A DNA stretch of 64,000 nucleotides from NCBI RefSeq assembly GCF_013408525.1, contig NZ_JACBZM010000001.1, positions 3,720,001-3,784,000 of the forward strand. The letters are read 5' to 3'. Positions 1 to 64,000 of the stretch are shown one piece after another. The translations under genes were made by a program, and so were the position numbers. This stretch comes from Nocardioides aromaticivorans. Its GTDB lineage: Bacteria; Actinomycetota; Actinomycetes; Propionibacteriales; Nocardioidaceae. The notes under the pieces were generated by a model. It was not told where the DNA came from. It was given only the letters and a program-made list of their open reading frames with translations, and did not search any database. Numbering within the stretch: the stretch's first letter is position 1; every line of letters starts with the position of its first letter.

Positions 1-513
1 GAGACCGACGAGGCCATCATGGCCGCCCAGCTCGGTCGTCCGGTCCGGGGCGTGCACGCGATCGGGCACCGCTGCCCGTGCGGCAACCCGGACGTCGTGA
101 CGACCGAGCCCCGGCTGCCCAACGGCACGCCGTTCCCGACGACCTACTACATGACCTGCCCGCGGGCGACCTCCCGCATCGGCACGCTCGAGGCCGAGGG
201 CGTCATGAAGGAGATGCAGGACCGGCTGACCGCCGACCCGGAGCTGGCCGCGAGGTACCAGGCCGCCCACGAGGCCTATCTCGCCGACCGGGCGGCCATC
301 GCCGAGGCGGGCGGCTTCGACGTGCCCGAGATCGAGGGCATCTCCGCCGGTGGCATGCCCACCCGCGTGAAGTGCCTGCACGTGCTCGCGGGCCACGCCC
401 TGGCGGCGGGACCGGGCGTCAACCCGTTCGGCGACGAGGTCCTCGAGATGCTCGGCGAGTGGTGGGCGAAGGGGCCGTGCGTGACGGTCGACGAAGCCGT
501 CGCGTCCGAGTGA
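1..513 (+). CDS. DUF501 family protein (5' end outside window)
   Basis: The reading frame is open to the left edge, and residues before the first internal ATG (position 19) still look family-like, so the gene is probably truncated by the window. The product has the DUF501 hallmarks: an N-terminal Cys cluster (HRCPCGNP, then YYMTCP) and the conserved C-terminal block RVKCLHVLAGHALAAG followed by NPFGDEVL. The conserved cysteines suggest metal binding, but the function is unknown. It lies 13 bp before ppx, the order seen in mycobacteria (eno, divIC, DUF501, ppx), which supports the assignment. Confidence 0.9.
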   Translation, partial: ETDEAIMAAQLGRPVRGVHAIGHRCPCGNPDVVTTEPRLPNGTPFPTTYYMTCPRATSRIGTLEAEGVMKEMQDRLTADPELAARYQAAHEAYLADRAAIAEAGGFDVPEIEGISAGGMPTRVKCLHVLAGHALAAGPGVNPFGDEVLEMLGEWWAKGPCVTVDEAVASE

Positions 514-526
514 TCGCGACCTCCCG

Positions 527-1441
527 GTGACCGGCCCGATCGCCGCGATCGACTGCGGCACGAACACCATCAAGCTGCTGGTCGGCAACCCCGCCGACGA
601 CCCCGAAGGCGTGCGCCGCGAGAGCCGGATGATCCGGCTCGGCCAGGGCGTCGACGCCACGGGCGTGCTCGCGCCCGAGGCGCTCGAGCGCGCGTTCACC
701 GCGATCGACGAGTACGCCGCCATCATCGCCGACGCCGGGGTCGAGCGGCTCCGCTTCTGCGCCACCTCCGCCACCCGCGACGCCGGCAACGCCGCCGTCT
801 TCACCGCTGGTGTCCTGTCCCGCCTCGGTGTCGTGCCCGAGGTGCTGTCGGGGGAGGAGGAGGCCCGCCTCGCGTTCGACGGCGCCGTCCGCGGGATCGG
901 TCACGCGGTCCCCGGGCCCGTGCTCGTGGTGGACATCGGCGGCGGCTCGACCGAGCTGATCCTGGGCGACCCAGCGGCCGGACCGACCGCCGCGCACTCG
1001 ATGGACATCGGGTCCGTCCGGCTGCACGAGCGCCACGTGCGGCACGACCCCGTCGACGTGGTCGAGATCGCGGCGATCGTGACGGACATCGACGCCGCGC
1101 TCGACGCCTGCCCGGTCGACCCGGCTGCGGCGGCCACCGTGATCGCGGTCGCCGGCACCAACACGACCATCGCGGCCGGGGTCCTGGACCTGCCGTACTA
1201 CGACCGCGACCTCATCCACGGCCGCGAGCTCGCCGTCACCGACGTGCAGCGCCTGGTCGGCCGGTTGCTCGCGATGAGCGTCGCCGAGCGTCGCGCCCTG
1301 CCGTGGATGCACCCGGGCCGCGCCGACGTGATCGACGCCGGCGCGCTGATCGTCTCGATGGTGCTCGGCCGGATCGCCGTCCCCTCCGTCACGGTCGCGG
1401 AGACCGACATCCTCGACGGGATCGCCTGGTCCCTGCTGTGA
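527..1441 (+). CDS. ppx: Ppx/GppA-family exopolyphosphatase
   Basis: A 304-aa member of the ASKHA-fold Ppx/GppA phosphatases, which hydrolyse terminal phosphates of polyphosphate or pppGpp. The N-terminal phosphate-binding loop AAIDCGTNTIKLLV and the second motif VVDIGGGSTELI are intact, as is a C-terminal AGTNTTIAAG block. Length matches the short actinobacterial Ppx proteins (about 300-340 aa), which lack the extra C-terminal domains of E. coli Ppx. The start is GTG at 527 with no clear Shine-Dalgarno. The stop overlaps the next start (GTGA), so it is translationally coupled to the uracil-DNA glycosylase gene. Confidence 0.9.
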   Translation: MTGPIAAIDCGTNTIKLLVGNPADDPEGVRRESRMIRLGQGVDATGVLAPEALERAFTAIDEYAAIIADAGVERLRFCATSATRDAGNAAVFTAGVLSRLGVVPEVLSGEEEARLAFDGAVRGIGHAVPGPVLVVDIGGGSTELILGDPAAGPTAAHSMDIGSVRLHERHVRHDPVDVVEIAAIVTDIDAALDACPVDPAAAATVIAVAGTNTTIAAGVLDLPYYDRDLIHGRELAVTDVQRLVGRLLAMSVAERRALPWMHPGRADVIDAGALIVSMVLGRIAVPSVTVAETDILDGIAWSLL

Positions 1442-2160
1442 CCGATCCCGGCGAGGCGATGGCGCGGCTGGACGCACGCGTCGTCCGCTGCCGGAGGTGC
1501 CCCCGCCTGGTGGCGTGGCGGGAGCGGGTCGCCCGGGAGAAGCGGGCGGCGTACGCCGACGAGGTGTACTGGGCGCGCCCGGTGCCCGGCTTCGGGCCGG
1601 CCGACGCCCGGATCGTCGTGATCGGGCTCGCCCCCGCCGCCCACGGCGCCAACCGGACCGGGCGGATGTTCACCGGCGACCGCTCGGGGGACTGGCTGTT
1701 CGCGTCGCTGCACCGCGTCGGGCTGGCCAACCAGCCGACGAGCACGCACATCGGTGACGGGCTGCAGCTGCACGACGTGCGGATGGCCGCGCCCATCCGC
1801 TGCGCCCCGCCGGCCAACAAGCCGACGCCGGAGGAGCGCGCCAGCTGCGCGCCCTGGCTGGACCGGGAGCTGGCGATCCTGGCGCCGTCGGTGCGGGTCG
1901 TCGTCGCGCTGGGGGCGATCGGATGGGACGCCTCCCTGCGGGCGCTCGGCCGCGCGGGCTGGGTGGAGCCGCGCCCGCGCCCGCGCTTCGGGCACGGCGC
2001 CGAGGTGGTGCTCGCTCCGGCGTCGCGCCGCTCCCGTCGTACCGACGTCACGCTGCTCGGCTGCTTCCACCCCAGCCAGCACAACACCTTCACCGGCCGG
2101 CTGACCGAGCCGATGACCGACGCGGTGTTCGAGCGCGCCCGCGAGGTGGCGTCTGCCTGA
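1438..2160 (+). CDS. Family-5 (UDGb-type) uracil-DNA glycosylase
   Basis: A 240-aa DNA repair enzyme that excises uracil and probably other deaminated bases. Motif 1 is GLAPAAHGANRTGR at residues 63-76, followed by FTGD; the GLAPA..G.NRTGR form is diagnostic of family 5 (UDGb). The late motif HPSQHNTFTG is at 211-220. Four cysteines (C18, C21, C122, C137) are placed as the [4Fe-4S] ligands of families 4 and 5. I chose the GTG at 1438 because it overlaps the ppx stop by 4 nt and removes an Arg-rich upstream extension that only mirrors ppx. Confidence 0.9.
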   Translation: MTDPGEAMARLDARVVRCRRCPRLVAWRERVAREKRAAYADEVYWARPVPGFGPADARIVVIGLAPAAHGANRTGRMFTGDRSGDWLFASLHRVGLANQPTSTHIGDGLQLHDVRMAAPIRCAPPANKPTPEERASCAPWLDRELAILAPSVRVVVALGAIGWDASLRALGRAGWVEPRPRPRFGHGAEVVLAPASRRSRRTDVTLLGCFHPSQHNTFTGRLTEPMTDAVFERAREVASA

Positions 2161-2181
2161 GGGGCTGGGATGATGAGGCCC

Positions 2182-2706
2182 GTGAGCAACGACCTGTACG
2201 CCGTCACCGTCCTGGGCCACGACCGGCCGGGCATCATCGCCGAGACCACGGCGGGCCTCGCGGAGCTGGGCCTCAACATCGAGGACTCCACGATGACGCT
2301 GCTGCGCGGGCACTTCGCGATGATGCTGCTGTGCCGTGGCACGGTCGAGGCGCCGGCCATCGAGGGTGCGCTCGCGTCGCTCGCGGCCGGCGGTGACCTC
2401 GACGTCTCGGTGCGCCCGGTGGCCGATGAGGTCGCGCCCGGCGCCGGGGGTACGTCGTGGGTGCTGACCGTGCACGGCGGCGACCGCCCCGGCATCGTCT
2501 CCGAGGTGGTCGGCCAGGTCGCGTCCGCGGGCGGCAACATCACCGACCTGACCACGCGCCTCGCGGGCGACCTCTACCTGCTGGTCGCCGAGCTGGACCT
2601 GCCGGTCGGCGCCGACGTCTCGGCGGTCGAGGGTGCCATCCGTGCCGCGGCCGAGCGGGTCGGCGTGACGGCCACCCTGCGCGCGGCCGAGGCCGACGAG
2701 CTGTGA
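2182..2706 (+). CDS. Tandem ACT-domain protein, GcvR-like
   Basis: A 174-aa protein made of two ACT-type modules (about residues 5-80 and 92-165), each starting with a ligand-binding HDRPGIIAE or GDRPGIVSE loop. This arrangement resembles the glycine cleavage repressor GcvR and other amino-acid-sensing ACT proteins; the ligand cannot be read from the sequence. The start is uncertain: ATG codons at 2170 and 2173 are also in frame, but GTG 2182 gives the family-like N terminus SNDLYAVTVLG. The stop overlaps the def start (GTGA), indicating an operon. Confidence 0.8.
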   Translation: MSNDLYAVTVLGHDRPGIIAETTAGLAELGLNIEDSTMTLLRGHFAMMLLCRGTVEAPAIEGALASLAAGGDLDVSVRPVADEVAPGAGGTSWVLTVHGGDRPGIVSEVVGQVASAGGNITDLTTRLAGDLYLLVAELDLPVGADVSAVEGAIRAAAERVGVTATLRAAEADEL

Positions 2707-3257
2707 GCAGTGAGCGCGTCACGGCCTGGACCGAGGCCGAGCTCGGCGTCGAGGGCCGCGTCCTCGACGTCGTGAAGGCACCGGCCGGCGTGCTGTCCGC
2801 GCGCGGTGCCGACGTCGACCCGACCTCGGCCGAGATCGTCCAGCTCGCCGCCGACCTCGTCGCGACGATGCGGGTCAGCCCCGGCTGCGTGGGCCTCGCG
2901 GCCAACCAGGTGGGGGTGGGCGTCCGGGTCTTCTGCGTCGACGTCACCGAGCACCCGAAGTCCCGCACCCTGCACGGCACCTTCGTGCTCTGCAACGCCG
3001 AGGTCGTCGAGTCGAGCCGCAACGAGAAGGCCCGTGAGGGCTGCATGAGCGTCCCCGACTTCACCGGCGACGTGAAGCGCGCGTCGCGGCTGACGGTCCG
3101 TGGCCAGCTGCCGGGCACCGGTGAGCAGGTCGAGTTCGCGACCGACGCCTTCGAGGCCCGCGCGCTGCAGCACGAGATCGACCACACCGACGGGTTCCTG
3201 TTCCTCGACCGGGTCGCGGGCGCGCACGCGATCTACCCCCGCCAGACCTACTTATAG
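2703..3257 (+). CDS. def: Peptide deformylase
   Basis: A 184-aa metal-dependent enzyme that removes the N-formyl group from nascent proteins. All three motifs are present: GCVGLAANQVG at 61-71 (motif I), EGCMSVP with metal ligand C114 (motif II) and QHEIDH at 156-161 with ligands H157 and H161 and catalytic E158 (motif III). The GTG start overlaps the ACT gene stop by 4 nt. The final sense codon is TTA (3252-3254), extremely rare in this GC-rich DNA, and it sits 31 bp before a tRNA gene with UAA anticodon. The TTATAG end may also double as promoter sequence for the tRNA. Confidence 0.93.
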   Translation: MSSERVTAWTEAELGVEGRVLDVVKAPAGVLSARGADVDPTSAEIVQLAADLVATMRVSPGCVGLAANQVGVGVRVFCVDVTEHPKSRTLHGTFVLCNAEVVESSRNEKAREGCMSVPDFTGDVKRASRLTVRGQLPGTGEQVEFATDAFEARALQHEIDHTDGFLFLDRVAGAHAIYPRQTYL

Positions 3258-3285
3258 GAGTGACCGGTCCCGCTGCGGACCGCCC

Positions 3286-3359
3286 GCCCCCGTATCCCAA
3301 CTGGCAGAGGAAGCCGACTTAAACTCGGCGCAGTCCGGGTTCGAATCCCGGCGGGGGCA
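3286..3359 (+). tRNA. tRNA-Leu (anticodon UAA), short variable arm
   Basis: A 74-nt cloverleaf can be folded. Acceptor stem 3286-3292 pairs with 3352-3358 and the discriminator is A3359. The D loop contains AACTGGCAGA. The anticodon stem GCCGA/TCGGC encloses loop CTTAAAC with anticodon TAA at 3320-3322. The T arm is CCGGG-TTCGAAT-CCCGG (3335-3351). The CCA tail is not encoded (ACC then T follows). The variable region is only 5 nt, whereas leucine tRNAs normally have a long class II arm. The D stem is weak (TCC/GGA). The gene is expected to decode the rare UUA codon. Confidence 0.85.
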
Positions 3360-3363
3360 CCTC

Positions 3364-3380
3364 TTCTGCCCACAGCAGAA
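3364..3380 (+). terminator. Small hairpin just after the tRNA
   Basis: TTCTGC and GCAGAA form a perfect 6-bp stem around a CCACA loop, starting 5 nt after the tRNA. There is no T-run, so it could be a weak terminator or a 3'-processing signal for the tRNA precursor. Confidence 0.4.
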
Positions 3381-3429
3381 CTCCTCCGCGACCCGCCCGG
3401 CGGTCGGCCCGGCCGACCTACGATGAGGC

Positions 3430-3741
3430 ATGGCCGAGGACGACACCGAACCGCTCTGGCGGGACCTGCTGGGTCGCGAGCTGCGCCGGCTGCGGCGTGA
3501 GCGCGGCGAGACGCTGACCGAGACCGCGGAGCGGGCGGGCATCTCCCCGCAGTACCTCTCCGAGATCGAGCGCGGGCTCAAGGAGCCGAGCAGCGAGATG
3601 ATCGCCGCGGTGACCGGCGCGCTCGGCAGCTCGCTGCTCGACCTCACCTCCGCCGTCGCCGGTGAGCTGTACGACGCCCGCCCGGCCCGCCCGCTGCGGT
3701 CGGTCCCGTCCGGCGTGACCGCGCTGGCGCTCGCCGCCTGA
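3430..3741 (+). CDS. XRE-family regulator resembling PopR/ClgR
   Basis: A 103-aa single-domain HTH_3 regulator; the helix-turn-helix spans about residues 13-70, with recognition segment ISPQYLSEIERGLKEPSSEM. The pattern YLSEIERG.KEPSSE is typical of the actinobacterial Clp regulators ClgR and PopR. In Streptomyces, PopR activates the clpP3-clpP4 operon and is itself a Clp substrate, degradation depending on terminal alanines. This protein ends ALALAA and faces a clpP pair across 11 bp, so an analogous feedback loop is likely (inference). The start ATG has GAGG immediately upstream; TACGAT at 3419-3424 may be its -10. Confidence 0.8.
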   Translation: MAEDDTEPLWRDLLGRELRRLRRERGETLTETAERAGISPQYLSEIERGLKEPSSEMIAAVTGALGSSLLDLTSAVAGELYDARPARPLRSVPSGVTALALAA

Positions 3742-3752
3742 CCGGCGCGGAC

Positions 3753-4355
3753 TCACGCCAGCACGGGCGACCGCTCCGCGATCACCTGGTCGATCAGCCC
3801 GTAGTCTCGCGCGGCATCGGCGCTGAACACCCGGTCGTGGTCGGTGTCGGCGCGCAGCGTGCCGACGTCCTGACCGGTGTGCCTCGCGAGGATCCGCTCG
3901 ATGTCGGCCCGCACCCGCACCACCTCGTCGGCCTGCAGGATCAGGTCCGGGATCGGGCCGCGTCCCTGCGCTGCCGGCTGGTGCAGGACGACCCGGGCGT
4001 GGGGGAGCGCCGCCCGCTTGCCGGGCGCGCCCGCAGCGAGCAGCACCGCACCGACGGCGACGGCCTGGCCGACGCAGGTGGTGGCGACCTGCGGCCGGAC
4101 GTACTGCATGGTGTCGTGCACGGCGAGCATCGCGCTCGGGTCGCCGCCCTCGCAGTTGATGTAGAGCTGGATGTCGCGGTCCGGGTTGTCGGCCTCGAGG
4201 AAGAGCAGCTGCGCGACGAGAGCGTTGGCGACCCCGGCGTCGATCGCTGTCCCGAGGTAGACGACCCGCTCGGTCAGCAGGTGCGAGTAGACGTCCATGA
4301 TCCGCTCGCCCCGCGGGTGCTGGGCGATGACGTTGGGGATGGTGTAGCTGCTCAT
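3753..4355 (-). CDS. ClpP-like subunit without catalytic serine
   Basis: A 200-aa ClpP-fold protein starting MSSYTIPNVI, typical for actinobacterial ClpP paralogues. The usual nucleophile motif GQAASMGA reads GQAVAVGA, so the catalytic Ser is Ala100. His125 (LHQP) and Asp174 (DHDRVFS) remain. The conserved PGGS before the handle is changed to EGGD. The protein is therefore expected to be proteolytically inactive and to act as a structural partner, like cyanobacterial or chloroplast ClpR. Its ATG overlaps the stop of the upstream active clpP (ATGA), giving coupled, near-equimolar synthesis consistent with a mixed two-ring tetradecamer. Confidence 0.88.
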   Translation of the reverse strand: MSSYTIPNVIAQHPRGERIMDVYSHLLTERVVYLGTAIDAGVANALVAQLLFLEADNPDRDIQLYINCEGGDPSAMLAVHDTMQYVRPQVATTCVGQAVAVGAVLLAAGAPGKRAALPHARVVLHQPAAQGRGPIPDLILQADEVVRVRADIERILARHTGQDVGTLRADTDHDRVFSADAARDYGLIDQVIAERSPVLA

Positions 4356-4981
4356 CGCGAGACTCCTGTCGTGAACGTGCCGAGGCCGACCGGGCGTCGT
4401 ACAGGTGGGGCGACGGCGTCGAAGGTGGAGACCACCTCGTCGACGAAGCCGTAGTCCAGCGCCTCGGTGGCGGTGTACCAGCGGTCGCGCAGCGAGTCCT
4501 CGAAGATCCGCTCGACCGGCTGGCCGGTGTCCTCGGCGATGAGGCCGAGGACGGTGTCGCGCATGTGCCGCAGGTCCTCGGCCTGCAGCTCCACGTCGGC
4601 GGCGGTTCCGCCGATGCCCGCCGAGCCCTGGTGCATCAGGATGCGCGAGTGCGGCAGCGCCCGGCGCTTGCCGTGGGTGCCGGACGAGAGCAGGAACTGC
4701 CCGGCGCTGCAGGCGATGCCGAGCGCCAGCGTCGAGACGTCGCACGGGACCAGGCGCATCACGTCACGGATCGCGAGCATCGCCGGGACCGAGCCACCGG
4801 GCGAGTGGATCCACAGTGCGATGTCGGCGTTCGGGTCGGCGGTCGCGAGCTCGACGAGCTGGGTCGCGAGGACCACGCCGTTGTCGTCGTCGAGCGCGCC
4901 GTCCATCACCAGCACGCGCTGCTGGAAGAGCTCGCGCCGCCGTTTGTCGTCGAAGAGCCGGGGGCCGTTGTCGTGGGTCAT
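4352..4981 (-). CDS. clpP: ATP-dependent Clp protease proteolytic subunit
   Basis: A 209-aa ClpP with the complete catalytic triad: Ser92 in GIACSAGQFLL, His117 in LMHQG and Asp166 in LRDRWYT. The handle region IHSPGGSVPAMLA is standard. It would degrade proteins delivered by ClpC or ClpX. It is the first gene of a two-gene operon with the serine-less paralogue. The ATG at 4981 has an AGGGTGG Shine-Dalgarno 5-6 nt upstream. The divergent intergenic region (4982-5107) holds two perfect dyads. By context it corresponds to the PopR-controlled second clpP operon of Streptomyces, not the housekeeping clpP1P2. Confidence 0.9.
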   Translation of the reverse strand: MTHDNGPRLFDDKRRRELFQQRVLVMDGALDDDNGVVLATQLVELATADPNADIALWIHSPGGSVPAMLAIRDVMRLVPCDVSTLALGIACSAGQFLLSSGTHGKRRALPHSRILMHQGSAGIGGTAADVELQAEDLRHMRDTVLGLIAEDTGQPVERIFEDSLRDRWYTATEALDYGFVDEVVSTFDAVAPPVRRPVGLGTFTTGVSR

Positions 4982-5040
4982 GGCGCCACCCTGCGTCGGC
5001 TCCGGCACCGGGACCAGAGGATTCTGCCGACGGCGGAGGG

Positions 5041-5059
5041 CTGCTGCTGGGAGCAGCAG
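5041..5059. promoter_or_regulatory. Perfect 8-bp dyad in clpP upstream region
   Basis: CTGCTGCT-GGG-AGCAGCAG lies 60 bp upstream of the clpP start in the divergent spacer. It could be an operator for the clpP operon, for example for the nearby PopR-like protein, or a short hairpin. No known operator consensus was confirmed. Confidence 0.4.
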
Positions 5060-5070
5060 GGGCGGGTCGG

Positions 5071-5107
5071 TTGACTTCAGGTCCACCTGAACCAGCACAG
5101 TTGACCC
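5071..5107 (+). promoter_or_regulatory. MerR-type promoter/operator of the methyltransferase gene
   Basis: A -35 box TTGACT (5071-5076) and a -10-like CACAGT (5096-5101) are separated by 19 bp, longer than the optimal 17. A perfect dyad TTCAGGT-CC-ACCTGAA (5076-5091) fills the spacer. An elongated spacer occupied by a dyad is the hallmark of MerR-family (MerR/SoxR/CueR) activated promoters. Transcription would start at about 5108, exactly at the ATG, so the mRNA would be leaderless. No MerR-family gene adjoins the site. Confidence 0.6.
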
Positions 5108-5824
5108 ATGCACCGTCACCACCGCGACCACGAGCACGACCACCAGCACGACAGCTCGCTCGAGGCCCTCCGCAACGCCCTGACCGCCGGCTTCTGGGAC
5201 GAGCGGTACGCCGGCAGCGACCGCGTCTGGAGCGGCCGGCCCAACCAGCGGCTGGTCGAGCAGGTCGCCGACCTGGCGCCGGGCACCGCGCTCGACGTCG
5301 CCTGCGGCGAGGGCGGCGACGCGATCTGGCTGGCCGCGCAGGGCTGGAAGGTCACCGCGGTCGACGTCTCCCAGGTGGCGTTGGCGAAGGTCGCGCAGCA
5401 CGCCGAGGACGCCGGCGTGGCCGACCGCCTCAAGCTCGGCTTCTACGACGCGCTCGACGACCCGCGGCCCGCGGGGCGCCGCCACTTCGACCTCGTCACC
5501 GTCAGCTTCCTCCACGTGCCGGTGGAGGACTTCGTGCCCATCTACCGGGGCATCGCCGACGCCGTCGCGCCCGGCGGCCGGCTGCTGGTCACCGCCCACC
5601 ACCCGCACGACGTCGAGAGCGGCAGCCGTCATGACCACGGGCCGGGCCTGCTGTTCGAGCCCGACCGCGTCCTCGGTGCCCTCGGTGTGGGGGAGCCCGG
5701 CTCGCCGTGGACGGTCGAGGTCGCCGAGACTCCCGACCGCGTCCAGGAGACGGCCGACGGCCCGCTCCACGTGCGCGACACCGTCGTCCGGCTGCGACGG
5801 GGAGAGGGCCGCGCCGAGGGGTGA
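5108..5824 (+). CDS. His-rich SAM-dependent methyltransferase
   Basis: A 238-aa class I methyltransferase. Motif I is ALDVACGEGGDAIWLA at about 61-76 and the acidic motif II is VTAVDVS. The fold and the GFWDERYAGSDRVWSGRPN lead-in resemble TehB and thiopurine-type methyltransferases that act on small or metalloid substrates. The N terminus HRHHRDHEHDHQHD is a His/Asp metal-binding-like tail absent from the core family. Together with the MerR-type promoter in front, this suggests a metal- or electrophile-responsive enzyme (inference). It is divergent from clpP. Confidence 0.8.
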   Translation: MHRHHRDHEHDHQHDSSLEALRNALTAGFWDERYAGSDRVWSGRPNQRLVEQVADLAPGTALDVACGEGGDAIWLAAQGWKVTAVDVSQVALAKVAQHAEDAGVADRLKLGFYDALDDPRPAGRRHFDLVTVSFLHVPVEDFVPIYRGIADAVAPGGRLLVTAHHPHDVESGSRHDHGPGLLFEPDRVLGALGVGEPGSPWTVEVAETPDRVQETADGPLHVRDTVVRLRRGEGRAEG

Positions 5825-5850
5825 CGCGCGTCACCTCGCTGGAGTACCTT
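5821..5850 (+). promoter_or_regulatory. CRP-like dyad and -10 box before the glycosidase gene
   Basis: GTGACGCGCGTCAC (5821-5834) is a perfect palindrome of the form GTGA-N6-TCAC, the core of CRP/FNR-family (CRP, GlxR) operators. It overlaps the methyltransferase stop codon. A -10 TACCTT (5845-5850) lies 7 nt before GTG 5858, so the dyad would cover the -35 position and act as a repressor site. Confidence 0.45.
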
Positions 5851-5857
5851 GCCGGGC

Positions 5858-7345
5858 GTGCTCCCTGCAACCTGTTCTAGTTTCCTGCGACGCGTCGCGG
5901 TGGTCGCGCTCGCGCTGCTGCTCGGCCTGGTCGGTGCCGCCGCGTCCGCGCCGGCGGCGAGCGCCGACGAGGACGAGCCGCAGCTGCGCCGCGAGGGCCG
6001 GTGGCTCGTCGACGACCAGGGCCGGGTGGTGATCGTCCACGGCTTCAACCTGGTGTGGAAGCTCGACCCCTACGTCCCGCCCGCGACCGCGGAGGGCTTC
6101 ACGGCGGCCGACGCGCAGTGGCTCGCGCGGTACGGCTTCAACGGCGTACGGCTCGGGACCCTGTGGGCGGGGATCACCCCGGACGCGCCGGGGGTGGGCG
6201 ACCCGTCGTACCGCCAGGGCTGGCAGCGGGTCATGGACCTGCTCGCCGACCGCGGCATCTGGATGCAGCTCGACATGCACCAGGACCAGTGGCACGAGAC
6301 GTACGGCGGCGAGGGGGTCCCCGACTGGGCGCTGCACCGGCCGACGGCGCTCTCCCTGCTGCCGCCGCTGAACCTGCCCTTCCCGATCGGCTACTGGACG
6401 CCCGAGAACTCGCTCGTCTTCGACGAGTTCTGGGCCAACAAGCACCGCGGGATCGACGACTGGGCCGCGGCGTGGCAGGTGGCCGCGGGCTGGTGGAAGG
6501 ACCAGCCCTACCTGATGGGCTACGACCTCATCAACGAGCCGTGGATGGGACTCGAGTGGCTCACCTGCATCTCCTTCGGGTGCAAGGCGAGCTACACCAA
6601 GGAGCTCCAGCCGGCGTACGAGAAGGCCACCCGCGCCATCCGGCAGGTCGACGGCGACAACGTGGTCTGGTGGGAGCCGCAGCAGCTCGCTGCCGGCCAG
6701 AAGGTGCCGACCTTCCTCGAGCCGATGGCGGGGGAGGACCAGCTGGGCTACTCGTGGCACAACTACTGCCAGGACGTCTTCCTCGAGTCGCAGGGCCTGC
6801 CGCTCGGCGACGTCGAGAACTGCTGGAGGTTCAGCCAGGAGCGCACCACCACGGCGCTCGCGCAGGCGGAGCGGATCAACGCGGCGCCGCTGATGAGCGA
6901 GTGGGGCGCCACGGACAACATCCGCGCCGTCGAGATCGACGCTGCCGTCGCCGACCGCAACCTGATGGGCTGGACCCACTGGGCCTACAAGCAGTGGCAG
7001 GACCCGACGACCGCCGACGACGCGCAGGGCATGTTCCACGACGACACCGACTTCTCCTCGGTCAAGACCGACAAGCTGCGCGTCCTGGTGCGCACCTACG
7101 CGCAGGCGACCGCCGGGACCCCGCTCGCGATGGACTTCGACGCCGCGACCGGCGCCTTCTCCTACCGCTACCGCTCCAACGCGATCGACGCCCCGACGGA
7201 GATCTTCGTCAGCCCGCTCCACTATCCCCGCGGGTACGACGTCCGGGTGACCGGCGGTCACTGGGCGCCGGGCACGGGCGGTCGGATCGAGGTGCGTCCC
7301 GACGTCGCGGGGCAGGAGGTCACGGTGCAGATCACCGGACGTTGA
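5858..7345 (+). CDS. Secreted GH5 endoglycoceramidase-like glycosidase
   Basis: A 495-aa secreted (beta/alpha)8 glycoside hydrolase of family 5, closest in pattern to endoglycoceramidases (EGCase), which release the glycan from glycosphingolipids. A signal peptide covers residues 1-36 (SFLRR, hydrophobic core, then ASA). The acid/base Glu is E227 in GYDLINEPWMG and the nucleophile is E348 in LMSEWGA; the loop HGFNLVWK follows the mature N terminus. A C-terminal beta-sandwich (from about 425) is typical of EGCases. GTG 5858 is preferred because TACCTT lies 7 nt upstream; TTG 5849 is the alternative. The natural substrate is unproven. Confidence 0.82.
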   Translation: MLPATCSSFLRRVAVVALALLLGLVGAAASAPAASADEDEPQLRREGRWLVDDQGRVVIVHGFNLVWKLDPYVPPATAEGFTAADAQWLARYGFNGVRLGTLWAGITPDAPGVGDPSYRQGWQRVMDLLADRGIWMQLDMHQDQWHETYGGEGVPDWALHRPTALSLLPPLNLPFPIGYWTPENSLVFDEFWANKHRGIDDWAAAWQVAAGWWKDQPYLMGYDLINEPWMGLEWLTCISFGCKASYTKELQPAYEKATRAIRQVDGDNVVWWEPQQLAAGQKVPTFLEPMAGEDQLGYSWHNYCQDVFLESQGLPLGDVENCWRFSQERTTTALAQAERINAAPLMSEWGATDNIRAVEIDAAVADRNLMGWTHWAYKQWQDPTTADDAQGMFHDDTDFSSVKTDKLRVLVRTYAQATAGTPLAMDFDAATGAFSYRYRSNAIDAPTEIFVSPLHYPRGYDVRVTGGHWAPGTGGRIEVRPDVAGQEVTVQITGR

Positions 7346-7393
7346 CGCGGGAACCAAACGCCGCGGTCAGGCGTTCCACCAACATCAGGCCCC

Positions 7394-7435
7394 TAGACTG
7401 GGGGCCTCGAGACGATTCGCAGACCTGCGGAGGAG
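7394..7435 (+). promoter_or_regulatory. Promoter and ribosome binding site of the BI-1 gene
   Basis: TAGACT (7394-7399) fits an actinobacterial housekeeping -10; the -35 is not obvious. A strong Shine-Dalgarno GGAGGAG (7429-7435) precedes ATG 7439, so unlike many genes here this one has a proper leader of about 33 nt. Confidence 0.5.
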
Positions 7436-7438
7436 ATC

Positions 7439-8281
7439 ATGCAGAGCAACAACCCGGTGTTCCGGCGCTCGGAGGAGTTCAACCGGAGCGGTGCAGGCGC
7501 GTACCAGGGGTTCGGCCAGCAGCCGGGCTACGGTCAGCCCGGCCAGCCCTACCCGGGCTACGGCCGGCCCGCCCCGACCCCCACCACGGGAACGGGCCGG
7601 ATGACCATCGACTCGGTCGTCCAGTCGACGTCGATCACGATCGGCATCACCGTCCTCGCCGCCGCGGTCACGTGGCTCGTGACGCCGGCGATCAGCCCCG
7701 AGACGGGCATCCCGTCCAGCCTGCTGGCGGCCTCGGTCATCGGTAGCGGCGCGGCCTTCATCCTGTCGCTGGTCAACTCGTTCAAGCGGATCATCAGCCC
7801 CGGCCTCGTCATGGCCTTCGCGGTCGCCGAGGGCGTCGCGCTCGGCGCGCTCAGCGAGCTGTTCAACGCGGTCTACGGCGGCGGCATCGTCGTCCAGGCA
7901 GTGATCGGGACGTTCGCGGCCTTCGGTGGCACGCTGGCGGCGTACAAGTTCTTCGACATCCAGGTCGGCAACAAGTTCCGCACCTTCGTCATCGCGGCCA
8001 TGTTCGGCATGGTGGCCCTGAGCCTCTTCGAGGTCGTGCTCGGCCTCTTCGGCAGCAACCTGGGCCTCTTCGAGGACGGCGCGCTCGGCCTGGTCTTCGC
8101 CATCGCCGGTCTCGTGCTCGGTGTGTTCATGCTGATCCTCGACTTCGACTTCGTCGAGCAGGGTGTCCGCAACGGCCTGCCGGAGCGCGAGTCGTGGCGG
8201 GCCTCGTTCGGCCTGCTCGTCAGCCTGGTCTGGATCTACACCAACCTGCTCCGGATCCTCGCGATCCTCCAGCAGGACTGA
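7439..8281 (+). CDS. Bax inhibitor-1/YccA family membrane protein
   Basis: A 280-aa integral membrane protein. Residues 1-55 form a soluble Gly/Pro/Tyr/Gln-rich tail (GFGQQPGYGQPGQPYPGYG); seven hydrophobic segments follow between about 65 and 278, and the protein ends in the BI-1 family acidic region (DFDFVEQG). The family includes Ca2+-leak channels and FtsH-interacting membrane proteins; the bacterial role is not established. The low-complexity N-terminal tail is common in actinobacterial homologues. It is monocistronic, with its own promoter and a strong terminator. Confidence 0.88.
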   Translation: MQSNNPVFRRSEEFNRSGAGAYQGFGQQPGYGQPGQPYPGYGRPAPTPTTGTGRMTIDSVVQSTSITIGITVLAAAVTWLVTPAISPETGIPSSLLAASVIGSGAAFILSLVNSFKRIISPGLVMAFAVAEGVALGALSELFNAVYGGGIVVQAVIGTFAAFGGTLAAYKFFDIQVGNKFRTFVIAAMFGMVALSLFEVVLGLFGSNLGLFEDGALGLVFAIAGLVLGVFMLILDFDFVEQGVRNGLPERESWRASFGLLVSLVWIYTNLLRILAILQQD

Positions 8282-8297
8282 CCGACCGCTTCGTACG

Positions 8298-8340
8298 ACG
8301 GCCCCGGTCCCACCTCGGTGGGGCCGGGGCCGTTGTGTTT
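8298..8340 (+). terminator. Rho-independent terminator of the BI-1 gene
   Basis: A 15-bp stem with one G-T pair (8298-8312 with 8319-8333), GC-rich, with loop CCTCGG, followed by TGTGTTTT. It lies 17 bp after the stop codon. Confidence 0.8.
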
Positions 8341-8341
8341 T

Positions 8342-8400
8342 GCGGTTCACCTACCGAATTTGTCGCCAAGGGGATCAGGGCGCGACGAATTCGGTAGGTG
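8342..8400. repeat. Left boundary palindrome of the element
   Basis: Arm CACCTACCGAATTTGTCGC (8348-8366) pairs at 18 of 19 positions with 8382-8400 around a 15-nt loop. It starts 8 nt after the BI-1 terminator stem. Confidence 0.85.
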
Positions 8401-8417
8401 CGTCGTACCACCCGACC

Positions 8418-9449
8418 TCACGCGGAGGTCCGTCGAAGCCACCGCTGCCTGTCCTCCTCGTCCAGCGCGCGCCGTGCCTGGACGGACGAGGTGTCGACCC
8501 ACCAGTGCGGCTGGTCCAGTGTCCAGCCCTGCCCGGCGTGGCGCCGCCGGGCGCGCGCGTACGCCGCATCGAGCCGGCGCTCGAAGGAGCCGAGGTCCCG
8601 CAGATCGGTGGACAGCATCGTGACGAGCTCGAAGCCGAGTTCCCGACACAGCTCCTCCGTCTCGAGATCGCGGCGTCGTACCGTCCGTCGCTCATGGATC
8701 AGTCCGTCGTACTGCCCGACGACGCCTGCCTCCGCGTCGAACAGGTCGGGCGTCAGGAGATGGCTGCCGGCCGGGTCGAAGATGGGTGCGTTGCACAGCA
8801 GTGTGGCGACGGGGTGGCGCTGCCGCCAGCGCATCAGCATGGTGACCTCCATCGGCGACCAGACGTTCTCGTCAGCCACTTCGAGCGCAGTGTTGAGGCG
8901 TCGAGTGTGCGGGCGACCCTTGATCCGCGCGGCGTAGTCGCGGAGCTCGTCGAGACTGGCCAGGTCGTCTGCCATGGCCATGCAGATGACCTGGACGGTT
9001 TCCTCCATGGATCGCGCGCGTAGAGCCGCGACGCAGATCGATCGCTCGGGACGGGTGATCGGAAGACCGTCAACGCGCATGATGTCGCCGTCGAAGAGCC
9101 AGTCCCGGCACAGCTGGACTCCCGGACGGCGTGCGAGGTGCACCGAGTCGCCGATGGCGACCGGCACCGGGAGGGGCTCGCCGCCTGCTGTGCACCCGGG
9201 GAACCATCGCGCTCCTTGCCAGTGCAAGGCGGCCCAGCCCGTGGCCCCGCTGCCCTCGGGGGCACTCGCGACCGCCTCCACGATCCGTTGTAGGACCGAG
9301 CCTTGACCGACATGTGCAGGCACGAAGAGGCCGCAGGACGACCCACGCCAACGCGGCCCGCGTGCCTGGCCCGGAGTCGGACCGTTGCGCCCCGACGGGT
9401 CGACGGGCACCGGGACGACAATGTCCGGCCGGGTGATGTTCAGCTCCAT
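8418..9449 (-). CDS. AbiEi-like N terminus plus DUF559/PD-(D/E)XK-like protein
   Basis: A 343-aa protein with two apparent parts. Residues 20-110 (GPTPGQARGPRW, then GLFVPAHV and GWAALHWQGA) resemble the winged-helix and linker region of AbiEi-type antitoxins. Residues 195-280 resemble DUF559/Vsr-like nucleases: SPMEVTMLM (E201), PDLFDAE (D238), VVGQYDG, then RRRDLETEELCRELGFELV. The usual active-site Glu before YDG is Gln246, so nuclease activity is doubtful. ATG 9449 has GAGG 8 nt upstream; an in-frame GTG at 9521 lies inside the boundary repeat and is less likely. Function unknown. Confidence 0.65.
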   Translation of the reverse strand: MELNITRPDIVVPVPVDPSGRNGPTPGQARGPRWRGSSCGLFVPAHVGQGSVLQRIVEAVASAPEGSGATGWAALHWQGARWFPGCTAGGEPLPVPVAIGDSVHLARRPGVQLCRDWLFDGDIMRVDGLPITRPERSICVAALRARSMEETVQVICMAMADDLASLDELRDYAARIKGRPHTRRLNTALEVADENVWSPMEVTMLMRWRQRHPVATLLCNAPIFDPAGSHLLTPDLFDAEAGVVGQYDGLIHERRTVRRRDLETEELCRELGFELVTMLSTDLRDLGSFERRLDAAYARARRRHAGQGWTLDQPHWWVDTSSVQARRALDEEDRQRWLRRTSA

Positions 9450-9512
9450 CGGCCCAGCCTCGGCCAGATCGCCGGCCTCGGGCGGTCGTCCTCCACAGGC
9501 CTGCCGGGAAGT

Positions 9513-9577
9513 GCGGTTCACCTACCGAATTCGCTCTCGACAGCGCCGAAGCGCGACAAATTCGGTAGGTGAACCGC
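9513..9577. repeat. Right boundary palindrome of the element
   Basis: Perfect 19-bp inverted repeat: 9513-9531 (GCGGTTCACCTACCGAATT) with 9559-9577, around a 27-nt loop. The outer 25 bases match the left boundary exactly in inverse orientation. Confidence 0.88.
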
Positions 9578-9603
9578 GACCAGATGCGGACGTGAGGAGC
9601 CGC

Positions 9604-10626
9604 TCAGTCGGCGACGGGTGCGCCCTCGTGCTCGGCCGGGGCCTCGCCGGGGACGTGCTGGCGGCTGCGGCGGTGGCGCAGCTCGACCCAGAGGCCGCGG
9701 ACGCCGGCGCGGCGGCCGCCGATCTCGGTGCCGTCGAGCTCGGTGCCCGGCTCGTTGACGGCCTGGACGGCTGCGCGGGTGATCGGCAGGACGCCCTCGC
9801 CGCGGTAGGCCTCGAGGGCGACCTCCTCGTCGGGGACCTGCTCGAGAGCGGCGAGCACCGACGGGACCAGGACGCCGGCGAGGGCCTTGTAACCCTCGGC
9901 GGACGGGTGGAACTGGTCGGGGCCGAACAGCAGCGCCGGGGCTGCGGCGAACTCGGGACCCAGCACGTCGCCGAGCGACACCGTCCGGCCGCCCTCCTCG
10001 ATGACCGCGATCGTCTGGGCCGCCGCGAGGCGGCGCGACCAGGCGCGCGCCACCTGGCGCAGCGGCGGCGCGATCGGCTGGACCGTGCCCAGGTCCGGGC
10101 AGGTGCCGACGACCACGCTGGCGCCGGCGCCCATCAGCCGGCGCACCCCCTCGGAGAGGTAGCGCACCGAGTGCGAGGGCCGCATCGTGTGGGTGACGTC
10201 GTTGCCGCCGATGAGGATCACGGCGGCGTCGGGCTCGATCGGCAGCGCGCGGCCGACCTGCGCGGCGAGGTCGGAGGACTTGGCGCCCACGACGCAGAAC
10301 TCCCGCAGGTAGACACGGCGGTTCGCGTGCTCGGCCACGGCGGAGGCGATCAGCGCGCCCGGCGTCTCCTCGACCCGGTCGACGCCGTAGCCCGCGGCGC
10401 TGGAGTCGCCCAGCAGGGCGATCCGGATGGCGGGACCGGGGCGGCCGCGGCCGTACCAGCCGGTCGCGTCCGGGGGCGGCTCCTCGCGCGCGGGACCGAT
10501 CGTCTTGCGCGCCAGCCGGGCCTCCGCGGTGAGTACGCCGTAGAGGCCGGCGCCCAGCGCGGAGAGCCCGCCGCCGCCGTACAACGCGGCGGAGGCGAGC
10601 TTGCGGGCTGCGGACGCCTTGCTCAC
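9604..10626 (-). CDS. SGNH/GDSL-family esterase
   Basis: A 340-aa SGNH hydrolase. Block I is ALLGDSSAAGYG with nucleophile S75, block III is IGGNDVTH (about 139-146) and block V is GPDQFHPSAEGY, supplying the catalytic Asp and His. A hydrophobic segment at about 10-33 without a clear cleavage site suggests an N-terminal membrane anchor or signal. The substrate is unknown; actinobacterial relatives next to cystathionine beta-synthase are annotated as lipases/esterases. The GTG 10626 start is supported by a -10 TAGAGT 7 nt upstream (leaderless). It is divergent from the CBS gene by 37 bp. Confidence 0.85.
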   Translation of the reverse strand: MSKASAARKLASAALYGGGGLSALGAGLYGVLTAEARLARKTIGPAREEPPPDATGWYGRGRPGPAIRIALLGDSSAAGYGVDRVEETPGALIASAVAEHANRRVYLREFCVVGAKSSDLAAQVGRALPIEPDAAVILIGGNDVTHTMRPSHSVRYLSEGVRRLMGAGASVVVGTCPDLGTVQPIAPPLRQVARAWSRRLAAAQTIAVIEEGGRTVSLGDVLGPEFAAAPALLFGPDQFHPSAEGYKALAGVLVPSVLAALEQVPDEEVALEAYRGEGVLPITRAAVQAVNEPGTELDGTEIGGRRAGVRGLWVELRHRRSRQHVPGEAPAEHEGAPVAD

Positions 10627-10633
10627 GGCGGCA

Positions 10634-10657
10634 ACTCTACGGATCCACCGATACGGT
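10634..10657. promoter_or_regulatory. Compact face-to-face leaderless promoters
   Basis: Minus-strand -10 TAGAGT (10639-10634) lies 7 nt before GTG 10626, and plus-strand -10 TACGGT (10652-10657) lies 6 nt before ATG 10664. The two hexamers are 12 bp apart, so each expected -35 falls on or beyond the other promoter's -10. The two genes cannot easily be initiated at the same moment. Confidence 0.55.
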
Positions 10658-10663
10658 GATGGC

Positions 10664-12049
10664 ATGGAGTACGTCGAATCCCTGCTGGAGCTGATCGGCA
10701 ACACCCCGCTGGTCCGGCTCAACCGTTCCCTCGACCTGCCCGCTGACGGACCGTTGGTGCTGGCCAAGGTGGAGTACCTCAACCCCGGCGGTTCGGTGAA
10801 GGACCGGATCGCGACCCGCATGATCGAGGCTGCCGAGGAGTCCGGCGCCCTCAAGCCCGGCGGCACGATCGTCGAGCCGACGTCCGGCAACACCGGAGTC
10901 GGCCTCGCGATGGTGGCGCAGCAGAAGGGCTACCACTGCATCTTCGTGTGCCCCGACAAGGTGAGCGAGGACAAGCGCAACGTCCTCAAGGCGTACGGCG
11001 CCGAGGTGGTCGTCTGCCCGACCGCCGTCCCGCCCGAGCACCCCGACTCCTACTACAACGTCAGCGACCGCCTCGCGGCGCAGCCGGGCGCGTGGAAGCC
11101 CGACCAGTACTCCAACCCGCACAACCCGCGCTCCCACTACGAGGAGACCGGGCCCGAGCTCTGGCGCCAGACCGAGGGCCGGATCACCCACTTCGTCGCG
11201 GGCGTCGGCACCGGCGGCACCATCTCCGGCATCGGCCGCTACCTCAAGGAGCAGAACAAGGACGTCCAGGTCGTCGGCGCCGACCCGGCCGGCTCGGTCT
11301 ACTCCGGCGGCACCGGCCGCCCGTACCTCGTCGAGGGCGTCGGTGAGGACTTCTGGCCCGAGACCTACGACCGCGAGGTCGCCGACCGGATCATCGAGGT
11401 CTCCGACGCCGACTCGTTCGCATTCACCCGCCGCCTCGCCCGCGAGGAGGCGCTGCTCGTCGGCGGATCGTCCGGCATGGCCGCCTTCGCCGCGCGCCAG
11501 CTGGCGCAGGAGCTCGCCGACGCGGGCCAGAGGGACGCCGTGATCGTCGTGCTGCTGCCCGACTCGGGCCGCGGCTACCTCAGCAAGGTCTTCAACGACG
11601 ACTGGCTGGCGCAGTACGGCTTCAGCACCGGCCAGCCGCAGCCCGCCCGCACGATCGGCGAGGTCCTCCGCAGCAAGACCGCCGGCCTGCCGGCCCTCGT
11701 GCACACGCACCCCAACGAGACGATCGCCGAGGCCGTCGCCATCCTGCAGGAGTACGGCGTCTCGCAGATGCCCGTCGTGCGCGCCGAGCCGCCGGTCGTG
11801 GCGGCCGAGGTGGCGGGCTCGGTCTCCGAGCGGGCCCTGCTCGACGCGCTCTTCACCGGCAAGGCCCGGCTCAACGACTCGGTCGAGCAGCACATGTCGC
11901 CGGCCCTGCCGACGATCGGCTCGACCGAGGACGCGACGGCGGCGGTCCCGCTGCTGGAGTCGGCGGACGCCGTCCTGGTGCACGAGGACGGCAAGCCGGT
12001 CGGGGTGCTCACGCGCCACGACCTGCTGAACTTCCTCGCCAAGGGCTGA
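10664..12049 (+). CDS. cbs: Cystathionine beta-synthase with CBS domain pair
   Basis: A 461-aa PLP enzyme condensing serine and homocysteine to cystathionine (reverse transsulfuration). Catalytic Lys46 is in NPGGSVKDRIA, the substrate loop is EPTSGNTGVGLA, and the phosphate-binding loop is GVGTGGTISGIG. The C-terminal third (about 340-461) holds two CBS motifs (ALVHTHPNETIAEAV..., LPTIGSTEDATAAV...), the regulatory nucleotide-binding module. Unlike human CBS there is no haem-binding N terminus. Leaderless ATG start. The downstream GNAT gene begins 4 bp after the stop. Confidence 0.92.
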   Translation: MEYVESLLELIGNTPLVRLNRSLDLPADGPLVLAKVEYLNPGGSVKDRIATRMIEAAEESGALKPGGTIVEPTSGNTGVGLAMVAQQKGYHCIFVCPDKVSEDKRNVLKAYGAEVVVCPTAVPPEHPDSYYNVSDRLAAQPGAWKPDQYSNPHNPRSHYEETGPELWRQTEGRITHFVAGVGTGGTISGIGRYLKEQNKDVQVVGADPAGSVYSGGTGRPYLVEGVGEDFWPETYDREVADRIIEVSDADSFAFTRRLAREEALLVGGSSGMAAFAARQLAQELADAGQRDAVIVVLLPDSGRGYLSKVFNDDWLAQYGFSTGQPQPARTIGEVLRSKTAGLPALVHTHPNETIAEAVAILQEYGVSQMPVVRAEPPVVAAEVAGSVSERALLDALFTGKARLNDSVEQHMSPALPTIGSTEDATAAVPLLESADAVLVHEDGKPVGVLTRHDLLNFLAKG

Positions 12050-12053
12050 GTGC

Positions 12054-12554
12054 GTGCACGTTGAGACCGGGACCGCCCTCCCCGAGGGTGTCCGGTTCGC
12101 GCGGCCGGAGGACGTCCCCGACGTCCTCCGGCTGATCCGCGCCCTCGCGGACTACGAGCGCGAGCCGGACGCGGTCGAGACCACCGAGGCCGACCTGCAC
12201 CGCTGGGTGTTCGGCGACGACCCGGTGGCGAACGTGCTGGTCGCAGAGGCCGATGGCGTTGTCGTCGGGATGGCGCTGTGGTTCCGCACCTACTCGACCT
12301 GGACGGGTGTGCCGGGCATCTACCTCGAGGACCTGTTCGTCGATCCCGCAGCCCGGGGGAGCGGCCTGGGCAAGGCGCTGCTCACCGCGCTCGCCCGGAT
12401 CGCCGTCGACCGCGGCTACCGCCGCGTCGAGTGGGCCGTCCTCGACTGGAACACGCCGTCGATCGAGTTCTACGAGGCGCTCGGTGCGCGGCCGATGCAG
12501 GAGTGGTCGACCTACCGGCTCACCGGCGACGCGCTGGAGTCGCTCGGCGGGTGA
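12054..12554 (+). CDS. GNAT acetyltransferase, SSAT/thialysine-like
   Basis: A 166-aa GNAT protein. The acetyl-CoA loop is PAARGSGLGKALL and the pattern YLEDLFVDP..RG.G.G, then WAVLDWNTPSIEFYEALGA, matches the spermidine/spermine and thialysine N-acetyltransferase (SAT1/SAT2-like) group. The polyamine or thialysine substrate is an inference; thialysine would fit a sulfur-amino-acid neighbourhood. GTG start at 12054 with AAGGG 8 nt upstream, inside the end of cbs, so it is in an operon with it. Confidence 0.8.
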   Translation: MHVETGTALPEGVRFARPEDVPDVLRLIRALADYEREPDAVETTEADLHRWVFGDDPVANVLVAEADGVVVGMALWFRTYSTWTGVPGIYLEDLFVDPAARGSGLGKALLTALARIAVDRGYRRVEWAVLDWNTPSIEFYEALGARPMQEWSTYRLTGDALESLGG

Positions 12555-12566
12555 GGCCGGCGTCGG

Positions 12567-12962
12567 TCAGTGCCGCTCCTCGAGCCCGACGGCGTCGCGG
12601 AGCCGGCGGACCGAGGCGCGCAGCTCCTCGGAGTCGCCGGCCTGGTGGGACATCAGGTCGGACAGCGCCTCGGCGATCACGTTGAGCTTCTCCTGCGACG
12701 CCTCCTCGCCGCGCCGGCCGGCGTTCTCGAGGAGGACCAGCAGGAGCAGCGAGAGGATCGCGGATCCCGTGTGGAGCCCGAGCTCCCACTTCGTCGTGCT
12801 TCCCCACAACGGCTTGCTGAGCGCCCATGCCGCGAGGGCGACGACGATGACGCCGAAGAAGGGCGCCCGGCTGATGTGGTCGTTGATGCGGTCGACGAAC
12901 CGCTCGAACCACGCCCGCCCGCCGCTGCTGTGCCGCGACTCCGCGGCCGGGTTGCTCCTCAT
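12567..12962 (-). CDS. Low-affinity iron permease family membrane protein
   Basis: A 131-aa protein with two membrane segments (about 35-55 and 62-82). The pattern WELGLHTGSAILSLLLLVLL.N...R plus EKLNVIAEAL matches the low-affinity iron permease family (Fet4-related domain), in which bacterial members are small. Transport activity has not been shown for such short forms. The C-terminal 50 residues are charged and helical. The -10 TAGCCT (12974-12969) ends 6 nt before the ATG and overlaps the stop codon of the upstream acetyltransferase gene: a leaderless internal promoter. Confidence 0.75.
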   Translation of the reverse strand: MRSNPAAESRHSSGGRAWFERFVDRINDHISRAPFFGVIVVALAAWALSKPLWGSTTKWELGLHTGSAILSLLLLVLLENAGRRGEEASQEKLNVIAEALSDLMSHQAGDSEELRASVRRLRDAVGLEERH

Positions 12963-12971
12963 GGCGCGAGG

Positions 12972-13931
12972 CTATGCCAGCGCTGCTCCCGCCGGCGGGA
13001 CGTAGTAGCGGCACGTGTGGTGGGGCGCGAAGCCCAGGGCGTCCCAGAAGGCGAGGCCGCCCGGGTTGGCGGTCTCGACGTGCAGCCACGCCGTCAGCGC
13101 GCCCTGCTCGGCGCCCCAGTCGAGCAGCTCCGCGAGGACCGCCGACGCGAGGCCGCGCCGGCGGTGGCCGGGGTCGACCGTCAGGCCGTAGATGCCGAGC
13201 CAGTCGCCGTCGAGCCGGGCCTGCGCCTCGGCGAGCGGGTCGCAGCCGGTGCCGACGCTCGCGACGGCGCGGCCGTCGACGGCGGTGAGCTCGACGGCCT
13301 TCCCCTGGCGCCCGAGGGTACGACGAACGCGCGACACCGCCGCGAGCCGGAGCTCCGACTCGCCGTACCCGAGGTCGTGCCAGCCGAGCGCGCGCAGCTC
13401 GTCCTCGACGGGGGAGCCCGCCTCGAGCTGGGCGAGCGGGTCGCGCCCGCGGGCGGCGTAGAACGCGACGACCTCCTGCGCCGCCTCGGCGACGGGACGG
13501 CCGGGGTCGCCGATGGCGAGACACGAGTTGGCCCGCTTGCGGAGGGTGGTCACGGGATCGGGCTGGCAGCGCAGCTCCCACTCGCCGAGAGGGATCCGCT
13601 CGAGGTCGGGCCACAGTGCGCCGGTGCGTGCCTCGGCGTCGCGGGTGCTCACCCGCAGCCGGGTCGAGGGGCGCGGCGGCACCGGCTTGCCGGAGACGAT
13701 GTCGCCGATCGCGATGGTGACCGGCTCGCCGGACTCCGGCTGGACCACGCACCGACCGTCCCCCCACGCCAGGCAGGTGCCGAGCAGGTCGGTGAACCCG
13801 GGACCGCCGGTCGGGCCGGTCTGACCCCGCAGGAGGCGGCGTACGACGATCCGCTGGCCGATGACGTGCGGGCCGAGCAGGTGCCGGCCGGACGGATGTC
13901 CATCTTCGGGGGGTCTGCGCGCATCCGACAC
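12972..13931 (-). CDS. GNAT protein of the cg3035/Rv0428c family
   Basis: A 319-aa protein. An N-terminal beta-rich module ([19 protein letters not shown], then [10 protein letters not shown]) precedes a degenerate and a complete GNAT fold; the acetyl-CoA loop is [15 protein letters not shown] and the end is [12 protein letters not shown]. Actinobacterial members are annotated as N-acetylglutamate synthase-like (cg3035 family), so a role in arginine biosynthesis is possible but unproved. GTG 13931 is preferred because TAGTAT lies 7 nt upstream; an ATG at 13973 is in frame but would leave the promoter inside the gene. Divergent from fdxA. Confidence 0.75.
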
Positions 13932-13938
13932 GGTCGGG

Positions 13939-13948
13939 ATACTAGGCT
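13939..13948. promoter_or_regulatory. Overlapping divergent -10 boxes (GNAT / fdxA)
   Basis: ATACTAGGCT contains minus-strand TAGTAT (13944-13939), 7 nt before GTG 13931, and plus-strand TAGGCT (13943-13948), a plausible fdxA promoter giving a leader of about 80 nt. The -35 boxes are not clear. Confidence 0.45.
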
Positions 13949-14034
13949 GCTCCCCGACACGAAACCCCTTCATATTGGATCCGTCGTGTCGAGCCCGAAG
14001 CCCCGTAGTGGAAGTCCTGGTCCAGGAGGAACCG

Positions 14035-14361
14035 ATGACCTACATCATCTCGCAGCCGTGCGTCGATGTTAAGGACCGTGCGTGCGTCGATGAGTGCCCG
14101 GTCGACTGCATCTACGAGGGCAAGCGGATGCTCTACATCCACCCCGACGAGTGCGTCGACTGCGGCGCCTGCGAGCCGGTCTGCCCGGTCGAGGCGATCT
14201 TCTACGAGGACGACGTGCCGGAGGAGTGGAAGGACTACTACGACGCCAACGTGAAGTTCTTCGACGACCTCGGCTCGCCCGGTGGCGCCGCCAAGATGGG
14301 CGAGATCGACAAGGACGCCGAGTTCGTCGCCGCGCTCGAGCCGCAGAACCAGGACCACTGA
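14035..14361 (+). CDS. fdxA: Seven-iron ferredoxin
   Basis: A 108-aa low-potential electron carrier with one [3Fe-4S] and one [4Fe-4S] cluster. Ligand spacing matches Azotobacter ferredoxin I shifted by one: C9, C17 and C50 for the 3Fe cluster; C21, C40, C43 and C46 for the 4Fe cluster; C25 corresponds to the free cysteine. The acidic C-terminal extension (60-108) is typical of FdxA. A strong CAGGAGG Shine-Dalgarno precedes the ATG. The TGA is followed in the same frame by dapC after four codons. Confidence 0.93.
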
Positions 14362-14373
14362 GTCCGCTCTGCG

Positions 14374-15507
14374 ATGGTTGAGGTGCGAGCGCAGCGAGCC
14401 TCGAAACCCGTCTCGGGCCGCCTTCCCGACTTCCCCTGGGACAAGCTGACCCAGTACGCCGCCACCGCGCGCGCACACCCTGACGGGATCGTGGACCTGT
14501 CGATCGGTACGCCGGTCGACCCCACCCCGGAGGTCGCCCGCCGCGCACTGGCGGAGGCCGCCGACTCGCCGGGCTACCCGCTCACGGTCGGCACGGCCGA
14601 GGTCCGCCAGGCCGTCGTCGACTGGCTCGCCGGCACCCACGGTGTGACCGGCCTGGGCCTCGACCAGGTCCTGCCGCTTATCGGCTCCAAGGAGTTCATC
14701 GCCTCGCTGCCGACGTTCCTGGGTCTCGGCCCCGGCGACGTCATCGGCTACCCCGAGCTGGCCTACCCCACCTACGAGGTCGGGGCCGCGCTGGTCGGCG
14801 CCAAGGCCGTCGCCACCGACTCGCTGACCGCCTTCGGCCCCGAGACGCCGAGCCTGCTGTGGATCAACTCGCCGTCGAACCCGTCCGGCCGCGTGCTCCC
14901 CAAGGAGCACCTCAGGAAGGTCGTCGACTGGTGCCGCGAGCGCGGCGTGCTGCTCGTCTCCGACGAGTGCTACCTCGACTGCGTGTGGGAGGGCGAGGCG
15001 TACTCCGCCCTGCACCCCGACATCTCCGGCGGCTCCTCCGACGGGATCCTCGTCGTCCACTCGCTGTCGAAGCGCTCCAACCTCGCGGGCTACCGCTGCG
15101 GGTTCGTCGCCGGTGACCCAGCCGTCATCGCCGAGCTGCTCGCGGTCCGCAAGAACCTCGGCCTGATCATGCCCGGACCGGCGCAGCACGCGATGGCGGC
15201 CGTCCTCGGCGACGAGGCGCACGTCAAGGAGCAGCACGAGCGTTATCTCGCCCGTCGTACGAAGCTGCGGGCCGCGCTCGAGTCCGCGGGCTACACGATC
15301 GAGCACTCCGAGGCGTCGCTCTACCTCTGGACGACCCGCGGCCCCGACGGACCGGACGCCTGGCAGCTCGTCGCCGAGCTCGCCGAGAAGGGCATCTTGG
15401 TCGCGCCGGGCGCGTTCTACGGCGCGGCCGGCGCGCACCACGTGCGGATCGCGCTGACGGCGAGCGACGAGCGCATCGATGCGGCCGTCGCCCGCCTCTC
15501 CTCCTGA
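14374..15507 (+). CDS. dapC: Succinyldiaminopimelate transaminase
   Basis: A 377-aa fold-type I PLP aminotransferase for the succinylase branch of lysine/meso-DAP synthesis. PLP Lys is in HSLSKRSNLAGYR and the cofactor pocket in NSPSNPSG and DECYLD. The order fdxA-dapC is conserved in actinobacteria. The family normally starts near SGRLPDFPWDKL, but the codon before it is GTC. The only possible starts after the in-frame TGA at 14359 are ATG 14374 and GTG 14383, both within an interspersed repeat and both without a Shine-Dalgarno. The first 12 residues are therefore repeat-derived. Confidence 0.9.
   Translation: MVEVRAQRASKPVSGRLPDFPWDKLTQYAATARAHPDGIVDLSIGTPVDPTPEVARRALAEAADSPGYPLTVGTAEVRQAVVDWLAGTHGVTGLGLDQVLPLIGSKEFIASLPTFLGLGPGDVIGYPELAYPTYEVGAALVGAKAVATDSLTAFGPETPSLLWINSPSNPSGRVLPKEHLRKVVDWCRERGVLLVSDECYLDCVWEGEAYSALHPDISGGSSDGILVVHSLSKRSNLAGYRCGFVAGDPAVIAELLAVRKNLGLIMPGPAQHAMAAVLGDEAHVKEQHERYLARRTKLRAALESAGYTIEHSEASLYLWTTRGPDGPDAWQLVAELAEKGILVAPGAFYGAAGAHHVRIALTASDERIDAAVARLSS
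14376..14408. repeat. Interspersed repeat fused to the dapC start
   Basis: GGTTGAGG...CCTCGAAACC has inverted ends around a repeated GCGAGC core. From memory it resembles a repeat common in Nocardioides and Microbacteriaceae genomes, usually found between genes. Here it supplies codons 1-12 of dapC. Confidence 0.6.
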
Positions 15508-15518
15508 CGCGCCAGCCG

Positions 15519-15908
15519 CTAGGCGGGGATCGTCGCCATCACCTCGAGCATGTGGTTCATCACGGCGTTGTGCTCGGCGGCGGGGCTGAACATCACGATC
15601 TCGGCATCCTCCTCGACCCGCACCGTGTGACCGGCGGGCCAGTGCACGACCTGGCCGGCGGTGCAGGTCTCGGTGCTGCCGTCGCCGTACGTCACGACGA
15701 CGCGCCCGGTGGCGACGTACCCCCAGTGCGGGGCGAAGCACAGGCCGTCGTCGAGGCCGGCCAGCAGCGGCGCGACGTCGACGCCGGCGGCGAGCACGAG
15801 GTGCTCGGCGGCGAGGGTGCCGAAGGCGGTGCCGAACTCGCCCTGGTGGCGGACGTGGGCGCCGAGGGCGTTGATCTTGACGGGGAGGTCGGTGGTGGCG
15901 GCGTGCAT
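15519..15908 (-). CDS. Small cupin-domain protein
   Basis: A 129-aa single-domain cupin. Motif 1 is weakly represented around FAPHWGYVATGRVVVTYGDG and motif 2 by GQVVHWPAGHTVRVEEDAEIV. Conserved His residues suggest a metal site, but the family has no assigned reaction. ATG 15908 is chosen over the upstream in-frame start because AAAGGAAA lies 6 nt before it. It is divergent from the TPR gene, with a dyad between them. Confidence 0.75.
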   Translation of the reverse strand: MHAATTDLPVKINALGAHVRHQGEFGTAFGTLAAEHLVLAAGVDVAPLLAGLDDGLCFAPHWGYVATGRVVVTYGDGSTETCTAGQVVHWPAGHTVRVEEDAEIVMFSPAAEHNAVMNHMLEVMATIPA

Positions 15909-15947
15909 GGCGGTTTCCTTTCCTCGGGAGCTGTTCACCCCTCAGGC

Positions 15948-15964
15948 GTGACAACCGGTGTCAC
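15948..15964. promoter_or_regulatory. Dyad between cupin and TPR genes
   Basis: GTGAC-N7-GTCAC (equivalently TGACA-N5-TGTCA) lies in the 65-bp divergent spacer, with CACAAT (15962-15967) 6 nt before GTG 15974 as a possible leaderless -10. It could be a shared operator. Confidence 0.4.
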
Positions 15965-15973
15965 AATGCGACA

Positions 15974-17896
15974 GTGAGCGCCGCGGCGAGCCCCGGGGAC
16001 CTCGAGCGGCTGGCCCTCGAGCGCTACGTCGCGGGCGATCTCGACGGCTGCGTGGCCGCCTGGGAAGGCGTGTACGACGCCGAGCTGGCCGCGGGACGTC
16101 CCGACGCCGCCGCCCGCGCCGCCGCCCTCGTGGCGCTCAACCTGCTCTGCGAGACCGGGCTGATGGCACCCGTGCGGGGCTGGGTCGCGCGGGCCCGTCG
16201 CCTGGTCGCCGACGCCGAGCCGGGCCCGGTGCACGCGCTGCTGGCGATCACCACGACCTACGAGCGCTTCCTGTCCGGCGACCCGGACGCCGCGTGGGAG
16301 CCGGCACGGGAGGCGGTGGAGCTGGGGGAGCGGTTCGGCGTCGACCCCGCCCGCGGCCTGGGCCGCGTGGCGCTCGGTCGGCTGGCGATCCACACGGGTG
16401 ACGTCGACGCGGGGATCGCGCTGCTCGACGAGCTCGCGATGGACCTGGGCGCGGGGCGCTTCGACCCGCTGACGACCGGCAACGTCTACTGCGAGCTCAT
16501 CTGCGCTGCCCAGTGGCTGGGCAGGCACGACCGCGCGCGGGAGTGGACCGAGGTGATGGACCGCTGGCGGCAGGGGCCGGCGTTCGGGGCCACCCATGGA
16601 CGCTGCCGCGTCCACCGCGCCGAGCTGCTGCGGATCTCCGGGCCGGCCGATGCCGCCGAGGACGAGGCCCTGGCCGCCTGCGCCGAGCTGCGCCCCTGGC
16701 TGCGCCGCGAGCTCGGCTGGCCGCTCGTCGAGCTCGGCAACATCCGGCTGCGCCGCGGCGACCTCGCCGGAGCCGAGGAGGCCTTCCGCGAGGCGCACGC
16801 ACGTGCGTGGTCCCCCCAGCCGGGCATGGCGCTGGCGCGGCTCGCGCGCGGCGACCTGACCGGCGCGGCGGCGATGGTTCGCGCCGAGATCGAGCACCCG
16901 ATGGCCGTGCCGTGGAAGGAGCGGCCGCCCTTCGGGGAGCTGCGCCTGGTGCCGCTCCTCGCCGCCGAGGCGGAGATCGCCTGCCACCGCGGCGACGCGG
17001 CGACCGCGGTCGCGGCCGCCGACCAGCTGACGACCGTCCTCGCGCACTACCCGAGCGCCGGCATCCGTGCCGAGGCCGCGCTGGCCCGCGCCCGCGCCGC
17101 GCTGCTCACCGGCGACCCCGCGACCGCGGTCGACACCGCGCAGGAGGCGGTCGCCGAGTGGGCCGAGCTCGAGGCGCCGTACGACGCCGCGGTGGCCCGC
17201 ACCGTCCTCGGCCACGCCCACCGGGCGGCCGGCAACGACGACCTCGCGCGGCTGGAGTGGCAGGCCGCGTCGACCGGCTTCGTTGCCTTCGGGGCGGCGG
17301 GACGTGTCGCGGAGGTGGCCGCGCTGCTGGAGGCCCCGGCAGCGTCGCCGGTGCCCGGCGCACGCGCGACGCTGGCGCACGAGGGGGACCGGTGGCGGCT
17401 CGGGTACTCCGGTGTCGACGCGTGGCTGCCCGACCTCAAGGGCGTCCAGCTCCTCGCCACCCTGCTGGCCGCGCCGGGGCGGGAGTTCCCCGCCGTCGAC
17501 CTGGCCGGCGCCGCGGTCGTCGAAGCGGGGCTGCCGGTGCTCGACGAGGAGGCCCGGGCGTCGTACCGGAGGAGGTTGGGGGAGGTCGAGGACGACCTCG
17601 CCGAGGCCGAGCGCGACAACGACGAGGCGCGGCGCGAGCTGGCCTCGCGCGACCGCGAGTACCTCCTCGCCGAGCTCTCCGGCGCGGTCGGCCTCGGCGG
17701 CCGCTCGCGCACGACGGGCGGCACCGCCGAGCGGGCCCGCACCAGCGTCACCCGCTCGCTGCGCTACGCCCTGGCCCGGGTCGCCGAGGCCCATCCCGAC
17801 CTCGGCGCACACCTGTCCCGCGCCGTCCGTACCGGCACCTGCTGCAGCTACGTCCCCGACCCCACCGCCCCCCTCGACTGGCACGTCACCCCCTGA
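15974..17896 (+). CDS. TPR-rich regulator-like protein without ATPase domain
   Basis: A 640-aa protein. Residues 8-460 are Ala-rich helical pairs of the TPR/MalT-like type. Residues 470-640 contain WLPDLKGVQLLATLLAAPGREF, a coiled segment DDLAEAERDNDEARRELASRD, and the C-terminal block ARTSVTRSLRYALARV.E.HP.LG.HLSRAVRTGTCCSY. This C-terminal block recurs at the ends of actinobacterial ATPase/TPR regulators. No kinase, NB-ARC or LuxR HTH is present, so it may sense or scaffold rather than bind DNA in the usual way. Divergence from the cupin gene suggests a functional link (inference). Confidence 0.7.
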   Translation: MSAAASPGDLERLALERYVAGDLDGCVAAWEGVYDAELAAGRPDAAARAAALVALNLLCETGLMAPVRGWVARARRLVADAEPGPVHALLAITTTYERFLSGDPDAAWEPAREAVELGERFGVDPARGLGRVALGRLAIHTGDVDAGIALLDELAMDLGAGRFDPLTTGNVYCELICAAQWLGRHDRAREWTEVMDRWRQGPAFGATHGRCRVHRAELLRISGPADAAEDEALAACAELRPWLRRELGWPLVELGNIRLRRGDLAGAEEAFREAHARAWSPQPGMALARLARGDLTGAAAMVRAEIEHPMAVPWKERPPFGELRLVPLLAAEAEIACHRGDAATAVAAADQLTTVLAHYPSAGIRAEAALARARAALLTGDPATAVDTAQEAVAEWAELEAPYDAAVARTVLGHAHRAAGNDDLARLEWQAASTGFVAFGAAGRVAEVAALLEAPAASPVPGARATLAHEGDRWRLGYSGVDAWLPDLKGVQLLATLLAAPGREFPAVDLAGAAVVEAGLPVLDEEARASYRRRLGEVEDDLAEAERDNDEARRELASRDREYLLAELSGAVGLGGRSRTTGGTAERARTSVTRSLRYALARVAEAHPDLGAHLSRAVRTGTCCSYVPDPTAPLDWHVTP

Positions 17897-17908
17897 CCTG
17901 CCCCCTCG

Positions 17909-18048
17909 CCCGCCGAGTTGCCACTTTCCCCGGTCGACTCGCCACTTCTGGCCGTCGAGTTGCCGGTATAGCCAAGGCCACGGATCAGGATCGGCAAGTC
18001 GACCGCCAGAAGTGGCAACTCGCGCCCGGAAAGTGGCAAGTCGGCGGG
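17909..18048. repeat. 140-bp palindromic cluster of 21-bp units
   Basis: Three direct units of 21 bp start at 17914, 17935 and 17956 (CGAGTTGCCACTT, CGACTCGCCACTT, CGAGTTGCCGG) and are mirrored as inverted copies on the right. The outer arms 17909-17929 and 18028-18048 pair at 20 of 21 positions; the middle arms 17934-17964 and 17992-18022 at 27 of 31. The loop is 17965-17991. It fills the space between two convergent genes, so it may terminate both; it looks like an interspersed palindromic repeat. Confidence 0.85.
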
Positions 18049-18054
18049 TGGAGG

Positions 18055-19014
18055 TCAGCGGAAGACGTCGATGTGGACGTGGTCGCGGTGCTCGAGGATC
18101 GCGATGTCGCCGGAGGAGGAGGGCGGGTCGTAGTCGCGCCAGCCGTCGCGGCCGGCGGTCCAGATCCGGTCGTCGAAGATGACGGTGCGGATGTCGAGGC
18201 GGGCGGCGTTGGCGACCGCCCAGTGCGCCATGGCCCAGCCGCGGGCGTTGTTGCGCGCGTTGACCGGGCGCACGAAGACGTCGATCGCGCGGCCGTCGTA
18301 GTGGGCGGAGCCCTCCATGTGGCCGCTGCTCACGCCGTCGGGGTCGAAGCCGCCGAGCGAGAGCCGGCCGAAGCTCGCCAGCAGCTCCTTGCGGACGGCG
18401 TTCGCGCGCGGCGTCAGCCCGCTCGGGGTCAGCTCGGTCTCCGCGTCGGGTGCGCCTCCGTCGAGGTCGCAGCTGAAGGTGGCGGGGGAGTAGCCGGTCA
18501 GCGCGGACGCCAGCGCCCGGCCGTCGGCCTCGTGGTCGGCGTACGCCCCGGGGTACGCCGAGCGTTGCACCCGCTGCGCCGCCACCGTGATCTCCAGCCC
18601 CTCGTAGCCGTCGACCTTCACCAGGGCGTCGTAGAACGCGTTGGTGGCGTAGACGGGGTCGAGGATCTGCTCCCGGGTGCCCCAGCCCTGCGACGGCCGC
18701 TGCTGGAAGAGCCCGAGCGAGTCGCGGTCGCCGTAGTCGATGTTGGCGAGCTTGGACTCCTGGTAGGCGGTCGCGAGCGCGATCGACGCGGCCCGCGCCG
18801 GCAGCCCCCGTCGTACGGCGATGGCGGCGATCAGCGAGGCGTTCTCGGCCTGCTCGCCGGTGACGTCGACGGTGTGCCCGCCGACCGAGACCGTGCAGTC
18901 GCCCGTGGGGCCGCCGACGAGCGAGTCGGTCGCCTTGAGCACGGCGATGCCGACGGCCGCGACGGTCGTCACGACCGCCAGACCGACGACGACCGCCGTG
19001 ACCCTGCCCTTCAC
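18055..19014 (-). CDS. Membrane-anchored cell-wall protein, lysozyme-like plus M15-like
   Basis: A 319-aa protein with an N-terminal membrane anchor (about 5-27). A lytic-transglycosylase-like segment follows (ATAYQESKLANIDYGDRDSLGLFQQRP, about 82-110), then a C-terminal domain with HYDGRAIDVFVR and HRDHVHIDVF. The latter resembles the zinc-binding H..D...H pattern of LAS/M15-type peptidases. Streptomyces homologues are often mislabelled heavy-metal transporters. It is likely active on peptidoglycan outside the membrane. GTG start at 19014; AAGG is very close and GACACT lies 7 nt upstream. Confidence 0.7.
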   Translation of the reverse strand: MKGRVTAVVVGLAVVTTVAAVGIAVLKATDSLVGGPTGDCTVSVGGHTVDVTGEQAENASLIAAIAVRRGLPARAASIALATAYQESKLANIDYGDRDSLGLFQQRPSQGWGTREQILDPVYATNAFYDALVKVDGYEGLEITVAAQRVQRSAYPGAYADHEADGRALASALTGYSPATFSCDLDGGAPDAETELTPSGLTPRANAVRKELLASFGRLSLGGFDPDGVSSGHMEGSAHYDGRAIDVFVRPVNARNNARGWAMAHWAVANAARLDIRTVIFDDRIWTAGRDGWRDYDPPSSSGDIAILEHRDHVHIDVFR

Positions 19015-19060
19015 GACCTTCAGTGTCCGGGACGGGACAAGCGGAGCCGTGCCGGCGGCG

Positions 19061-20002
19061 TCAGTTGGCGTGCAGCGCCGCGTTGAGGGCGATGCCCTCG
19101 CCCTGCCACGGGACCGCCTCGATGGCGCCCGAGACGGAGTTGCGGCGGAAGAGCACGTTGCTGGCGCCGGAGAGCTCGGCGGCCTTGACGACGCGCGGCT
19201 CCTTGCCCGGCTCGAGCACGGTCACCTTGGTGCCGGCGGTGACATAGCAGCCGGCCTCGACGACGCAGTCGTCGCCGAGCGAGATGCCGATGCCGGCGTT
19301 GGCGCCGAGCAGGCAGCGCTGGCCGACCGAGATGACCTCCTTGCCGCCACCGGACAGGGTGCCCATGATCGACGCGCCACCCCCGATGTCGGAGCCGTCG
19401 CCGACGACCACGCCGGCCGAGATCCGTCCCTCGACCATCGAGGTGCCGAGCGTGCCGGCGTTGAAGTTCACGAAGCCCTCGTGCATGACGGTCGTGCCCT
19501 CGGCGAGGTGCGCGCCGAGCCGCACCCGGTCGGCGTCGGCGATCCGGACACCGGCCGGGATCACGTAGTCGACGAGGCGGGGGAACTTGTCGATGCCGTG
19601 GACCGTGACGTGCTGGCCCGTGGCCTGGAGGCGCGCGCGGGTGAGCTCGAAGCCCTCGATCGCGCAGGGGCCGGCGGACGTCCAGACCACATTGGTCAGC
19701 AGGCCGAACTGGCCGTCCAGGCTGAGCCCGTGGGGCTGCACGAGGCGGTGCGAGAGCAGGTGCAGGCGCAGCCACACATCGACGGTGTCGACCGGCGCGG
19801 CGTCGAGGTCGGCGATCTCGACGAGGTTGACCTTGCGGGTGACACCGCGGGCGTCGTCGGCGCCCTCGAGGGCGACCAGGTCCGCTGGCGCTGCGGCGTC
19901 GGCGGGCTTCTCGCCCAGCGACGGGGCAGGGAACCAGGTGTCGAGGACGGTCGCGCCGTCGGCGGCGTACGTGGTCAGGCCGAAGCCCCAGGCAGCAGTC
20001 AC
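19061..20002 (-). CDS. dapD: Tetrahydrodipicolinate N-succinyltransferase
   Basis: A 313-aa left-handed beta-helix acyltransferase that succinylates tetrahydrodipicolinate, the committed step of the succinylase DAP branch. The hexapeptide repeats run from about 160 to 265 ([46 protein letters not shown]). Its extended N-terminal domain is the actinobacterial type. GTG 20002 is supported by TAGGAT (20016-20011) 8 nt upstream, so the message is probably leaderless. dapC and dapE are elsewhere in the window, none adjacent. Confidence 0.9.
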
Positions 20003-20060
20003 GTGAGGAGATCCTAGTCGTCTCCGGAACCGGACAGGTGTCGGCGCCGTCGGAGCGGAC

Positions 20061-20468
20061 ATGACCAAGGGCATGATCCTCCGCGCAGCCGTCCCGCTCC
20101 TCCTGCTCGCGCCCGCGCTGGCCGGGTGCGCCGGCGACGACGGACCGGTGACGCTCGAGGTCACCACCCAGGACTGGACCGGCTGGTCGCGCGAGCAGCC
20201 GGAGCCGACCACGCAGTCGGTCACCCTCACCGAGGGGGAGAGCTTCACCGTCACGATGCTCGGCGACGAGGTCACCGTCACCCTCACCGGCGTCGACGAC
20301 GACGGGGTCGAGCTGGAGACGAGCAGGCAGCTCGCCCGCAAGGATCCCGGCGGCGGAGCCGACCACGACGACCTGACCGACGAGTTCACCCTCGACCGCG
20401 ACGGCTCGGTCGCCTTCACGACACCCAGCCTCGACGGAGGTACGACGGTGACCGTCGCCGAGGGCTGA
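20061..20468 (+). CDS. Small secreted lipoprotein
   Basis: A 135-aa protein with a lipoprotein signal peptide ending in the lipobox LAGC (Cys22). The mature part is acidic and beta-rich, with Thr/Val repeats ([23 protein letters not shown]). I do not recognise the family. GGAG 5 nt before ATG 20061 supports the start. It is divergent from dapD with 58 bp between them. Confidence 0.7.
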
Positions 20469-20478
20469 GGGCGGCCGG

Positions 20479-21273
20479 TCAGCCTTCGGCGAGGATCGCC
20501 AGCTGGCGCCCCTGCGCGATCAGCCGGCCCTGCTCGTCCCACAGCTCCACGTCCTCGTCGTGGTAGCCCGAGATCACGTGCCGGGTCACGACGTGCCCGA
20601 GCGCCCAGACCGTGTCCGGGCGCCGCCGGTAGTGCACGGTGAGCTGGATGGTGGCCGAGGCGAGGTGGCCGATCTCCGCCGTCACCGGCGGGAACGCGTC
20701 CACCATCGCGCCGGCGAGGAGTGCGTCGACGGGGCGCTCGTCGACGGCCCGGATCCAGCAGATCGACTCGGTGACGCCGGTGGGCCGGCCCTGCAGCCAG
20801 CCGGCGACGACCGGCGCGCGGTAGCTGTAGCGGTCGAGGATCGGCACCATCCCCTCCGGGATGAGCTCGCTGGCGTCGGCGCAGTCCTCCGGACGCGGGA
20901 CGTCGGGCGCGGCGTGGGGTGTGTGCTCGACCGAGCCGACCGCGTCCCAGTCGTGGGTGCTGACCACGGCGTGCGCGATCTCCTTGCCGTCCTGGACGAG
21001 GACGGCGTCGTACGTCGAGACGCGGCGGCCCTTGCGCACCTCGCGGACCCGGATGTCGGCGGGACCGGCGGTGGCGGGCCGGAAGTAGGTGATCGAGATG
21101 CTCAGCGCGTCGGGGTGGGCCGACTCCAGGAGCACCGCGTGCTGCAGCAGCGCGAGGACGTAGCCGCCGTTGGGCGTCTGGTTGGCGGTGTTCCAGTCGG
21201 TCGTCAGCTGGACCCGGTGGACGCCGTCGCCCAGCGGCTCCGTGGCGACCGCGTCGTCGAGGAGGTGGCTCAC
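20479..21273 (-). CDS. Thioesterase-family protein (TesB-like double hotdog)
   Basis: A 264-aa acyl-CoA thioesterase-like protein. [16 protein letters not shown] in the N-terminal hotdog and the C-terminal block [15 protein letters not shown]...H follow actinobacterial TesB-like double-hotdog thioesterases. Substrate chain length is unknown. The GTG start at 21273 has no strong Shine-Dalgarno. It ends 10 bp from the convergent lipoprotein gene. Confidence 0.8.
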
Positions 21274-21336
21274 CCGTCCATCGTGCCGGAGTACACGGAC
21301 GACGACGACGTGGCAGTCGTCACTCGCCGGCCCTCC

Positions 21337-21819
21337 TCACTCGCCGGTCGTGCCGTCGATGCACTCGCGCAGCAGGTCCGCGTGCCCGCAGTGGCGGGCG
21401 TACTCCTCGATCATGTGCACGAGGATGTCGCGCACGCTCGAGGTCTCGGTGCCCTGGCGGAAGGTGACCACCTGGCCGAGGCCCTCGTCGGTCAGCCGGT
21501 CGAGCCAGGCGTCGGCGAGGCTCACCTGCTCGCGCCACGACGCCCACGCGAGGGTCACGGCCTCCTCGGTCGGCTCGACCTCGGCGAAGCCGGCGTCCCC
21601 GTCGTCGTACAGGCGCTGGCCCTCGACCTCCACGAGCGCCCGCTGGAACCAGAAGTGCTCGACCCGCGCCATGTGGCGGACCAGGCCGAGCAGGCTCATC
21701 GAGCTCGGCGGCACGGACTTCGTCGCGAGCTGCTCGGGGGAGAGGCCGGCGCACTTGCGCTCGAGCGTCTCGCGGTAGTGGGTGAGGTAGTCGCGGTAGT
21801 TCGCCAGCTCGCCGGTCAT
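21337..21819 (-). CDS. DinB/DUF664-family protein
   Basis: A 160-aa four-helix DinB-like protein. Metal-binding-type histidines occur in LVRHMARVEHFW and MIEEYARHCGHADLLRE. The superfamily includes mycothiol- and bacillithiol-dependent transferases and isomerases, and DUF664 members are widespread in mycothiol producers; the exact reaction is unknown. ATG 21819 is fixed by TAGGTT (21832-21827) 7 nt upstream with no Shine-Dalgarno. It is divergent from the ileS T-box. Confidence 0.8.
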   Translation of the reverse strand: MTGELANYRDYLTHYRETLERKCAGLSPEQLATKSVPPSSMSLLGLVRHMARVEHFWFQRALVEVEGQRLYDDGDAGFAEVEPTEEAVTLAWASWREQVSLADAWLDRLTDEGLGQVVTFRQGTETSSVRDILVHMIEEYARHCGHADLLRECIDGTTGE

Positions 21820-21875
21820 GGGCCCCAACCTAGGAGGCAGCGCAATCCGGTTTCCCGTACGGCGCCCGGGCGCCG

Positions 21876-22104
21876 TACCCTTGGGGCACAGCGTTCGAGC
21901 CGTCATCAGCGGCGAGCTCCGGGAAGAAAGCCCCCAGCAGCCAGCCGGGGGTGACTAGAACCCGGCGGGCAGGCCCGTGACAGCCGCCAAGGAGGGGTCC
22001 CGCCAGCAGGTCCGGCGGGACAAGCAGGGTGGTACCGCGGTCCTGACGGATCGTCCCTGCGGTGCAGATGCCGCAGCAGAGACGACGCAGGAGACCGAAG
22101 CCCG
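21876..22104 (+). promoter_or_regulatory. T-box leader of ileS (isoleucine specific)
   Basis: TACCCT (21876-21881) is the likely -10. A short hairpin GCCG (21899-21902) / CGGC (21910-21913) carries the Ile codon ATC (21905-21907) in its 7-nt loop, matching the ultrashort Stem I of actinobacterial ileS T-boxes. The universally conserved T-box sequence AGGGTGGTACCGCG is at 22026-22039 and pairs with the tRNA acceptor end. No T-run terminator follows. The T-box region is followed by CGGTCC and the Shine-Dalgarno AGGAG near 22089-22093. Control is therefore most likely translational: uncharged tRNA-Ile exposes the ribosome binding site. Confidence 0.92.
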
Positions 22105-25100
22105 ATGACCTATCCGAAGGTCAGCACCGACCCCACCAGTGACGCGAACAACGGGCGCGGCGCCGTTCCCGGCTCCCCGCGCTTCCCCGAGATCGAGGAG
22201 CGGGTCCTCGCGTACTGGGCGGAGGACGACACCTTCCGCGCGTCGGTCGAGCAGCGCGACCCCGGCGCCCACGGCGAGAACGAGTTCGTCTTCTACGACG
22301 GCCCGCCGTTCGCCAACGGCCTGCCGCACTACGGCCACCTGCTGACCGGCTACGTCAAGGACATCGTGCCGCGCTACCAGACGATGCGCGGCAAGCGCGT
22401 CGAGCGCCGCTTCGGCTGGGACACCCACGGCCTGCCGGCCGAGCTCGAGGCGATGCGCCTCAACGGCATCAAGACCACCGACGAGATCGTCGAGATGGGC
22501 ATCGACAAGTTCAACGACGCCTGCCGCGCGTCGGTGCTCAAGTACACCGGTGAGTGGCGCGACTACGTCACCCGCCAGGCGCGCTGGGTCGACTTCGACA
22601 ACGACTACAAGACCATGAACCCCGAGTTCATGGAGTCGGTGCTGTGGGCCTTCAAGAGCCTGTTCGACAAGGGCCTGGTCTACGAGGGCTTCCGCGTGCT
22701 GCCCTACTGCTGGAACGACGAGACGCCGCTGTCCAACCACGAGCTGCGGATGGACGACGACGTCTACCAGATGCGGCAGGACCCCGCGGTCACCGTCGGC
22801 TTCGACGTCACGACCCCCGGCGAGCTCCAGGGCGCGAAGCTGCTGATCTGGACCACGACCCCGTGGACCCTGCCGAGCAACCTCGCCGTGATGGTCGGCT
22901 CCGACATCGACTACGTCGCAGTGGAGCACGAGGGCCAGCGGTTCGTGCTCGCCGAGGCGCGGCTGGCGGCGTACTCCCGCGAGCTGGGCGACGAGCCCAC
23001 CGTCGTGTGGCGCGGCACGGGCGCCGACCTGCTCGGCCTGACCTACGCGCCGCCGTTCTCCTACTACGCCGGCCACGCCAACGCCTTCCGCGTCGTCGCC
23101 GCCGACGAGGCGGTCACGACGACCGACGGCACGGGCCTGGTGCACAGCGCCGGCGCGTTCGGTGAGGTCGACAAGGAGGTCACCGACCGCGAGGGCATCG
23201 AGCCGGTCATGCCGGTGGGCAAGGACGGCCGGTTCACCCACCCCGTCGTCGAGTACGCCGGCATGCTGGTCTTCGACGCCAACCTGCAGATCATCGACGA
23301 CCTCAAGACGGTGACCCAGGGCGGCGTCGGCGGCTCGGTGACGCCGGGCACGGTGCTGCTGCGCCGCGAGACCTACGACCACTCCTACCCGCACTGCTGG
23401 CGCTGCCGCGAGCCCCTGATCTACAAGGGCGTGAGCAGCTGGTTCGTCGAGGTCACCGCGTTCAAGGCGCGGATGGCCGAGCTCAACCAGGAGATCCGCT
23501 GGGTCCCCGAGCACATCAAGGACGGCCAGTTCGGCAAGTGGGTCGACAACGCCCGCGACTGGTCGATCACCCGCAACCGGTTCTGGGGCTCGCCGGTGCC
23601 GGTGTGGAAGTCGGACAGCGAGGAGTACCCCCGCATCGACGTCTACGGCTCCTTCGAGGAGATCGAGCGCGACTTCGGCCGGCTGCCCCGCAACGCCCAG
23701 GGCCTGCCGGACCTGCACCGCCCGTGGGTCGACGACCTGACCCGCCCGAACCCCGACGACCCGACGGGCCAGTCGACCATGCGCCGCGTCAGCGACGTCC
23801 TCGACGTGTGGTTCGACTCGGGCTCGATGAGCTTCGCTCAAGTCCACTACCCGTTCGAGAACAAGGACTGGTTCGCCGGTACTGATGACGGCTCCGCCGT
23901 GGGGCACTTCCCCGCCGACTTCATCGTCGAGTACATCGGCCAGACCCGCGGCTGGTTCTACACGCTGCACATCCTGGCGACCGCGCTCTTCGACAAGCCG
24001 GCGTTCTCGTCCTGCATCAGCCACGGCATCGTGCTCGGCTCCGACGGCAACAAGATGTCGAAGTCGCTGCGCAACTACCCCGACGTGTCCGAGGTCTTCG
24101 ACCGCGACGGCGCCGACGCCATGCGCTGGTTCCTGATGGCCTCGCCGATCCTGCGCGGCGGCAACCTCGTCGTGACCGAGCAGGGCATCCGCGACGCCGT
24201 GCGCCAGGTGATGATCCCGCTCTGGAACACCTGGTACTTCTTCGCGCTCTACGCCAACGCCGAGAACTACGAGGCCAGCGTCGGTCGCGCCGAGTCGCTG
24301 GGCAGCAAGGACCCGCTCGACCGCTACCTGCTCGCCAAGACGCGCCAGTACGTCGAGAAGATGACCGCCGAGCTCGACGACTACGCCATCGCCGACGCCT
24401 GCGAGACGACGCGGGCGTTCATCGACGTGCTGACGAACTGGTACGTCCGCCGTTCCCGCGAGCGCTTCTGGGAGGGCAAGCCGGAGGCCTTCGAGACGCT
24501 GGCCGCCGTCCTCGACGTCGTGTGCCGGGTCGTGGCGCCGCTGCTGCCGCTGACGACCGAGGAGATCTGGCGCGGCCTGACCGGTGGTCGCTCGGTCCAC
24601 CTCGTCGACTGGCCGGACGCCTCCGCGCTGCCGGCCGACGACCAGCTGGTCGCGGCGATGGACGAGGTCCGTGACGTGTGCTCGGCGACCTCGGCGCTGC
24701 GCAAGGCCGGCAAGCTCCGCAACCGGCTCCCGCTCGCGGGCCTGACCGTCGTGGTCTCCGACCCGGCGGCGCTCGAGCCGTTCGCGGCGATCATCGCCGA
24801 CGAGCTCAACGTGAAGTCGGTGCGCCTGGTCGCGGCCGACTCCGACGAGGCGGCCGGCTACGGCGTCGAGCAGAAGCTCACCGTCAACGCCCGCGCCGCG
24901 GGCCCGCGCCTGGGCAAGGACGTCCAGCTCGCCATCAAGGGCTCCAAGTCCGGCGACTGGTCCGTGGCCGCCGACGGCACGGTCACCGCCGGTGGCCTCG
25001 CGCTCGTCGAGGGCGAGTTCACGCTGGAGACCGTCGTCGGTGCCGCCACCGAGGGCGTCGCGACCGGCATGCTGCCGGCCGGTGGGTTCGTCGTGCTCGA

Positions 25101-25383
25101 CACCGTCGTCACGCCCGAGCTCGCCGAGGAGGGCGTCGCCCGCGACCTGGTGCGCGCTGTCCAGCAGGCGCGCCGCGACGCGGACCTGCAGGTGACCGAC
25201 CGGATCGAGCTCGTCGTCACCGGGACGCCGGCGGTGCTCGCCGCGGCCCGCGCCCACGAGGCGCTGATCGCGGGCGAGACCCTCGCGACGTCGTACACGG
25301 TGGGGGAGGAGGCGCCCGCGGGCGCCACCGAGGTCGTCGTCGGCGACGGCGAGAAGGGCGCGATCAGCCTGAGCCTGGCCTGA
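22105..25383 (+). CDS. ileS: Isoleucyl-tRNA synthetase, eukaryote-like type
   Basis: A 1092-aa class Ia aminoacyl-tRNA synthetase. The HIGH motif is HYGH at 75-78 ([14 protein letters not shown]) and KMSKS is at 650-654. The editing domain lies between them ([15 protein letters not shown]). Sequence style ([22 protein letters not shown]) and length match the IleRS2 form found in mycobacteria and eukaryotes, which tends to be mupirocin-insensitive. Expression is controlled by the T-box directly upstream. Confidence 0.95.
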
Positions 25384-25442
25384 CGCCGGACTGCGGCGGG
25401 TCAGGCGCACGGACGTCGGGGGCGGGCTGGTTGACTGTGACC

Positions 25443-26543
25443 GTGCCTGCCCTCGACCTGTCCGCCGACGTCGTCACCCTGACCCGCCAGCTGGTCGACA
25501 TCGAGTCGGTCAGCCGCGACGAGCAGGCGATCGCCGATGCCGTCGAGGCGGCGCTGCGAGCCCTCCCGCACCTCGAGGTCGTACGACGCGGGCACACCGT
25601 CGTCGCGCGCACGGCCCTCGGCCGGGCGAGCCGGGTGGTGGTGGCCGGCCACCTCGACACGGTGCCGGTCAACGACAACATGCCCAGCCGGCTCGACGAG
25701 GCGGCCGGGATCCTGCACGGGCTGGGCACCTGCGACATGAAGGGCGGCGACGCCGTCATCCTCCGGCTCGCCGCGACCGTGACCGAGCCGGTGCACGACG
25801 TGACCTACGTGCTCTACGAGGCGGAGGAGATCGACTCGGCCTACAACGGCCTCCGGCTGCTGGGGGAGTCGGACCCGGAGCTGCTCGCGGCCGACTTCGC
25901 GATCCTGATGGAGCCGTCGAACGCCGTCGTCGAGGCCGGCTGCCAGGGCACCCTGCGCGTCGAGGTGCGCACCCGCGGCGAGCGGGCGCACTCCGCGCGC
26001 AGCTGGCGCGGCGTCAACGCGATCCACGGCGCCGCCGAGGTGCTGGCCCGGCTCAACGCCTACGAGGCGCGGCGCCCGGTGATCGACGGGCTGGAGTACC
26101 ACGAGGGCCTCAACGCGGTCGGCATCAGCGGCGGCGTCGCCGGCAACGTGATTCCCGACGAGTGCGTGGTCACCGTGAACTTCCGGTTCGCCCCCGACCG
26201 CTCGGAGGCCGAGGCGCTCGCCTTCGTCGAGGACTTCTTCGACGGCTTCGAGACCACCCTGACCGACAGTGCGTCCGGGGCCCTGCCGGGGCTGGACCGG
26301 CCGGCAGCGCGGGCGTTCATCGATGCCGTCGGTGGCGAGGTCAACCCGAAGTTCGGGTGGACCGACGTCGCCCGGTTCACCACGCTCGGCGTGCCCGCGG
26401 TCAACTACGGCCCGGGTGACCCGATGCTGGCCCACAAGCAGGACGAGCACGTCGAGACCGCCCAGATCGAGCGCTGCGAGCAGCAGCTGCGGGCGTGGCT
26501 GCAGGGCGAGGCCGCGCCGACCGACCGCGAGGAGAAGCCATGA
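25443..26543 (+). CDS. dapE: Succinyl-diaminopimelate desuccinylase
   Basis: A 366-aa M20-family dinuclear metallohydrolase removing succinate from N-succinyl-LL-DAP. Metal and catalytic motifs are [30 protein letters not shown] and a late [18 protein letters not shown] 25443 is assumed; GTG 25437 is equally possible. The stop overlaps the next ATG (ATGA), coupling it to the LOG-family gene, an order common in actinobacteria. Confidence 0.88.
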
Positions 26544-27268
26544 CCCGGCGCAACGGACCCGGACCCCGGCCCAGCAAGGGCCGTCCCGAGGGCTCGACCA
26601 CCGACCAGCGGCTGCTCGACAGCCGCGGCGACGGCGGCTGGGTCCACACCGACACGTGGCGCGTGCTGAAGATCCAGGCCGAGTTCGTCGAGGGCTTCAA
26701 CGACCTCGCCGAGCTCGGGCCGGCGATCTCGGTCTTCGGGTCCGCGCGGATCCCCGCCACCCACCCGGCCTACGACATCGGCGTCCGGGTCGGCAGTGCG
26801 CTCGCGAAGGCGGGCTTCGCGGTGATCACGGGCGGCGGGCCGGGCGCCATGGAGGCGGCCAACAAGGGCGCGATGGAGGCCGGCGGCGAGAGCGTCGGCC
26901 TCGGCATCGAGCTGCCTTGGGAGGCCAAGCTCAACGACTACGTCGGGTTCGGGCTCAACTTCCGCTACTTCTTCGTCCGCAAGATGATGTTCGTGAAGTA
27001 CTCCCAGGGCTACGTCGTGCTGCCCGGCGGCCTGGGCACCCTCGACGAGCTGTTCGAGGCGATGACCCTGTCGCAGACGCTCAAGATCACGCAGTTCCCG
27101 ATCGTGCTGATGGGCGTCGAGCACTGGCGGGGCCTCATCGACTGGATGCAGGGCTCGATGCTCGAGGACGCCCGGATCAAGCAGTCCGACATCGACATGC
27201 TCACCCTGACCGACGACGTCGACGAGGCGGTCGAGCTGATGGTGGCCGCCCGCGAGCGGCACGCCTGA
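26540..27268 (+). CDS. LOG family (TIGR00730) nucleotide phosphoribohydrolase
   Basis: A 242-aa Rossmann-fold protein of the LONELY GUY type, which cleaves nucleoside 5'-monophosphates such as cytokinin ribotides to base and ribose phosphate. The diagnostic motif PGGLGTLDE and the upstream [16 protein letters not shown] are intact. The 40-residue N-terminal extension is the longer type-II form of actinobacteria. It overlaps dapE by 4 nt. Confidence 0.88.
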
Positions 27269-27275
27269 GGTCGCC

Positions 27276-27962
27276 GTGTCCGATCCGATGATGTGGATCT
27301 TCGCCGTCCTGATCGTGCTCGCCATGGGCGGCGTCGCGATGCTCGCGGCCGGCTACGGCGAGCCGATGACCCCGACGTACGACGACCGGCCGGACGCGCT
27401 CGTCCCCGCCCACCGTCCCGTCGGCCCCGGCGACCTGCGCAAGGTCCGCTTCTCGCTGGCGCTGCGCGGCTACCGGATGGCCGAGGTCGACGCCCTGCTG
27501 GCGCGCCTCGCGTCCGAGATGGAGGGTCGGTCCCCGCACGCGGAGCTGGCGGCCGCGCCCGATCCCGCGGGCGTGGTCCACGTGCCGAGGGTGCGGGAGA
27601 CCGCCGAGGAGTGGGCGGCCGCCCACCCCGCCGGGGAGGACATCCTCGACTTCTCACTGGAGAGCGTCGACCAGGTGGAGTCCTTCCTCGACCAGTGGTC
27701 GCGGCGGCCGGACCGGGCCGACGCCGAGGACAACGACGACGTCTGGGCGGCCGGTGCCTATGTCGGCGAGATCCTCGTGCGCGCCGTCCCCGGCGCGGTG
27801 TGGGTGCACCACCCCGACTTCGAGCCGCTGCCGGTGGTGGAGATGCCGTCCGGTCGGTTCGAGAACCCCATCGGCAAGGCGATGAACCGCTACGAGGGTG
27901 ACGAGAGCGACAGCATCGCGTTCTACCTGGAGGCGGCACTCGCCGCCGAGCAGCGCGCCTGA
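27276..27962 (+). CDS. Membrane-anchored DivIVA-domain fusion protein
   Basis: A 228-aa protein. Residues 5-26 are one membrane segment and about 45-80 a short DivIVA-like unit (LRKVRFSLALRGYRMAEVDALLARLASEME). Residues 125-228 form an unrelated soluble domain (FSLESVDQVESFLDQW, DDVWAAGAYVGEILVRAV, then FENPIGKAMNRYEG). The first two parts match small actinobacterial DivIVA-repeat proteins of about 100 aa; the C-terminal domain is an added module I cannot place firmly. A role at the pole or septum is plausible. GTG start, 7 bp after the LOG gene. Confidence 0.7.
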   Translation: MSDPMMWIFAVLIVLAMGGVAMLAAGYGEPMTPTYDDRPDALVPAHRPVGPGDLRKVRFSLALRGYRMAEVDALLARLASEMEGRSPHAELAAAPDPAGVVHVPRVRETAEEWAAAHPAGEDILDFSLESVDQVESFLDQWSRRPDRADAEDNDDVWAAGAYVGEILVRAVPGAVWVHHPDFEPLPVVEMPSGRFENPIGKAMNRYEGDESDSIAFYLEAALAAEQRA

Positions 27963-28020
27963 CCTCCAGTCCGCGGACCGGGTTCGGCGAGGGGCGCTGC
28001 ATGGTTTGTGTGGCATGGGC

Positions 28021-28026
28021 GATAAT
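28021..28026 (+). promoter_or_regulatory. -10 box before DUF3117/pepA
   Basis: GATAAT is close to the consensus TATAAT; no convincing -35 is seen. It would give a leader of roughly 60 nt, ending in the Shine-Dalgarno AGAGGGG before ATG 28095. Confidence 0.4.
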
Positions 28027-28094
28027 GGTCCGGCGCACAGTCGGGTGCACAGGGCGCCCGACAGCACGCTGAGGTAGTGGAAGAGGGGTGCCGC

Positions 28095-28258
28095 ATGGCG
28101 GCGATGAAGCCTCGGACCGGCGACGGTCCGCTCGAGGTGACCAAGGAGGGGCGCGGCATCGTGATGCGCGTCCCGCTCGAGGGCGGCGGCCGTCTCGTGG
28201 TCGAGCTCAACGCCGAGGAGGCTTCCGCGCTCGGCGAAGCGCTCAAGAACGTCGTCGG

Positions 28259-28262
<4 letters not shown>
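28095..28262 (+). CDS. DUF3117 small conserved protein
   Basis: A 55-aa protein (AAMKPRTGDGPLEVTKEGRG, then IVMRVPLEGGGRLVVELNAEEA) matching DUF3117, a nearly invariant small protein of actinobacteria with unknown function. AGAGGGG lies 7 nt before the ATG. Its stop overlaps the GTG of the aminopeptidase gene by 4 nt, so the two are co-translated; this may hint at a shared role. Confidence 0.9.
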
Positions 28263-29848
<1,586 letters not shown>

Positions 29849-29865
29849 CCAGGCCGGCAGCGTGG

Positions 29866-29908
29866 CGGGAGGCGCGCGATGGCAGCTTGCTGCCTCCCGT
29901 CATCGCGC
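29866..29908. terminator. Overlapping dyads between convergent genes
   Basis: CGGGAGG (29866-29872) pairs with CCTCCCG (29893-29899) and encloses GGCAG-CTTG-CTGCC (29881-29894); GCGCGATG pairs instead with CATCGCGC further right. The alternatives overlap. A bidirectional terminator is the simplest reading. Confidence 0.45.
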
Positions 29909-29931
29909 CGGAGACACGCTCGGACACATCA

Positions 29932-30588
29932 TCAGTCCGACTCGGGGACCCATTCCTTCTTGGCGACGAGCAGGCCGTCGCCGACGGGCAGCAGCGCGGG
30001 GACGAGACCCTCGGTCGCGGCGACCTGGTGGACGAGGTCGCGGATCGCCACGGTCTCCTCGTCGCGCTGGGACGGGTCGGCGACCCGGTCGTGCCACAGG
30101 GCGTTGTCGAACGCCACGACCCCGCCCGGGCGGAGCAGGCGCAGCGCCTCGGCGAGGTAGGCGCCGTACTCACGCTTGTCACCGTCGGCGAAGACGATGT
30201 CGTAGTGGCCGTCGGTGAGGCGGGGGAGCACGTCGAGGGCGGAGCCCGCGATGGTGCGCACCCGCTGCGGCGCGATGCCCGCCTCCTTGAAGGACTCGCG
30301 GGCGAGCCGCTGGTGCTCGGCCTCCACGTCGACCGTGGTCAGCACGCCGTCGGGGCGCATGCCGCGCAGCAGCCAGACGCCCGAGACGCCCGTGCCGGTG
30401 CCGATCTCGACGACCGCTCGGGCCTCGAGGACCGCGGCGAGCAGGCGCAGCGTGGCGCCCGCGCCCGCGCCGATGGGGACGACGCCGACCTCCTCGGCGC
30501 GCGCCCGGGCAGCCGCCAGGACGTCGTCCTCGTCGACGTAGGTGTCGGCGAAGGTCCAGCTGGTCGCGTTGATGGGTGTCGGAGCCAC
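29932..30588 (-). CDS. Class I O-methyltransferase (Rv1220c-like)
   Basis: A 218-aa O-methyltransferase of the catechol/caffeoyl-CoA fold. SAM motif I is VVEIGTGTGVSGVWLL; metal-binding Asp residues are in IVFADGDKREY and VVAFDNALW. It is divergent from sigE, exactly as Rv1220c is from sigE (Rv1221) in mycobacteria. GTG 30588 is preceded by TAGGGT (30600-30595) at 6 nt, so it is probably leaderless. The substrate is unknown. Confidence 0.85.
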   Translation of the reverse strand: MAPTPINATSWTFADTYVDEDDVLAAARARAEEVGVVPIGAGAGATLRLLAAVLEARAVVEIGTGTGVSGVWLLRGMRPDGVLTTVDVEAEHQRLARESFKEAGIAPQRVRTIAGSALDVLPRLTDGHYDIVFADGDKREYGAYLAEALRLLRPGGVVAFDNALWHDRVADPSQRDEETVAIRDLVHQVAATEGLVPALLPVGDGLLVAKKEWVPESD

Positions 30589-30740
30589 GGTCCCACCCTA
30601 GGGCGTTGCGGCCGCCGAGGCGGGGAGGCGGCACGGGGCACCGGGAACAGCGGCTTCCCGCCGTTCGTTGGGGTCAATGATCAACGAGTTCACAGGGAAC
30701 GTTCAGGACCGACCCCTACCGTGAGAGGAGCCAGGAGACC

Positions 30741-31379
30741 TTGGCACTGATCCAGCGGAAGAAGGCCACGATGAAGGAGCCCGTCGATACCCAGCAGGCC
30801 CGCCCCGAGCACGATGTGCCCGGCGCCCCGGAGCTGAGCTGGGAGAGCATCGTCGAGGAGCACTCCGACCGTGTCTACCGCCTTGCCCTGCGCCTGACGG
30901 GCAACCGTCACGACGCGGAGGACCTCACCCAGGAGGTCTTCGTCCGGGTCTTCCGCTCGCTGCACACCTACACGCCCGGCACCTTCGAGGGCTGGCTGCA
31001 CCGGATCACCACCAACCTGTTCCTCGACCAGGCCCGTCGCAAGCAGCGGATCCGCTTCGACGCCCTCTCCGACGAGCGGGCCGCCCGGATCGCCAGCGCC
31101 TCGCCGGCCCCTGAGCTCGCCTACGCCGACCAGACCTTCGACGACGACGTCGAGGCCGCCCTGTCGGCGCTGCCGCCCGACTTCCGCGCCGCCGTGGTGC
31201 TGTGCGACATCGAGGGCCTCAGCTACGAGGAGATCGCCGAGATCCTCGGCGCCAAGCTCGGCACGGTGCGCTCCCGCATCCACCGCGGCCGCGCGCTGCT
31301 GCGCACCGCGCTGGCGCACCGCGCCCCGACCGCCGGCCGCACGCAGTACGCCGGACCGGCTCCCGTGGGGGCGCCGTGA
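30741..31379 (+). CDS. sigE: ECF sigma factor SigE
   Basis: A 212-aa extracytoplasmic-function sigma factor. Region 2 ([31 protein letters not shown]) and region 4 ([27 protein letters not shown]...[11 protein letters not shown]) are complete. Synteny with the O-methyltransferase, a zinc anti-sigma gene and htrA identifies it as the SigE envelope-stress factor. Two starts are possible: TTG 30741 with AGGAG 4-5 nt upstream, or ATG 30771 with GAAGAAGG. Mycobacterial sigE also uses alternative starts. GGGAAC at 30695-30700 may be an ECF -35. Confidence 0.9.
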
Positions 31380-31446
31380 AGCACGCCACTCGATTCCCCA
31401 CCTCCCCCGCTTCGCTCCTCCGGCGGACAATCGATCGGGGACCCCG

Positions 31447-31959
31447 GTGATCGGCCACCTCGGCAACCGCGTCAGTGCCCTCCTCGACGGCCAGTTGTCC
31501 CCGAAGGACACCGAGGACGCCTGGGCGCACGTCTACACCTGCCACGCCTGTCGTGACCTCGTCGAGCGCGAGGGCTGGGTCAAGACCCGGCTGGCCGGGC
31601 TCTGCGGTGGCCAGGGGGAGGCCCCGTCCGGGCTCAAGGGCTCGTTGATGAGCATGCCGCCGGGCGACGCGCTGCTGGCTGCGCCGACGCACCACGGCCC
31701 CGGTCGTCGTACCTCCGGCGCGGTGATGATCGGTGGCAGTGCCGTCGGCGCCGCCATCCTCGGTGTGGTCGCCCTCGGGTTCGCGACGGGCACGGCACCG
31801 CCCGCCGACCGCCGCCCTCCCGTCACCCAGATCAACACCGCCGTCCCGACCGCGCCCAGCACGCCGGCGCCGTCCTCCAGCACGGGCGGCGGCACGGGCG
31901 GCACGACCCCGGGCGCCGGGCTCGGCCAGCCCATCCCGGTGCGCCGGGTGCTGCCCTGA
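31447..31959 (+). CDS. Zinc-binding anti-sigma factor (RseA-like)
   Basis: A 170-aa membrane-associated anti-sigma factor. The ZAS zinc motif is H28-V-Y-T-C32-H-A-C35 within the N-terminal sigma-binding domain. A hydrophobic segment follows at about 90-112, then a Pro/Thr/Ser-rich tail. It would hold SigE inactive until released by stress. GTG start. The 70-bp gap after sigE contains no recognised element. Confidence 0.85.
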   Translation: MIGHLGNRVSALLDGQLSPKDTEDAWAHVYTCHACRDLVEREGWVKTRLAGLCGGQGEAPSGLKGSLMSMPPGDALLAAPTHHGPGRRTSGAVMIGGSAVGAAILGVVALGFATGTAPPADRRPPVTQINTAVPTAPSTPAPSSSTGGGTGGTTPGAGLGQPIPVRRVLP

Positions 31960-32005
31960 CCGACCGCCCGCAGCCGGCGCTGGGGGGATCGGCAATGATG
32001 TACAG

Positions 32006-33472
32006 GTGAACGACGAGCTCGACCCCGACCGGGAGCCCACCCAGCCGATCGCCGCGGACGACGCGTCCGCGCCGGCGCCCGAGCGCCCCGTCGAGCCGTC
32101 GCCCGCGCCCGTGCCGGCCCAGCCCGTGTCGCAGTGGGCACCCCCGGCGCCCGGCGCGCCCCGGCTCCCCGACGCCGCGGCGCCCGACGCCGCCCCCGAG
32201 CCGACCGCGATCCTGCCGGCCGAGCCGCTCGCTGCCCCGATCGGCGCGCACGCGGGTCCTGCGCCCTCGATGGCTCCCTCGCTGATGCCGCCGGCCCCGA
32301 CCACGCCGCCGACGACGGCCGACCTCTCGGTCCGGCGCCCGTCGGCCGACTCCGTCGCCGCCACCGGCGCCCGGATGCGCTGGCCCCTGGTCGCGCTGCT
32401 GGCGCTGGTCGTCGGCCTCGGCGGTGGCTTCCTCGGCGCCCTCGGCTACGACAAGCTGGCCGACGACGACGTCTCCGGCCCCGGGTACGCCGACGGAGGG
32501 CTCTCCGACGTCGACCTCGAGGACGCCGCCCCGCTGGCGGCCCCCGGCTCCGTCGCCGACGTGGCGAAGGCGGTCCTGCCCAGCACCGTCCAGATCCTCG
32601 CCGAGTACGACGGCCAGGAGGCCGGCGCGACGGGCTCCGGCTGGGTGCTCGACGGCAACGGCCACATCGTGACCAACAACCACGTCGTCGCCGACGCGGC
32701 CAAGGACAACGGGCCGATCGTCGTCATCGACCACGACCGCAACCGCTACGACGCCGAGGTGGTCGGGCGCAGCCCCGTCTACGACCTGGCGATCCTGTTC
32801 GTGAAGAAGCACGACGACCTCAAGCCGGCCAAGCTCGGCTACTCCGCCAAGCTGCAGGTCGGGGAGCCCGTCGTCGCGCTCGGCTCGCCCCTGGGCCTGC
32901 CGGACACCGTCACCTCGGGGATCGTGAGCTACCTGCACCGTCCGGTCAGCACCGGCTCGACGGCCGACGACTCGTCGTACATCGACGCGGTGCAGACCGA
33001 TGCGGCCATCAACCCCGGCAACTCCGGCGGCCCGCTGGTCAACCAGAAGGGCGAGGTGATCGGCGTCAATTCGGCCATCGCCACCGCGGGCGGCGGCTCG
33101 GTCGACAAGGAGGCCGGCAACATCGGCGTGGGCTTCGCGATCCCGGTCGAGCAGGTGCGGATCACGGCCGACCAGATCCTGAAGTCGGGCAAGGCGCAGT
33201 ACCCGTTCATCGGAGCCAACGTGAAGCCCGGCTCGGGCCCCGACGGCAAGGGTGCGGTCCTCGACTCCATCATGAAGGCAACGCCCGCCGAGAAGGCCGG
33301 CCTGAAGCCCGAGGACGTGATCCTCGCGGTCAATAACCAGCCCGTCTTCGCCAGCGTCGACCTCGTCGTTGCCATTCGCACCTATCAGCCCGGCGAAACT
33401 GTCGAGTTCACTGTTGTGCGCGACGGCGACACCAAGCAGGTCAAGATCGTCCTGGCTGGCAAGGACGGCTGA
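32006..33472 (+). CDS. htrA: HtrA-like membrane serine protease with PDZ domain
   Basis: A 488-aa protein. Residues 1-120 are a cytosolic Pro/Ala-rich region, 127-147 a membrane helix, 185-370 a trypsin-like domain with H226 (NNHVV), D260 (VYDLAI) and S340 (GNSGGP), and 395-485 a PDZ domain. It performs extracytoplasmic quality control and completes the sigE module. GTG 32006 is the likely start. The last 120 bp use visibly more A/T-ending codons than the rest, where the composition shift of the next region begins. Confidence 0.92.
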   Translation: MNDELDPDREPTQPIAADDASAPAPERPVEPSPAPVPAQPVSQWAPPAPGAPRLPDAAAPDAAPEPTAILPAEPLAAPIGAHAGPAPSMAPSLMPPAPTTPPTTADLSVRRPSADSVAATGARMRWPLVALLALVVGLGGGFLGALGYDKLADDDVSGPGYADGGLSDVDLEDAAPLAAPGSVADVAKAVLPSTVQILAEYDGQEAGATGSGWVLDGNGHIVTNNHVVADAAKDNGPIVVIDHDRNRYDAEVVGRSPVYDLAILFVKKHDDLKPAKLGYSAKLQVGEPVVALGSPLGLPDTVTSGIVSYLHRPVSTGSTADDSSYIDAVQTDAAINPGNSGGPLVNQKGEVIGVNSAIATAGGGSVDKEAGNIGVGFAIPVEQVRITADQILKSGKAQYPFIGANVKPGSGPDGKGAVLDSIMKATPAEKAGLKPEDVILAVNNQPVFASVDLVVAIRTYQPGETVEFTVVRDGDTKQVKIVLAGKDG

Positions 33473-33497
33473 TTCATCCCGCGGTCTGGTCGCGCCG

Positions 33498-33794
33498 TCA
33501 GCGCGCCAGAGCTGAGACTGCCGCGGGGATTGCTCCCAGCAGCGCGGCGCACGCGATCAGCGTGCGCCGCGCAGACGCCGACTTGAGCAGTTCGCGTCGT
33601 TCCAGGACGGCCGCCATCAGCACCACCGCCGCGAACACGACGATGAAAGTGCCGTCCGTGAGCGCCAGTGACCTGGTCAGAGCCAGACTGGCGAGGACGT
33701 AAGTGAGCAGGAACGAACTGATCGCCGTGGGAAGCAGGGGGCTCGTCGCGGCCCACGCGCGATCCAGCTCGTCCCTACCGGGCGTCCTTGCCAA
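33498..33794 (-). CDS. Small three-TM membrane protein
   Basis: A 98-aa protein with three hydrophobic helices (about 20-40, 46-64 and 76-96). No family is recognised. TTG 33794 with GAGG upstream is the likely start, 9 bp after the stop of the secreted-protein gene, so the two form a unit. Size, topology and position would suit an immunity or export partner of the upstream secreted protein (inference). Confidence 0.55.
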   Translation of the reverse strand: MARTPGRDELDRAWAATSPLLPTAISSFLLTYVLASLALTRSLALTDGTFIVVFAAVVLMAAVLERRELLKSASARRTLIACAALLGAIPAAVSALAR

Positions 33795-33803
33795 GGCAGC
33801 GCC

Positions 33804-34430
33804 TCAGAAGCAGTTGGTGGCGATGGCCGAGATGCCGAGGATCTCCCCGGCCAGTGCGGGCGCCGCCTTGCGCACGTCGGACCAGTTCCCCGCCTTGACC
33901 AACAGCTCTGCCGTCTTCCGGATGCCCCCGAGACTCTTGACGATCGAACCGGCCTTGGCGAGTGGCACGATCGCGAGCGTCACCGAAGCCACGCACTTGG
34001 TCACCTTCCACGTCGTCGACCAGAAGCCCGGATCGCCGAACCAGCCCCAGCCCCAGCGACTGACCACGACACGGGTGTTCGCCGTGCAGGAGACCACTCG
34101 AGAGGAACCGTCCTCAAAGATGCGGGCTACGTAGTTCTGGCAGCGCGGGAGCGGGTTGCTGCGTGCGGGGCGCAGGTTGATCTCCCGCTTGATGGCGTAG
34201 TAGATCCGGCTGCCGCTACGGAACTTGACGGTGCGGTAACGACAGGGGACCTCCGACGTGCGGCAGTCGCGGGCCGCGGCAGCTGCCACACGCTCGGCCT
34301 GGCCGGACGGAGCCGCGGGAGCGGCATGGGCCGGCGCGGCCACGAGGGCCGCGAGGGATGCCACCAGCAGGGCAGTGACAAGAGCGATGCTGCGCGTCCA
34401 TGAGAGCGCGCGAGTACGACGGTCGAGCAT
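33804..34430 (-). CDS. Secreted Cys-containing protein, possible toxin
   Basis: A 208-aa protein with a signal peptide (about 1-36, ending AAPAHA). The mature part has several cysteines (RDCRTSEVPCRYR, RCQNYVARIF, VVSCTANT). A hydrophobic C-terminal third follows: KCVASVTLAIVPLAKAGSIV, KSLGGIRKTAELLVKAG, ending AGEILGISAIATNCF. C termini of this style occur in secreted, toxin-like proteins of Gram-positives, but I cannot name a family. AGGAGAC 6 nt before ATG 34430 supports the start. Codon use is less GC-biased than its neighbours. Confidence 0.6.
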   Translation of the reverse strand: MLDRRTRALSWTRSIALVTALLVASLAALVAAPAHAAPAAPSGQAERVAAAAARDCRTSEVPCRYRTVKFRSGSRIYYAIKREINLRPARSNPLPRCQNYVARIFEDGSSRVVSCTANTRVVVSRWGWGWFGDPGFWSTTWKVTKCVASVTLAIVPLAKAGSIVKSLGGIRKTAELLVKAGNWSDVRKAAPALAGEILGISAIATNCF

Positions 34431-34535
34431 GGAATGTCTCCTGGTCCCGAGTTGTGAGGAGTGCGAGAGGGCACTAGATCATGGGCGCCACACGAGGTCA
34501 ACCCGTTTTGGCGAACCCTCGCAACAAGCGGGGCT

Positions 34536-34772
34536 TCAGACTTCGGAGTCGCTCTCCACGAACGGGTGCTCGGCGACGTACTCGCGGGTCGCCTCGTACT
34601 GGTTCGCGATGTACTCCTCCAGGCGCGTGCCCTCGACCCGCCACTGGCCGCGGCCGCCGATCTTGATCGCGGGCAGCTCGCCGCGACGGACCAGGGCGTA
34701 GACCTGCGCGCTGGACGTGTTCAGCACCTCGGCGACGTCGGCGAGGGTGAGGAACCTCGGGGTGTCGGCCAT
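34536..34772 (-). CDS. Excisionase-like HTH protein
   Basis: A 78-aa MerR/AlpA-type winged helix protein (FLTLADVAEVLNTSSAQVYALVRRGELPAIKIGGRGQWRVE). It resembles the small HTH proteins often found next to SAF-domain/CpaB genes in actinobacteria rather than a phage excisionase. It is divergent from the CpaB-like gene and may regulate it (inference). Confidence 0.8.
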   Translation of the reverse strand: MADTPRFLTLADVAEVLNTSSAQVYALVRRGELPAIKIGGRGQWRVEGTRLEEYIANQYEATREYVAEHPFVESDSEV

Positions 34773-34876
34773 GGGTCCATCGTCGCACCCGAGCGCCTCC
34801 GCGCCGAACGCGGCACGCCCCGCTTGTGGACAGCCGGCCTGTGGAGGAGCGGGTGGCGCGCCGCGGCGACGGCCTG

Positions 34877-34882
34877 CATGAT
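34877..34882 (+). promoter_or_regulatory. Leaderless -10 of the CpaB-like gene
   Basis: CATGAT lies exactly 6 nt before GTG 34889, with no Shine-Dalgarno. Confidence 0.4.
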
Positions 34883-34888
34883 GTGCCG

Positions 34889-35584
34889 GTGTCCAGAGAT
34901 CTCGGGAACTCTCCGGGCACGCCTGCCCCGCCCCCGGCCATCCGCGTGGCCCGGCCCGGCTGGCGTGACCCCAGGTTGTGGATCGGCGTGCTGCTCGTCG
35001 CCGGCTCGGTCGTCGCCGGCGCCCGCCTGCTGGCAGCCGCTGACGACACGGTGGCGGTCTGGGCGCTCGCCGACGACCGGGGGAGCGGCACGCCCGTGGT
35101 GGCGGCCGACCTCGAGGTGCAGCGCGTGCGCTTCGGCGACGACCAGGCGCTGGCACGCTACTTCCCAGCCGACCGGGACGTGCCGGACGGGCTGGTGCTG
35201 ACCCGCGCGGTCGGCGCCGGCGAGCTGCTGGCCCGCTCGGCGGTGGCCGACGCGGAGAGCGACGAGGTGCTCCAGGTCCCGCTGGCGGTGGATCCCCAGC
35301 AGGTCTCCCCGGACGTCACCACCGGCTCCGTCGTCGACGTGTGGGTCAAGGACGGCATCGCCGAGCGGGCGACGGCGGACGACGCGAGCGACGCGACCGG
35401 CCCGGTCGGCGCGCCGGCGCTGAGCGGGGTGACGGTGCTCGCCGCCCCGGCCTACGACGACACCTTCGCGGTCTCCGGCACCCGCCAGGTCGTGGTGGCC
35501 GTCGACGACGAGCGGGCGGCCGCGTTCGAACGGCTGCTGGCCGGCCTGCAGGACCCGGTGATCCGGATCCTCCAGCGGTCGTGA
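34889..35584 (+). CDS. SAF-domain protein, CpaB/RcpC-like
   Basis: A 231-aa protein with one membrane helix (about 30-51) and a SAF domain starting VWALADDRGSGTPVVAADLEVQRV and continuing LVLTRAVGAGELLARSAV. CpaB/RcpC proteins act in Flp/Tad pilus secretion. Here only a CpaE-like partner follows 7 bp downstream, with no CpaF, TadB or pilin genes in the window. Start GTG 34889. Confidence 0.75.
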   Translation: MSRDLGNSPGTPAPPPAIRVARPGWRDPRLWIGVLLVAGSVVAGARLLAAADDTVAVWALADDRGSGTPVVAADLEVQRVRFGDDQALARYFPADRDVPDGLVLTRAVGAGELLARSAVADAESDEVLQVPLAVDPQQVSPDVTTGSVVDVWVKDGIAERATADDASDATGPVGAPALSGVTVLAAPAYDDTFAVSGTRQVVVAVDDERAAAFERLLAGLQDPVIRILQRS

Positions 35585-35591
35585 GCGCGCG

Positions 35592-36830
35592 ATGAGCTCC
35601 CCGGTCACGATCGTCCTCCTGGTCTCGACGGGGGCGGCGTGGGAGACCCGCGCCCTGGCCGCCCTGCAGGCGAGCCCGGCCACGGTGGTGCTCAAGCGCT
35701 GCGTCGACGTCGCCGACCTGCTCGCGACCGCCAGCACCGGCCAGGCGCACGTCGCGGTGCTCGCCGCCGACCTCGCCGGGCTCGACCACGCCGTCGTCGA
35801 CGACCTCGGCCGGTACGGCGTCCGGGTGGTCGGCATCGCCACGGACGCCGAGCTGACCCGCCCCCGCGCGGCCCGGATCGGCCTCGTCACCCTGCTGGAG
35901 GTCGCCCGGATCGACGAGGTCGCCGCCCTGGTGGCCGCACTCCCGGCGGACCCGACGGAGCCGCCGGGACCACCCGAGCTGCCCGGCGTCGTACCCGGGG
36001 GTGCGGGGGAGGGCCCTCCCGCGGCTCCGGAGGCGGGCGCACCGGGCCGCGTGATCGCGGTCTGGGGGCCCGGTGGCGCCCCGGGGCGCACGACCCTCGC
36101 CGGCGCTGTCGCCGCCGACCTGGCGCGCCGCGGACTCAGCACGCTGCTCGTGGACGCCGATCCCTACGGCGGAGCGGTCGCACAGCAGCTGGGGATCCTG
36201 GACGAGGTGTCCGGCCTGCTCGCCGCGGCGCGGCTGGTCGCAGCGGGCACGGTCGAGCAGCGGTTCGCGACCGTGCAGCGGCGGCTGTCCGACCGGTTGC
36301 GGGTCATCACGGGCCTGCCGCGCCCCGACCGCTGGTCGGAGGTGCGGCCCGGCACGCTCACCGCGCTGGTCGAGCGGGCCCGCCTCGACGGCCAGGTGGT
36401 CCTCGACACCGGCTTCAGCATCGAGCCCGACCCGGCCGCCGACCTCGGCCGGCCGGCCCGCAACGACCTGACCCGCGAAGCCCTCGAGGTGGCCGACGAG
36501 GTGGTGCTCGTCGGCGCCGCCGATCCCGTCGGGCTGGCCCGCCTGGCCCGGGCCGTCACCGACCTGCGCGACCTGGTGCCCGACCTGGCGCCACGCATCG
36601 TCGTCAACCGGATGCGGCCGAGCCTCGGCTGGCGGGAGGCGGACGTCACCGCGATGCTCGCCGGGTTCGGCCCGAGCCGTGGTGTCCACTTCCTGCCCGA
36701 CGACCAGCCGGCCGTCGACCGCGCCCTGGTCGCCGGGCGGCTCCTCGTCGAGTCGGGCGAGTCGCCGCTGACCCGCGCGGTCGGGCGCCTGATCGACGCC
36801 ATGGCCGGCGGGTCCCCACGACTGCCATAG
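35592..36830 (+). CDS. CpaE-like P-loop ATPase with altered Walker A
   Basis: A 412-aa protein with an N-terminal receiver-like region (1-115), a Pro-rich linker and a MinD/ParA-like domain from about 155. The P-loop reads GPGGAPGRTTLAGAVA: the usual GK[ST] lysine is Arg. The Walker B-like STLLVDADPYGGAV is kept. CpaE proteins place Tad pilus machinery. The Lys-to-Arg change may weaken ATP hydrolysis; I believe it recurs in actinobacterial relatives but cannot confirm that here. Confidence 0.75.
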   Translation: MSSPVTIVLLVSTGAAWETRALAALQASPATVVLKRCVDVADLLATASTGQAHVAVLAADLAGLDHAVVDDLGRYGVRVVGIATDAELTRPRAARIGLVTLLEVARIDEVAALVAALPADPTEPPGPPELPGVVPGGAGEGPPAAPEAGAPGRVIAVWGPGGAPGRTTLAGAVAADLARRGLSTLLVDADPYGGAVAQQLGILDEVSGLLAAARLVAAGTVEQRFATVQRRLSDRLRVITGLPRPDRWSEVRPGTLTALVERARLDGQVVLDTGFSIEPDPAADLGRPARNDLTREALEVADEVVLVGAADPVGLARLARAVTDLRDLVPDLAPRIVVNRMRPSLGWREADVTAMLAGFGPSRGVHFLPDDQPAVDRALVAGRLLVESGESPLTRAVGRLIDAMAGGSPRLP

Positions 36831-36837
36831 TGGCGGG

Positions 36838-37494
36838 GTGCCCCGGATCCCCGTCCCCGACGTGCTCCTGCGCGTCCTCGGCCGCCAGCTCGGCGGTCCG
36901 TCGGGGCCGCTCGGGGCGCTCGTCGCGCGCATGCTCAACAAGGGCAACGCGACCACGGTCGCCGCGGCGGTCGACGCGCTGGCGCTGACCGGGGGCGAGA
37001 CGGTCGCCGACATCGGCTTCGGCGGCGGACTCGGACTCGACCTGCTCCTCGACGCATCCGGCGACACCGGCCGCGTGCACGGCGTCGAGCCCTCGGCGGA
37101 CATGCTGGACCGCGCTCGGCGGTCCCATCGCGATGCCGTGGCGAGCGGCCGGCTCGAGCTGCACGAGGCGACGATGGCCGCGCTGCCCTTCGCCGACGGT
37201 GCCCTGGCGGGCTGGATCAGCGTGAACACCGTCTACTTCGTCGACGACCTCGATGTCGCCTTCCGCGAGACGGCGCGCGTGCTCGCCCCGGCCGGGACGG
37301 GCGTGATCGGCATCGCCGACCCCGCGTGGATGGGCCGCCAGCCGTTCACCCGCCACGGCTTCACGTTGCGGCCGGTCGCGGACGTGGTGGCCGCGCTCGC
37401 CGCGGCCGGCCTCGACGTCGAGCACCGCACGCTCGGGGACCGCGAGCCGGTGTTCCACCTGCTCGTCGGCACCCGGCCGTCCGTCAGGCGCTGA
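36838..37494 (+). CDS. Class I SAM-dependent methyltransferase
   Basis: A 218-aa methyltransferase. Motif I is VADIGFGGGLGLDLLL and motif II HGVEPSADMLDRA; motif IV lies around DGALAGWISVNTVYFV. The substrate is unknown. GTG 36838 is preceded by CATAGT (36826-36831) at 6 nt: leaderless. Its last 11 nt overlap the convergent membrane-protein gene. Confidence 0.8.
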   Translation: MPRIPVPDVLLRVLGRQLGGPSGPLGALVARMLNKGNATTVAAAVDALALTGGETVADIGFGGGLGLDLLLDASGDTGRVHGVEPSADMLDRARRSHRDAVASGRLELHEATMAALPFADGALAGWISVNTVYFVDDLDVAFRETARVLAPAGTGVIGIADPAWMGRQPFTRHGFTLRPVADVVAALAAAGLDVEHRTLGDREPVFHLLVGTRPSVRR

Positions 37495-38824
37495 ACAGCA
37501 GCATCAGACCGCCCGCGGTGAAGGTCACCATGACGGCCAGCAGCGGCAGCTGACCGGTCACCTGGTCCTTCCGCGGCAGCAGGGCCAGCGCCCGGTCGTG
37601 GGCGGCGATCGCCGCCACCACGTGTCCGACCACGACCGCGAGCACCTTGATCGTGGCGAGCGTCTGCGGGTGGTAGGAGAACCAGTACGACGGCTCGACG
37701 GCCGCCGTGCCGAGGATGTCCCAGCCCTTGCCGAACGGGTCGCTGGCCCGGGCGAGCGTCTGCGTCCCGACGTCGATGAAGAGCGTGAGGTAGTGCGCCA
37801 CGATGTAACCGAGGATGATCGGCACGATCGAGTGCGCGTAGTGGCGCGGCAGGTCGCGCCGCGACACCTCGGCACCCGGGGGCGTCAGCGCGCTGCCGCC
37901 GCTGAACAGCAGGCCCGCGAGCAGCACGAAGCAGAGCAGGGCGACGTTGTCGAGGTAGACCTTGTCGATGCTGGAGCCCTGGTAGAACTTCACCCAGAAG
38001 GTCGACTCGCGGAACGAGTCGAACGCCGTGCTGCCGAAGAGCACCGCGACCACCGCGACCAGGCCGGGCAGCGGCGGGATCGTCGCCAGGTTGGCGAGCG
38101 GGCTGCGCAGCACCAGGCGCTCCTCCTCGTCGCGCGCCCACGGCGAGAGCTTCGCGATGAGCGAGGAGTAGACCTCGAAGGGGTCCGCCCGCTCGTAGAA
38201 GCGGTTGCCGAACACGGCTCCGCCGACGAGCATCGCGCCGACGTACACGGCACACCAGAACCGGACGGAGCCCAGCTCGGTCGGGTACTCGTAGGCGAGC
38301 TCCAGCCACACGAACGCGAACAGGCCGAGCGCGGCCGGCCAGTAGCCGAGGCGCTCGGGGTAGGGGACCAGCCCGGCGTCGGGGTCGCTGCCGGCGAGGC
38401 GCGCGATGCCGGCGTTGAGGGTGCGGACCGGGCTGATCGCCCTCCACACCGGGCCCAGCAGGGCCGAAGCGAAGACGAGCCCGACCCACCACCAGACGTA
38501 GAAGATGCCGAAGAACGGGTTGGTCAGGTTGTCCTGGCCGGCGACCGCCACCGCGACCGTGTACGCCGCCAGCAGGAGCCCGACCACGCGGGCGCCGACC
38601 CGGAAGGCCACCGACGACACGAAGGCGTCGAGCGGGGGCCAGACGACGCGGCCGGTGACCGGCTGGCCGTCGTAGCGCGGCCTGCGCCAGGCGACGACGA
38701 GGACGGTGAACGAGACGACGAGCGCGGCCACCGCGCCCGACACGGCCAGCTCGAGGGAGATCGGCAGGTCCGCCTGACCGCCGATCCCGTGCGCCTCGAT
38801 CGTGCCGTCGGCGCCCCCGATCAA
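37484..38824 (-). CDS. Large polytopic membrane protein
   Basis: A protein of about 446 aa with ten or more hydrophobic helices, including GIFYVWWWVGLVFASALLGPVW and SIVPIILGYIVAHYLTLFIDVG. Actinobacteria carry similar unnamed membrane proteins; no transporter signature is visible. TTG 38824 is inferred from the TTGA overlap with the upstream lipoprotein gene. The coupling argues that the lipoprotein and this protein form one complex. Confidence 0.7.
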   Translation of the reverse strand: MIGGADGTIEAHGIGGQADLPISLELAVSGAVAALVVSFTVLVVAWRRPRYDGQPVTGRVVWPPLDAFVSSVAFRVGARVVGLLLAAYTVAVAVAGQDNLTNPFFGIFYVWWWVGLVFASALLGPVWRAISPVRTLNAGIARLAGSDPDAGLVPYPERLGYWPAALGLFAFVWLELAYEYPTELGSVRFWCAVYVGAMLVGGAVFGNRFYERADPFEVYSSLIAKLSPWARDEEERLVLRSPLANLATIPPLPGLVAVVAVLFGSTAFDSFRESTFWVKFYQGSSIDKVYLDNVALLCFVLLAGLLFSGGSALTPPGAEVSRRDLPRHYAHSIVPIILGYIVAHYLTLFIDVGTQTLARASDPFGKGWDILGTAAVEPSYWFSYHPQTLATIKVLAVVVGHVVAAIAAHDRALALLPRKDQVTGQLPLLAVMVTFTAGGLMLLFSA

Positions 38825-39177
38825 CGGACCTCGAGCTGGACGATCACCTGGTCCAGCTCGTGCGACTCGACGGCGACGACGCCGGGCCGGTCGATCGCGA
38901 TCGGCAGCGTGGTGGTGCCCGCGTCGTACTCCAGCTGCTGCTCCGGGTCGGAGTGGATGTGCAGCTCGCCGGGCTCGTCGGCGGTCACGACGAGGTCGAC
39001 CGGCTGGCCGGCGTCCACCTTCACCCGGTCGCCGCTCGGGTCCACCTGGCCGTCCTTGATGGTGATGTCGATCGTCACCACGTCGTCGGAGCCGGCCTTC
39101 TCGTCGTCGCCGCAGGCGGTGACGGTGGCCAGCAGGGCGACGCCGGTGAGCACGGCGGCGACAGCGCGCAAGCGCAT
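38821..39177 (-). CDS. Lipoprotein with cupredoxin-like domain
   Basis: A 118-aa lipoprotein (signal peptide, lipobox TVTAC, Cys22). The mature part has a cupredoxin-like beta pattern (VVTIDITIKDGQVDPSG, LVVTADEPGELHIHSD, ESHELDQVIVQLEV). There are His residues in LHIHSD and ESHELD but no Cys ligand, so metal binding is uncertain. GGAGGACC before ATG 39177 fixes the start. It is coupled to the membrane-protein gene. Confidence 0.75.
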   Translation of the reverse strand: MRLRAVAAVLTGVALLATVTACGDDEKAGSDDVVTIDITIKDGQVDPSGDRVKVDAGQPVDLVVTADEPGELHIHSDPEQQLEYDAGTTTLPIAIDRPGVVAVESHELDQVIVQLEVR

Positions 39178-39342
39178 GGGTGGTCCTCCTCGTCGGGGAG
39201 CCGGCACTCGTCGGCCGACACTCGTGGACCGTGTCGGCCCGGCTCCAGGTTCTCTGCCAGAATCTCACGGTGACCCCAAGGCGTCCGGATGGGGCCGGAC
39301 ACCGTTGGTCCCCGGGGGTCCGCCAAGAGGTTGGAGAACGAC

Positions 39343-40809
39343 GTGGTGGATCGGGTGCGTCCGCGCGACCTGACGTTCCTCGCTGAGGAGACGCCGGAGA
39401 CGCCGCTGCACAACGCCACCATCGAGATCTTCGATCCCGGTGAGGGCGAGGGTGCCTTCGACCACGCGCGCCTGGTCGCCCTGATCCGCGACCGGATCGC
39501 GTTCGTGCCGCGCTACCGCCAGCGGCTCCAGACCGTTCCCGGCCACCTGGCCAACCCGGTGTGGGTCGACGACGAGAACTTCGACCTCGGCTTCCACGTC
39601 CGGCGCTCGGCCCTTCCGCGGCCCGGTACGTCGGCGCAGCTGCTCGAGCTCGTCTCCCGGATCGTCTCGCGCCCGCTCGACCGGACCCGCCCGCTGTGGG
39701 AGATCTACTTCGTCGAGGGCCTCGAGGGCGGCCGCGTCGCGCTGCTCTCCAAGACCCACCAGGCCCTCGTCGACGGGGTCCACACCGTCGACCTCGGCCA
39801 GCTGCTGCTCGACCTGCAGCCCGAGGCGCGCGAGCTCGACCCCGACGACTGGGTGCCGCGGCGCTCGCCCAACCCGGCCCGCCTCCTCAGCAGCGCCGTC
39901 CGGGAGAACCTCACCGACCCCGGCGTCCTGCTCGACACGGTGCGCACCGGCTCCCGGGCCGTCGCCCGCGAGGCCGACCGCCGCAGCAGCCGCGTGCGCT
40001 CCTTCGCCGCCGCGGCCACCGGGCGCCGGCCCAAGCGGCGCGGCGTCATCAACGGCCCGCTCTCGCAGCAGCGCCGCGTCGTGACCGTCGAGACCCGCCT
40101 GTCCGACTACCGCAAGGTCCGCGAGGCGCACGGCGGCACGGTCAACGACGTGATCCTCGCGACCGTCACCGGCGCCCTGCGGGCGTGGCTGATGACGCGG
40201 GCCGAGTCGATGGGCGGTCTGCGCCAGGTCCGCGCCGTCGTGCCGGTCTCGGTCATCGACGAGGAGCTCGAGGCCACATCACTGGGCAGCCAGATCGCGG
40301 CGCACTTCGTCGACCTGCCGATCAGCGAGACCAGCCCCGTCGTCCGGCTGCACCAGGTCTCGTACTCCTTCCAGGCGCACAAGGACACCGGCCGCAGCGT
40401 GGCCGCCAACCGGCTCGCCGGCATCGCCGGCTTCGCGCCGACGACCTTCCACGCCATCGGCTCCCGCGTCGCCAATGCCGAGCTGCGACGCGGCTACCAG
40501 CTGTCGGTGACCAACGTGCCGGGCCCGCAGACCCCGCTGTACGCCGCCGGCGCGCGGATGCTGGCCAGCTACCCGGTGCCCCCGTTGACGCCCGGCCACC
40601 CGTTGGCGATCAGCGTGACGTCGTACGACGGCGGGGTGTTCTACGGCATCACCGCCGACCGCGACTGGATCCCCGACGCCGAGCTCCTCGGCTCGTGCGT
40701 GCAGGAAGCGCTGGAGGAGCTGCTCGAGCTGTCGTCGGCGACGCGGGAGCGCGCGCCGCGCGGACGCCGCAACCCGAAGGCCAAGCCGAGGCCCAAGCCC
40801 GGTTCCTGA
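39343..40809 (+). CDS. WS/DGAT-family acyltransferase, variant active site
   Basis: A 488-aa member of the wax ester synthase/diacylglycerol acyltransferase family (storage lipid synthesis). The family motif HHxxxDG is replaced by H139-Q140-ALVDG, so the second His, usually the catalytic base, is Gln. The C-terminal SVTNVPGPQTPLYAAGARM block is typical. It ends in a basic tail (RGRRNPKAKPRPKPG). Start GTG 39343 or 39346, with GGAG 8 nt upstream. Activity as a transferase needs testing. Confidence 0.85.
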   Translation: MVDRVRPRDLTFLAEETPETPLHNATIEIFDPGEGEGAFDHARLVALIRDRIAFVPRYRQRLQTVPGHLANPVWVDDENFDLGFHVRRSALPRPGTSAQLLELVSRIVSRPLDRTRPLWEIYFVEGLEGGRVALLSKTHQALVDGVHTVDLGQLLLDLQPEARELDPDDWVPRRSPNPARLLSSAVRENLTDPGVLLDTVRTGSRAVAREADRRSSRVRSFAAAATGRRPKRRGVINGPLSQQRRVVTVETRLSDYRKVREAHGGTVNDVILATVTGALRAWLMTRAESMGGLRQVRAVVPVSVIDEELEATSLGSQIAAHFVDLPISETSPVVRLHQVSYSFQAHKDTGRSVAANRLAGIAGFAPTTFHAIGSRVANAELRRGYQLSVTNVPGPQTPLYAAGARMLASYPVPPLTPGHPLAISVTSYDGGVFYGITADRDWIPDAELLGSCVQEALEELLELSSATRERAPRGRRNPKAKPRPKPGS

Positions 40810-40852
40810 CCCGCAGGGGTCGCGACGGCGCGGGTGGTGGGACGATGGGTCC

Positions 40853-41044
40853 GTGATCCCGCTGCACATGGGCGCCCTGCATCCCGCCGAGCAGGTCGCC
40901 ACGATCGTCCTGGCCTTCGGGCCGTTCGTGGTGCTCGGCATCGTGATCATGGTCCGGCGTCGTGCCGAGCTCGAGGAGGAGCGCCGCGAGCAGGAGAGCG
41001 ACACGGCCCGGCTCCCCGAGGGGGAACCGGGCCGCGACGACTGA
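40853..41044 (+). CDS. Small single-TM protein
   Basis: A 63-aa protein with one helix (QVATIVLAFGPFVVLGIVIMV) followed by a charged helical tail (RRRAELEEERREQE). No family name. GACGAT lies 6 nt before GTG 40853, so it may be leaderless. Confidence 0.6.
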   Translation: MIPLHMGALHPAEQVATIVLAFGPFVVLGIVIMVRRRAELEEERREQESDTARLPEGEPGRDD

Positions 41045-41065
41045 GCGTGGTGCCGGGGCGGGCGG

Positions 41066-41554
41066 CTACGGCTGGCGCGCCAGCCACGCCTTCCCGGTCC
41101 GCTCCTCGGCGCGCAGCGCGCTCCCGAGCAGCTTCGCCAGCAGGTCCTCGATCTTCCCCGCCACGAGCGGGATCTTGACCGTCACGTCGAGGGTGACCGT
41201 CTCGTGGGTGACGCCGTCCTTCTCGACGAGGACCGCGGTGCCCTTCATCTCGCCCGGCTTGCCGGGGATGGTCACGTGGACGTCGGCGTGCGACGCGCTC
41301 GACCAGGCCTCGGTCTGCACGATCGTCACCGTGTCGCCGACGATCTTCTTCGCGAAGGCCGGGACCTTGTCGGTCGGCTGGGTCATCTCGATCCGGACGG
41401 CCTTCTCGTTGGCGTCGCCCTCGATCTCCGCCGTGTACGACGTCGCGCGCTGGTTGCGGCAGACCTCCTGCCGGAACTCCGGGTCCGACAGCATGCCCGC
41501 GACCTCGATCAGCGGTGCGTCGTACACCATCTCGTGCACCAGACGTGTTGCCAT
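41066..41554 (-). CDS. DUF2505 protein (downstream paralogue)
   Basis: A 162-aa START/SRPBCC-like DUF2505 protein (MVYDAPLIEVAGMLSDPEFRQEVC, then GDTVTIVQTEAW and GKIEDLLAKLLGSALRAEE). Similar proteins are conserved in actinobacteria without known function; the fold suggests binding of a hydrophobic ligand. It starts 1 bp after the stop of its paralogue. Confidence 0.85.
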   Translation of the reverse strand: MATRLVHEMVYDAPLIEVAGMLSDPEFRQEVCRNQRATSYTAEIEGDANEKAVRIEMTQPTDKVPAFAKKIVGDTVTIVQTEAWSSASHADVHVTIPGKPGEMKGTAVLVEKDGVTHETVTLDVTVKIPLVAGKIEDLLAKLLGSALRAEERTGKAWLARQP

Positions 41555-41555
41555 G

Positions 41556-42038
41556 TCAGCGATCTCCCCTCAGCCAGGCGATGCCCGTGGCGTGCTCCAC
41601 GGACAGGCCCTCGTCGATGTTGTCGGCCATGATCTTCTCCAGCTTGCCCGCGATGAGCGGCACCTTGACGCCCACCTCGAGCTCCTGGACATAGGTCGTC
41701 CCGCTGCCGTCGGCAGTGAGCCGGATCGTCCCGACCATGGTGGTCGGCTTGCCCGGCGCCGTGATCTCGACCGTCCCCGAGGCCGGGTCGGACCACTCCT
41801 CGCGGATGACCGCGCGGGTGGTGTCGCCGGCGATCTTCTTGGCGATCGCCGGCAGTCCTGCGGTCCTCTGCACCTGGTCGCTGACCATCGTGAAGCCCTC
41901 ACCCTGCGGGGTGATGGTCACGTCGATCGACACGACGTCCTGGGCGGCGGCGACCTTCTCCCGGAACGCCGGGTCCGCCAGCATGGCGAACACCTCGGCC
42001 GGGGCTGCCTCGTAGGCGAGCTCACGTCGGAACTTCAT
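41556..42038 (-). CDS. DUF2505 protein (upstream paralogue)
   Basis: A 160-aa paralogue of the next gene with the same layout (LAYEAAPAEVFAMLADPAFREKV, GDTTRAVIREEWSDP, GKLEKIMADNIDEGLSVEHATG). ATG 42038 has CATGAT (42050-42045) 6 nt upstream, placed within a perfect dyad. The tandem arrangement suggests a local duplication and perhaps a heterodimer. Confidence 0.85.
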   Translation of the reverse strand: MKFRRELAYEAAPAEVFAMLADPAFREKVAAAQDVVSIDVTITPQGEGFTMVSDQVQRTAGLPAIAKKIAGDTTRAVIREEWSDPASGTVEITAPGKPTTMVGTIRLTADGSGTTYVQELEVGVKVPLIAGKLEKIMADNIDEGLSVEHATGIAWLRGDR

Positions 42039-42039
42039 G

Positions 42040-42054
42040 GCGACATCATGTCGC
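42040..42054. promoter_or_regulatory. Dyad overlapping the DUF2505 -10
   Basis: GCGACAT-C-ATGTCGC is a perfect 7+1+7 palindrome covering the -10 CATGAT of the minus-strand DUF2505 operon. A repressor bound here would block the promoter. Confidence 0.4.
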
Positions 42055-42170
42055 ACCCCGGTGGCCCGTGTACGGCAGCCGGGCGACGGCCTGTCGCAGC
42101 GACCGCCGGACCGTCTCGGATACGAGACGAATGCGGCCGCGTCAGGTTGTGGCCCGGGTCACCGGGGTCC

Positions 42171-42176
42171 TAGTGT
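42171..42176 (+). promoter_or_regulatory. Leaderless -10 of gdh
   Basis: TAGTGT lies exactly 6 nt before GTG 42183 and no Shine-Dalgarno is present, so the giant dehydrogenase mRNA is probably leaderless. Confidence 0.5.
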
Positions 42177-42182
42177 CGAGAC

Positions 42183-45100
42183 GTGTCAATGACGACGCTG
42201 CCGCCCTCGGCACCGGGGGCCGACCGTGACCGCATCTTCGAGCAGGCCGCCGCCGCGGCCGGAACACCGAAGGGGTCGGGTGGGCCGCCGCGTGACGCGC
42301 TGCCCGTGCTGCTTCCGGCCTACTACCGGCACGTCGCGACGGAGGAGCTGGCCGCGCGCAGCGACGTCGACGTGTACGGCGCCTTCGCGTCGCACCACCA
42401 CCTCGCGCTGGACCGCAAGCCCGGCCAGGCGAAGGTGCGGGTCTTCACCCCGACGGTCGCCGAGCACGGCTGGTCCGCCGCCGGGCACTCGGTCGTGGAG
42501 GTCGTCGGCGACGACATGCCCTTCCTGGTCGACTCGCTGACCATGCTGCTCGCGCGGCTGGTCCACGACGTCCGGACCGTCGTCCACCCCACCTTCGACG
42601 TGCGCCGCGACGCCGACGGCCGCCTCCTGTCGGTCGAGCCGGTCGCGTCCGGCTCGGTCACGCCCGCCGAGGGCGCCGTGCGCGAGTCCTGGATGCACAT
42701 CGAGGTCGGCCGCCTCGGCGGCGACGGCGACGACCACCCCGAGCAGGTCGCGGCCGCGTGCCAGCGCGTGCTGGCCGACATCCGCGCCGCGGTCGAGGAC
42801 TGGTCCGGCATGCAGGGCCAGGTCACCGACATCGTCGACGGCCTCGCCGCCGACCCGCCGCCGCTCGACCCCGAGGAGGTGCGCCGCGCCCGCGAGCTGC
42901 TGGGCTGGCTCGCCGACGAGCACTTCACCTTCCTCGGCTACCGCGAGTACGTCCTGGACCACGTCGTGCTCCCCGGTGGCGAGGAGGCCGAGGACGTGCT
43001 GCGGCCGGTGCCCGGCTCCGGCCTGGGCATCCTGCGCGACAACCCGGGCGAGGGCGACACCTCGGTCGCGTTCAGCCGCCTGCCCGACGCCGTGAAGGCC
43101 AAGGCCCGCGAGAAGACGCTGATGGTCTTCGCGAAGGCCAACTCGCGCTCGACGGTCCACCGGCCGGCGTACCTCGACTACGTCAGCGTGAAGACGTTCG
43201 ACGACGCCGGCGAGGTCGTCGGCGAGCGCCGCTTCCTCGGCCTGCTCTCCAGCGCGGCCTACACCGAGTCGCTGCTGCAGATCCCGCTGCTGCGCGAGAA
43301 GGTCGCCGAGGTCCTGCACCGCAGCGGCTACGACGCGCGCAGCCACGACGGCGCCGCGCTGCTCGACACCCTCGAGACCTATCCGCGCGACGAGCTCTTC
43401 CACACGCCGGTCGACGAGCTGTCGCCGATCGTGGAGGCGGCGATGCAGGCGCGCGAGCGCCGCGCGGTCCGGCTGTTCATCCGCCGCGACACCTACGCCC
43501 GCTACCTCTCGGTCCTCGTCTACCTGCCGCGCGACCGCTACAACACCGGCGTGCGCCAGCGGTTCGTGCAGATCCTGGTCGACCAGATCGGCCGGGGCCG
43601 GATCGGCCCTGACGACGTCGAGTTCAACGTCAGCATCAACGAGTCGACGACCGCGCGCGTGCACTTCGTGGTCCACCTTCCCAAGGGCGAGCTGGTCCCC
43701 GACGACATCGACACCGCCGACCTGGAGCGCCGCCTGGTCGAGGCGTCGCGCTCGTGGCAGGAGGACTTCCTCCAGGCCGTCATCGCCGAGTACGGCGAGG
43801 AGGTCGGCGCGCTGCTCGGCCGGCGCTACGTCGACGCCTTCCCGGAGGCCTACAAGGAGGACTTCAACCCCCGGGCCGCCGCGGTCGACCTCGGCCGGAT
43901 CGAGGCCATCCACGGCGAGAGCGGGATCGACCAGTCGCTCTACGCCGACCTGGACGCGGCCGACGGCGAGGCCCGGCTCAAGGTGTTCCGGGTGGGGGAG
44001 CCGCTCTCGCTGAGCGGCGTGCTGCCGATGCTGTCGTCGATGGGGGTCGAGGTCGTCGACGAGCGGCCCTACGGCCTGACCGGCCTCGAACGTCGTACCC
44101 ACATCTACGACTTCGGCCTGCGCTACGGCCAAGCCCTCCCGGACCACGCGCGCGAGCTCTTCGCCGATGCGCTGCGGGCGATGTGGGACGGCTTCACCGA
44201 GATCGACGGCTTCAACCGCCTGGTCCTGCGCGCCCAGCTGACCTGGCGCCAGGCGATGGTGCTGCGTGCCTACGCGAAGTACATGCGCCAGGGCAACAGC
44301 CCCTTCGCGCTCGACTCCATCGAGCAGGCCCTGGTCGACAACGTCGAGCTGGCCCGCCTGCTGGTGCTGCTCTTCGAGACCCGGTTCGACCCGGGAGCCG
44401 CGGACGGCCGCGCCGACCGCGAGGCCGGTCTGGTGGCCAAGATCAGCACCGCGCTGGACGACGTGGTCAGCCTCGACCACGACCGGATCCTGCGGTCCTA
44501 CCTGACGCACGTGCAGGCGACCCTGCGGACCAACTACTTCCAGGGCGAGGACGGCGCCCCGAAGCCGTACCTCTCCCTCAAGCTCGAGCCGTCGGCCATC
44601 CCGGACCTGCCGGAGCCGCGGCCGAAGTTCGAGATCTTCGTCTACTCGCCGCGGGTCGAGGGCGTGCACCTGCGCTTCGGTGCGGTCGCCCGCGGCGGCC
44701 TGCGCTGGTCGGACCGGCGCGACGACTTCCGCACCGAGATCCTGGGCCTGGTGAAGGCGCAGATGGTGAAGAACACCGTCATCGTGCCGGTCGGCGCGAA
44801 GGGCGGCTTCTACGCCAAGCAGCTGCCCGACCCGGCCGGTGAGGGCGGTCGCGAGGCCTGGCTGGCCGAGGGCGTCGCCTGCTACAAGACGTTCATCCGC
44901 GGCCTGCTCGACGTCACCGACAACCTCGTCGGTGGCGAGACCGTGCCGCCGCCGCTCGTGGTCCGCCACGACGCCGACGACTCCTACCTGGTCGTCGCGG
45001 CCGACAAGGGCACGGCGACCTTCTCCGACATCGCCAACGGCGTCGCCGCCGACTACGGCTTCTGGCTGGGCGATGCGTTCGCCAGCGGCGGCTCGGTCGG

Positions 45101-47126
45101 CTACGACCACAAGGCCATGGGCATCACCGCCAAGGGCGCCTGGGTCTCGGTACGCCGCCACTTCCGCGAGATGGGCATCGACTGCCAGAACGAGGACATC
45201 ACCGTCGTCGGTATCGGCGACATGTCCGGCGACGTGTTCGGCAACGGGATGCTCTGCTCGGAGCACATCCGGCTGGTCGCCGCCTTCGACCACCGCGACA
45301 TCTTCATCGACCCGGAGCCGGACGCGGCGACGTCGTACGCCGAGCGCCGGCGGCTCTTCGACCTGCCCCGCTCCAGCTGGCAGGACTACGACCGCTCGCT
45401 CATCTCCGAGGGCGGCGGCATCTTCCCGCGCAGCGCCAAGTCGATCCCGATCAACGCCCAGGTGCGGGCCGCGCTCGGGATCGCCGGCCACGTCGAGCGG
45501 ATGACGCCGGCCGAGCTGATGCGCGCGATCCTGCTCGCGCCCGTCGACCTGCTCTGGAACGGCGGCATCGGCACCTACGTGAAGGCGTCGACCGAGACCA
45601 ACGCCGACGCCGGCGACAAGGCCAACGACGCGATCCGCGTCGACGGGGGCCAGCTGCGCGTGCGGTGCGTCGGCGAGGGCGGCAACCTGGGCTTCACCCA
45701 GCGCGGCCGGATCGAGTACGCCGTCGACGGGGGCCGGATCAACACCGACTTCATCGACAACTCGGCCGGTGTCGACACCTCCGACCACGAGGTCAACCTG
45801 AAGATCCTGCTCGACCGGGTCGTCCTCGCCGGCGACCTGACCGGCAAGCAGCGCAACGAGCTGCTCGCCTCCATGACCGACGAGGTCGCCGAGCTGGTGC
45901 TGCGTGACAACTACGAGCAGAACCTCGCGCTGGCCAACGCCGCGAAGAACGCGCCGTCGCTGCTGCACGTCCACGAGCAGTGGATGCACGACCTCGAGTC
46001 GCGTGGGCTGCTCGACCGCGACCTGGAGGCACTGCCGCCGACCCGCGAGGTGAAGCGGCGGATCGAGGCCGGGGGAGCGCTCACCCAGCCGGAGCTCGCG
46101 GTGCTGATGGCGTACACGAAGATCGTGCTCGCCGAGGAGCTGCTGGCCTCCGACCTGCCGGAGGACCCCTACCTCACCCTGGACCTGCAGTCGTACTTCC
46201 CGGCCCCGGTGCAGGAGGGCTTCCTCGACCAGATCGGCGACCACCCGCTGCGCCGGGAGATCATCGTGACCCAGGTCGTCAACGACCTCGTCAACGGCGC
46301 GGGCTTCACCTACTGGCCCCGCCTGGCGGGCGAGACGGGCGCCAGCCCGGCCGAGCTGACCCGGGCGAACTTCGTGGCGCGCGAGATCTTCGGCTCGCTC
46401 GACCTGCGGCGTGAGCTCGAGCAGTACGACAACGTGCTCGACGCTGCCCTCCAGACCCGGATGCGGGTGGAGATGCGCACGCTCGTGGAGCGCGCCTCGC
46501 GCTGGCTCGTCACCAACCGGCGCCCACCCATGGACAGCCAGGGCAATGTGGAGTTCTTCGCGACGCCGGTGCAGGAGACGATGCTCGCGCTCCCGTCGCT
46601 GCTGACCGGCGCCGAGCTGGCCGCGTACGAGAGCCGCCGGAAGTCGCTGGAGGCGCAGTCCGTGCCGCCCGAGCTGGCGTCGCGGGTCGCGTCCTTCGAC
46701 GTCGCCTACACGCTGCTCAACGTGGTCGAGATCGCCGACCGGGCCGGCCTCCCGCCGGCCGAGGTCGCGCGGGTGCACTTCATGCTCGGCGAGCGGCTCG
46801 GCGTCTCGGCGCTGCAGCAGCGGATCGTCGACCTGCCGCGCGAGGACCAGTGGCAGACCATGGCCCGGGCCGCGCTCCGCGACGACCTGCACGCCGTCCA
46901 CGCCCAGCTGACCGGCGAGGTGCTCGCCGCGACGGCCGGCCTGGAGCCGGAGGGGGACGAGGACCCGCTCGAGCTGGCGTCGCGCCGCGTCACGGTGTGG
47001 GAGGAGGCCGCGGGCGGTGTCGTCGACCACGCCATCGGCGCGCTGAACGCCATCTGCGCCGACGAGCCGACCGACATCGCCAAGGTCTCGGTCGGTCTGC
47101 GCGTGGTGCGGGGCCTGCTCACCTGA
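42183..47126 (+). CDS. gdh: NAD-specific glutamate dehydrogenase, 180-kDa class
   Basis: A 1647-aa GDH of the large (L-180) class, which oxidises glutamate to 2-oxoglutarate. The N-terminal 700 residues hold ACT-like regulatory modules (VEVVGDDMPFLVDSLTMLL); the catalytic core lies at about 830-1260 (GLRWSDRRDDFRTEIL, KNTVIVPVGAKGGF, VGIGDMSGDVFGNGML). The C-terminal helical region is typical. Length is in the family range of about 1600. GTG 42183 (promoter evidence) is preferred over ATG 42189. Confidence 0.95.
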   Translation: MSMTTLPPSAPGADRDRIFEQAAAAAGTPKGSGGPPRDALPVLLPAYYRHVATEELAARSDVDVYGAFASHHHLALDRKPGQAKVRVFTPTVAEHGWSAAGHSVVEVVGDDMPFLVDSLTMLLARLVHDVRTVVHPTFDVRRDADGRLLSVEPVASGSVTPAEGAVRESWMHIEVGRLGGDGDDHPEQVAAACQRVLADIRAAVEDWSGMQGQVTDIVDGLAADPPPLDPEEVRRARELLGWLADEHFTFLGYREYVLDHVVLPGGEEAEDVLRPVPGSGLGILRDNPGEGDTSVAFSRLPDAVKAKAREKTLMVFAKANSRSTVHRPAYLDYVSVKTFDDAGEVVGERRFLGLLSSAAYTESLLQIPLLREKVAEVLHRSGYDARSHDGAALLDTLETYPRDELFHTPVDELSPIVEAAMQARERRAVRLFIRRDTYARYLSVLVYLPRDRYNTGVRQRFVQILVDQIGRGRIGPDDVEFNVSINESTTARVHFVVHLPKGELVPDDIDTADLERRLVEASRSWQEDFLQAVIAEYGEEVGALLGRRYVDAFPEAYKEDFNPRAAAVDLGRIEAIHGESGIDQSLYADLDAADGEARLKVFRVGEPLSLSGVLPMLSSMGVEVVDERPYGLTGLERRTHIYDFGLRYGQALPDHARELFADALRAMWDGFTEIDGFNRLVLRAQLTWRQAMVLRAYAKYMRQGNSPFALDSIEQALVDNVELARLLVLLFETRFDPGAADGRADREAGLVAKISTALDDVVSLDHDRILRSYLTHVQATLRTNYFQGEDGAPKPYLSLKLEPSAIPDLPEPRPKFEIFVYSPRVEGVHLRFGAVARGGLRWSDRRDDFRTEILGLVKAQMVKNTVIVPVGAKGGFYAKQLPDPAGEGGREAWLAEGVACYKTFIRGLLDVTDNLVGGETVPPPLVVRHDADDSYLVVAADKGTATFSDIANGVAADYGFWLGDAFASGGSVGYDHKAMGITAKGAWVSVRRHFREMGIDCQNEDITVVGIGDMSGDVFGNGMLCSEHIRLVAAFDHRDIFIDPEPDAATSYAERRRLFDLPRSSWQDYDRSLISEGGGIFPRSAKSIPINAQVRAALGIAGHVERMTPAELMRAILLAPVDLLWNGGIGTYVKASTETNADAGDKANDAIRVDGGQLRVRCVGEGGNLGFTQRGRIEYAVDGGRINTDFIDNSAGVDTSDHEVNLKILLDRVVLAGDLTGKQRNELLASMTDEVAELVLRDNYEQNLALANAAKNAPSLLHVHEQWMHDLESRGLLDRDLEALPPTREVKRRIEAGGALTQPELAVLMAYTKIVLAEELLASDLPEDPYLTLDLQSYFPAPVQEGFLDQIGDHPLRREIIVTQVVNDLVNGAGFTYWPRLAGETGASPAELTRANFVAREIFGSLDLRRELEQYDNVLDAALQTRMRVEMRTLVERASRWLVTNRRPPMDSQGNVEFFATPVQETMLALPSLLTGAELAAYESRRKSLEAQSVPPELASRVASFDVAYTLLNVVEIADRAGLPPAEVARVHFMLGERLGVSALQQRIVDLPREDQWQTMARAALRDDLHAVHAQLTGEVLAATAGLEPEGDEDPLELASRRVTVWEEAAGGVVDHAIGALNAICADEPTDIAKVSVGLRVVRGLLT

Positions 47127-47161
47127 GCCGAATGTCGTTGAGAGGGCTCACCACCTTGTCC

Positions 47162-47167
47162 TAGGGT
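47162..47167 (+). promoter_or_regulatory. Leaderless -10 of the ABC exporter operon
   Basis: TAGGGT lies 7 nt before ATG 47175; the nearer GTG 47172 would be only 4 nt away, so the ATG is preferred. Confidence 0.45.
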
Positions 47168-47174
47168 CGCGGTG

Positions 47175-48074
47175 ATGTCCGCGATCGACGTGCAGGACCT
47201 GACCAAGCGCTACGGCGACCTCACGGCCGTCGACGGCGTGACGCTCCAGGTCGCCGAGGGTGAGTTCGTCGGCGTCCTGGGGCCGAACGGCGCCGGCAAG
47301 ACGACCCTGCTCGAGATGATCGAGGGGCTGCGGAAGCCCGACGGCGGCGAGGTGCGGTTGCTGGGGGAGCCGGTGTGGCCGCGGAACCCGCGGCTGCAGC
47401 CGCGCATCGGCGTCCAGCTGCAGGCCTCGTCGTTCTTCGAGCGGCTCACCGCGCGCGAGCAGATCCGCACCTTCGCCAGCCTGTACGGCGTCGGCGCCGG
47501 TCCCGCGGACGAGTGGCTCGAGCGGGTGGGGCTCACCGACAAGGCCGGCGCACGGGTGGAGGACCTCTCCGGGGGCCAGGCCCAACGGCTGTCGATCGCC
47601 TGCGCGCTGGTGCACGACCCGGAGCTGGTCTTCCTCGACGAGCCGACGGCCGCACTCGACCCCCAGGCGCGGCGCAACCTGTGGGACCTGCTGTCGTCGA
47701 TCAACGAGAGCGGGCGCACGGTCGTACTGACGACGCACTACATGGACGAGGCGGAGGTGCTCTGCGACCGGGTGGCGGTCATGGACCGCGGCCGGATCCT
47801 GCAGTTCGACACCCCGGCGGCGCTGGTGCGCGGCCTGGACGCACCCGCGCGGATCACGGTCGCCCCCGGCACGCTGACGGCGGACCAGGCGGCGGCGATC
47901 CCCGGCGTGAGCGATGCTGCCGAGGACCTCGACGGCGTGGTCCTGGTGACCCGCGACCCGGCGGGCGTGCTGACCGCCCTCGCGGCCGGGGACCACCTGG
48001 CCGGGGTGAGCGTGCGCACCGGCACCCTCGAGGACGTCTTCCTGTCGCTGACCGGACGGGAGTACCGGGCATGA
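47175..48074 (+). CDS. ABC transporter ATP-binding protein (ABC-2 exporter)
   Basis: A 299-aa ATPase: Walker A GPNGAGKTTLLEM, signature LSGGQAQRLSIA, Walker B ELVFLDEPTAALDP and the switch His in TTHYMDEAE. The C-terminal 80 residues are the extension of DrrA/CcmA-like exporter ATPases. It is coupled to the permease by an ATGA overlap. The substrate is unknown; drug or lipid export is typical for this class. Confidence 0.9.
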   Translation: MSAIDVQDLTKRYGDLTAVDGVTLQVAEGEFVGVLGPNGAGKTTLLEMIEGLRKPDGGEVRLLGEPVWPRNPRLQPRIGVQLQASSFFERLTAREQIRTFASLYGVGAGPADEWLERVGLTDKAGARVEDLSGGQAQRLSIACALVHDPELVFLDEPTAALDPQARRNLWDLLSSINESGRTVVLTTHYMDEAEVLCDRVAVMDRGRILQFDTPAALVRGLDAPARITVAPGTLTADQAAAIPGVSDAAEDLDGVVLVTRDPAGVLTALAAGDHLAGVSVRTGTLEDVFLSLTGREYRA

Positions 48075-49150
48075 GCCGTCGCCTCGAGGGCTCGCCCTTC
48101 CTGGCCCTGTCCGTCGCGATCCTGCGCGGCTTCCTGCGCGACCGCGCCGCCGTGTTCTTCGCCGTCGTCTTCCCCCTGATGTTCCTCGTGCTCTTCGGCG
48201 GCCTGCTCGGCAACCAGGACCAGTCGAAGGTCGACCTGGTCAAGGTCGGCGCGGTGCCGCTGGTCGACGAGCTCCCCGACGACGCGCGGGCGGCCTTCGA
48301 CCACACCTTCGAGGTCACCGACGAGGACGACCTCGCCGCGGCGCTGGAGGAGGTGCGCAAGGGCGACGCCGACGTCGCGATCGAGCAGCGCGGCGACGAG
48401 CTGGTCGCGCACTACACCCAGACCGACCAGGTGAAGGCCGCGGTCACCCAGGGCACGCTGCGGGCCTTCGTGGACGGGGCCAACGTGGCGGCGACCGGCG
48501 AGCCGCCGACGTACACGTTCACCGCGGAGCGGGTCGAGGACGACTCGCTCTCGGTGATCCAGTTCGTCACCCCCGGGCTGCTCGGCTGGGCGGTCGCGAT
48601 GAGCGCGGCCTTCGGGTCGGCCGCGACCCTGCAGGGCTGGCGGCAGTCCAAGCTGCTCCGGCGCCTCCAGCTGGCACCGGTCGGCACCGGCACGATCGTC
48701 GGCGCCCGGGTCGCGGTGACCCTGCTGATCGCGCTCGGCCAGCTCGCGATCTTCCTCGGGCTGGGCGCCGCGGCCTTCGGCCTCCGGCTGACCGGTTCGT
48801 GGTGGATGTCCGTGCCGCTCGTCGTCGTCGGCACGCTGTGCTTCATGGCCATCGGGCTGCTCGCCGGTGCGCTCGCGAAGACCACCGAGGGTGCGGTCAA
48901 CCTCGCCAACTTCCTCGTGCTGCCGATGGCCTTCCTCAGCGGGTCCTTCTTCCCGCTCGACGGCGCCCCGACGTGGCTGCGGCGGCTCTCGGACCTGTTG
49001 CCGCTCAAGCACCTCAACGAGGGCATGCTCGACGTGATGGTGCGCGGCGAGGGGCCGGCCGCGGCCGTCGTACCGCTGGTCGTGCTGGCCGGCTTCGCGG
49101 TCGTGGTGACCCTGCTGGCGGCGAGATTGTTCCGTTGGGAGACGGCGTGA
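48071..49150 (+). CDS. ABC-2 type permease
   Basis: A 359-aa permease with one N-terminal helix (about 25-45), an extracytoplasmic domain of about 130 residues, then five or six helices from about 170 (FVTPGLLGWAVAMSAAFGSA..., LPMAFLSGSFFPLDG). This is the YhgE/LinN-like ABC-2 layout. It partners the upstream ATPase. Confidence 0.88.
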   Translation: MSRRLEGSPFLALSVAILRGFLRDRAAVFFAVVFPLMFLVLFGGLLGNQDQSKVDLVKVGAVPLVDELPDDARAAFDHTFEVTDEDDLAAALEEVRKGDADVAIEQRGDELVAHYTQTDQVKAAVTQGTLRAFVDGANVAATGEPPTYTFTAERVEDDSLSVIQFVTPGLLGWAVAMSAAFGSAATLQGWRQSKLLRRLQLAPVGTGTIVGARVAVTLLIALGQLAIFLGLGAAAFGLRLTGSWWMSVPLVVVGTLCFMAIGLLAGALAKTTEGAVNLANFLVLPMAFLSGSFFPLDGAPTWLRRLSDLLPLKHLNEGMLDVMVRGEGPAAAVVPLVVLAGFAVVVTLLAARLFRWETA

Positions 49151-49161
49151 GGCGCAAGCCC

Positions 49162-49201
49162 TAGGGTGTCTGTTGCTCCGACCGACGTCGTCCTCGAGGA
49201 G
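49162..49201 (+). promoter_or_regulatory. Promoter and SD of the antiporter gene
   Basis: TAGGGT (49162-49167) as -10, then the Shine-Dalgarno GAGGAG (49196-49201) 5 nt before ATG 49207: a leader of about 33 nt. Confidence 0.45.
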
Positions 49202-49206
49202 AACCC

Positions 49207-51270
49207 ATGCCCGCCCCCACCGTGCTCGTGGCGCCGCCCGCGACGGGACCCGTGCTCGACATCGCCGTCGTGCTCGGCCTGCTGGCGCTGATCATCGTCG
49301 TCGCGCGGATCGCCGGCACGCTGGTCGCCAAGGTCGGCATCCCGCCCGTCGTCGGGGAGATCGCCGCCGGTGTGCTGCTGGGCCCGAGCCTGCTCGGGAT
49401 GGAGCTCAGCAACGACCTCTTCCCGACCGACCAGCGAGGCTTCCTCGACGTGCTCGCCCGCGTCGGCCTGGTGCTGTTCATGTTCGTGGTCGGGCTCGAG
49501 CTCGACCTGAAGCTGATCAAGGGCCGCGAGAAGGTCGCCGGGGCGGTGTCGGTCTGCTCGATCATCCTGCCGTTCTCGCTCGGCATCGGGCTGGCCCACC
49601 TGTTCGTCACCAGCGACGCCACCAAGGCGCTCAAGCCCGAGGGCGCGGACTTCTGGCCGTTCGCGCTCTTCATGGGCGCGGCGATGTCCATCACCGCCTT
49701 CCCCGTCCTCGCCCGGATCCTCACCGACCGCCGGATGCACCGCACGGAGACCGGAGGCCTCGCGCTGGCCTGCGCGGCGACCGACGACATCATCGCCTGG
49801 ACCCTGCTGGCCGTCGTGCTCGCGATCGCAGGCGTCGACGGCGGCCACGGACACCTCCCGAGCTGGGCGATCTACCTCGCGATCCCGTTCGTGCTGCTGG
49901 CGATCTTCGTGGTCCGGCCCGCGCTCACCTGGCTCACCCGGGCCTACCACCGGGCCGGCGAGCTGACGCCGACGATCCTCTCGGTCGTGCTGGTCGGGAT
50001 GCTGCTGTTCGCGGCCACCACCGAGGTGCTCGGCATCCACTACATCTTCGGCGCGTTCCTCTTCGGCGCGATCATCCCGCACGAGCAGGCCGCCGCCCTC
50101 CGCCACGAGATCCTGGTCCGGCTCGAGCAGATCTCGGTGCTCCTGCTCCTGCCCGTGTTCTTCCTGATCTCCGGCCTCAAGGTCAACATCCAGGGCCTCG
50201 GCACCGAGCACATCGTGCCGCTGCTGGCGATCCTGGCCGTGGCGATCGTCGGCAAGTACGTCGGCGCCTACGTCGGTGCGCGGTTGCAGAAGGTCCCGCA
50301 CTGGCAGGCCAGCTCGCTCGGCCTGCTGATGAACACCCGCGGCCTGACGGAGCTGATCATCCTCAACGTCGGCCTGGAGAAGGGCCTGCTGTCGCCGGAG
50401 CTGTTCACGCTCATGGTGATCATGGCCCTGGTCACCACGGTGATGACCGGCCCGTTGCTCGGCTTCACCTACCCGCAGCGCCGGGTCGCGCGCGACATCG
50501 CCGAGGCCGAGCGGGCCGCGCTCGGCGAGGAGGCCGTCGACCGGATCCTCGTCCTCGCCCACGACGGCCAGGACAACCGGCTGCTCGTCGACCTGGCCAT
50601 CGGCGCGCTCGGGGGCGCCCGTCCGGCCGAGATCGTGATCGCGGACCTGACCCCGCAGGGCCGCGCCCTCGAGGTCGGCAGCGGCATGTCGCTCGACCTC
50701 GCCGAGATGGCCGCGGCCATGGAGCGCCAACAGGTCCTGGTCCACCACGGTGAGGGCCAGGGCGTCCCGGTGCGGGTCATCGCCCACCCCTCGGCGGACG
50801 TCCAGGAGGACCTCGTCGAGCTCGTCGGGGTGCTGCAGCCCCAGGGCCTGGTGGCCTGGTCCGACGACCCGTCGCTCGACGCCGTCGTCGCGGCCAACGA
50901 GTCGCCCGTCGTGGTGGCTCCAGCGGGGACCCCGGTCCCGGACGCGGACGCGCCGGTCGTCGTACACGGGAGCAATGACACGGACGGCGACGCTGCGATC
51001 GTGCTCGGCGCGCGCCTGGCCCTCGTGCGCGGGACGACCCTGGAGGTCCGCGGCGACGGTCGCCGCACCACGGCAGCCCGCACGGCGCTGGCCGCGCGGG
51101 GCGTGCGGGTGGTCGACGCCGCCGAGGACGCCGGACCACTGGCCGCCGCGCCCCTCGTCCTGTCGGCCGCGTCCGCGGGGCAGGGCGGGATCACCGTGCG
51201 GGCCGAGCTGGACGCCGCGCCGACCGACTTCGCGACGGTCACCCTCGGCGAGGTCGCCGCCCCGGCCTGA
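49207..51270 (+). CDS. CPA2 cation:proton antiporter with USP-like C terminus
   Basis: A 687-aa protein. Residues 15-420 are a KefB/NhaA-fold transporter of 12-13 helices (FLDVLARVGLVLFMFVVGLELD, AMSITAFPVLARILTD, LLMNTRGLTELIILNVGL). Residues 440-687 hold universal-stress-protein-like Rossmann units (RILVLAHDGQDNRLLVDLAIGAL) in place of a TrkA-N domain. Transport of K+ or Na+ for H+ is the family role. It ends 6 bp from the convergent island gene. Confidence 0.88.
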   Translation: MPAPTVLVAPPATGPVLDIAVVLGLLALIIVVARIAGTLVAKVGIPPVVGEIAAGVLLGPSLLGMELSNDLFPTDQRGFLDVLARVGLVLFMFVVGLELDLKLIKGREKVAGAVSVCSIILPFSLGIGLAHLFVTSDATKALKPEGADFWPFALFMGAAMSITAFPVLARILTDRRMHRTETGGLALACAATDDIIAWTLLAVVLAIAGVDGGHGHLPSWAIYLAIPFVLLAIFVVRPALTWLTRAYHRAGELTPTILSVVLVGMLLFAATTEVLGIHYIFGAFLFGAIIPHEQAAALRHEILVRLEQISVLLLLPVFFLISGLKVNIQGLGTEHIVPLLAILAVAIVGKYVGAYVGARLQKVPHWQASSLGLLMNTRGLTELIILNVGLEKGLLSPELFTLMVIMALVTTVMTGPLLGFTYPQRRVARDIAEAERAALGEEAVDRILVLAHDGQDNRLLVDLAIGALGGARPAEIVIADLTPQGRALEVGSGMSLDLAEMAAAMERQQVLVHHGEGQGVPVRVIAHPSADVQEDLVELVGVLQPQGLVAWSDDPSLDAVVAANESPVVVAPAGTPVPDADAPVVVHGSNDTDGDAAIVLGARLALVRGTTLEVRGDGRRTTAARTALAARGVRVVDAAEDAGPLAAAPLVLSAASAGQGGITVRAELDAAPTDFATVTLGEVAAPA

Positions 51271-51275
51271 CGCCG

Positions 51276-53057
51276 TCAGCGGGTGATGCCGAAGCGCTCG
51301 GAGAGCGTGGTCCAGAACGACTGGTCGACGTCGGCCTGCCGGGCGAGGGCGACGTGGACGAGGTCCATGTCGGCGCGGAGCACGGCACGGGCGGCGGCGT
51401 GCCCGGGGTCGGCATGGCAGGCGTTCTCGATGGCGCTCGCCACCGTTGACAGCATGACGAGGTGGTCGACCTCCTGCTGGGGAGCGGGTTCGTGGTCCTG
51501 CTGCCGTCGTCGGCTCTCGGCCTCGAGCGCTGCTTCGGCCTGCGCGAGCCGAGCCGCGGTGGCCGGCGTCATGGTGGCCACCGCACCCCGCCCGAACTGT
51601 CCCAACGTCACGGCGAAGTCGGGGTCCTGGTCGACGCCGGCCGCGCGGGCGAGGAAGGTGGCCACCCACTCCGCCAGTTGCCGTTGACGTGCCGGCGCGA
51701 GGGTGCGGGCGGCCTCGTGGGCCTCCAGCCTGGGCACCATCAGGGCCGATCCCGACGGATGGGCGGCGAGGAAGCGCCGGACCAGCTCGGCGGAGAACTG
51801 CTCGCGTCGGGTCCCGCCCTCCAGCCGGCTGACCGCGTCCATGGTGCCGAAGGCCGCGTGGACCGTCCGCCAGACCGAGGTGGTGGCGTCAGGATGCACG
51901 GCAGCCTCGCAGGTGCCCGATGCCCACTGCTGGACGTTCAGGGTCCGGTAGCGGCTCTCCGAGAACATGTGGTCCGGATCCGTCTCGTCGTCCGGGGCGT
52001 CCCAGTCGTCGAGCTCCTCGGCGAGGCTGCCGTCGCGCAGGGCCCGGAACTCGGGGCTCTCCTCGAGGTGGCGGACGATCTCGTCCCACTCCGGGTCGCC
52101 GGGACCGACCGATCGCGCGGATGCGGTCCCGCCCTCGGCGTCGCTGGACACCACGACGTTGACGTTCACAGCCCAGCTCTCGCCGTCCTCGTCGTCATCG
52201 TCCCCGTAGCCCACGATCTCCTGCCAGTCGTCCTCGTGCTCCTTGAGGTTCTCCTCGGAGATCGCGCGATCGATCGCACCGAAGCGCTTGCGAGCCTGCT
52301 CGGGCAGCGGAGCGGGCGACGCGGACCTGAGTAGCTCGACCACGCAGCGGAAGTCGGGATCGTCGGCGAGCCCGCTCGCGGCGAGCACCTGGTCCACCGA
52401 CCACGCCACCACCTCGCGCTGGGTCGGCGCGGGCAGCGCAGCGAGCGCGGTGACCAGCTCCGGGTACTCGCGGGCGAGCGCCGTCGATGAGGTGGTGTCG
52501 GCCTCCACGGACGCCGGCATCGGGTTGATCCTCACGACGTCCGTCCTGTCGACGTCGTGCCGCCCGAAGGCCACGCCGGTGAAGAGGTGGACCATCGCCG
52601 ACCCGAGCGCGATCGGGTCGACCTCCTCGTCGTCCACGTGGGGAAGGACGAGCGCCCGGACGTCGGGTGGGAGGTCGCCCAACTCCTCGTCGTCGTACGG
52701 CGGGAGCTCCATCGAGGCCACCATCCGGCCCGCCTCCGCGCAGGCGAAGCGGATGCCGACGTTCTCGTTCCAGTAGACCGACGCGGCGCGGCCGTTCGGC
52801 GCGGCGAACGACGCCGGCACCAGGACCTCCGGGCGGTTGCCCTGGTAGCCGTTGGGCTCGACCGTCAGCGATCCACCGCCGAGCAGGCGGTGGAAGGCAG
52901 CGATGTCCTGGAGCTCGTCCTCGTCGACCGGCTCGTCGGGATCCGCGCCGAACAGCTCCATGAGCCTGGCCGGCGGCAGCCCCCCGACCACCGTGATGCA
53001 GGCGGCGACGTCGCCGACGACGTCGACGACCCAGCCGTACCGAGCCGCCGTGGTCAT
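51276..53057 (-). CDS. DUF6461-like large acidic protein
   Basis: A 593-aa acidic soluble protein. The N-terminal 120 residues (VGDVAACITVVGGLPPARLMELFGAD) resemble DUF6461; the rest has helical repeats and a strongly acidic linker (GYGDDDDEDGE; LAEELDDWDAPDDETDPDH). No enzymatic motif is seen. It is last in a four-gene minus-strand operon after the FHA gene (7 bp gap). It may be a client or effector of the phospho-signalling island (inference). Confidence 0.65.
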   Translation of the reverse strand: MTTAARYGWVVDVVGDVAACITVVGGLPPARLMELFGADPDEPVDEDELQDIAAFHRLLGGGSLTVEPNGYQGNRPEVLVPASFAAPNGRAASVYWNENVGIRFACAEAGRMVASMELPPYDDEELGDLPPDVRALVLPHVDDEEVDPIALGSAMVHLFTGVAFGRHDVDRTDVVRINPMPASVEADTTSSTALAREYPELVTALAALPAPTQREVVAWSVDQVLAASGLADDPDFRCVVELLRSASPAPLPEQARKRFGAIDRAISEENLKEHEDDWQEIVGYGDDDDEDGESWAVNVNVVVSSDAEGGTASARSVGPGDPEWDEIVRHLEESPEFRALRDGSLAEELDDWDAPDDETDPDHMFSESRYRTLNVQQWASGTCEAAVHPDATTSVWRTVHAAFGTMDAVSRLEGGTRREQFSAELVRRFLAAHPSGSALMVPRLEAHEAARTLAPARQRQLAEWVATFLARAAGVDQDPDFAVTLGQFGRGAVATMTPATAARLAQAEAALEAESRRRQQDHEPAPQQEVDHLVMLSTVASAIENACHADPGHAAARAVLRADMDLVHVALARQADVDQSFWTTLSERFGITR

Positions 53058-53064
53058 CGATGCA

Positions 53065-54393
53065 TCAGCTGGAAGCGCCGGCGTGCGTGTTGAACGCCAG
53101 CGTGCGGTGCCCGATCCGGACCCGCGTGCCCTGCACGAGGACCTGCTCGGTGCCGGGCGGCATGCGCACCCAGTCCGGGGTCTTCGGGACGTGCACGAAG
53201 GTGCCGTTGGTCGAGTTGTTGTCGATCAGCACGACGTCCCAGCCCCGCATCTCGAGGCGTGCGTGCACGCGGGAGACCTGGTTGGACTGGTCGATGATCG
53301 GCAGCGGCCGGAACTCGCCCGACCCGATCCGCGGGTCGGCGTTCGGGTCGCGGCCCAGGAGGTAGGGGGTGTCCAGCTGGAACACCGCGCCGTCGTCGAG
53401 CACGATCACGCCCAGCGGCGGCCGTGGTCCGTTCACCAGCACCGGCGTCTGCTGGACCATGTTGATGCCGCAGACTGCGCAGAAGAGCACGCGCGGGTCG
53501 TTGAAGTGGCGGTTCTTGCAGTAGACGCCGCGGACCTGCTCCTGCGCCGCCTCGTCGACGACCTGTGAGGCGTCCTCGACGATGGGGAGCGGCTCGAAGT
53601 CGTCCATGTCCTCGTCGACGTCGTCGATGAGCACGGACTGGAAGCTGACCTGCTCGTCCGCGGGCTGCGGCGGCAGCGGGCGTCCCGCCACGGGCGGGAC
53701 CGGCGCCGGGGGAGCGGGCGGGGCCGGCGGTGCGGCCACGACCGGCTCGGGCGCCGTGTCGGGCTCGGGAGCCTCGGGCTCGGCGGCGGGCGGCCGGTGG
53801 GCGGTGTGCCCGTGCCCGTGGTCGTGCCCGTGCTCGTGGTCGTGCACGGCCTCCGGCGCCGCCTCGGGCGCCTCCGCCATCGCCGGCTCGGCCGGCGCCA
53901 TGACGGCAGCGGCCGTGCCGGAGCCGAGGGCGAACGAGCCCGCGGGGATCACCCCACCGTCGAGTCGGTACGACGACCCGTCGGCCGGCGCGGCAGCGCC
54001 CGCCAGCGTCACGCTGACGGACTCGACCGGCCAGGGGATCAGCCGCTCGACCCAGGCCAGCGAGTCGGCGCCGCTGAAGGAGTCGCCGTCGACGGTGACC
54101 GTGACGTCGCCGTCGACGAAGACCGCCAGGCCCGTGGTGTGGGGCGCGATGGCGGCGAAGCCGGGGGACTGGTCGACCGCGGTCGACAGCATCAGCGCGT
54201 AGCCGCGGACCAGCTGGCGGCCCTGGCCACCGTTGGCCGCGACGATCTCGGCGTGCTCGAGATAGGGCTTCACGACCTCCGGGTCGCTCGACCCGACGAG
54301 GAGCACCACGGACCCGATCCGGGCGAGGGTGCCCTCGCCGGGGCCGGGCACGATGCTCGCGCGGGACCAGTCGTCAGCAGTAGTGGCAGCCAT
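53065..54393 (-). CDS. FHA protein with zinc ribbon and His-rich linker
   Basis: A 442-aa protein. Residues 25-130 form an uncharacterised beta-rich domain; 184-199 is a His/Asp/Glu/Gly run (HDHEHGHDHGHGHTAH); 220-245 is Pro-rich; 290-312 is a zinc-ribbon-like YCKNRHFNDPRVLFCAVCGI (C292, C305, C308); 345-425 is a C-terminal FHA domain (LLGRDP, QVSRVHARL, DNNSTNGTFV) that binds phosphothreonine. It is probably a scaffold read by the island kinases. ATG 54393 is the start; the membrane-protein gene ends 4 bp upstream. Confidence 0.85.
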   Translation of the reverse strand: MAATTADDWSRASIVPGPGEGTLARIGSVVLLVGSSDPEVVKPYLEHAEIVAANGGQGRQLVRGYALMLSTAVDQSPGFAAIAPHTTGLAVFVDGDVTVTVDGDSFSGADSLAWVERLIPWPVESVSVTLAGAAAPADGSSYRLDGGVIPAGSFALGSGTAAAVMAPAEPAMAEAPEAAPEAVHDHEHGHDHGHGHTAHRPPAAEPEAPEPDTAPEPVVAAPPAPPAPPAPVPPVAGRPLPPQPADEQVSFQSVLIDDVDEDMDDFEPLPIVEDASQVVDEAAQEQVRGVYCKNRHFNDPRVLFCAVCGINMVQQTPVLVNGPRPPLGVIVLDDGAVFQLDTPYLLGRDPNADPRIGSGEFRPLPIIDQSNQVSRVHARLEMRGWDVVLIDNNSTNGTFVHVPKTPDWVRMPPGTEQVLVQGTRVRIGHRTLAFNTHAGASS

Positions 54394-54397
54394 GGCG

Positions 54398-54832
54398 TCA
54401 CACGATCCTTCCACCGAAGAAGCGCCAGCGAATGAACGGAACGCGCATCGGGCCGTTGGTCCAGACCCAGATGACGAACCAGATGACGGCGAAGTCGATG
54501 AAGAACGCCCAGAAGGGCACGCCGTCGGAGGGGTAGTCGATGCCGGGGACGAGCTCGAGGTCGAGCAGCAGCCAGACCAGCGCGCCCTCGTTGATCGCGG
54601 TGATCAGGCCGAACATCGTCGGCCAGTCCTTCTCCCACCGGAACTGCTGGATGACGTGGTAGATCAGCTCCCAGACGATGCCGAGCACCAGCACCGCCGC
54701 CAGGATGATGTACGTCGTCCGGTAGTCCGGGTCGCCGGGCAGGATCGGCGTCAGGGCCAGCGTGATCAGCCCGCCGAAGACGACGAGCATGAAGATCCGG
54801 GTCTGGATCCGTCCGTTGAGGGTGGGCAGCAT
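54398..54832 (-). CDS. Four-TM membrane protein
   Basis: A 144-aa membrane protein with helices at about 12-32, 40-62, 76-95 and 108-125 and a basic C terminus (RWRFFGGRIV). No family is assigned. It is within the operon oxidoreductase / membrane protein / FHA / DUF6461-like and so probably anchors or connects that system to the membrane. Confidence 0.75.
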   Translation of the reverse strand: MLPTLNGRIQTRIFMLVVFGGLITLALTPILPGDPDYRTTYIILAAVLVLGIVWELIYHVIQQFRWEKDWPTMFGLITAINEGALVWLLLDLELVPGIDYPSDGVPFWAFFIDFAVIWFVIWVWTNGPMRVPFIRWRFFGGRIV

Positions 54833-54875
54833 CAGCGCGCTCCGGTGGTCGAGGCGGTCAGGACGGGGCGGGCGC

Positions 54876-56492
54876 TCACGGGTTGCTCCCCGCGAGCCAC
54901 TTCCACCACTGCACGGTCGAGCGCACCGGTCCGATCCTCTTGCAGAACCCGCGCTTGTTGAGGTCGCCGTAGATCTCCTGCGCCGCGACCTGCAGGCCGA
55001 GGAAGGTGTCGACGCCGGGGAAGTAGCCGCCCAGCGTGGTCGCGCCGGAGGCGTACATGGCGCCGCCGCCCGAGGCCGTGCCGATCAGCTCGAAGTTGCG
55101 GTCCACGTTGAGCCGGCCGACCGGGTTGCGGCTGGCGCCGCCGTGGTCGAGCAGGTCCTTGAGCAGCCGGTGCTCGGCGATGTCGGCCTCGAGGCCGGTG
55201 CAGTCGATCACGAAGTCGACCTCGAGCGGCACGACGCCCTGCGCCGTACGGACCTGGTTGAGGATCCGCGAGCCGCTCGGCTCCATGGCATCGACCGTGC
55301 CCACCACGCAGTTGTACCAGCCCTCGCGGCGGCCCTGGTTCATCTGCCGCTGCCAGCTCTTGCGCCACGGGGTGTTGGTGCCACCCATCCGCTTGTAGAG
55401 CTCCGCGCGCTCCTCGCCCTCCAGGTTGCGCACCTGGGCCTTGAGCTGGCCGCCCCACACCGACTTCGGGTAGTTGAAGCCCTGGTAGGCCCAGCCGTTG
55501 CCGCCGCGGCGGCGCATCGTGACCCGGGTCCTGCCGCCACCGGGACGCGGGTCGGACTCGTTGCCGTAGCCGTCGTTGGTGCCGTTGATGTAGGTCCGGA
55601 AGAGGTGGACGATGTTGGTCTGCGCGCCGAACTTCTCGCGGTCGTCCATCAGCCGCTGCAGGATGCGGGAGGCGACGATGCCACCGCCGCGCACGAGCAC
55701 GGTGCTGGGCTTCTGCACGAGCCGCTCGTAGACGTGCTCGTGGGCCTCGTAGGCGTTGACGATGTGCTGGTAGTCGTTGTTCTCGGTGCGGTAGCGCTGC
55801 AGCTCCGGCAGGAACTTAAGGCCCGGGTAGCCCACCGCGAGGTGGACGTACTGCGAGCGGAACGCGACGCGCTTGGTGGCCGACGCGCCCTCGGGCGGGG
55901 TCAGGATCGTGAAGTACCCGCCGCCGTACCGACGGCGCACGATCCGGACCAGGCCCTTGACGAGCATCTCGTCGTAGTTGATCCGCTTGGACTCGCGCTC
56001 GAGCTGCTCGAAGACGTTGCCGGCCTTCGGGGTGTAGTAGTCGGAGAAGATCGGCTCGCTGAACAGGCCCCAGAGCACCTTGAGGTTGAACTTCTTGACG
56101 CCCTCGGCGAAGCCGTACGACGGGAAGCCCCAGATGTTGTCGGGACGCGACGCCGAGTCGGAGCGGATCCGCTCGGGGCGCGGCACCTGCGAGACCCGGG
56201 TGAGGTACTCGTAGGTCTGCCACGGGAAGTCGAGGGTGCTCAGGACCCGCATCTGCGAGGTCGGCACGCCCGCGATGCGCAGGTAGTCGACCGTGACGAA
56301 GCTGCCGATGCCGCCGCCGACCGTCACGAAGGGGACGTCGACGATAGGGATGCCCGCGGCCGCGACGAGCTCGTCGGTCCAGAAGTCCGTCTGCAGCATC
56401 TGGTCGGTGAGGTCGCCGGTGATCGGCTGCGCCGGCAGGTACGTGGACGGATCGGTGGTGGGGACGACTGATGCCGCCGAGGGGTCGATCAA
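54876..56492 (-). CDS. Uncharacterised FAD/NAD(P)-binding oxidoreductase
   Basis: A 538-aa protein. The dinucleotide-binding motif VTVGGGIGSFVTVDYLR is at about 58-75; a late FAD-type block reads TASGGGAMYASGATTLGGYFPGVDTF. The middle contains many Arg/Tyr motifs (RTENNDYQHIVNAYEAHEHV) unlike common monooxygenases. TTG 56492 is preceded by a perfect AGGAGG 5 nt away, making this start secure. It heads the minus operon. No substrate can be inferred. Confidence 0.7.
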   Translation of the reverse strand: MIDPSAASVVPTTDPSTYLPAQPITGDLTDQMLQTDFWTDELVAAAGIPIVDVPFVTVGGGIGSFVTVDYLRIAGVPTSQMRVLSTLDFPWQTYEYLTRVSQVPRPERIRSDSASRPDNIWGFPSYGFAEGVKKFNLKVLWGLFSEPIFSDYYTPKAGNVFEQLERESKRINYDEMLVKGLVRIVRRRYGGGYFTILTPPEGASATKRVAFRSQYVHLAVGYPGLKFLPELQRYRTENNDYQHIVNAYEAHEHVYERLVQKPSTVLVRGGGIVASRILQRLMDDREKFGAQTNIVHLFRTYINGTNDGYGNESDPRPGGGRTRVTMRRRGGNGWAYQGFNYPKSVWGGQLKAQVRNLEGEERAELYKRMGGTNTPWRKSWQRQMNQGRREGWYNCVVGTVDAMEPSGSRILNQVRTAQGVVPLEVDFVIDCTGLEADIAEHRLLKDLLDHGGASRNPVGRLNVDRNFELIGTASGGGAMYASGATTLGGYFPGVDTFLGLQVAAQEIYGDLNKRGFCKRIGPVRSTVQWWKWLAGSNP

Positions 56493-56668
56493 CGGTGCCT
56501 CCTGGGTCGCTGATGGCGTCCGGAACGCTACACCGGCTACCCGGGGTCGCGCCCCATGAATCCTTGCACCACCAGCGGATCGAGTGGAGGGTTTCCGGGT
56601 GGAGAAGGGGTGGCAACGTGCCATGCTGGGACTTGGCCACCGGCCCGACCGACACCACGGAGGACCCT

Positions 56669-57480
<812 letters not shown>

Positions 57481-57481
<1 letters not shown>

Positions 57482-59010
57482 TGGAGCTCCACGACGCGAT
57501 CCGCTCCGTCGTCGTCCAGCACGGCAGCGCGATGCTGTCGGACGGCGCCGGCTTCCGGGGTGTCCTCGACGACGTGTTGGAGGAGGACCAGGCGACGACG
57601 GGTGACATCAACCTGCTCGTCGACGCCGTCCGCTTCGACGTGATGTCGCCGCTGGTCGCCATGATCGACAGCGGCGCCGACGTCTCCCGCGCCGTCGAGG
57701 AGGCCGGTGCGCGGCTGGCCCGTGAGCGGGGTGGGGACGACTCGGCCGCCGCGAGCTGGGCCGCAGCCGTGCTCGGCTACGCGCTCGGCAAGGTGCCCGA
57801 GGCGATCGTGCTGCGCTACCGCTCGCAGCGCCCGCCGAGCCACCTGCCGCCGCCGAGCACGCCGCCCACGACCCCGCCGGCGCCGCCCGTGCAGTCGCCG
57901 CCGCCCACGGTGTGGCCCGGGCAGGGGCAGCCTGCCCCGTCGGTCACGCCGGGCTACGGCTCCGCGCCGCAGCCGGTCGCGCCGGCGCCGTACACGGGCT
58001 ATCCGGCGGCGCCGGGCTTCAGCTCCCCGCCGCCCCGCAAGGGCAAGGGCCCGGTCGTGTGGGCCGCCGCCGCGGTGGCGGGCATCGTCGTCGTCGGCGG
58101 CGTCATCGCCGGCGTCGTACTGGCGTCGAGCGGCGACGACGACCCGGGGAAGAAGTCGGACGAGAAGTCCGGCCCGAAGTCCCCCGAGGTCGACGTCGAT
58201 CCGGCCGCCATCGACGGCCGCTACGACGCGCTGGCCTCGAAGATCACCGAGGGCGCGAGCGACTGCAAGGCGGCGACCGCCTCGTCCGGCGAGAAGGAGG
58301 TCGTCGAGTGCACGGTCAACGCCGGGACCCTGCGGCTGGTCACCTACGCCGACCAGGCCGCGGCCGAGGCGGCGCGCACGTCGCGGCTCGACTACCGCTC
58401 GGGCACGATGACGGCCGACAACGGTTCGACGGCGCTCTACGAGTTCGACCCTGAGCGCGGTGGGACCAGCGACCCCGCCGTCGTCTACTGGGACAGCACG
58501 ACGGCCCTGCAGTCGGCGACGCTGACCGCCTCGGGCAGCGCCAAGATCGACGCCCTGACCACCCTGTACGACGCCACCTCGCCGCGCGTCGCCGTGCCGA
58601 CCGCTCCCGCCCACCCGGTGCTGCGGGAGTTCATCGACATCAACATGGACGTGGCCGGATGCGAGCGGCAGCGCACCTTCTTCGAGGGCGAGACCGAGGA
58701 GAGCTCCTGCAAGGCCGACGTCGAGGGCATCGTCGTCAACGTCGGGCGCTACAACACCCGCAAGGGCATGGTCGAGGACCGCAAGTACTACAAGGGCAAG
58801 TACGACGAGGCCGCGACCCAGGGCGGCGGCGGCACGTGGCGCTTCGGCGAGGGCAAGGGCGAGGGCGCCTACTACGCCTACCTCGACGACGGCACGGCCG
58901 CGCTGTACTGGGACTGGAACAAGTCCGACTGCTACTGCTACGGCATCGCGTGGAGCTTCGAGGGGAAGCTGAAGAAGCTCGAGGACTGGTGGCCCGGCGA
59001 GGGCGAGTGA
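57481..59010 (+). CDS. Kinase-coupled single-TM sensor protein
   Basis: A 509-aa protein. Residues 1-110 form a cytosolic helical domain (LVDAVRFDVMSPLVAMIDSGADV), 115-185 a Pro/Gly/Tyr-rich linker, about 191-217 a membrane helix, and 235-509 an extracytoplasmic part with four cysteines in its first half and CYCYG near the end. It looks like the missing membrane and sensor part of the preceding kinase, split into its own gene. Start ATG 57481 (GTG 57478 is also possible). Confidence 0.7.
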
Positions 59011-59026
59011 CCGTCGGCCCGGGCTC

Positions 59027-59896
59027 CTAGCCCTCCGGCACCGGCACCGTGTCGGCGAGGTCCGGGCGGCTGACGCCGGCGATGTCGGAGCGCACCAGCA
59101 GCGCCATCGTCGTGTCGTCGCCGCCGACCTGGGCCGGCTCGGCGAGCCAGTCCGGCAGCTGCTCGCGGATCCAGTTCAGGCCGCGGCTGCGGCTGAACTC
59201 CAGCAGCTGCTCGCCAGTCTGGCGCCACCAGCCGTCGCTGTCGACACGGGGGCGGCCGAAGCCGTCGGTGCACAGGAACGCCAGCGCCACGTCGTCGACC
59301 TGGGCGTCCACCACGGCCGTCCGCAGCGCCTCCAGGGGGCGGGGCTGGCACAGCGAGCTGGTGTGCAGGCCGTCGAGGTCGGGGTCGTCGGGCAGCGGCC
59401 GGACGGCCTCGCCGTGCGCCGAGACCAGCACCGAGTCGCCGTCGCCGATCTGGAGGAAGAGCACGAGGTCGGCGACCGCGGCGGCGGCCAGGATCGTCGT
59501 ACCGTAGGCGCGCAGGGGGTCCTCCCCGGCGCCGAGCGCCAGCTCGGCCTCGGAGTACGGGTTGGCCTCGAGGTGGTGGCGCACCTTCGCGGTCCAGGTG
59601 TCGACCAGGCCCTCGGCCGCCGTGCGGAGCAGCTCCTCGGCCGCGGCGTGGTCCGCCTTCGCCGCCACGTCGGGCAGGATCCGGCGCAGCTCCTCGACGG
59701 CGCTGACGACGGCGAGCGCGGCGCCTGTGTCGCTGCGGAAGTGGAGCTTGTGGCCGTGGCCGTCGGCCACCGCCACGACGGCGTGGCCGCCCTCGGGGTC
59801 GGTCCAGGTCAAGACGGCGTCCTGCAGGGGGAGCTCGTCACGGACGTGCACGGACCCGATCGAGGAGCCGGACAGCGTGGTCCAGCGAACGGTCAT
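59027..59896 (-). CDS. PP2C-family protein phosphatase
   Basis: A 289-aa PPM phosphatase. Metal-binding Asp/Gly are in AVADGHGHK (D45), with IGDGDSVLVS and the C-terminal GGDDTTMALLV. It would reverse phosphorylation by the island kinases. It is coupled to the upstream VWA gene (ATGA overlap). PP2C with a TerY-type VWA is the phosphatase arm of the TerY-P triad. Confidence 0.88.
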   Translation of the reverse strand: MTVRWTTLSGSSIGSVHVRDELPLQDAVLTWTDPEGGHAVVAVADGHGHKLHFRSDTGAALAVVSAVEELRRILPDVAAKADHAAAEELLRTAAEGLVDTWTAKVRHHLEANPYSEAELALGAGEDPLRAYGTTILAAAAVADLVLFLQIGDGDSVLVSAHGEAVRPLPDDPDLDGLHTSSLCQPRPLEALRTAVVDAQVDDVALAFLCTDGFGRPRVDSDGWWRQTGEQLLEFSRSRGLNWIREQLPDWLAEPAQVGGDDTTMALLVRSDIAGVSRPDLADTVPVPEG

Positions 59897-60594
59897 CCGA
59901 GGGTGCTCCAGATCGGGTCACCGATCGGGCTCGGGGGTGCCGCATTGACTCCGCTGCCCGGCCCGACGACGGGACGGGAGGCGACCTTGCTGGCGGCCTT
60001 GGACGCCCAGACGATGTACTCGACGAGCTGCTCGGGGTTGTCCGCGCGCAGCAGCGGCACGTCCTCGTCGCCGATGAAGCGGCGCATCGAGTGCATGTCC
60101 GCGTCACGGCCGACGCCGAGCGCGAGACGGACCGCGGTCGCGCCCCAGCGGTTGTTGAGCAGCGTCTGGAGGCCCTCCGCGAAGGAGATGCCGCTGCTCT
60201 GCGTCGGGCGGCCGTCGGAGACGAGGATGATCGCGGGCGGGAAGGCGCTGTTGCTCTCGTCGAGGTGGTCGAGCGCCTCGGCGAGCGTCTGCAGCGCGCT
60301 GCCGAGCTCGGTGAAGCCCCGCGGCACCGCCTCGAGGCGCTTCCAGTGGATCTGGTCCACCGGCGTGGGCTCCTCGATGATCCACTGCGGCTCGTTGGCG
60401 AACGCGAGGACGCGGACCAGGAGCTCGGCGTGCGGGTTGGCGCGCGCCTCGTCCTTGAGGTGGGGGAGCACCTCGGTGATGGCGTTGTTCAGCGCCTGGA
60501 TGCGGCCGCCGCGCAGCATCGAGCCCGACACGTCGAGCACGAAGATGAAGTGCAGGGGCTTGCGCGCGAGCGCGCCACCGAGCCGGTCACTCAT
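59893..60594 (-). CDS. TerY-like VWA domain protein
   Basis: A 233-aa single von Willebrand A domain with a perfect MIDAS start (FVLDVSGSM; D21, S23, S25) and the later VSDGRPTQSSGISFAEGLQTLL. It matches TerY proteins of tellurite/stress clusters and typically binds a metal-dependent partner. AAGGAGG lies 4 nt before the ATG. It is divergent from the kinase gene at 60712; VWA + PP2C + kinase is the TerY-P combination. Confidence 0.85.
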   Translation of the reverse strand: MSDRLGGALARKPLHFIFVLDVSGSMLRGGRIQALNNAITEVLPHLKDEARANPHAELLVRVLAFANEPQWIIEEPTPVDQIHWKRLEAVPRGFTELGSALQTLAEALDHLDESNSAFPPAIILVSDGRPTQSSGISFAEGLQTLLNNRWGATAVRLALGVGRDADMHSMRRFIGDEDVPLLRADNPEQLVEYIVWASKAASKVASRPVVGPGSGVNAAPPSPIGDPIWSTLG

Positions 60595-60711
60595 CGCGCC
60601 TCCTTCGGACGGCCGGGGTTGGCAGGGTCGTTGGTTTCAACTATCCCCGATCTGTCGAGGTTATAGCCTGTCACGGGTCAAGGAACGCGATAACGGAGGT
60701 CGGACACACCG

Positions 60712-62040
60712 ATGGTGCTGGCAGAGGGTGTCGAGGTCGACCTCGGCCCGTTGGGGCGAGCCCGGGTGATGTCGCTGCTCGGGCAGGGAGGCCAGGGCTA
60801 CGTCTTCGAGGTGCGTCGCGACTCCGGTGAGCCCTTGGCGCTGAAGTGGTACAAGCCCGAGAGCGCGACCGCCCAGCAGTACGACGAGATGCAGCAGCTG
60901 GTCGAGATCGGCTCCCCGCACCAGCGGTTCCTGTGGCCGTTGAGCATGGCGCGGGTCCCGACCGAGCCCAGCTTCGGCTATGTCATGCACCTGCGGCACC
61001 AGCGCTTCCTCGAGCTCAGCTACCTGCTGCTCAACGCCGACCGCGACGGCAAGCCGCTCGACGTGTCCTTCTCGTCGATCATCGAGCTGTGCCGCCAGCT
61101 GAGCTACAGCTTCCTGCGCCTGCACGCGCGGGGCCTGTGCTACCGCGACATCTCCTTCGGCAACGTCTTCTTCGACCCCGGCAACGGCGACGTGCTGATC
61201 TGCGACAACGACAACGTCGGGATCGACAACGGGACCGGGCGGGTGCTCGGCACGCCGTACTTCATGGCGCCGGAGGTGGTGCGCGACACGACCTACCGCA
61301 CGCTGCCCAACACCGACACCGACCGGCACTCGCTGGCCGTCCTGCTCTTCTACTCGCTCTTCCTCGGCCACCCGCTCGAAGGAGCACGCACCGACGCGGG
61401 CATGCGCGACGCGCACTGGCTGATGACCCACTTCGGCACCGACCCGCTCTTCTGCATGCACCCGACGCGCACCGACAACCGGCCGGCGCAGATCGTGCAG
61501 CAGTACTGGAACATCTACCCGCAGTTCCTGCGCGACCTGTTCGTGCAGGCGTTCGTCGACGGCATCGACCAGCCGGGTGCGCGGGTCACCGAGGGCCAGT
61601 GGATCAAGGCGATGGACCGGCTGCGCGACGGCATCCTCGCCTGCCCGACCTGCGGCACCACGAACTTCTGGGCGCCGGGCGACGACACGGTGACCTGCTG
61701 GCAGGACGGCACGGAGTTCCGGCCGCCGTACCTCCTGCAGGTCGGGCGGCGCACCATCGCGGTCGGCCCGCAGAGCACGATCCGCTCCGACCACCTCACC
61801 TCGGGCACCGACCACCCGACCGTCCTGGCCCGCGTCCGGCAGCACCCCGACGCCCCGGACCGCTGGGGTCTGCACAACGCCTCCGACTTCTCGTGGCCCA
61901 TCGCCTATCCCGGCGGACAGAACTTCCTGCTCGAGCCCGACCGCACGATCGAGCTGGTCGAGGGCGCGCGCATCCAGATCCGGAATTCCACCGTGCAGGT
62001 GCGTCGCCCGAGCGCGTCCGCCGCCGCACCGAACGCATAG
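60712..62040 (+). CDS. Variant protein kinase with zinc ribbon (TerY-P type)
   Basis: A 442-aa protein. The kinase domain has GQGGQGYVF (24-32), Lys45 (LALKWY), catalytic loop YRDISFGNVFFD (D146; HRD changed to YRD) and D165-N-D in place of DFG, then GTPYFMAPE. A zinc ribbon CPTCG...C follows (C311, C314, C329) and a C-terminal beta-rich FHA-like tail. Catalysis may be altered. It is divergent from the VWA/PP2C operon (117 bp) and followed by the FHA protease. Confidence 0.82.
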   Translation: MVLAEGVEVDLGPLGRARVMSLLGQGGQGYVFEVRRDSGEPLALKWYKPESATAQQYDEMQQLVEIGSPHQRFLWPLSMARVPTEPSFGYVMHLRHQRFLELSYLLLNADRDGKPLDVSFSSIIELCRQLSYSFLRLHARGLCYRDISFGNVFFDPGNGDVLICDNDNVGIDNGTGRVLGTPYFMAPEVVRDTTYRTLPNTDTDRHSLAVLLFYSLFLGHPLEGARTDAGMRDAHWLMTHFGTDPLFCMHPTRTDNRPAQIVQQYWNIYPQFLRDLFVQAFVDGIDQPGARVTEGQWIKAMDRLRDGILACPTCGTTNFWAPGDDTVTCWQDGTEFRPPYLLQVGRRTIAVGPQSTIRSDHLTSGTDHPTVLARVRQHPDAPDRWGLHNASDFSWPIAYPGGQNFLLEPDRTIELVEGARIQIRNSTVQVRRPSASAAAPNA

Positions 62041-62050
62041 GGTGACCGCC

Positions 62051-63958
62051 ATGTCTGCTCTCGTGGTCGAGGTCGACGGCCGCGTCCTCCGACTGGACGG
62101 CAAGTCGTCGTACCGCATCGGTCGTGCCATCGAGGCCGACGTCGTGCTGACGGCCGGGTCCGTGTCCCGGCAGCACGCGGAGATCCGCCTCGTCGACGGG
62201 GCGTGGGTCCTGGTCGACGCCGGCAGCCAGTTCGGCACCTTCGTCGACGGCGAGCGGATCACGGAGCACGCCGTGGACCGCCGGATCGCCGTCCGCTGTG
62301 GTCCGCCCGCGCCAGGCGCGGAGCTGATGGTCGTCCCCGCCGAGCAGTACGACGACGCGTCGGCCACGCCCAGCGCCCCGGCCCCGCCCCCGCCCATGCC
62401 GGGCCCATCCCAGCTCGACGAGCCGACCAGCGTCCCGGCGGTCCCGGTCGCCCCGTCCGCGCCGCAGCCGACGAGCGTCGCCCCGCGGCCGGACGTGGCG
62501 CCGCCGGGGTCCGACCGGTTCGCGCCGCCCGGTGCGGTGCCGCCCGCGGCACCTCCGGCGGTCGTGCCCCCGGCGGCCGGGCCCGCGACGCCTGCCCTCG
62601 GTGTGCCTGCCGCGCCGCCCGCGCCGGGTGCTCGCCCCGCCGGTGCCCCGGGCCTGCCGCCCGCGATCGCCGGCAACGACGCCACCCAGATCCTCGCGGC
62701 CGCGCCGCGCCCCGCCGCTCCGGGCCAGGCCGGCCCGGTGCCGCAGCGCACCGGTCCCGACCTGCTGCTCGTCGTCGAGGGCCGCGAGCACCGCTTCCGC
62801 CACCCGGCCCAGATCACGATCGGCCGGCGCAGCGACTCCACGGTCGTCGTCGCCGACCCGGCCTGCTCGCGCGCGCACGGCCGGATCGACGCCCAGCCGG
62901 GCGGCTGGAACTACACCAACCTCTCCAACGAGGGCACCTGGCTCGACGGCCGCCGGATCGACAACCACCGCTTCGACGAGCGGATCGCGGTGCGCCTGGG
63001 CCACCCGGTCGCCGGCACCGAGCTGACCCTCGTCCCGATCCTCTCGGCGGCCGAGGAGGAGCGCCGCATCGCCCGCCGGCGCCTGCGCCGGCGCCTGGCG
63101 ATCATCGGTGCCGCCGCGGCGGCCGTGCTGCTCATCGCGGGCGTCCTCGGCGCAGCCTGGTTGATCGGCCGCGACGACGACGGAGACCGGCGGGCCGACG
63201 GCGGCAGCTCGCAGGAGCCCGGCACCGGCAGCGACAGCTCGATGGACTCGCTCAGCGACGCCGAGCTCGACTCGGCGAAGGCCGCCGCCGTGAAGATCAC
63301 CGGCGACAGCGTCGACTCCAGCGGCCAGCAGTTCAGCTATGGCGGCTCGGGCTCGATCATCCGCAAGGACGGCCTGATCCTCACCAACGCCCATGTCGCC
63401 GCCCCCGAGTCGCCGGGGCTGAGCGAGCAGTATGACGGGTTGGATATCGCAAACCCCGAGTTCTTGCTGATCCACTTGACAGATGGGATGACGGACACGA
63501 ACGCGCCCGCGTCGTACCGCGCGCGCGTGATCCAGGCGGACGGCTACCTCGACGTCGCCGTCATCCAGATCTACGCCAAGGCCGACGGGAGCGAGCTCGA
63601 CGGCGACCTCGACTTGCCGACCGTGCCGATCGGCTCCTCCGGCGAGCTTCGTGCAGGTGACGACGTCACCGTGCTCGGCTTCCCGGCCGTGGCCCGGTCA
63701 GAGGACTCGATCACCGTCACCACGGGCGTCATCTCGACGGTCATCAACGACCCAAACCTCGGGCCGCGCTCCGAGCTCGACACCGACGCCCGCATCGCGC
63801 CGGGCAACTCGGGCGGCATGGCGATCAACAACGACGCGGAGCTGATCGGCATCCCGACCGCGTTGTTCGCCGATCGCGAGACGTTCGTCACCAGCGGGCG
63901 AATCCGTTCGATCGATGCCGTCAAAGGTCTGATCGAACGCGCGTTTGCAGCCAGTTGA
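62051..63958 (+). CDS. Double-FHA membrane-anchored trypsin-like protease
   Basis: A 635-aa protein: FHA domain 1 (20-85; YRIGR, SVSRQHAEI), a Pro/Ala linker, FHA domain 2 (255-320; IGRRSDS, CSRAHGRI), a membrane helix (349-372) and an extracytoplasmic trypsin-like domain with H448 (TNAHV), D501 (YLDVAV) and S587 (GNSGGM). It would link phospho-signals inside to proteolysis outside. GTG 62042 is an alternative start. From about 63430 the codon use becomes less GC-rich. Confidence 0.85.
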   Translation: MSALVVEVDGRVLRLDGKSSYRIGRAIEADVVLTAGSVSRQHAEIRLVDGAWVLVDAGSQFGTFVDGERITEHAVDRRIAVRCGPPAPGAELMVVPAEQYDDASATPSAPAPPPPMPGPSQLDEPTSVPAVPVAPSAPQPTSVAPRPDVAPPGSDRFAPPGAVPPAAPPAVVPPAAGPATPALGVPAAPPAPGARPAGAPGLPPAIAGNDATQILAAAPRPAAPGQAGPVPQRTGPDLLLVVEGREHRFRHPAQITIGRRSDSTVVVADPACSRAHGRIDAQPGGWNYTNLSNEGTWLDGRRIDNHRFDERIAVRLGHPVAGTELTLVPILSAAEEERRIARRRLRRRLAIIGAAAAAVLLIAGVLGAAWLIGRDDDGDRRADGGSSQEPGTGSDSSMDSLSDAELDSAKAAAVKITGDSVDSSGQQFSYGGSGSIIRKDGLILTNAHVAAPESPGLSEQYDGLDIANPEFLLIHLTDGMTDTNAPASYRARVIQADGYLDVAVIQIYAKADGSELDGDLDLPTVPIGSSGELRAGDDVTVLGFPAVARSEDSITVTTGVISTVINDPNLGPRSELDTDARIAPGNSGGMAINNDAELIGIPTALFADRETFVTSGRIRSIDAVKGLIERAFAAS

Positions 63959-63992
63959 TTCTGGAAGTGAAGACATTCGACACCGATATCTC

Positions 63993-64000
63993 GGAAAGGA
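63993..64000 (+). promoter_or_regulatory. Shine-Dalgarno of a gene beyond the edge
   Basis: GGAAAGGA ends exactly at the window edge, 34 bp after the protease stop, so another plus-strand gene of the island probably begins just outside. Confidence 0.45.

Follow-up and report, generated by a model that had tools for sequence, protein, structure and literature searches.

The window, a 64,000-nucleotide stretch of the Nocardioides aromaticivorans genome, contains a short element in which one gene is enclosed by two palindromic sites (Table 1). Each end of the element is a 65-bp site with arms of about 20–25 nt and a spacer of unrelated sequence between them; one site is just upstream of the gene start, and the second lies behind the gene. 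The outermost 25-nt arms (8342-8366 and 9553-9577) are 100% complementary, and each end includes a second inverted copy (8348-8366/8382-8400, 95%, on the left; 9513-9531/9559-9577, 100%, on the right), so that the perfect terminal inverted repeats (TIRs) and the additional copies described in the original prediction are both borne out. A scan of the window for inverted pairs (arms of at least 18 nt, seed 14, at most 3 kb apart) gives 17 pairs, three of which are 100% complementary: the 25-nt TIR of the element, the 19-nt arms of the right site itself, and one 18-nt pair elsewhere. The 25-nt TIR is the longest perfect pair; pairs with arms longer than 25 nt have 77–85% matches only. No T-run follows either site in the window sequence, and the three Rfam matches around the element are all far below the gathering score, with none on the sites, so that a known small RNA is rejected. 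At the window locus no AbiEii-type (DUF1814) partner adjoins the gene, both neighbours belonging to other families.

Table 1. The element and its neighbours (positions within the window)
Feature	Position	Strand	Description
Left neighbour, Bax-inhibitor-1-like gene	7439..8281	+	Host gene, outside the element
Whole element	8342..9577		One gene between two dyad sites
Left dyad site	8342..8406		Two inverted half-sites, variable spacer; ends of GCGGTTCA type (outer) and TGCGTCG type (inner)
Gene, 343-aa protein	8418..9449	-	AbiEi-like part and Vsr/EDxHD-like nuclease domain (predicted); intact
Right dyad site	9513..9577		Both ends of GCGGTTCA type; the gene's longest ORF (start 9521) begins inside
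Right neighbour, GDSL lipase/acylhydrolase gene	9604..10893	-	Host gene, outside the element

The start of the gene is placed at the ATG at 9449 instead of 9521, which would give a 367-aa ORF, because comparison with relatives supports the shorter, 343-aa form. This protein is 97% identical to one N. aromaticivorans protein. Alone it has no match in Pfam or NCBIfam, and a sequence search of solved structures gave nothing useful; no transposase family in Pfam is matched by its relatives. The gene was originally described as AbiEi/DUF559-like; the AbiEi part of that description is upheld through the relatives (one PADLOC AbiEi model matches 28/33 family members) and the predicted structure, while DUF559, like MTES_1575, is matched weakly in 3/33 members each. 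The predicted structure comprises an AbiEi-like part (residues 8-193) and a Vsr/EDxHD-like nuclease domain of the homing-endonuclease type (residues 196-303). Residues E201, D235, H252, and D261 are invariant in 33/33 and 76/76 members, in the order E, D, H, D, and are candidate catalytic residues. The gene is under purifying selection, with 0.71-0.73 protein identity to four orthologues, and no homologues were found in phage or plasmid records. From the model, the gene product is a probable DNA-cutting protein.

Sites of the window type are dispersed in the 5.26-Mb genome. An arm pattern gives 23 matches versus 0 for its reversed control, and a looser pattern 80 versus 17; 26 site copies were read out, 24 of them solo sites lacking a gene and two flanking the gene, with more degenerate copies possibly missed by the arm patterns. 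The idea of a 1.24-kb cassette is accordingly right as to two sites around one gene and incomplete, since 24 of the 26 copies have no gene, and a lone cassette moved by its own TIRs is rejected on the same count. A repeat occurring mostly without the gene had been named in advance as evidence against the original prediction; it does occur, but a REPIN-like system predicts just that. Mean identity among the 26 copies is 0.82 for the arms and 0.32 for the loop, and the spacing is 42 in all 11 copies in which both arms match the first pattern. The sites start with one of two end types, GCGGTTCA and CCACGCA, at times mixed within one site; in this family GTAG lies inside the arm, and an unpaired GTAG or CGTC tag is absent. 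By a crude ORF caller, 12/24 solo sites lie between convergent genes, and 19/24 are at most 35 bp from a gene 3' end. Stable stems are predicted for the sites. The window-family sites also show an orientation bias: judged by one asymmetric position in the arm (C left, T right), 14 sites are informative, and 12 of them point one way on the contig against 2 the other (p = 0.013).

Homologues of the gene (E ≤ 1e-20) are present in 63 of 116 relatives, namely 60/71 of the same genus and 3/45 others. One check proposed with the original prediction was whether the boundary repeats flank these homologues, and paired sites of the same kind mostly do. A paired inverted flank match scoring at least 17, a threshold chosen after a first look at set 1, is found in 74/89 loci of set 1 (92 loci read, three dropped for lack of a complete pair of 400-bp flanks) versus 1/86 in control stretches 960–1400 bp out. 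Set 2 overlaps set 1 and was taken from the best 80 of 118 loci found by scanning named genomes, almost all of them Nocardioides, Pimelobacter, or Marmoricola; with eight of the 80 dropped, the figures are 67/72 and 1/65. The pair is undetected in 15/89 and 5/72 loci, respectively; the sets share 20 identical site pairs, and the 143 passing loci hold 123 distinct sites. When flanks of mismatched loci are compared, 3/300 pass, two with very high scores (139 and 57.5). Beyond the genus but within the class, 11/18 loci pass, in a set that has no control of its own; for the wider PF18741 family the result is weak and likewise uncontrolled, with 3/15 readable loci (16 looked at of 30) scoring at least 17. 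The loci L392, L400, and L402 are in other Actinomycetota, have distant MTES_1575-type genes with paired inverted flanks (score 20-28.5), and hint at a wider system.

The genome of the window itself has two paralogues of the gene. L013 (C1:1396364-1397437) has its own TAGTCCCTGACGAAAAGCACC sites, of which 8 solo copies were read; L012 (C1:200577-201641) has merely a 14-nt inverted flank match, GTCCGGTACGACGG. Paralogues within one genome are 39-48% identical and have different sites. There are also three PF18741 (MTES_1575) matches besides the studied gene (C1:1208067, C1:91060, and C1:3132388); one of the three, L397, has flanks without paired sites (score 12.5).

Site sequences differ between enzymes, whereas the two sites of one locus match each other and the gene type. 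Over 34 loci, protein identity correlates with arm similarity (Mantel r = 0.27, 0/2000 permutations as high), and r is 0.19 below 60% protein identity. A TAGTCC site model, which has no match on the window itself, matches in 173/196 same-genus genomes (both strands counted, up to 26 per genome). Among 71 genomes with gene calls, 20 or more matches occur in 37/60 gene-bearing versus 0/11 gene-less genomes (Mann-Whitney p = 3e-5); six of the 11 gene-less genomes still have 2-14 matches, and six gene-bearing genomes have none.

The exact window arm is present in 9/215 same-genus genomes. Among the 30 genomes that best match the window locus, the gene is present in seven (G000, which is the genome of the window, G136, G252, G184, G127, G240, and G138), a shortened gene in G206, and half a site in G014; these nine genomes with the element or a remnant are the same nine that have the window arm (Fisher p = 7e-8, uncorrected for descent). 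The other 21, including the closest relative found (G168), lack the element, so that the empty sites in close relatives sought by the original prediction exist; in two of the 21 (G237 and G051) the right neighbour was not found. A second family, recognized by a 21-nt arm with at most one mismatch, occurs in 14/215 genomes, eight of which have at least three matches per strand, the other six having one to three one-mismatch matches. In seven of the eight (G000, G002, G062, G063, G190, G231, and G160) a homologous gene lies between two copies; the eighth, G035, has second-family sites and lacks their gene. Co-occurrence of gene and site is partly confounded by descent; taken together, these comparisons support the view that dispersed sites go with their cognate gene.

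The geometry of the sites bears on how they would be recognized. Among 84 distinct TAGTC...GACTA sites, for which core lengths of 50-74 nt were allowed, the core is 59 nt in 69 and 58 nt in 12. Between families the arms covary: across 64 sites 93.4% of cells are paired versus 65.6% in shuffles, and the covariation score is 0.667 versus 0.167; pairs changed on both sides number 16, no different from shuffles, and G-U cells are few (42/1472). This covariation does not single out a hairpin, because one protein binding both half-sites predicts the same. Arm identity is 1.000 against a loop identity of 0.378 in G063 (7 copies), and 0.982 against 0.416 in the second family of G000 (10 copies); these copies were picked by arm pattern, so that arm identity is partly a matter of choice and loop diversity is not. 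Within the window family (26 copies), the inner 15 positions have 327 Watson-Crick pairs versus 326.1 expected if the arms are independent (p = 0.45), in a test of one family whose copies were found through one arm, while the outermost five positions, where the two end types lie, are coupled (110 versus 89.3 expected, p = 0.0005). Given the agreement of 327 with 326.1, pairing as such does not seem to be selected in the inner arm.

AbiEi is described as binding a pair of 23-bp inverted repeats separated by 3 bp, and Rv2827c as having pairs of 23-bp repeats with 13 bp between them (PMC7319586); Rv2827c-like spacing, 23+13+23, gives 59, which equals the 59-nt site core. I-Bth0305I is reported to act as a dimer on a target of nearly 60 bp (PMC3943268). 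From the independent inner arms, the operator spacing of the AbiEi family, and the I-Bth0305I dimer target, a duplex dyad made up of two half-sites, with a putative cut in the spacer, is a better reading of the site than a hairpin. The RNA/DNA-hairpin recognition that had originally been suggested is not favoured, since the inner arms are uncompensated and the protein model is a DNA-operator-binding AbiEi fold joined to a Vsr/EDxHD domain.

Evidence on movement comes from nested loci, from one genome with closely similar copies, and from orthologous places in relatives. Nine rows, representing seven distinct loci, have the arm order '++-' gene '+--', and the distance between half-units is mostly 31-32 nt. 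Joining the outer halves restores a 63-64-nt site at five of these loci and gives a shorter one at L089 (54) and L262 (42); from this arm order and rejoining, cassettes seem to have inserted into spacers of pre-existing sites. Sites read from five contigs of G190 have much of their loop sequence in common as well and differ in their flanks, which points to recent spread in that genome. By eye, no target duplication is visible for the window element or for the copies in G190, G000, and G063. The flanks of L067/L281, L305, and L317 contain tandem arrays, with up to five half-sites about 31-32 nt apart on one side and inverted ones on the other.

Twelve solo sites were searched by their flanks in ten relatives, and ten sites were alignable. 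The place of L018 is empty in five relatives and has other sequence in a sixth (G034); that of L014 is empty in three, while two relatives have a different palindrome there and one has a site of the same type. At the place of L024, three relatives are empty or nearly so, two carry a similar site and two a different palindrome, and longer inserts occur in two. The remaining aligned places are mixed (empty, same-type site, different palindrome, or other insert). The solo-site comparison is ambiguous, being compatible with gain and loss or with turnover at fixed intergenic places, and different palindromes at orthologous places may reflect a hotspot or site conversion rather than transposition. 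At the place of L023, G127 and G240 have other palindromes of CCGTGGGC...GCCCACGG type (L224 and L228), with a similar one in G042 (L226); gene ends like this one may be hotspots for palindromic repeats. At the window locus, identity of the neighbouring gene to that of the nearest relative is 86%, and no base-exact junction is definable. G035 and G002 have homologues (62-63% identity, related arms) elsewhere in the genome and an empty window locus. Movement is probably rare, because the element at the window locus has been kept through several species, as the four orthologues indicate.

These observations are reasonably well accommodated if the gene encodes a nuclease that recognizes, cuts, and spreads its own sites, a way of working like that of REPIN-RAYT systems but with an unrelated enzyme, and this is the explanation that we think probable. 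The gene product would be a sequence-specific nuclease with an AbiEi-type operator-binding part and a Vsr/EDxHD nuclease domain. Its target would be a 59-67 bp dyad in which two half-sites, inverted and each about 23 bp long, stand at fixed spacing; each would be bound by one protomer, and the dimer would cut in the spacer of free sequence between them. Because a full site stands at each gene end and cassettes are nested in older spacers, the spacer cut is probably where new copies enter, either the whole cassette or a site alone, with the site thereby copied to a new place. Solo sites would then make up a population like that of REPINs, dependent on the cognate gene and shifting in sequence along with it. 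The original view of a selfish-looking unit with RAYT/REP-like logic and a different enzyme is in keeping with the paired sites at homologues, the empty orthologous places, and the association of sites with their cognate gene. Evenly poised is the broader proposal of a class of selfish systems in Actinomycetes, parallel but unrelated to REPIN-RAYT, in which an AbiEi-type binder with a homing-endonuclease-type nuclease cuts the spacer of a 59-67 bp dyad and spreads both sites and gene; several enzyme-site pairs would coexist per genome, and sites would turn over with the enzyme.

As an alternative, in a domesticated role in chromosome maintenance, the protein would bind gene-end sites, for example to nick, resolve, or organize DNA, and selection would keep the sites with little selfish movement. 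A gene held at one locus across species under purifying selection, the gene-end and convergent placement of solo sites, and arms that stay alike while loops diverge (as in G063, with the selection of copies noted above) are all in agreement with this; it is nonetheless unlikely, as many relatives, the closest included, lack both site and gene, and the nested insertions and same-genome paralogues with different sites look parasitic. RAYTs (TnpA-REP) are HUH tyrosine transposases. A RAYT-like mechanism, in which this enzyme would recognize a folded hairpin or cruciform, cleave it, and move it as single-stranded DNA, might draw on the strong stem covariation between families and on REPINs, whose arms are likewise inverted around a highly diverse spacer (PMC8049555). 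We regard it as distinctly unlikely, given that in the window family only the outer five positions couple, that the protein model matches Vsr/EDxHD-type nucleases and not HUH enzymes, and that near-fixed length and scarce G-U cells fit a duplex dimer site. Mobilization by a RAYT or IS200 enzyme encoded elsewhere in this genome is rejected: the HUH/Y1 transposase family (PF01797) is found in 0/39 genomes, including this one, whereas control genomes are positive in 5/14.

That the protein is an AbiEi-like repressor with operators, the solo sites being regulatory, is suggested by the site directly upstream of the gene start and by the reported autoregulation of AbiEi proteins through paired 23-bp inverted repeats (PMC7319586), but most solo sites are found at gene 3' ends, there is a second site behind the gene, and nested cassettes and the conserved nuclease-type centre go unexplained; a regulon is very unlikely. 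Bidirectional terminators or structured RNA elements that stand beside the gene by chance would suit the location at gene 3' ends and the stable predicted stems. The match of flanking sites to each other and to the gene type already makes such elements unlikely, and with sub-threshold Rfam matches off the sites, no T-run at the window sites, and uncoupled inner arms they become highly improbable. An AbiE-like anti-phage or toxin-antitoxin module with protective flanking repeats, for which the PADLOC AbiEi profile might speak, seems the least probable of all, since the neighbours are Bax-inhibitor and GDSL genes rather than an AbiEii-type partner and the dispersed sites would have no role.

In the literature searched, which covered titles and abstract openings, no prior description of such a gene-repeat system was found, and within the same literature the enzyme was previously unlinked to repeats. 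Judged from sequence, the enzyme architecture fits no kind of system found in this comparison, and the same holds for a gene accompanied by its own dispersed target; the activity is putative. If the proposed nuclease system is real, the REPIN-RAYT way of life would have been invented twice, independently, here with an antitoxin-type operator binder joined to a homing-endonuclease-type domain in an apparent transposition or homing system. Such a system would offer many natural enzyme-site pairs with long, differing targets, and would make directly testable the question of who mobilizes palindromic repeats that have no RAYT.

Among known systems, the EDxHD homing endonuclease I-Bth0305I resembles the present enzyme in the predicted fold of the nuclease domain and in a long target, reported to be near 60 bp and bound by a dimer (PMC3943268), as would apply to the dyad here. 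The present enzyme differs in its AbiEi-like DNA-binding part and in having a target that stands on both sides of the gene and recurs at unrelated intergenic places. A homing endonuclease would cut its cognate site and be copied into it, for which the evidence here is the nested loci. Type IV antitoxins such as AbiEi and Rv2827c share the AbiEi fold, as modelled, but here that fold is combined with a nuclease domain, the window gene has no AbiEii toxin gene beside it, and gene-end sites occur genome-wide. MITEs and IS elements also have inverted ends and short gene-less copies, whereas each end here is a complete dyad, with no known transposase family and no visible target duplication. CGTC-tagged REPs (Di Nocera 2013), reported to lack a dedicated transposase (PMC3733652), are likewise short palindromic repeats with no RAYT adjoining; nothing places the present sites in that superfamily, and neither Actinobact- nor Nocardioides appears as a word in the searched text of PMC3733652.

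The closest comparison is with REPIN-RAYT systems, in which REPINs consist of two REPs in inverted orientation around a highly diverse spacer and are tied to RAYTs that are single-copy and vertically inherited (PMC8049555), and REP and TnpA-REP have co-evolved (PMC8266576). The likeness extends to dispersed extragenic doublets with inverted arms and a diverse spacer (the 26 copies in G000), to a vertically kept gene flanked by repeats, and to an enzyme and repeat that appear to change together. The present system differs in its near-fixed dyad of about 59-67 bp, in a window family that has no unpaired GTAG or CGTC tag, and in cassettes nested within the spacers of older sites. Membership of REPIN-RAYT fails on the enzyme, modelled as an AbiEi fold with a Vsr/EDxHD nuclease rather than an HUH protein, while a REPIN-RAYT-like way of working is supported by the genome evidence.
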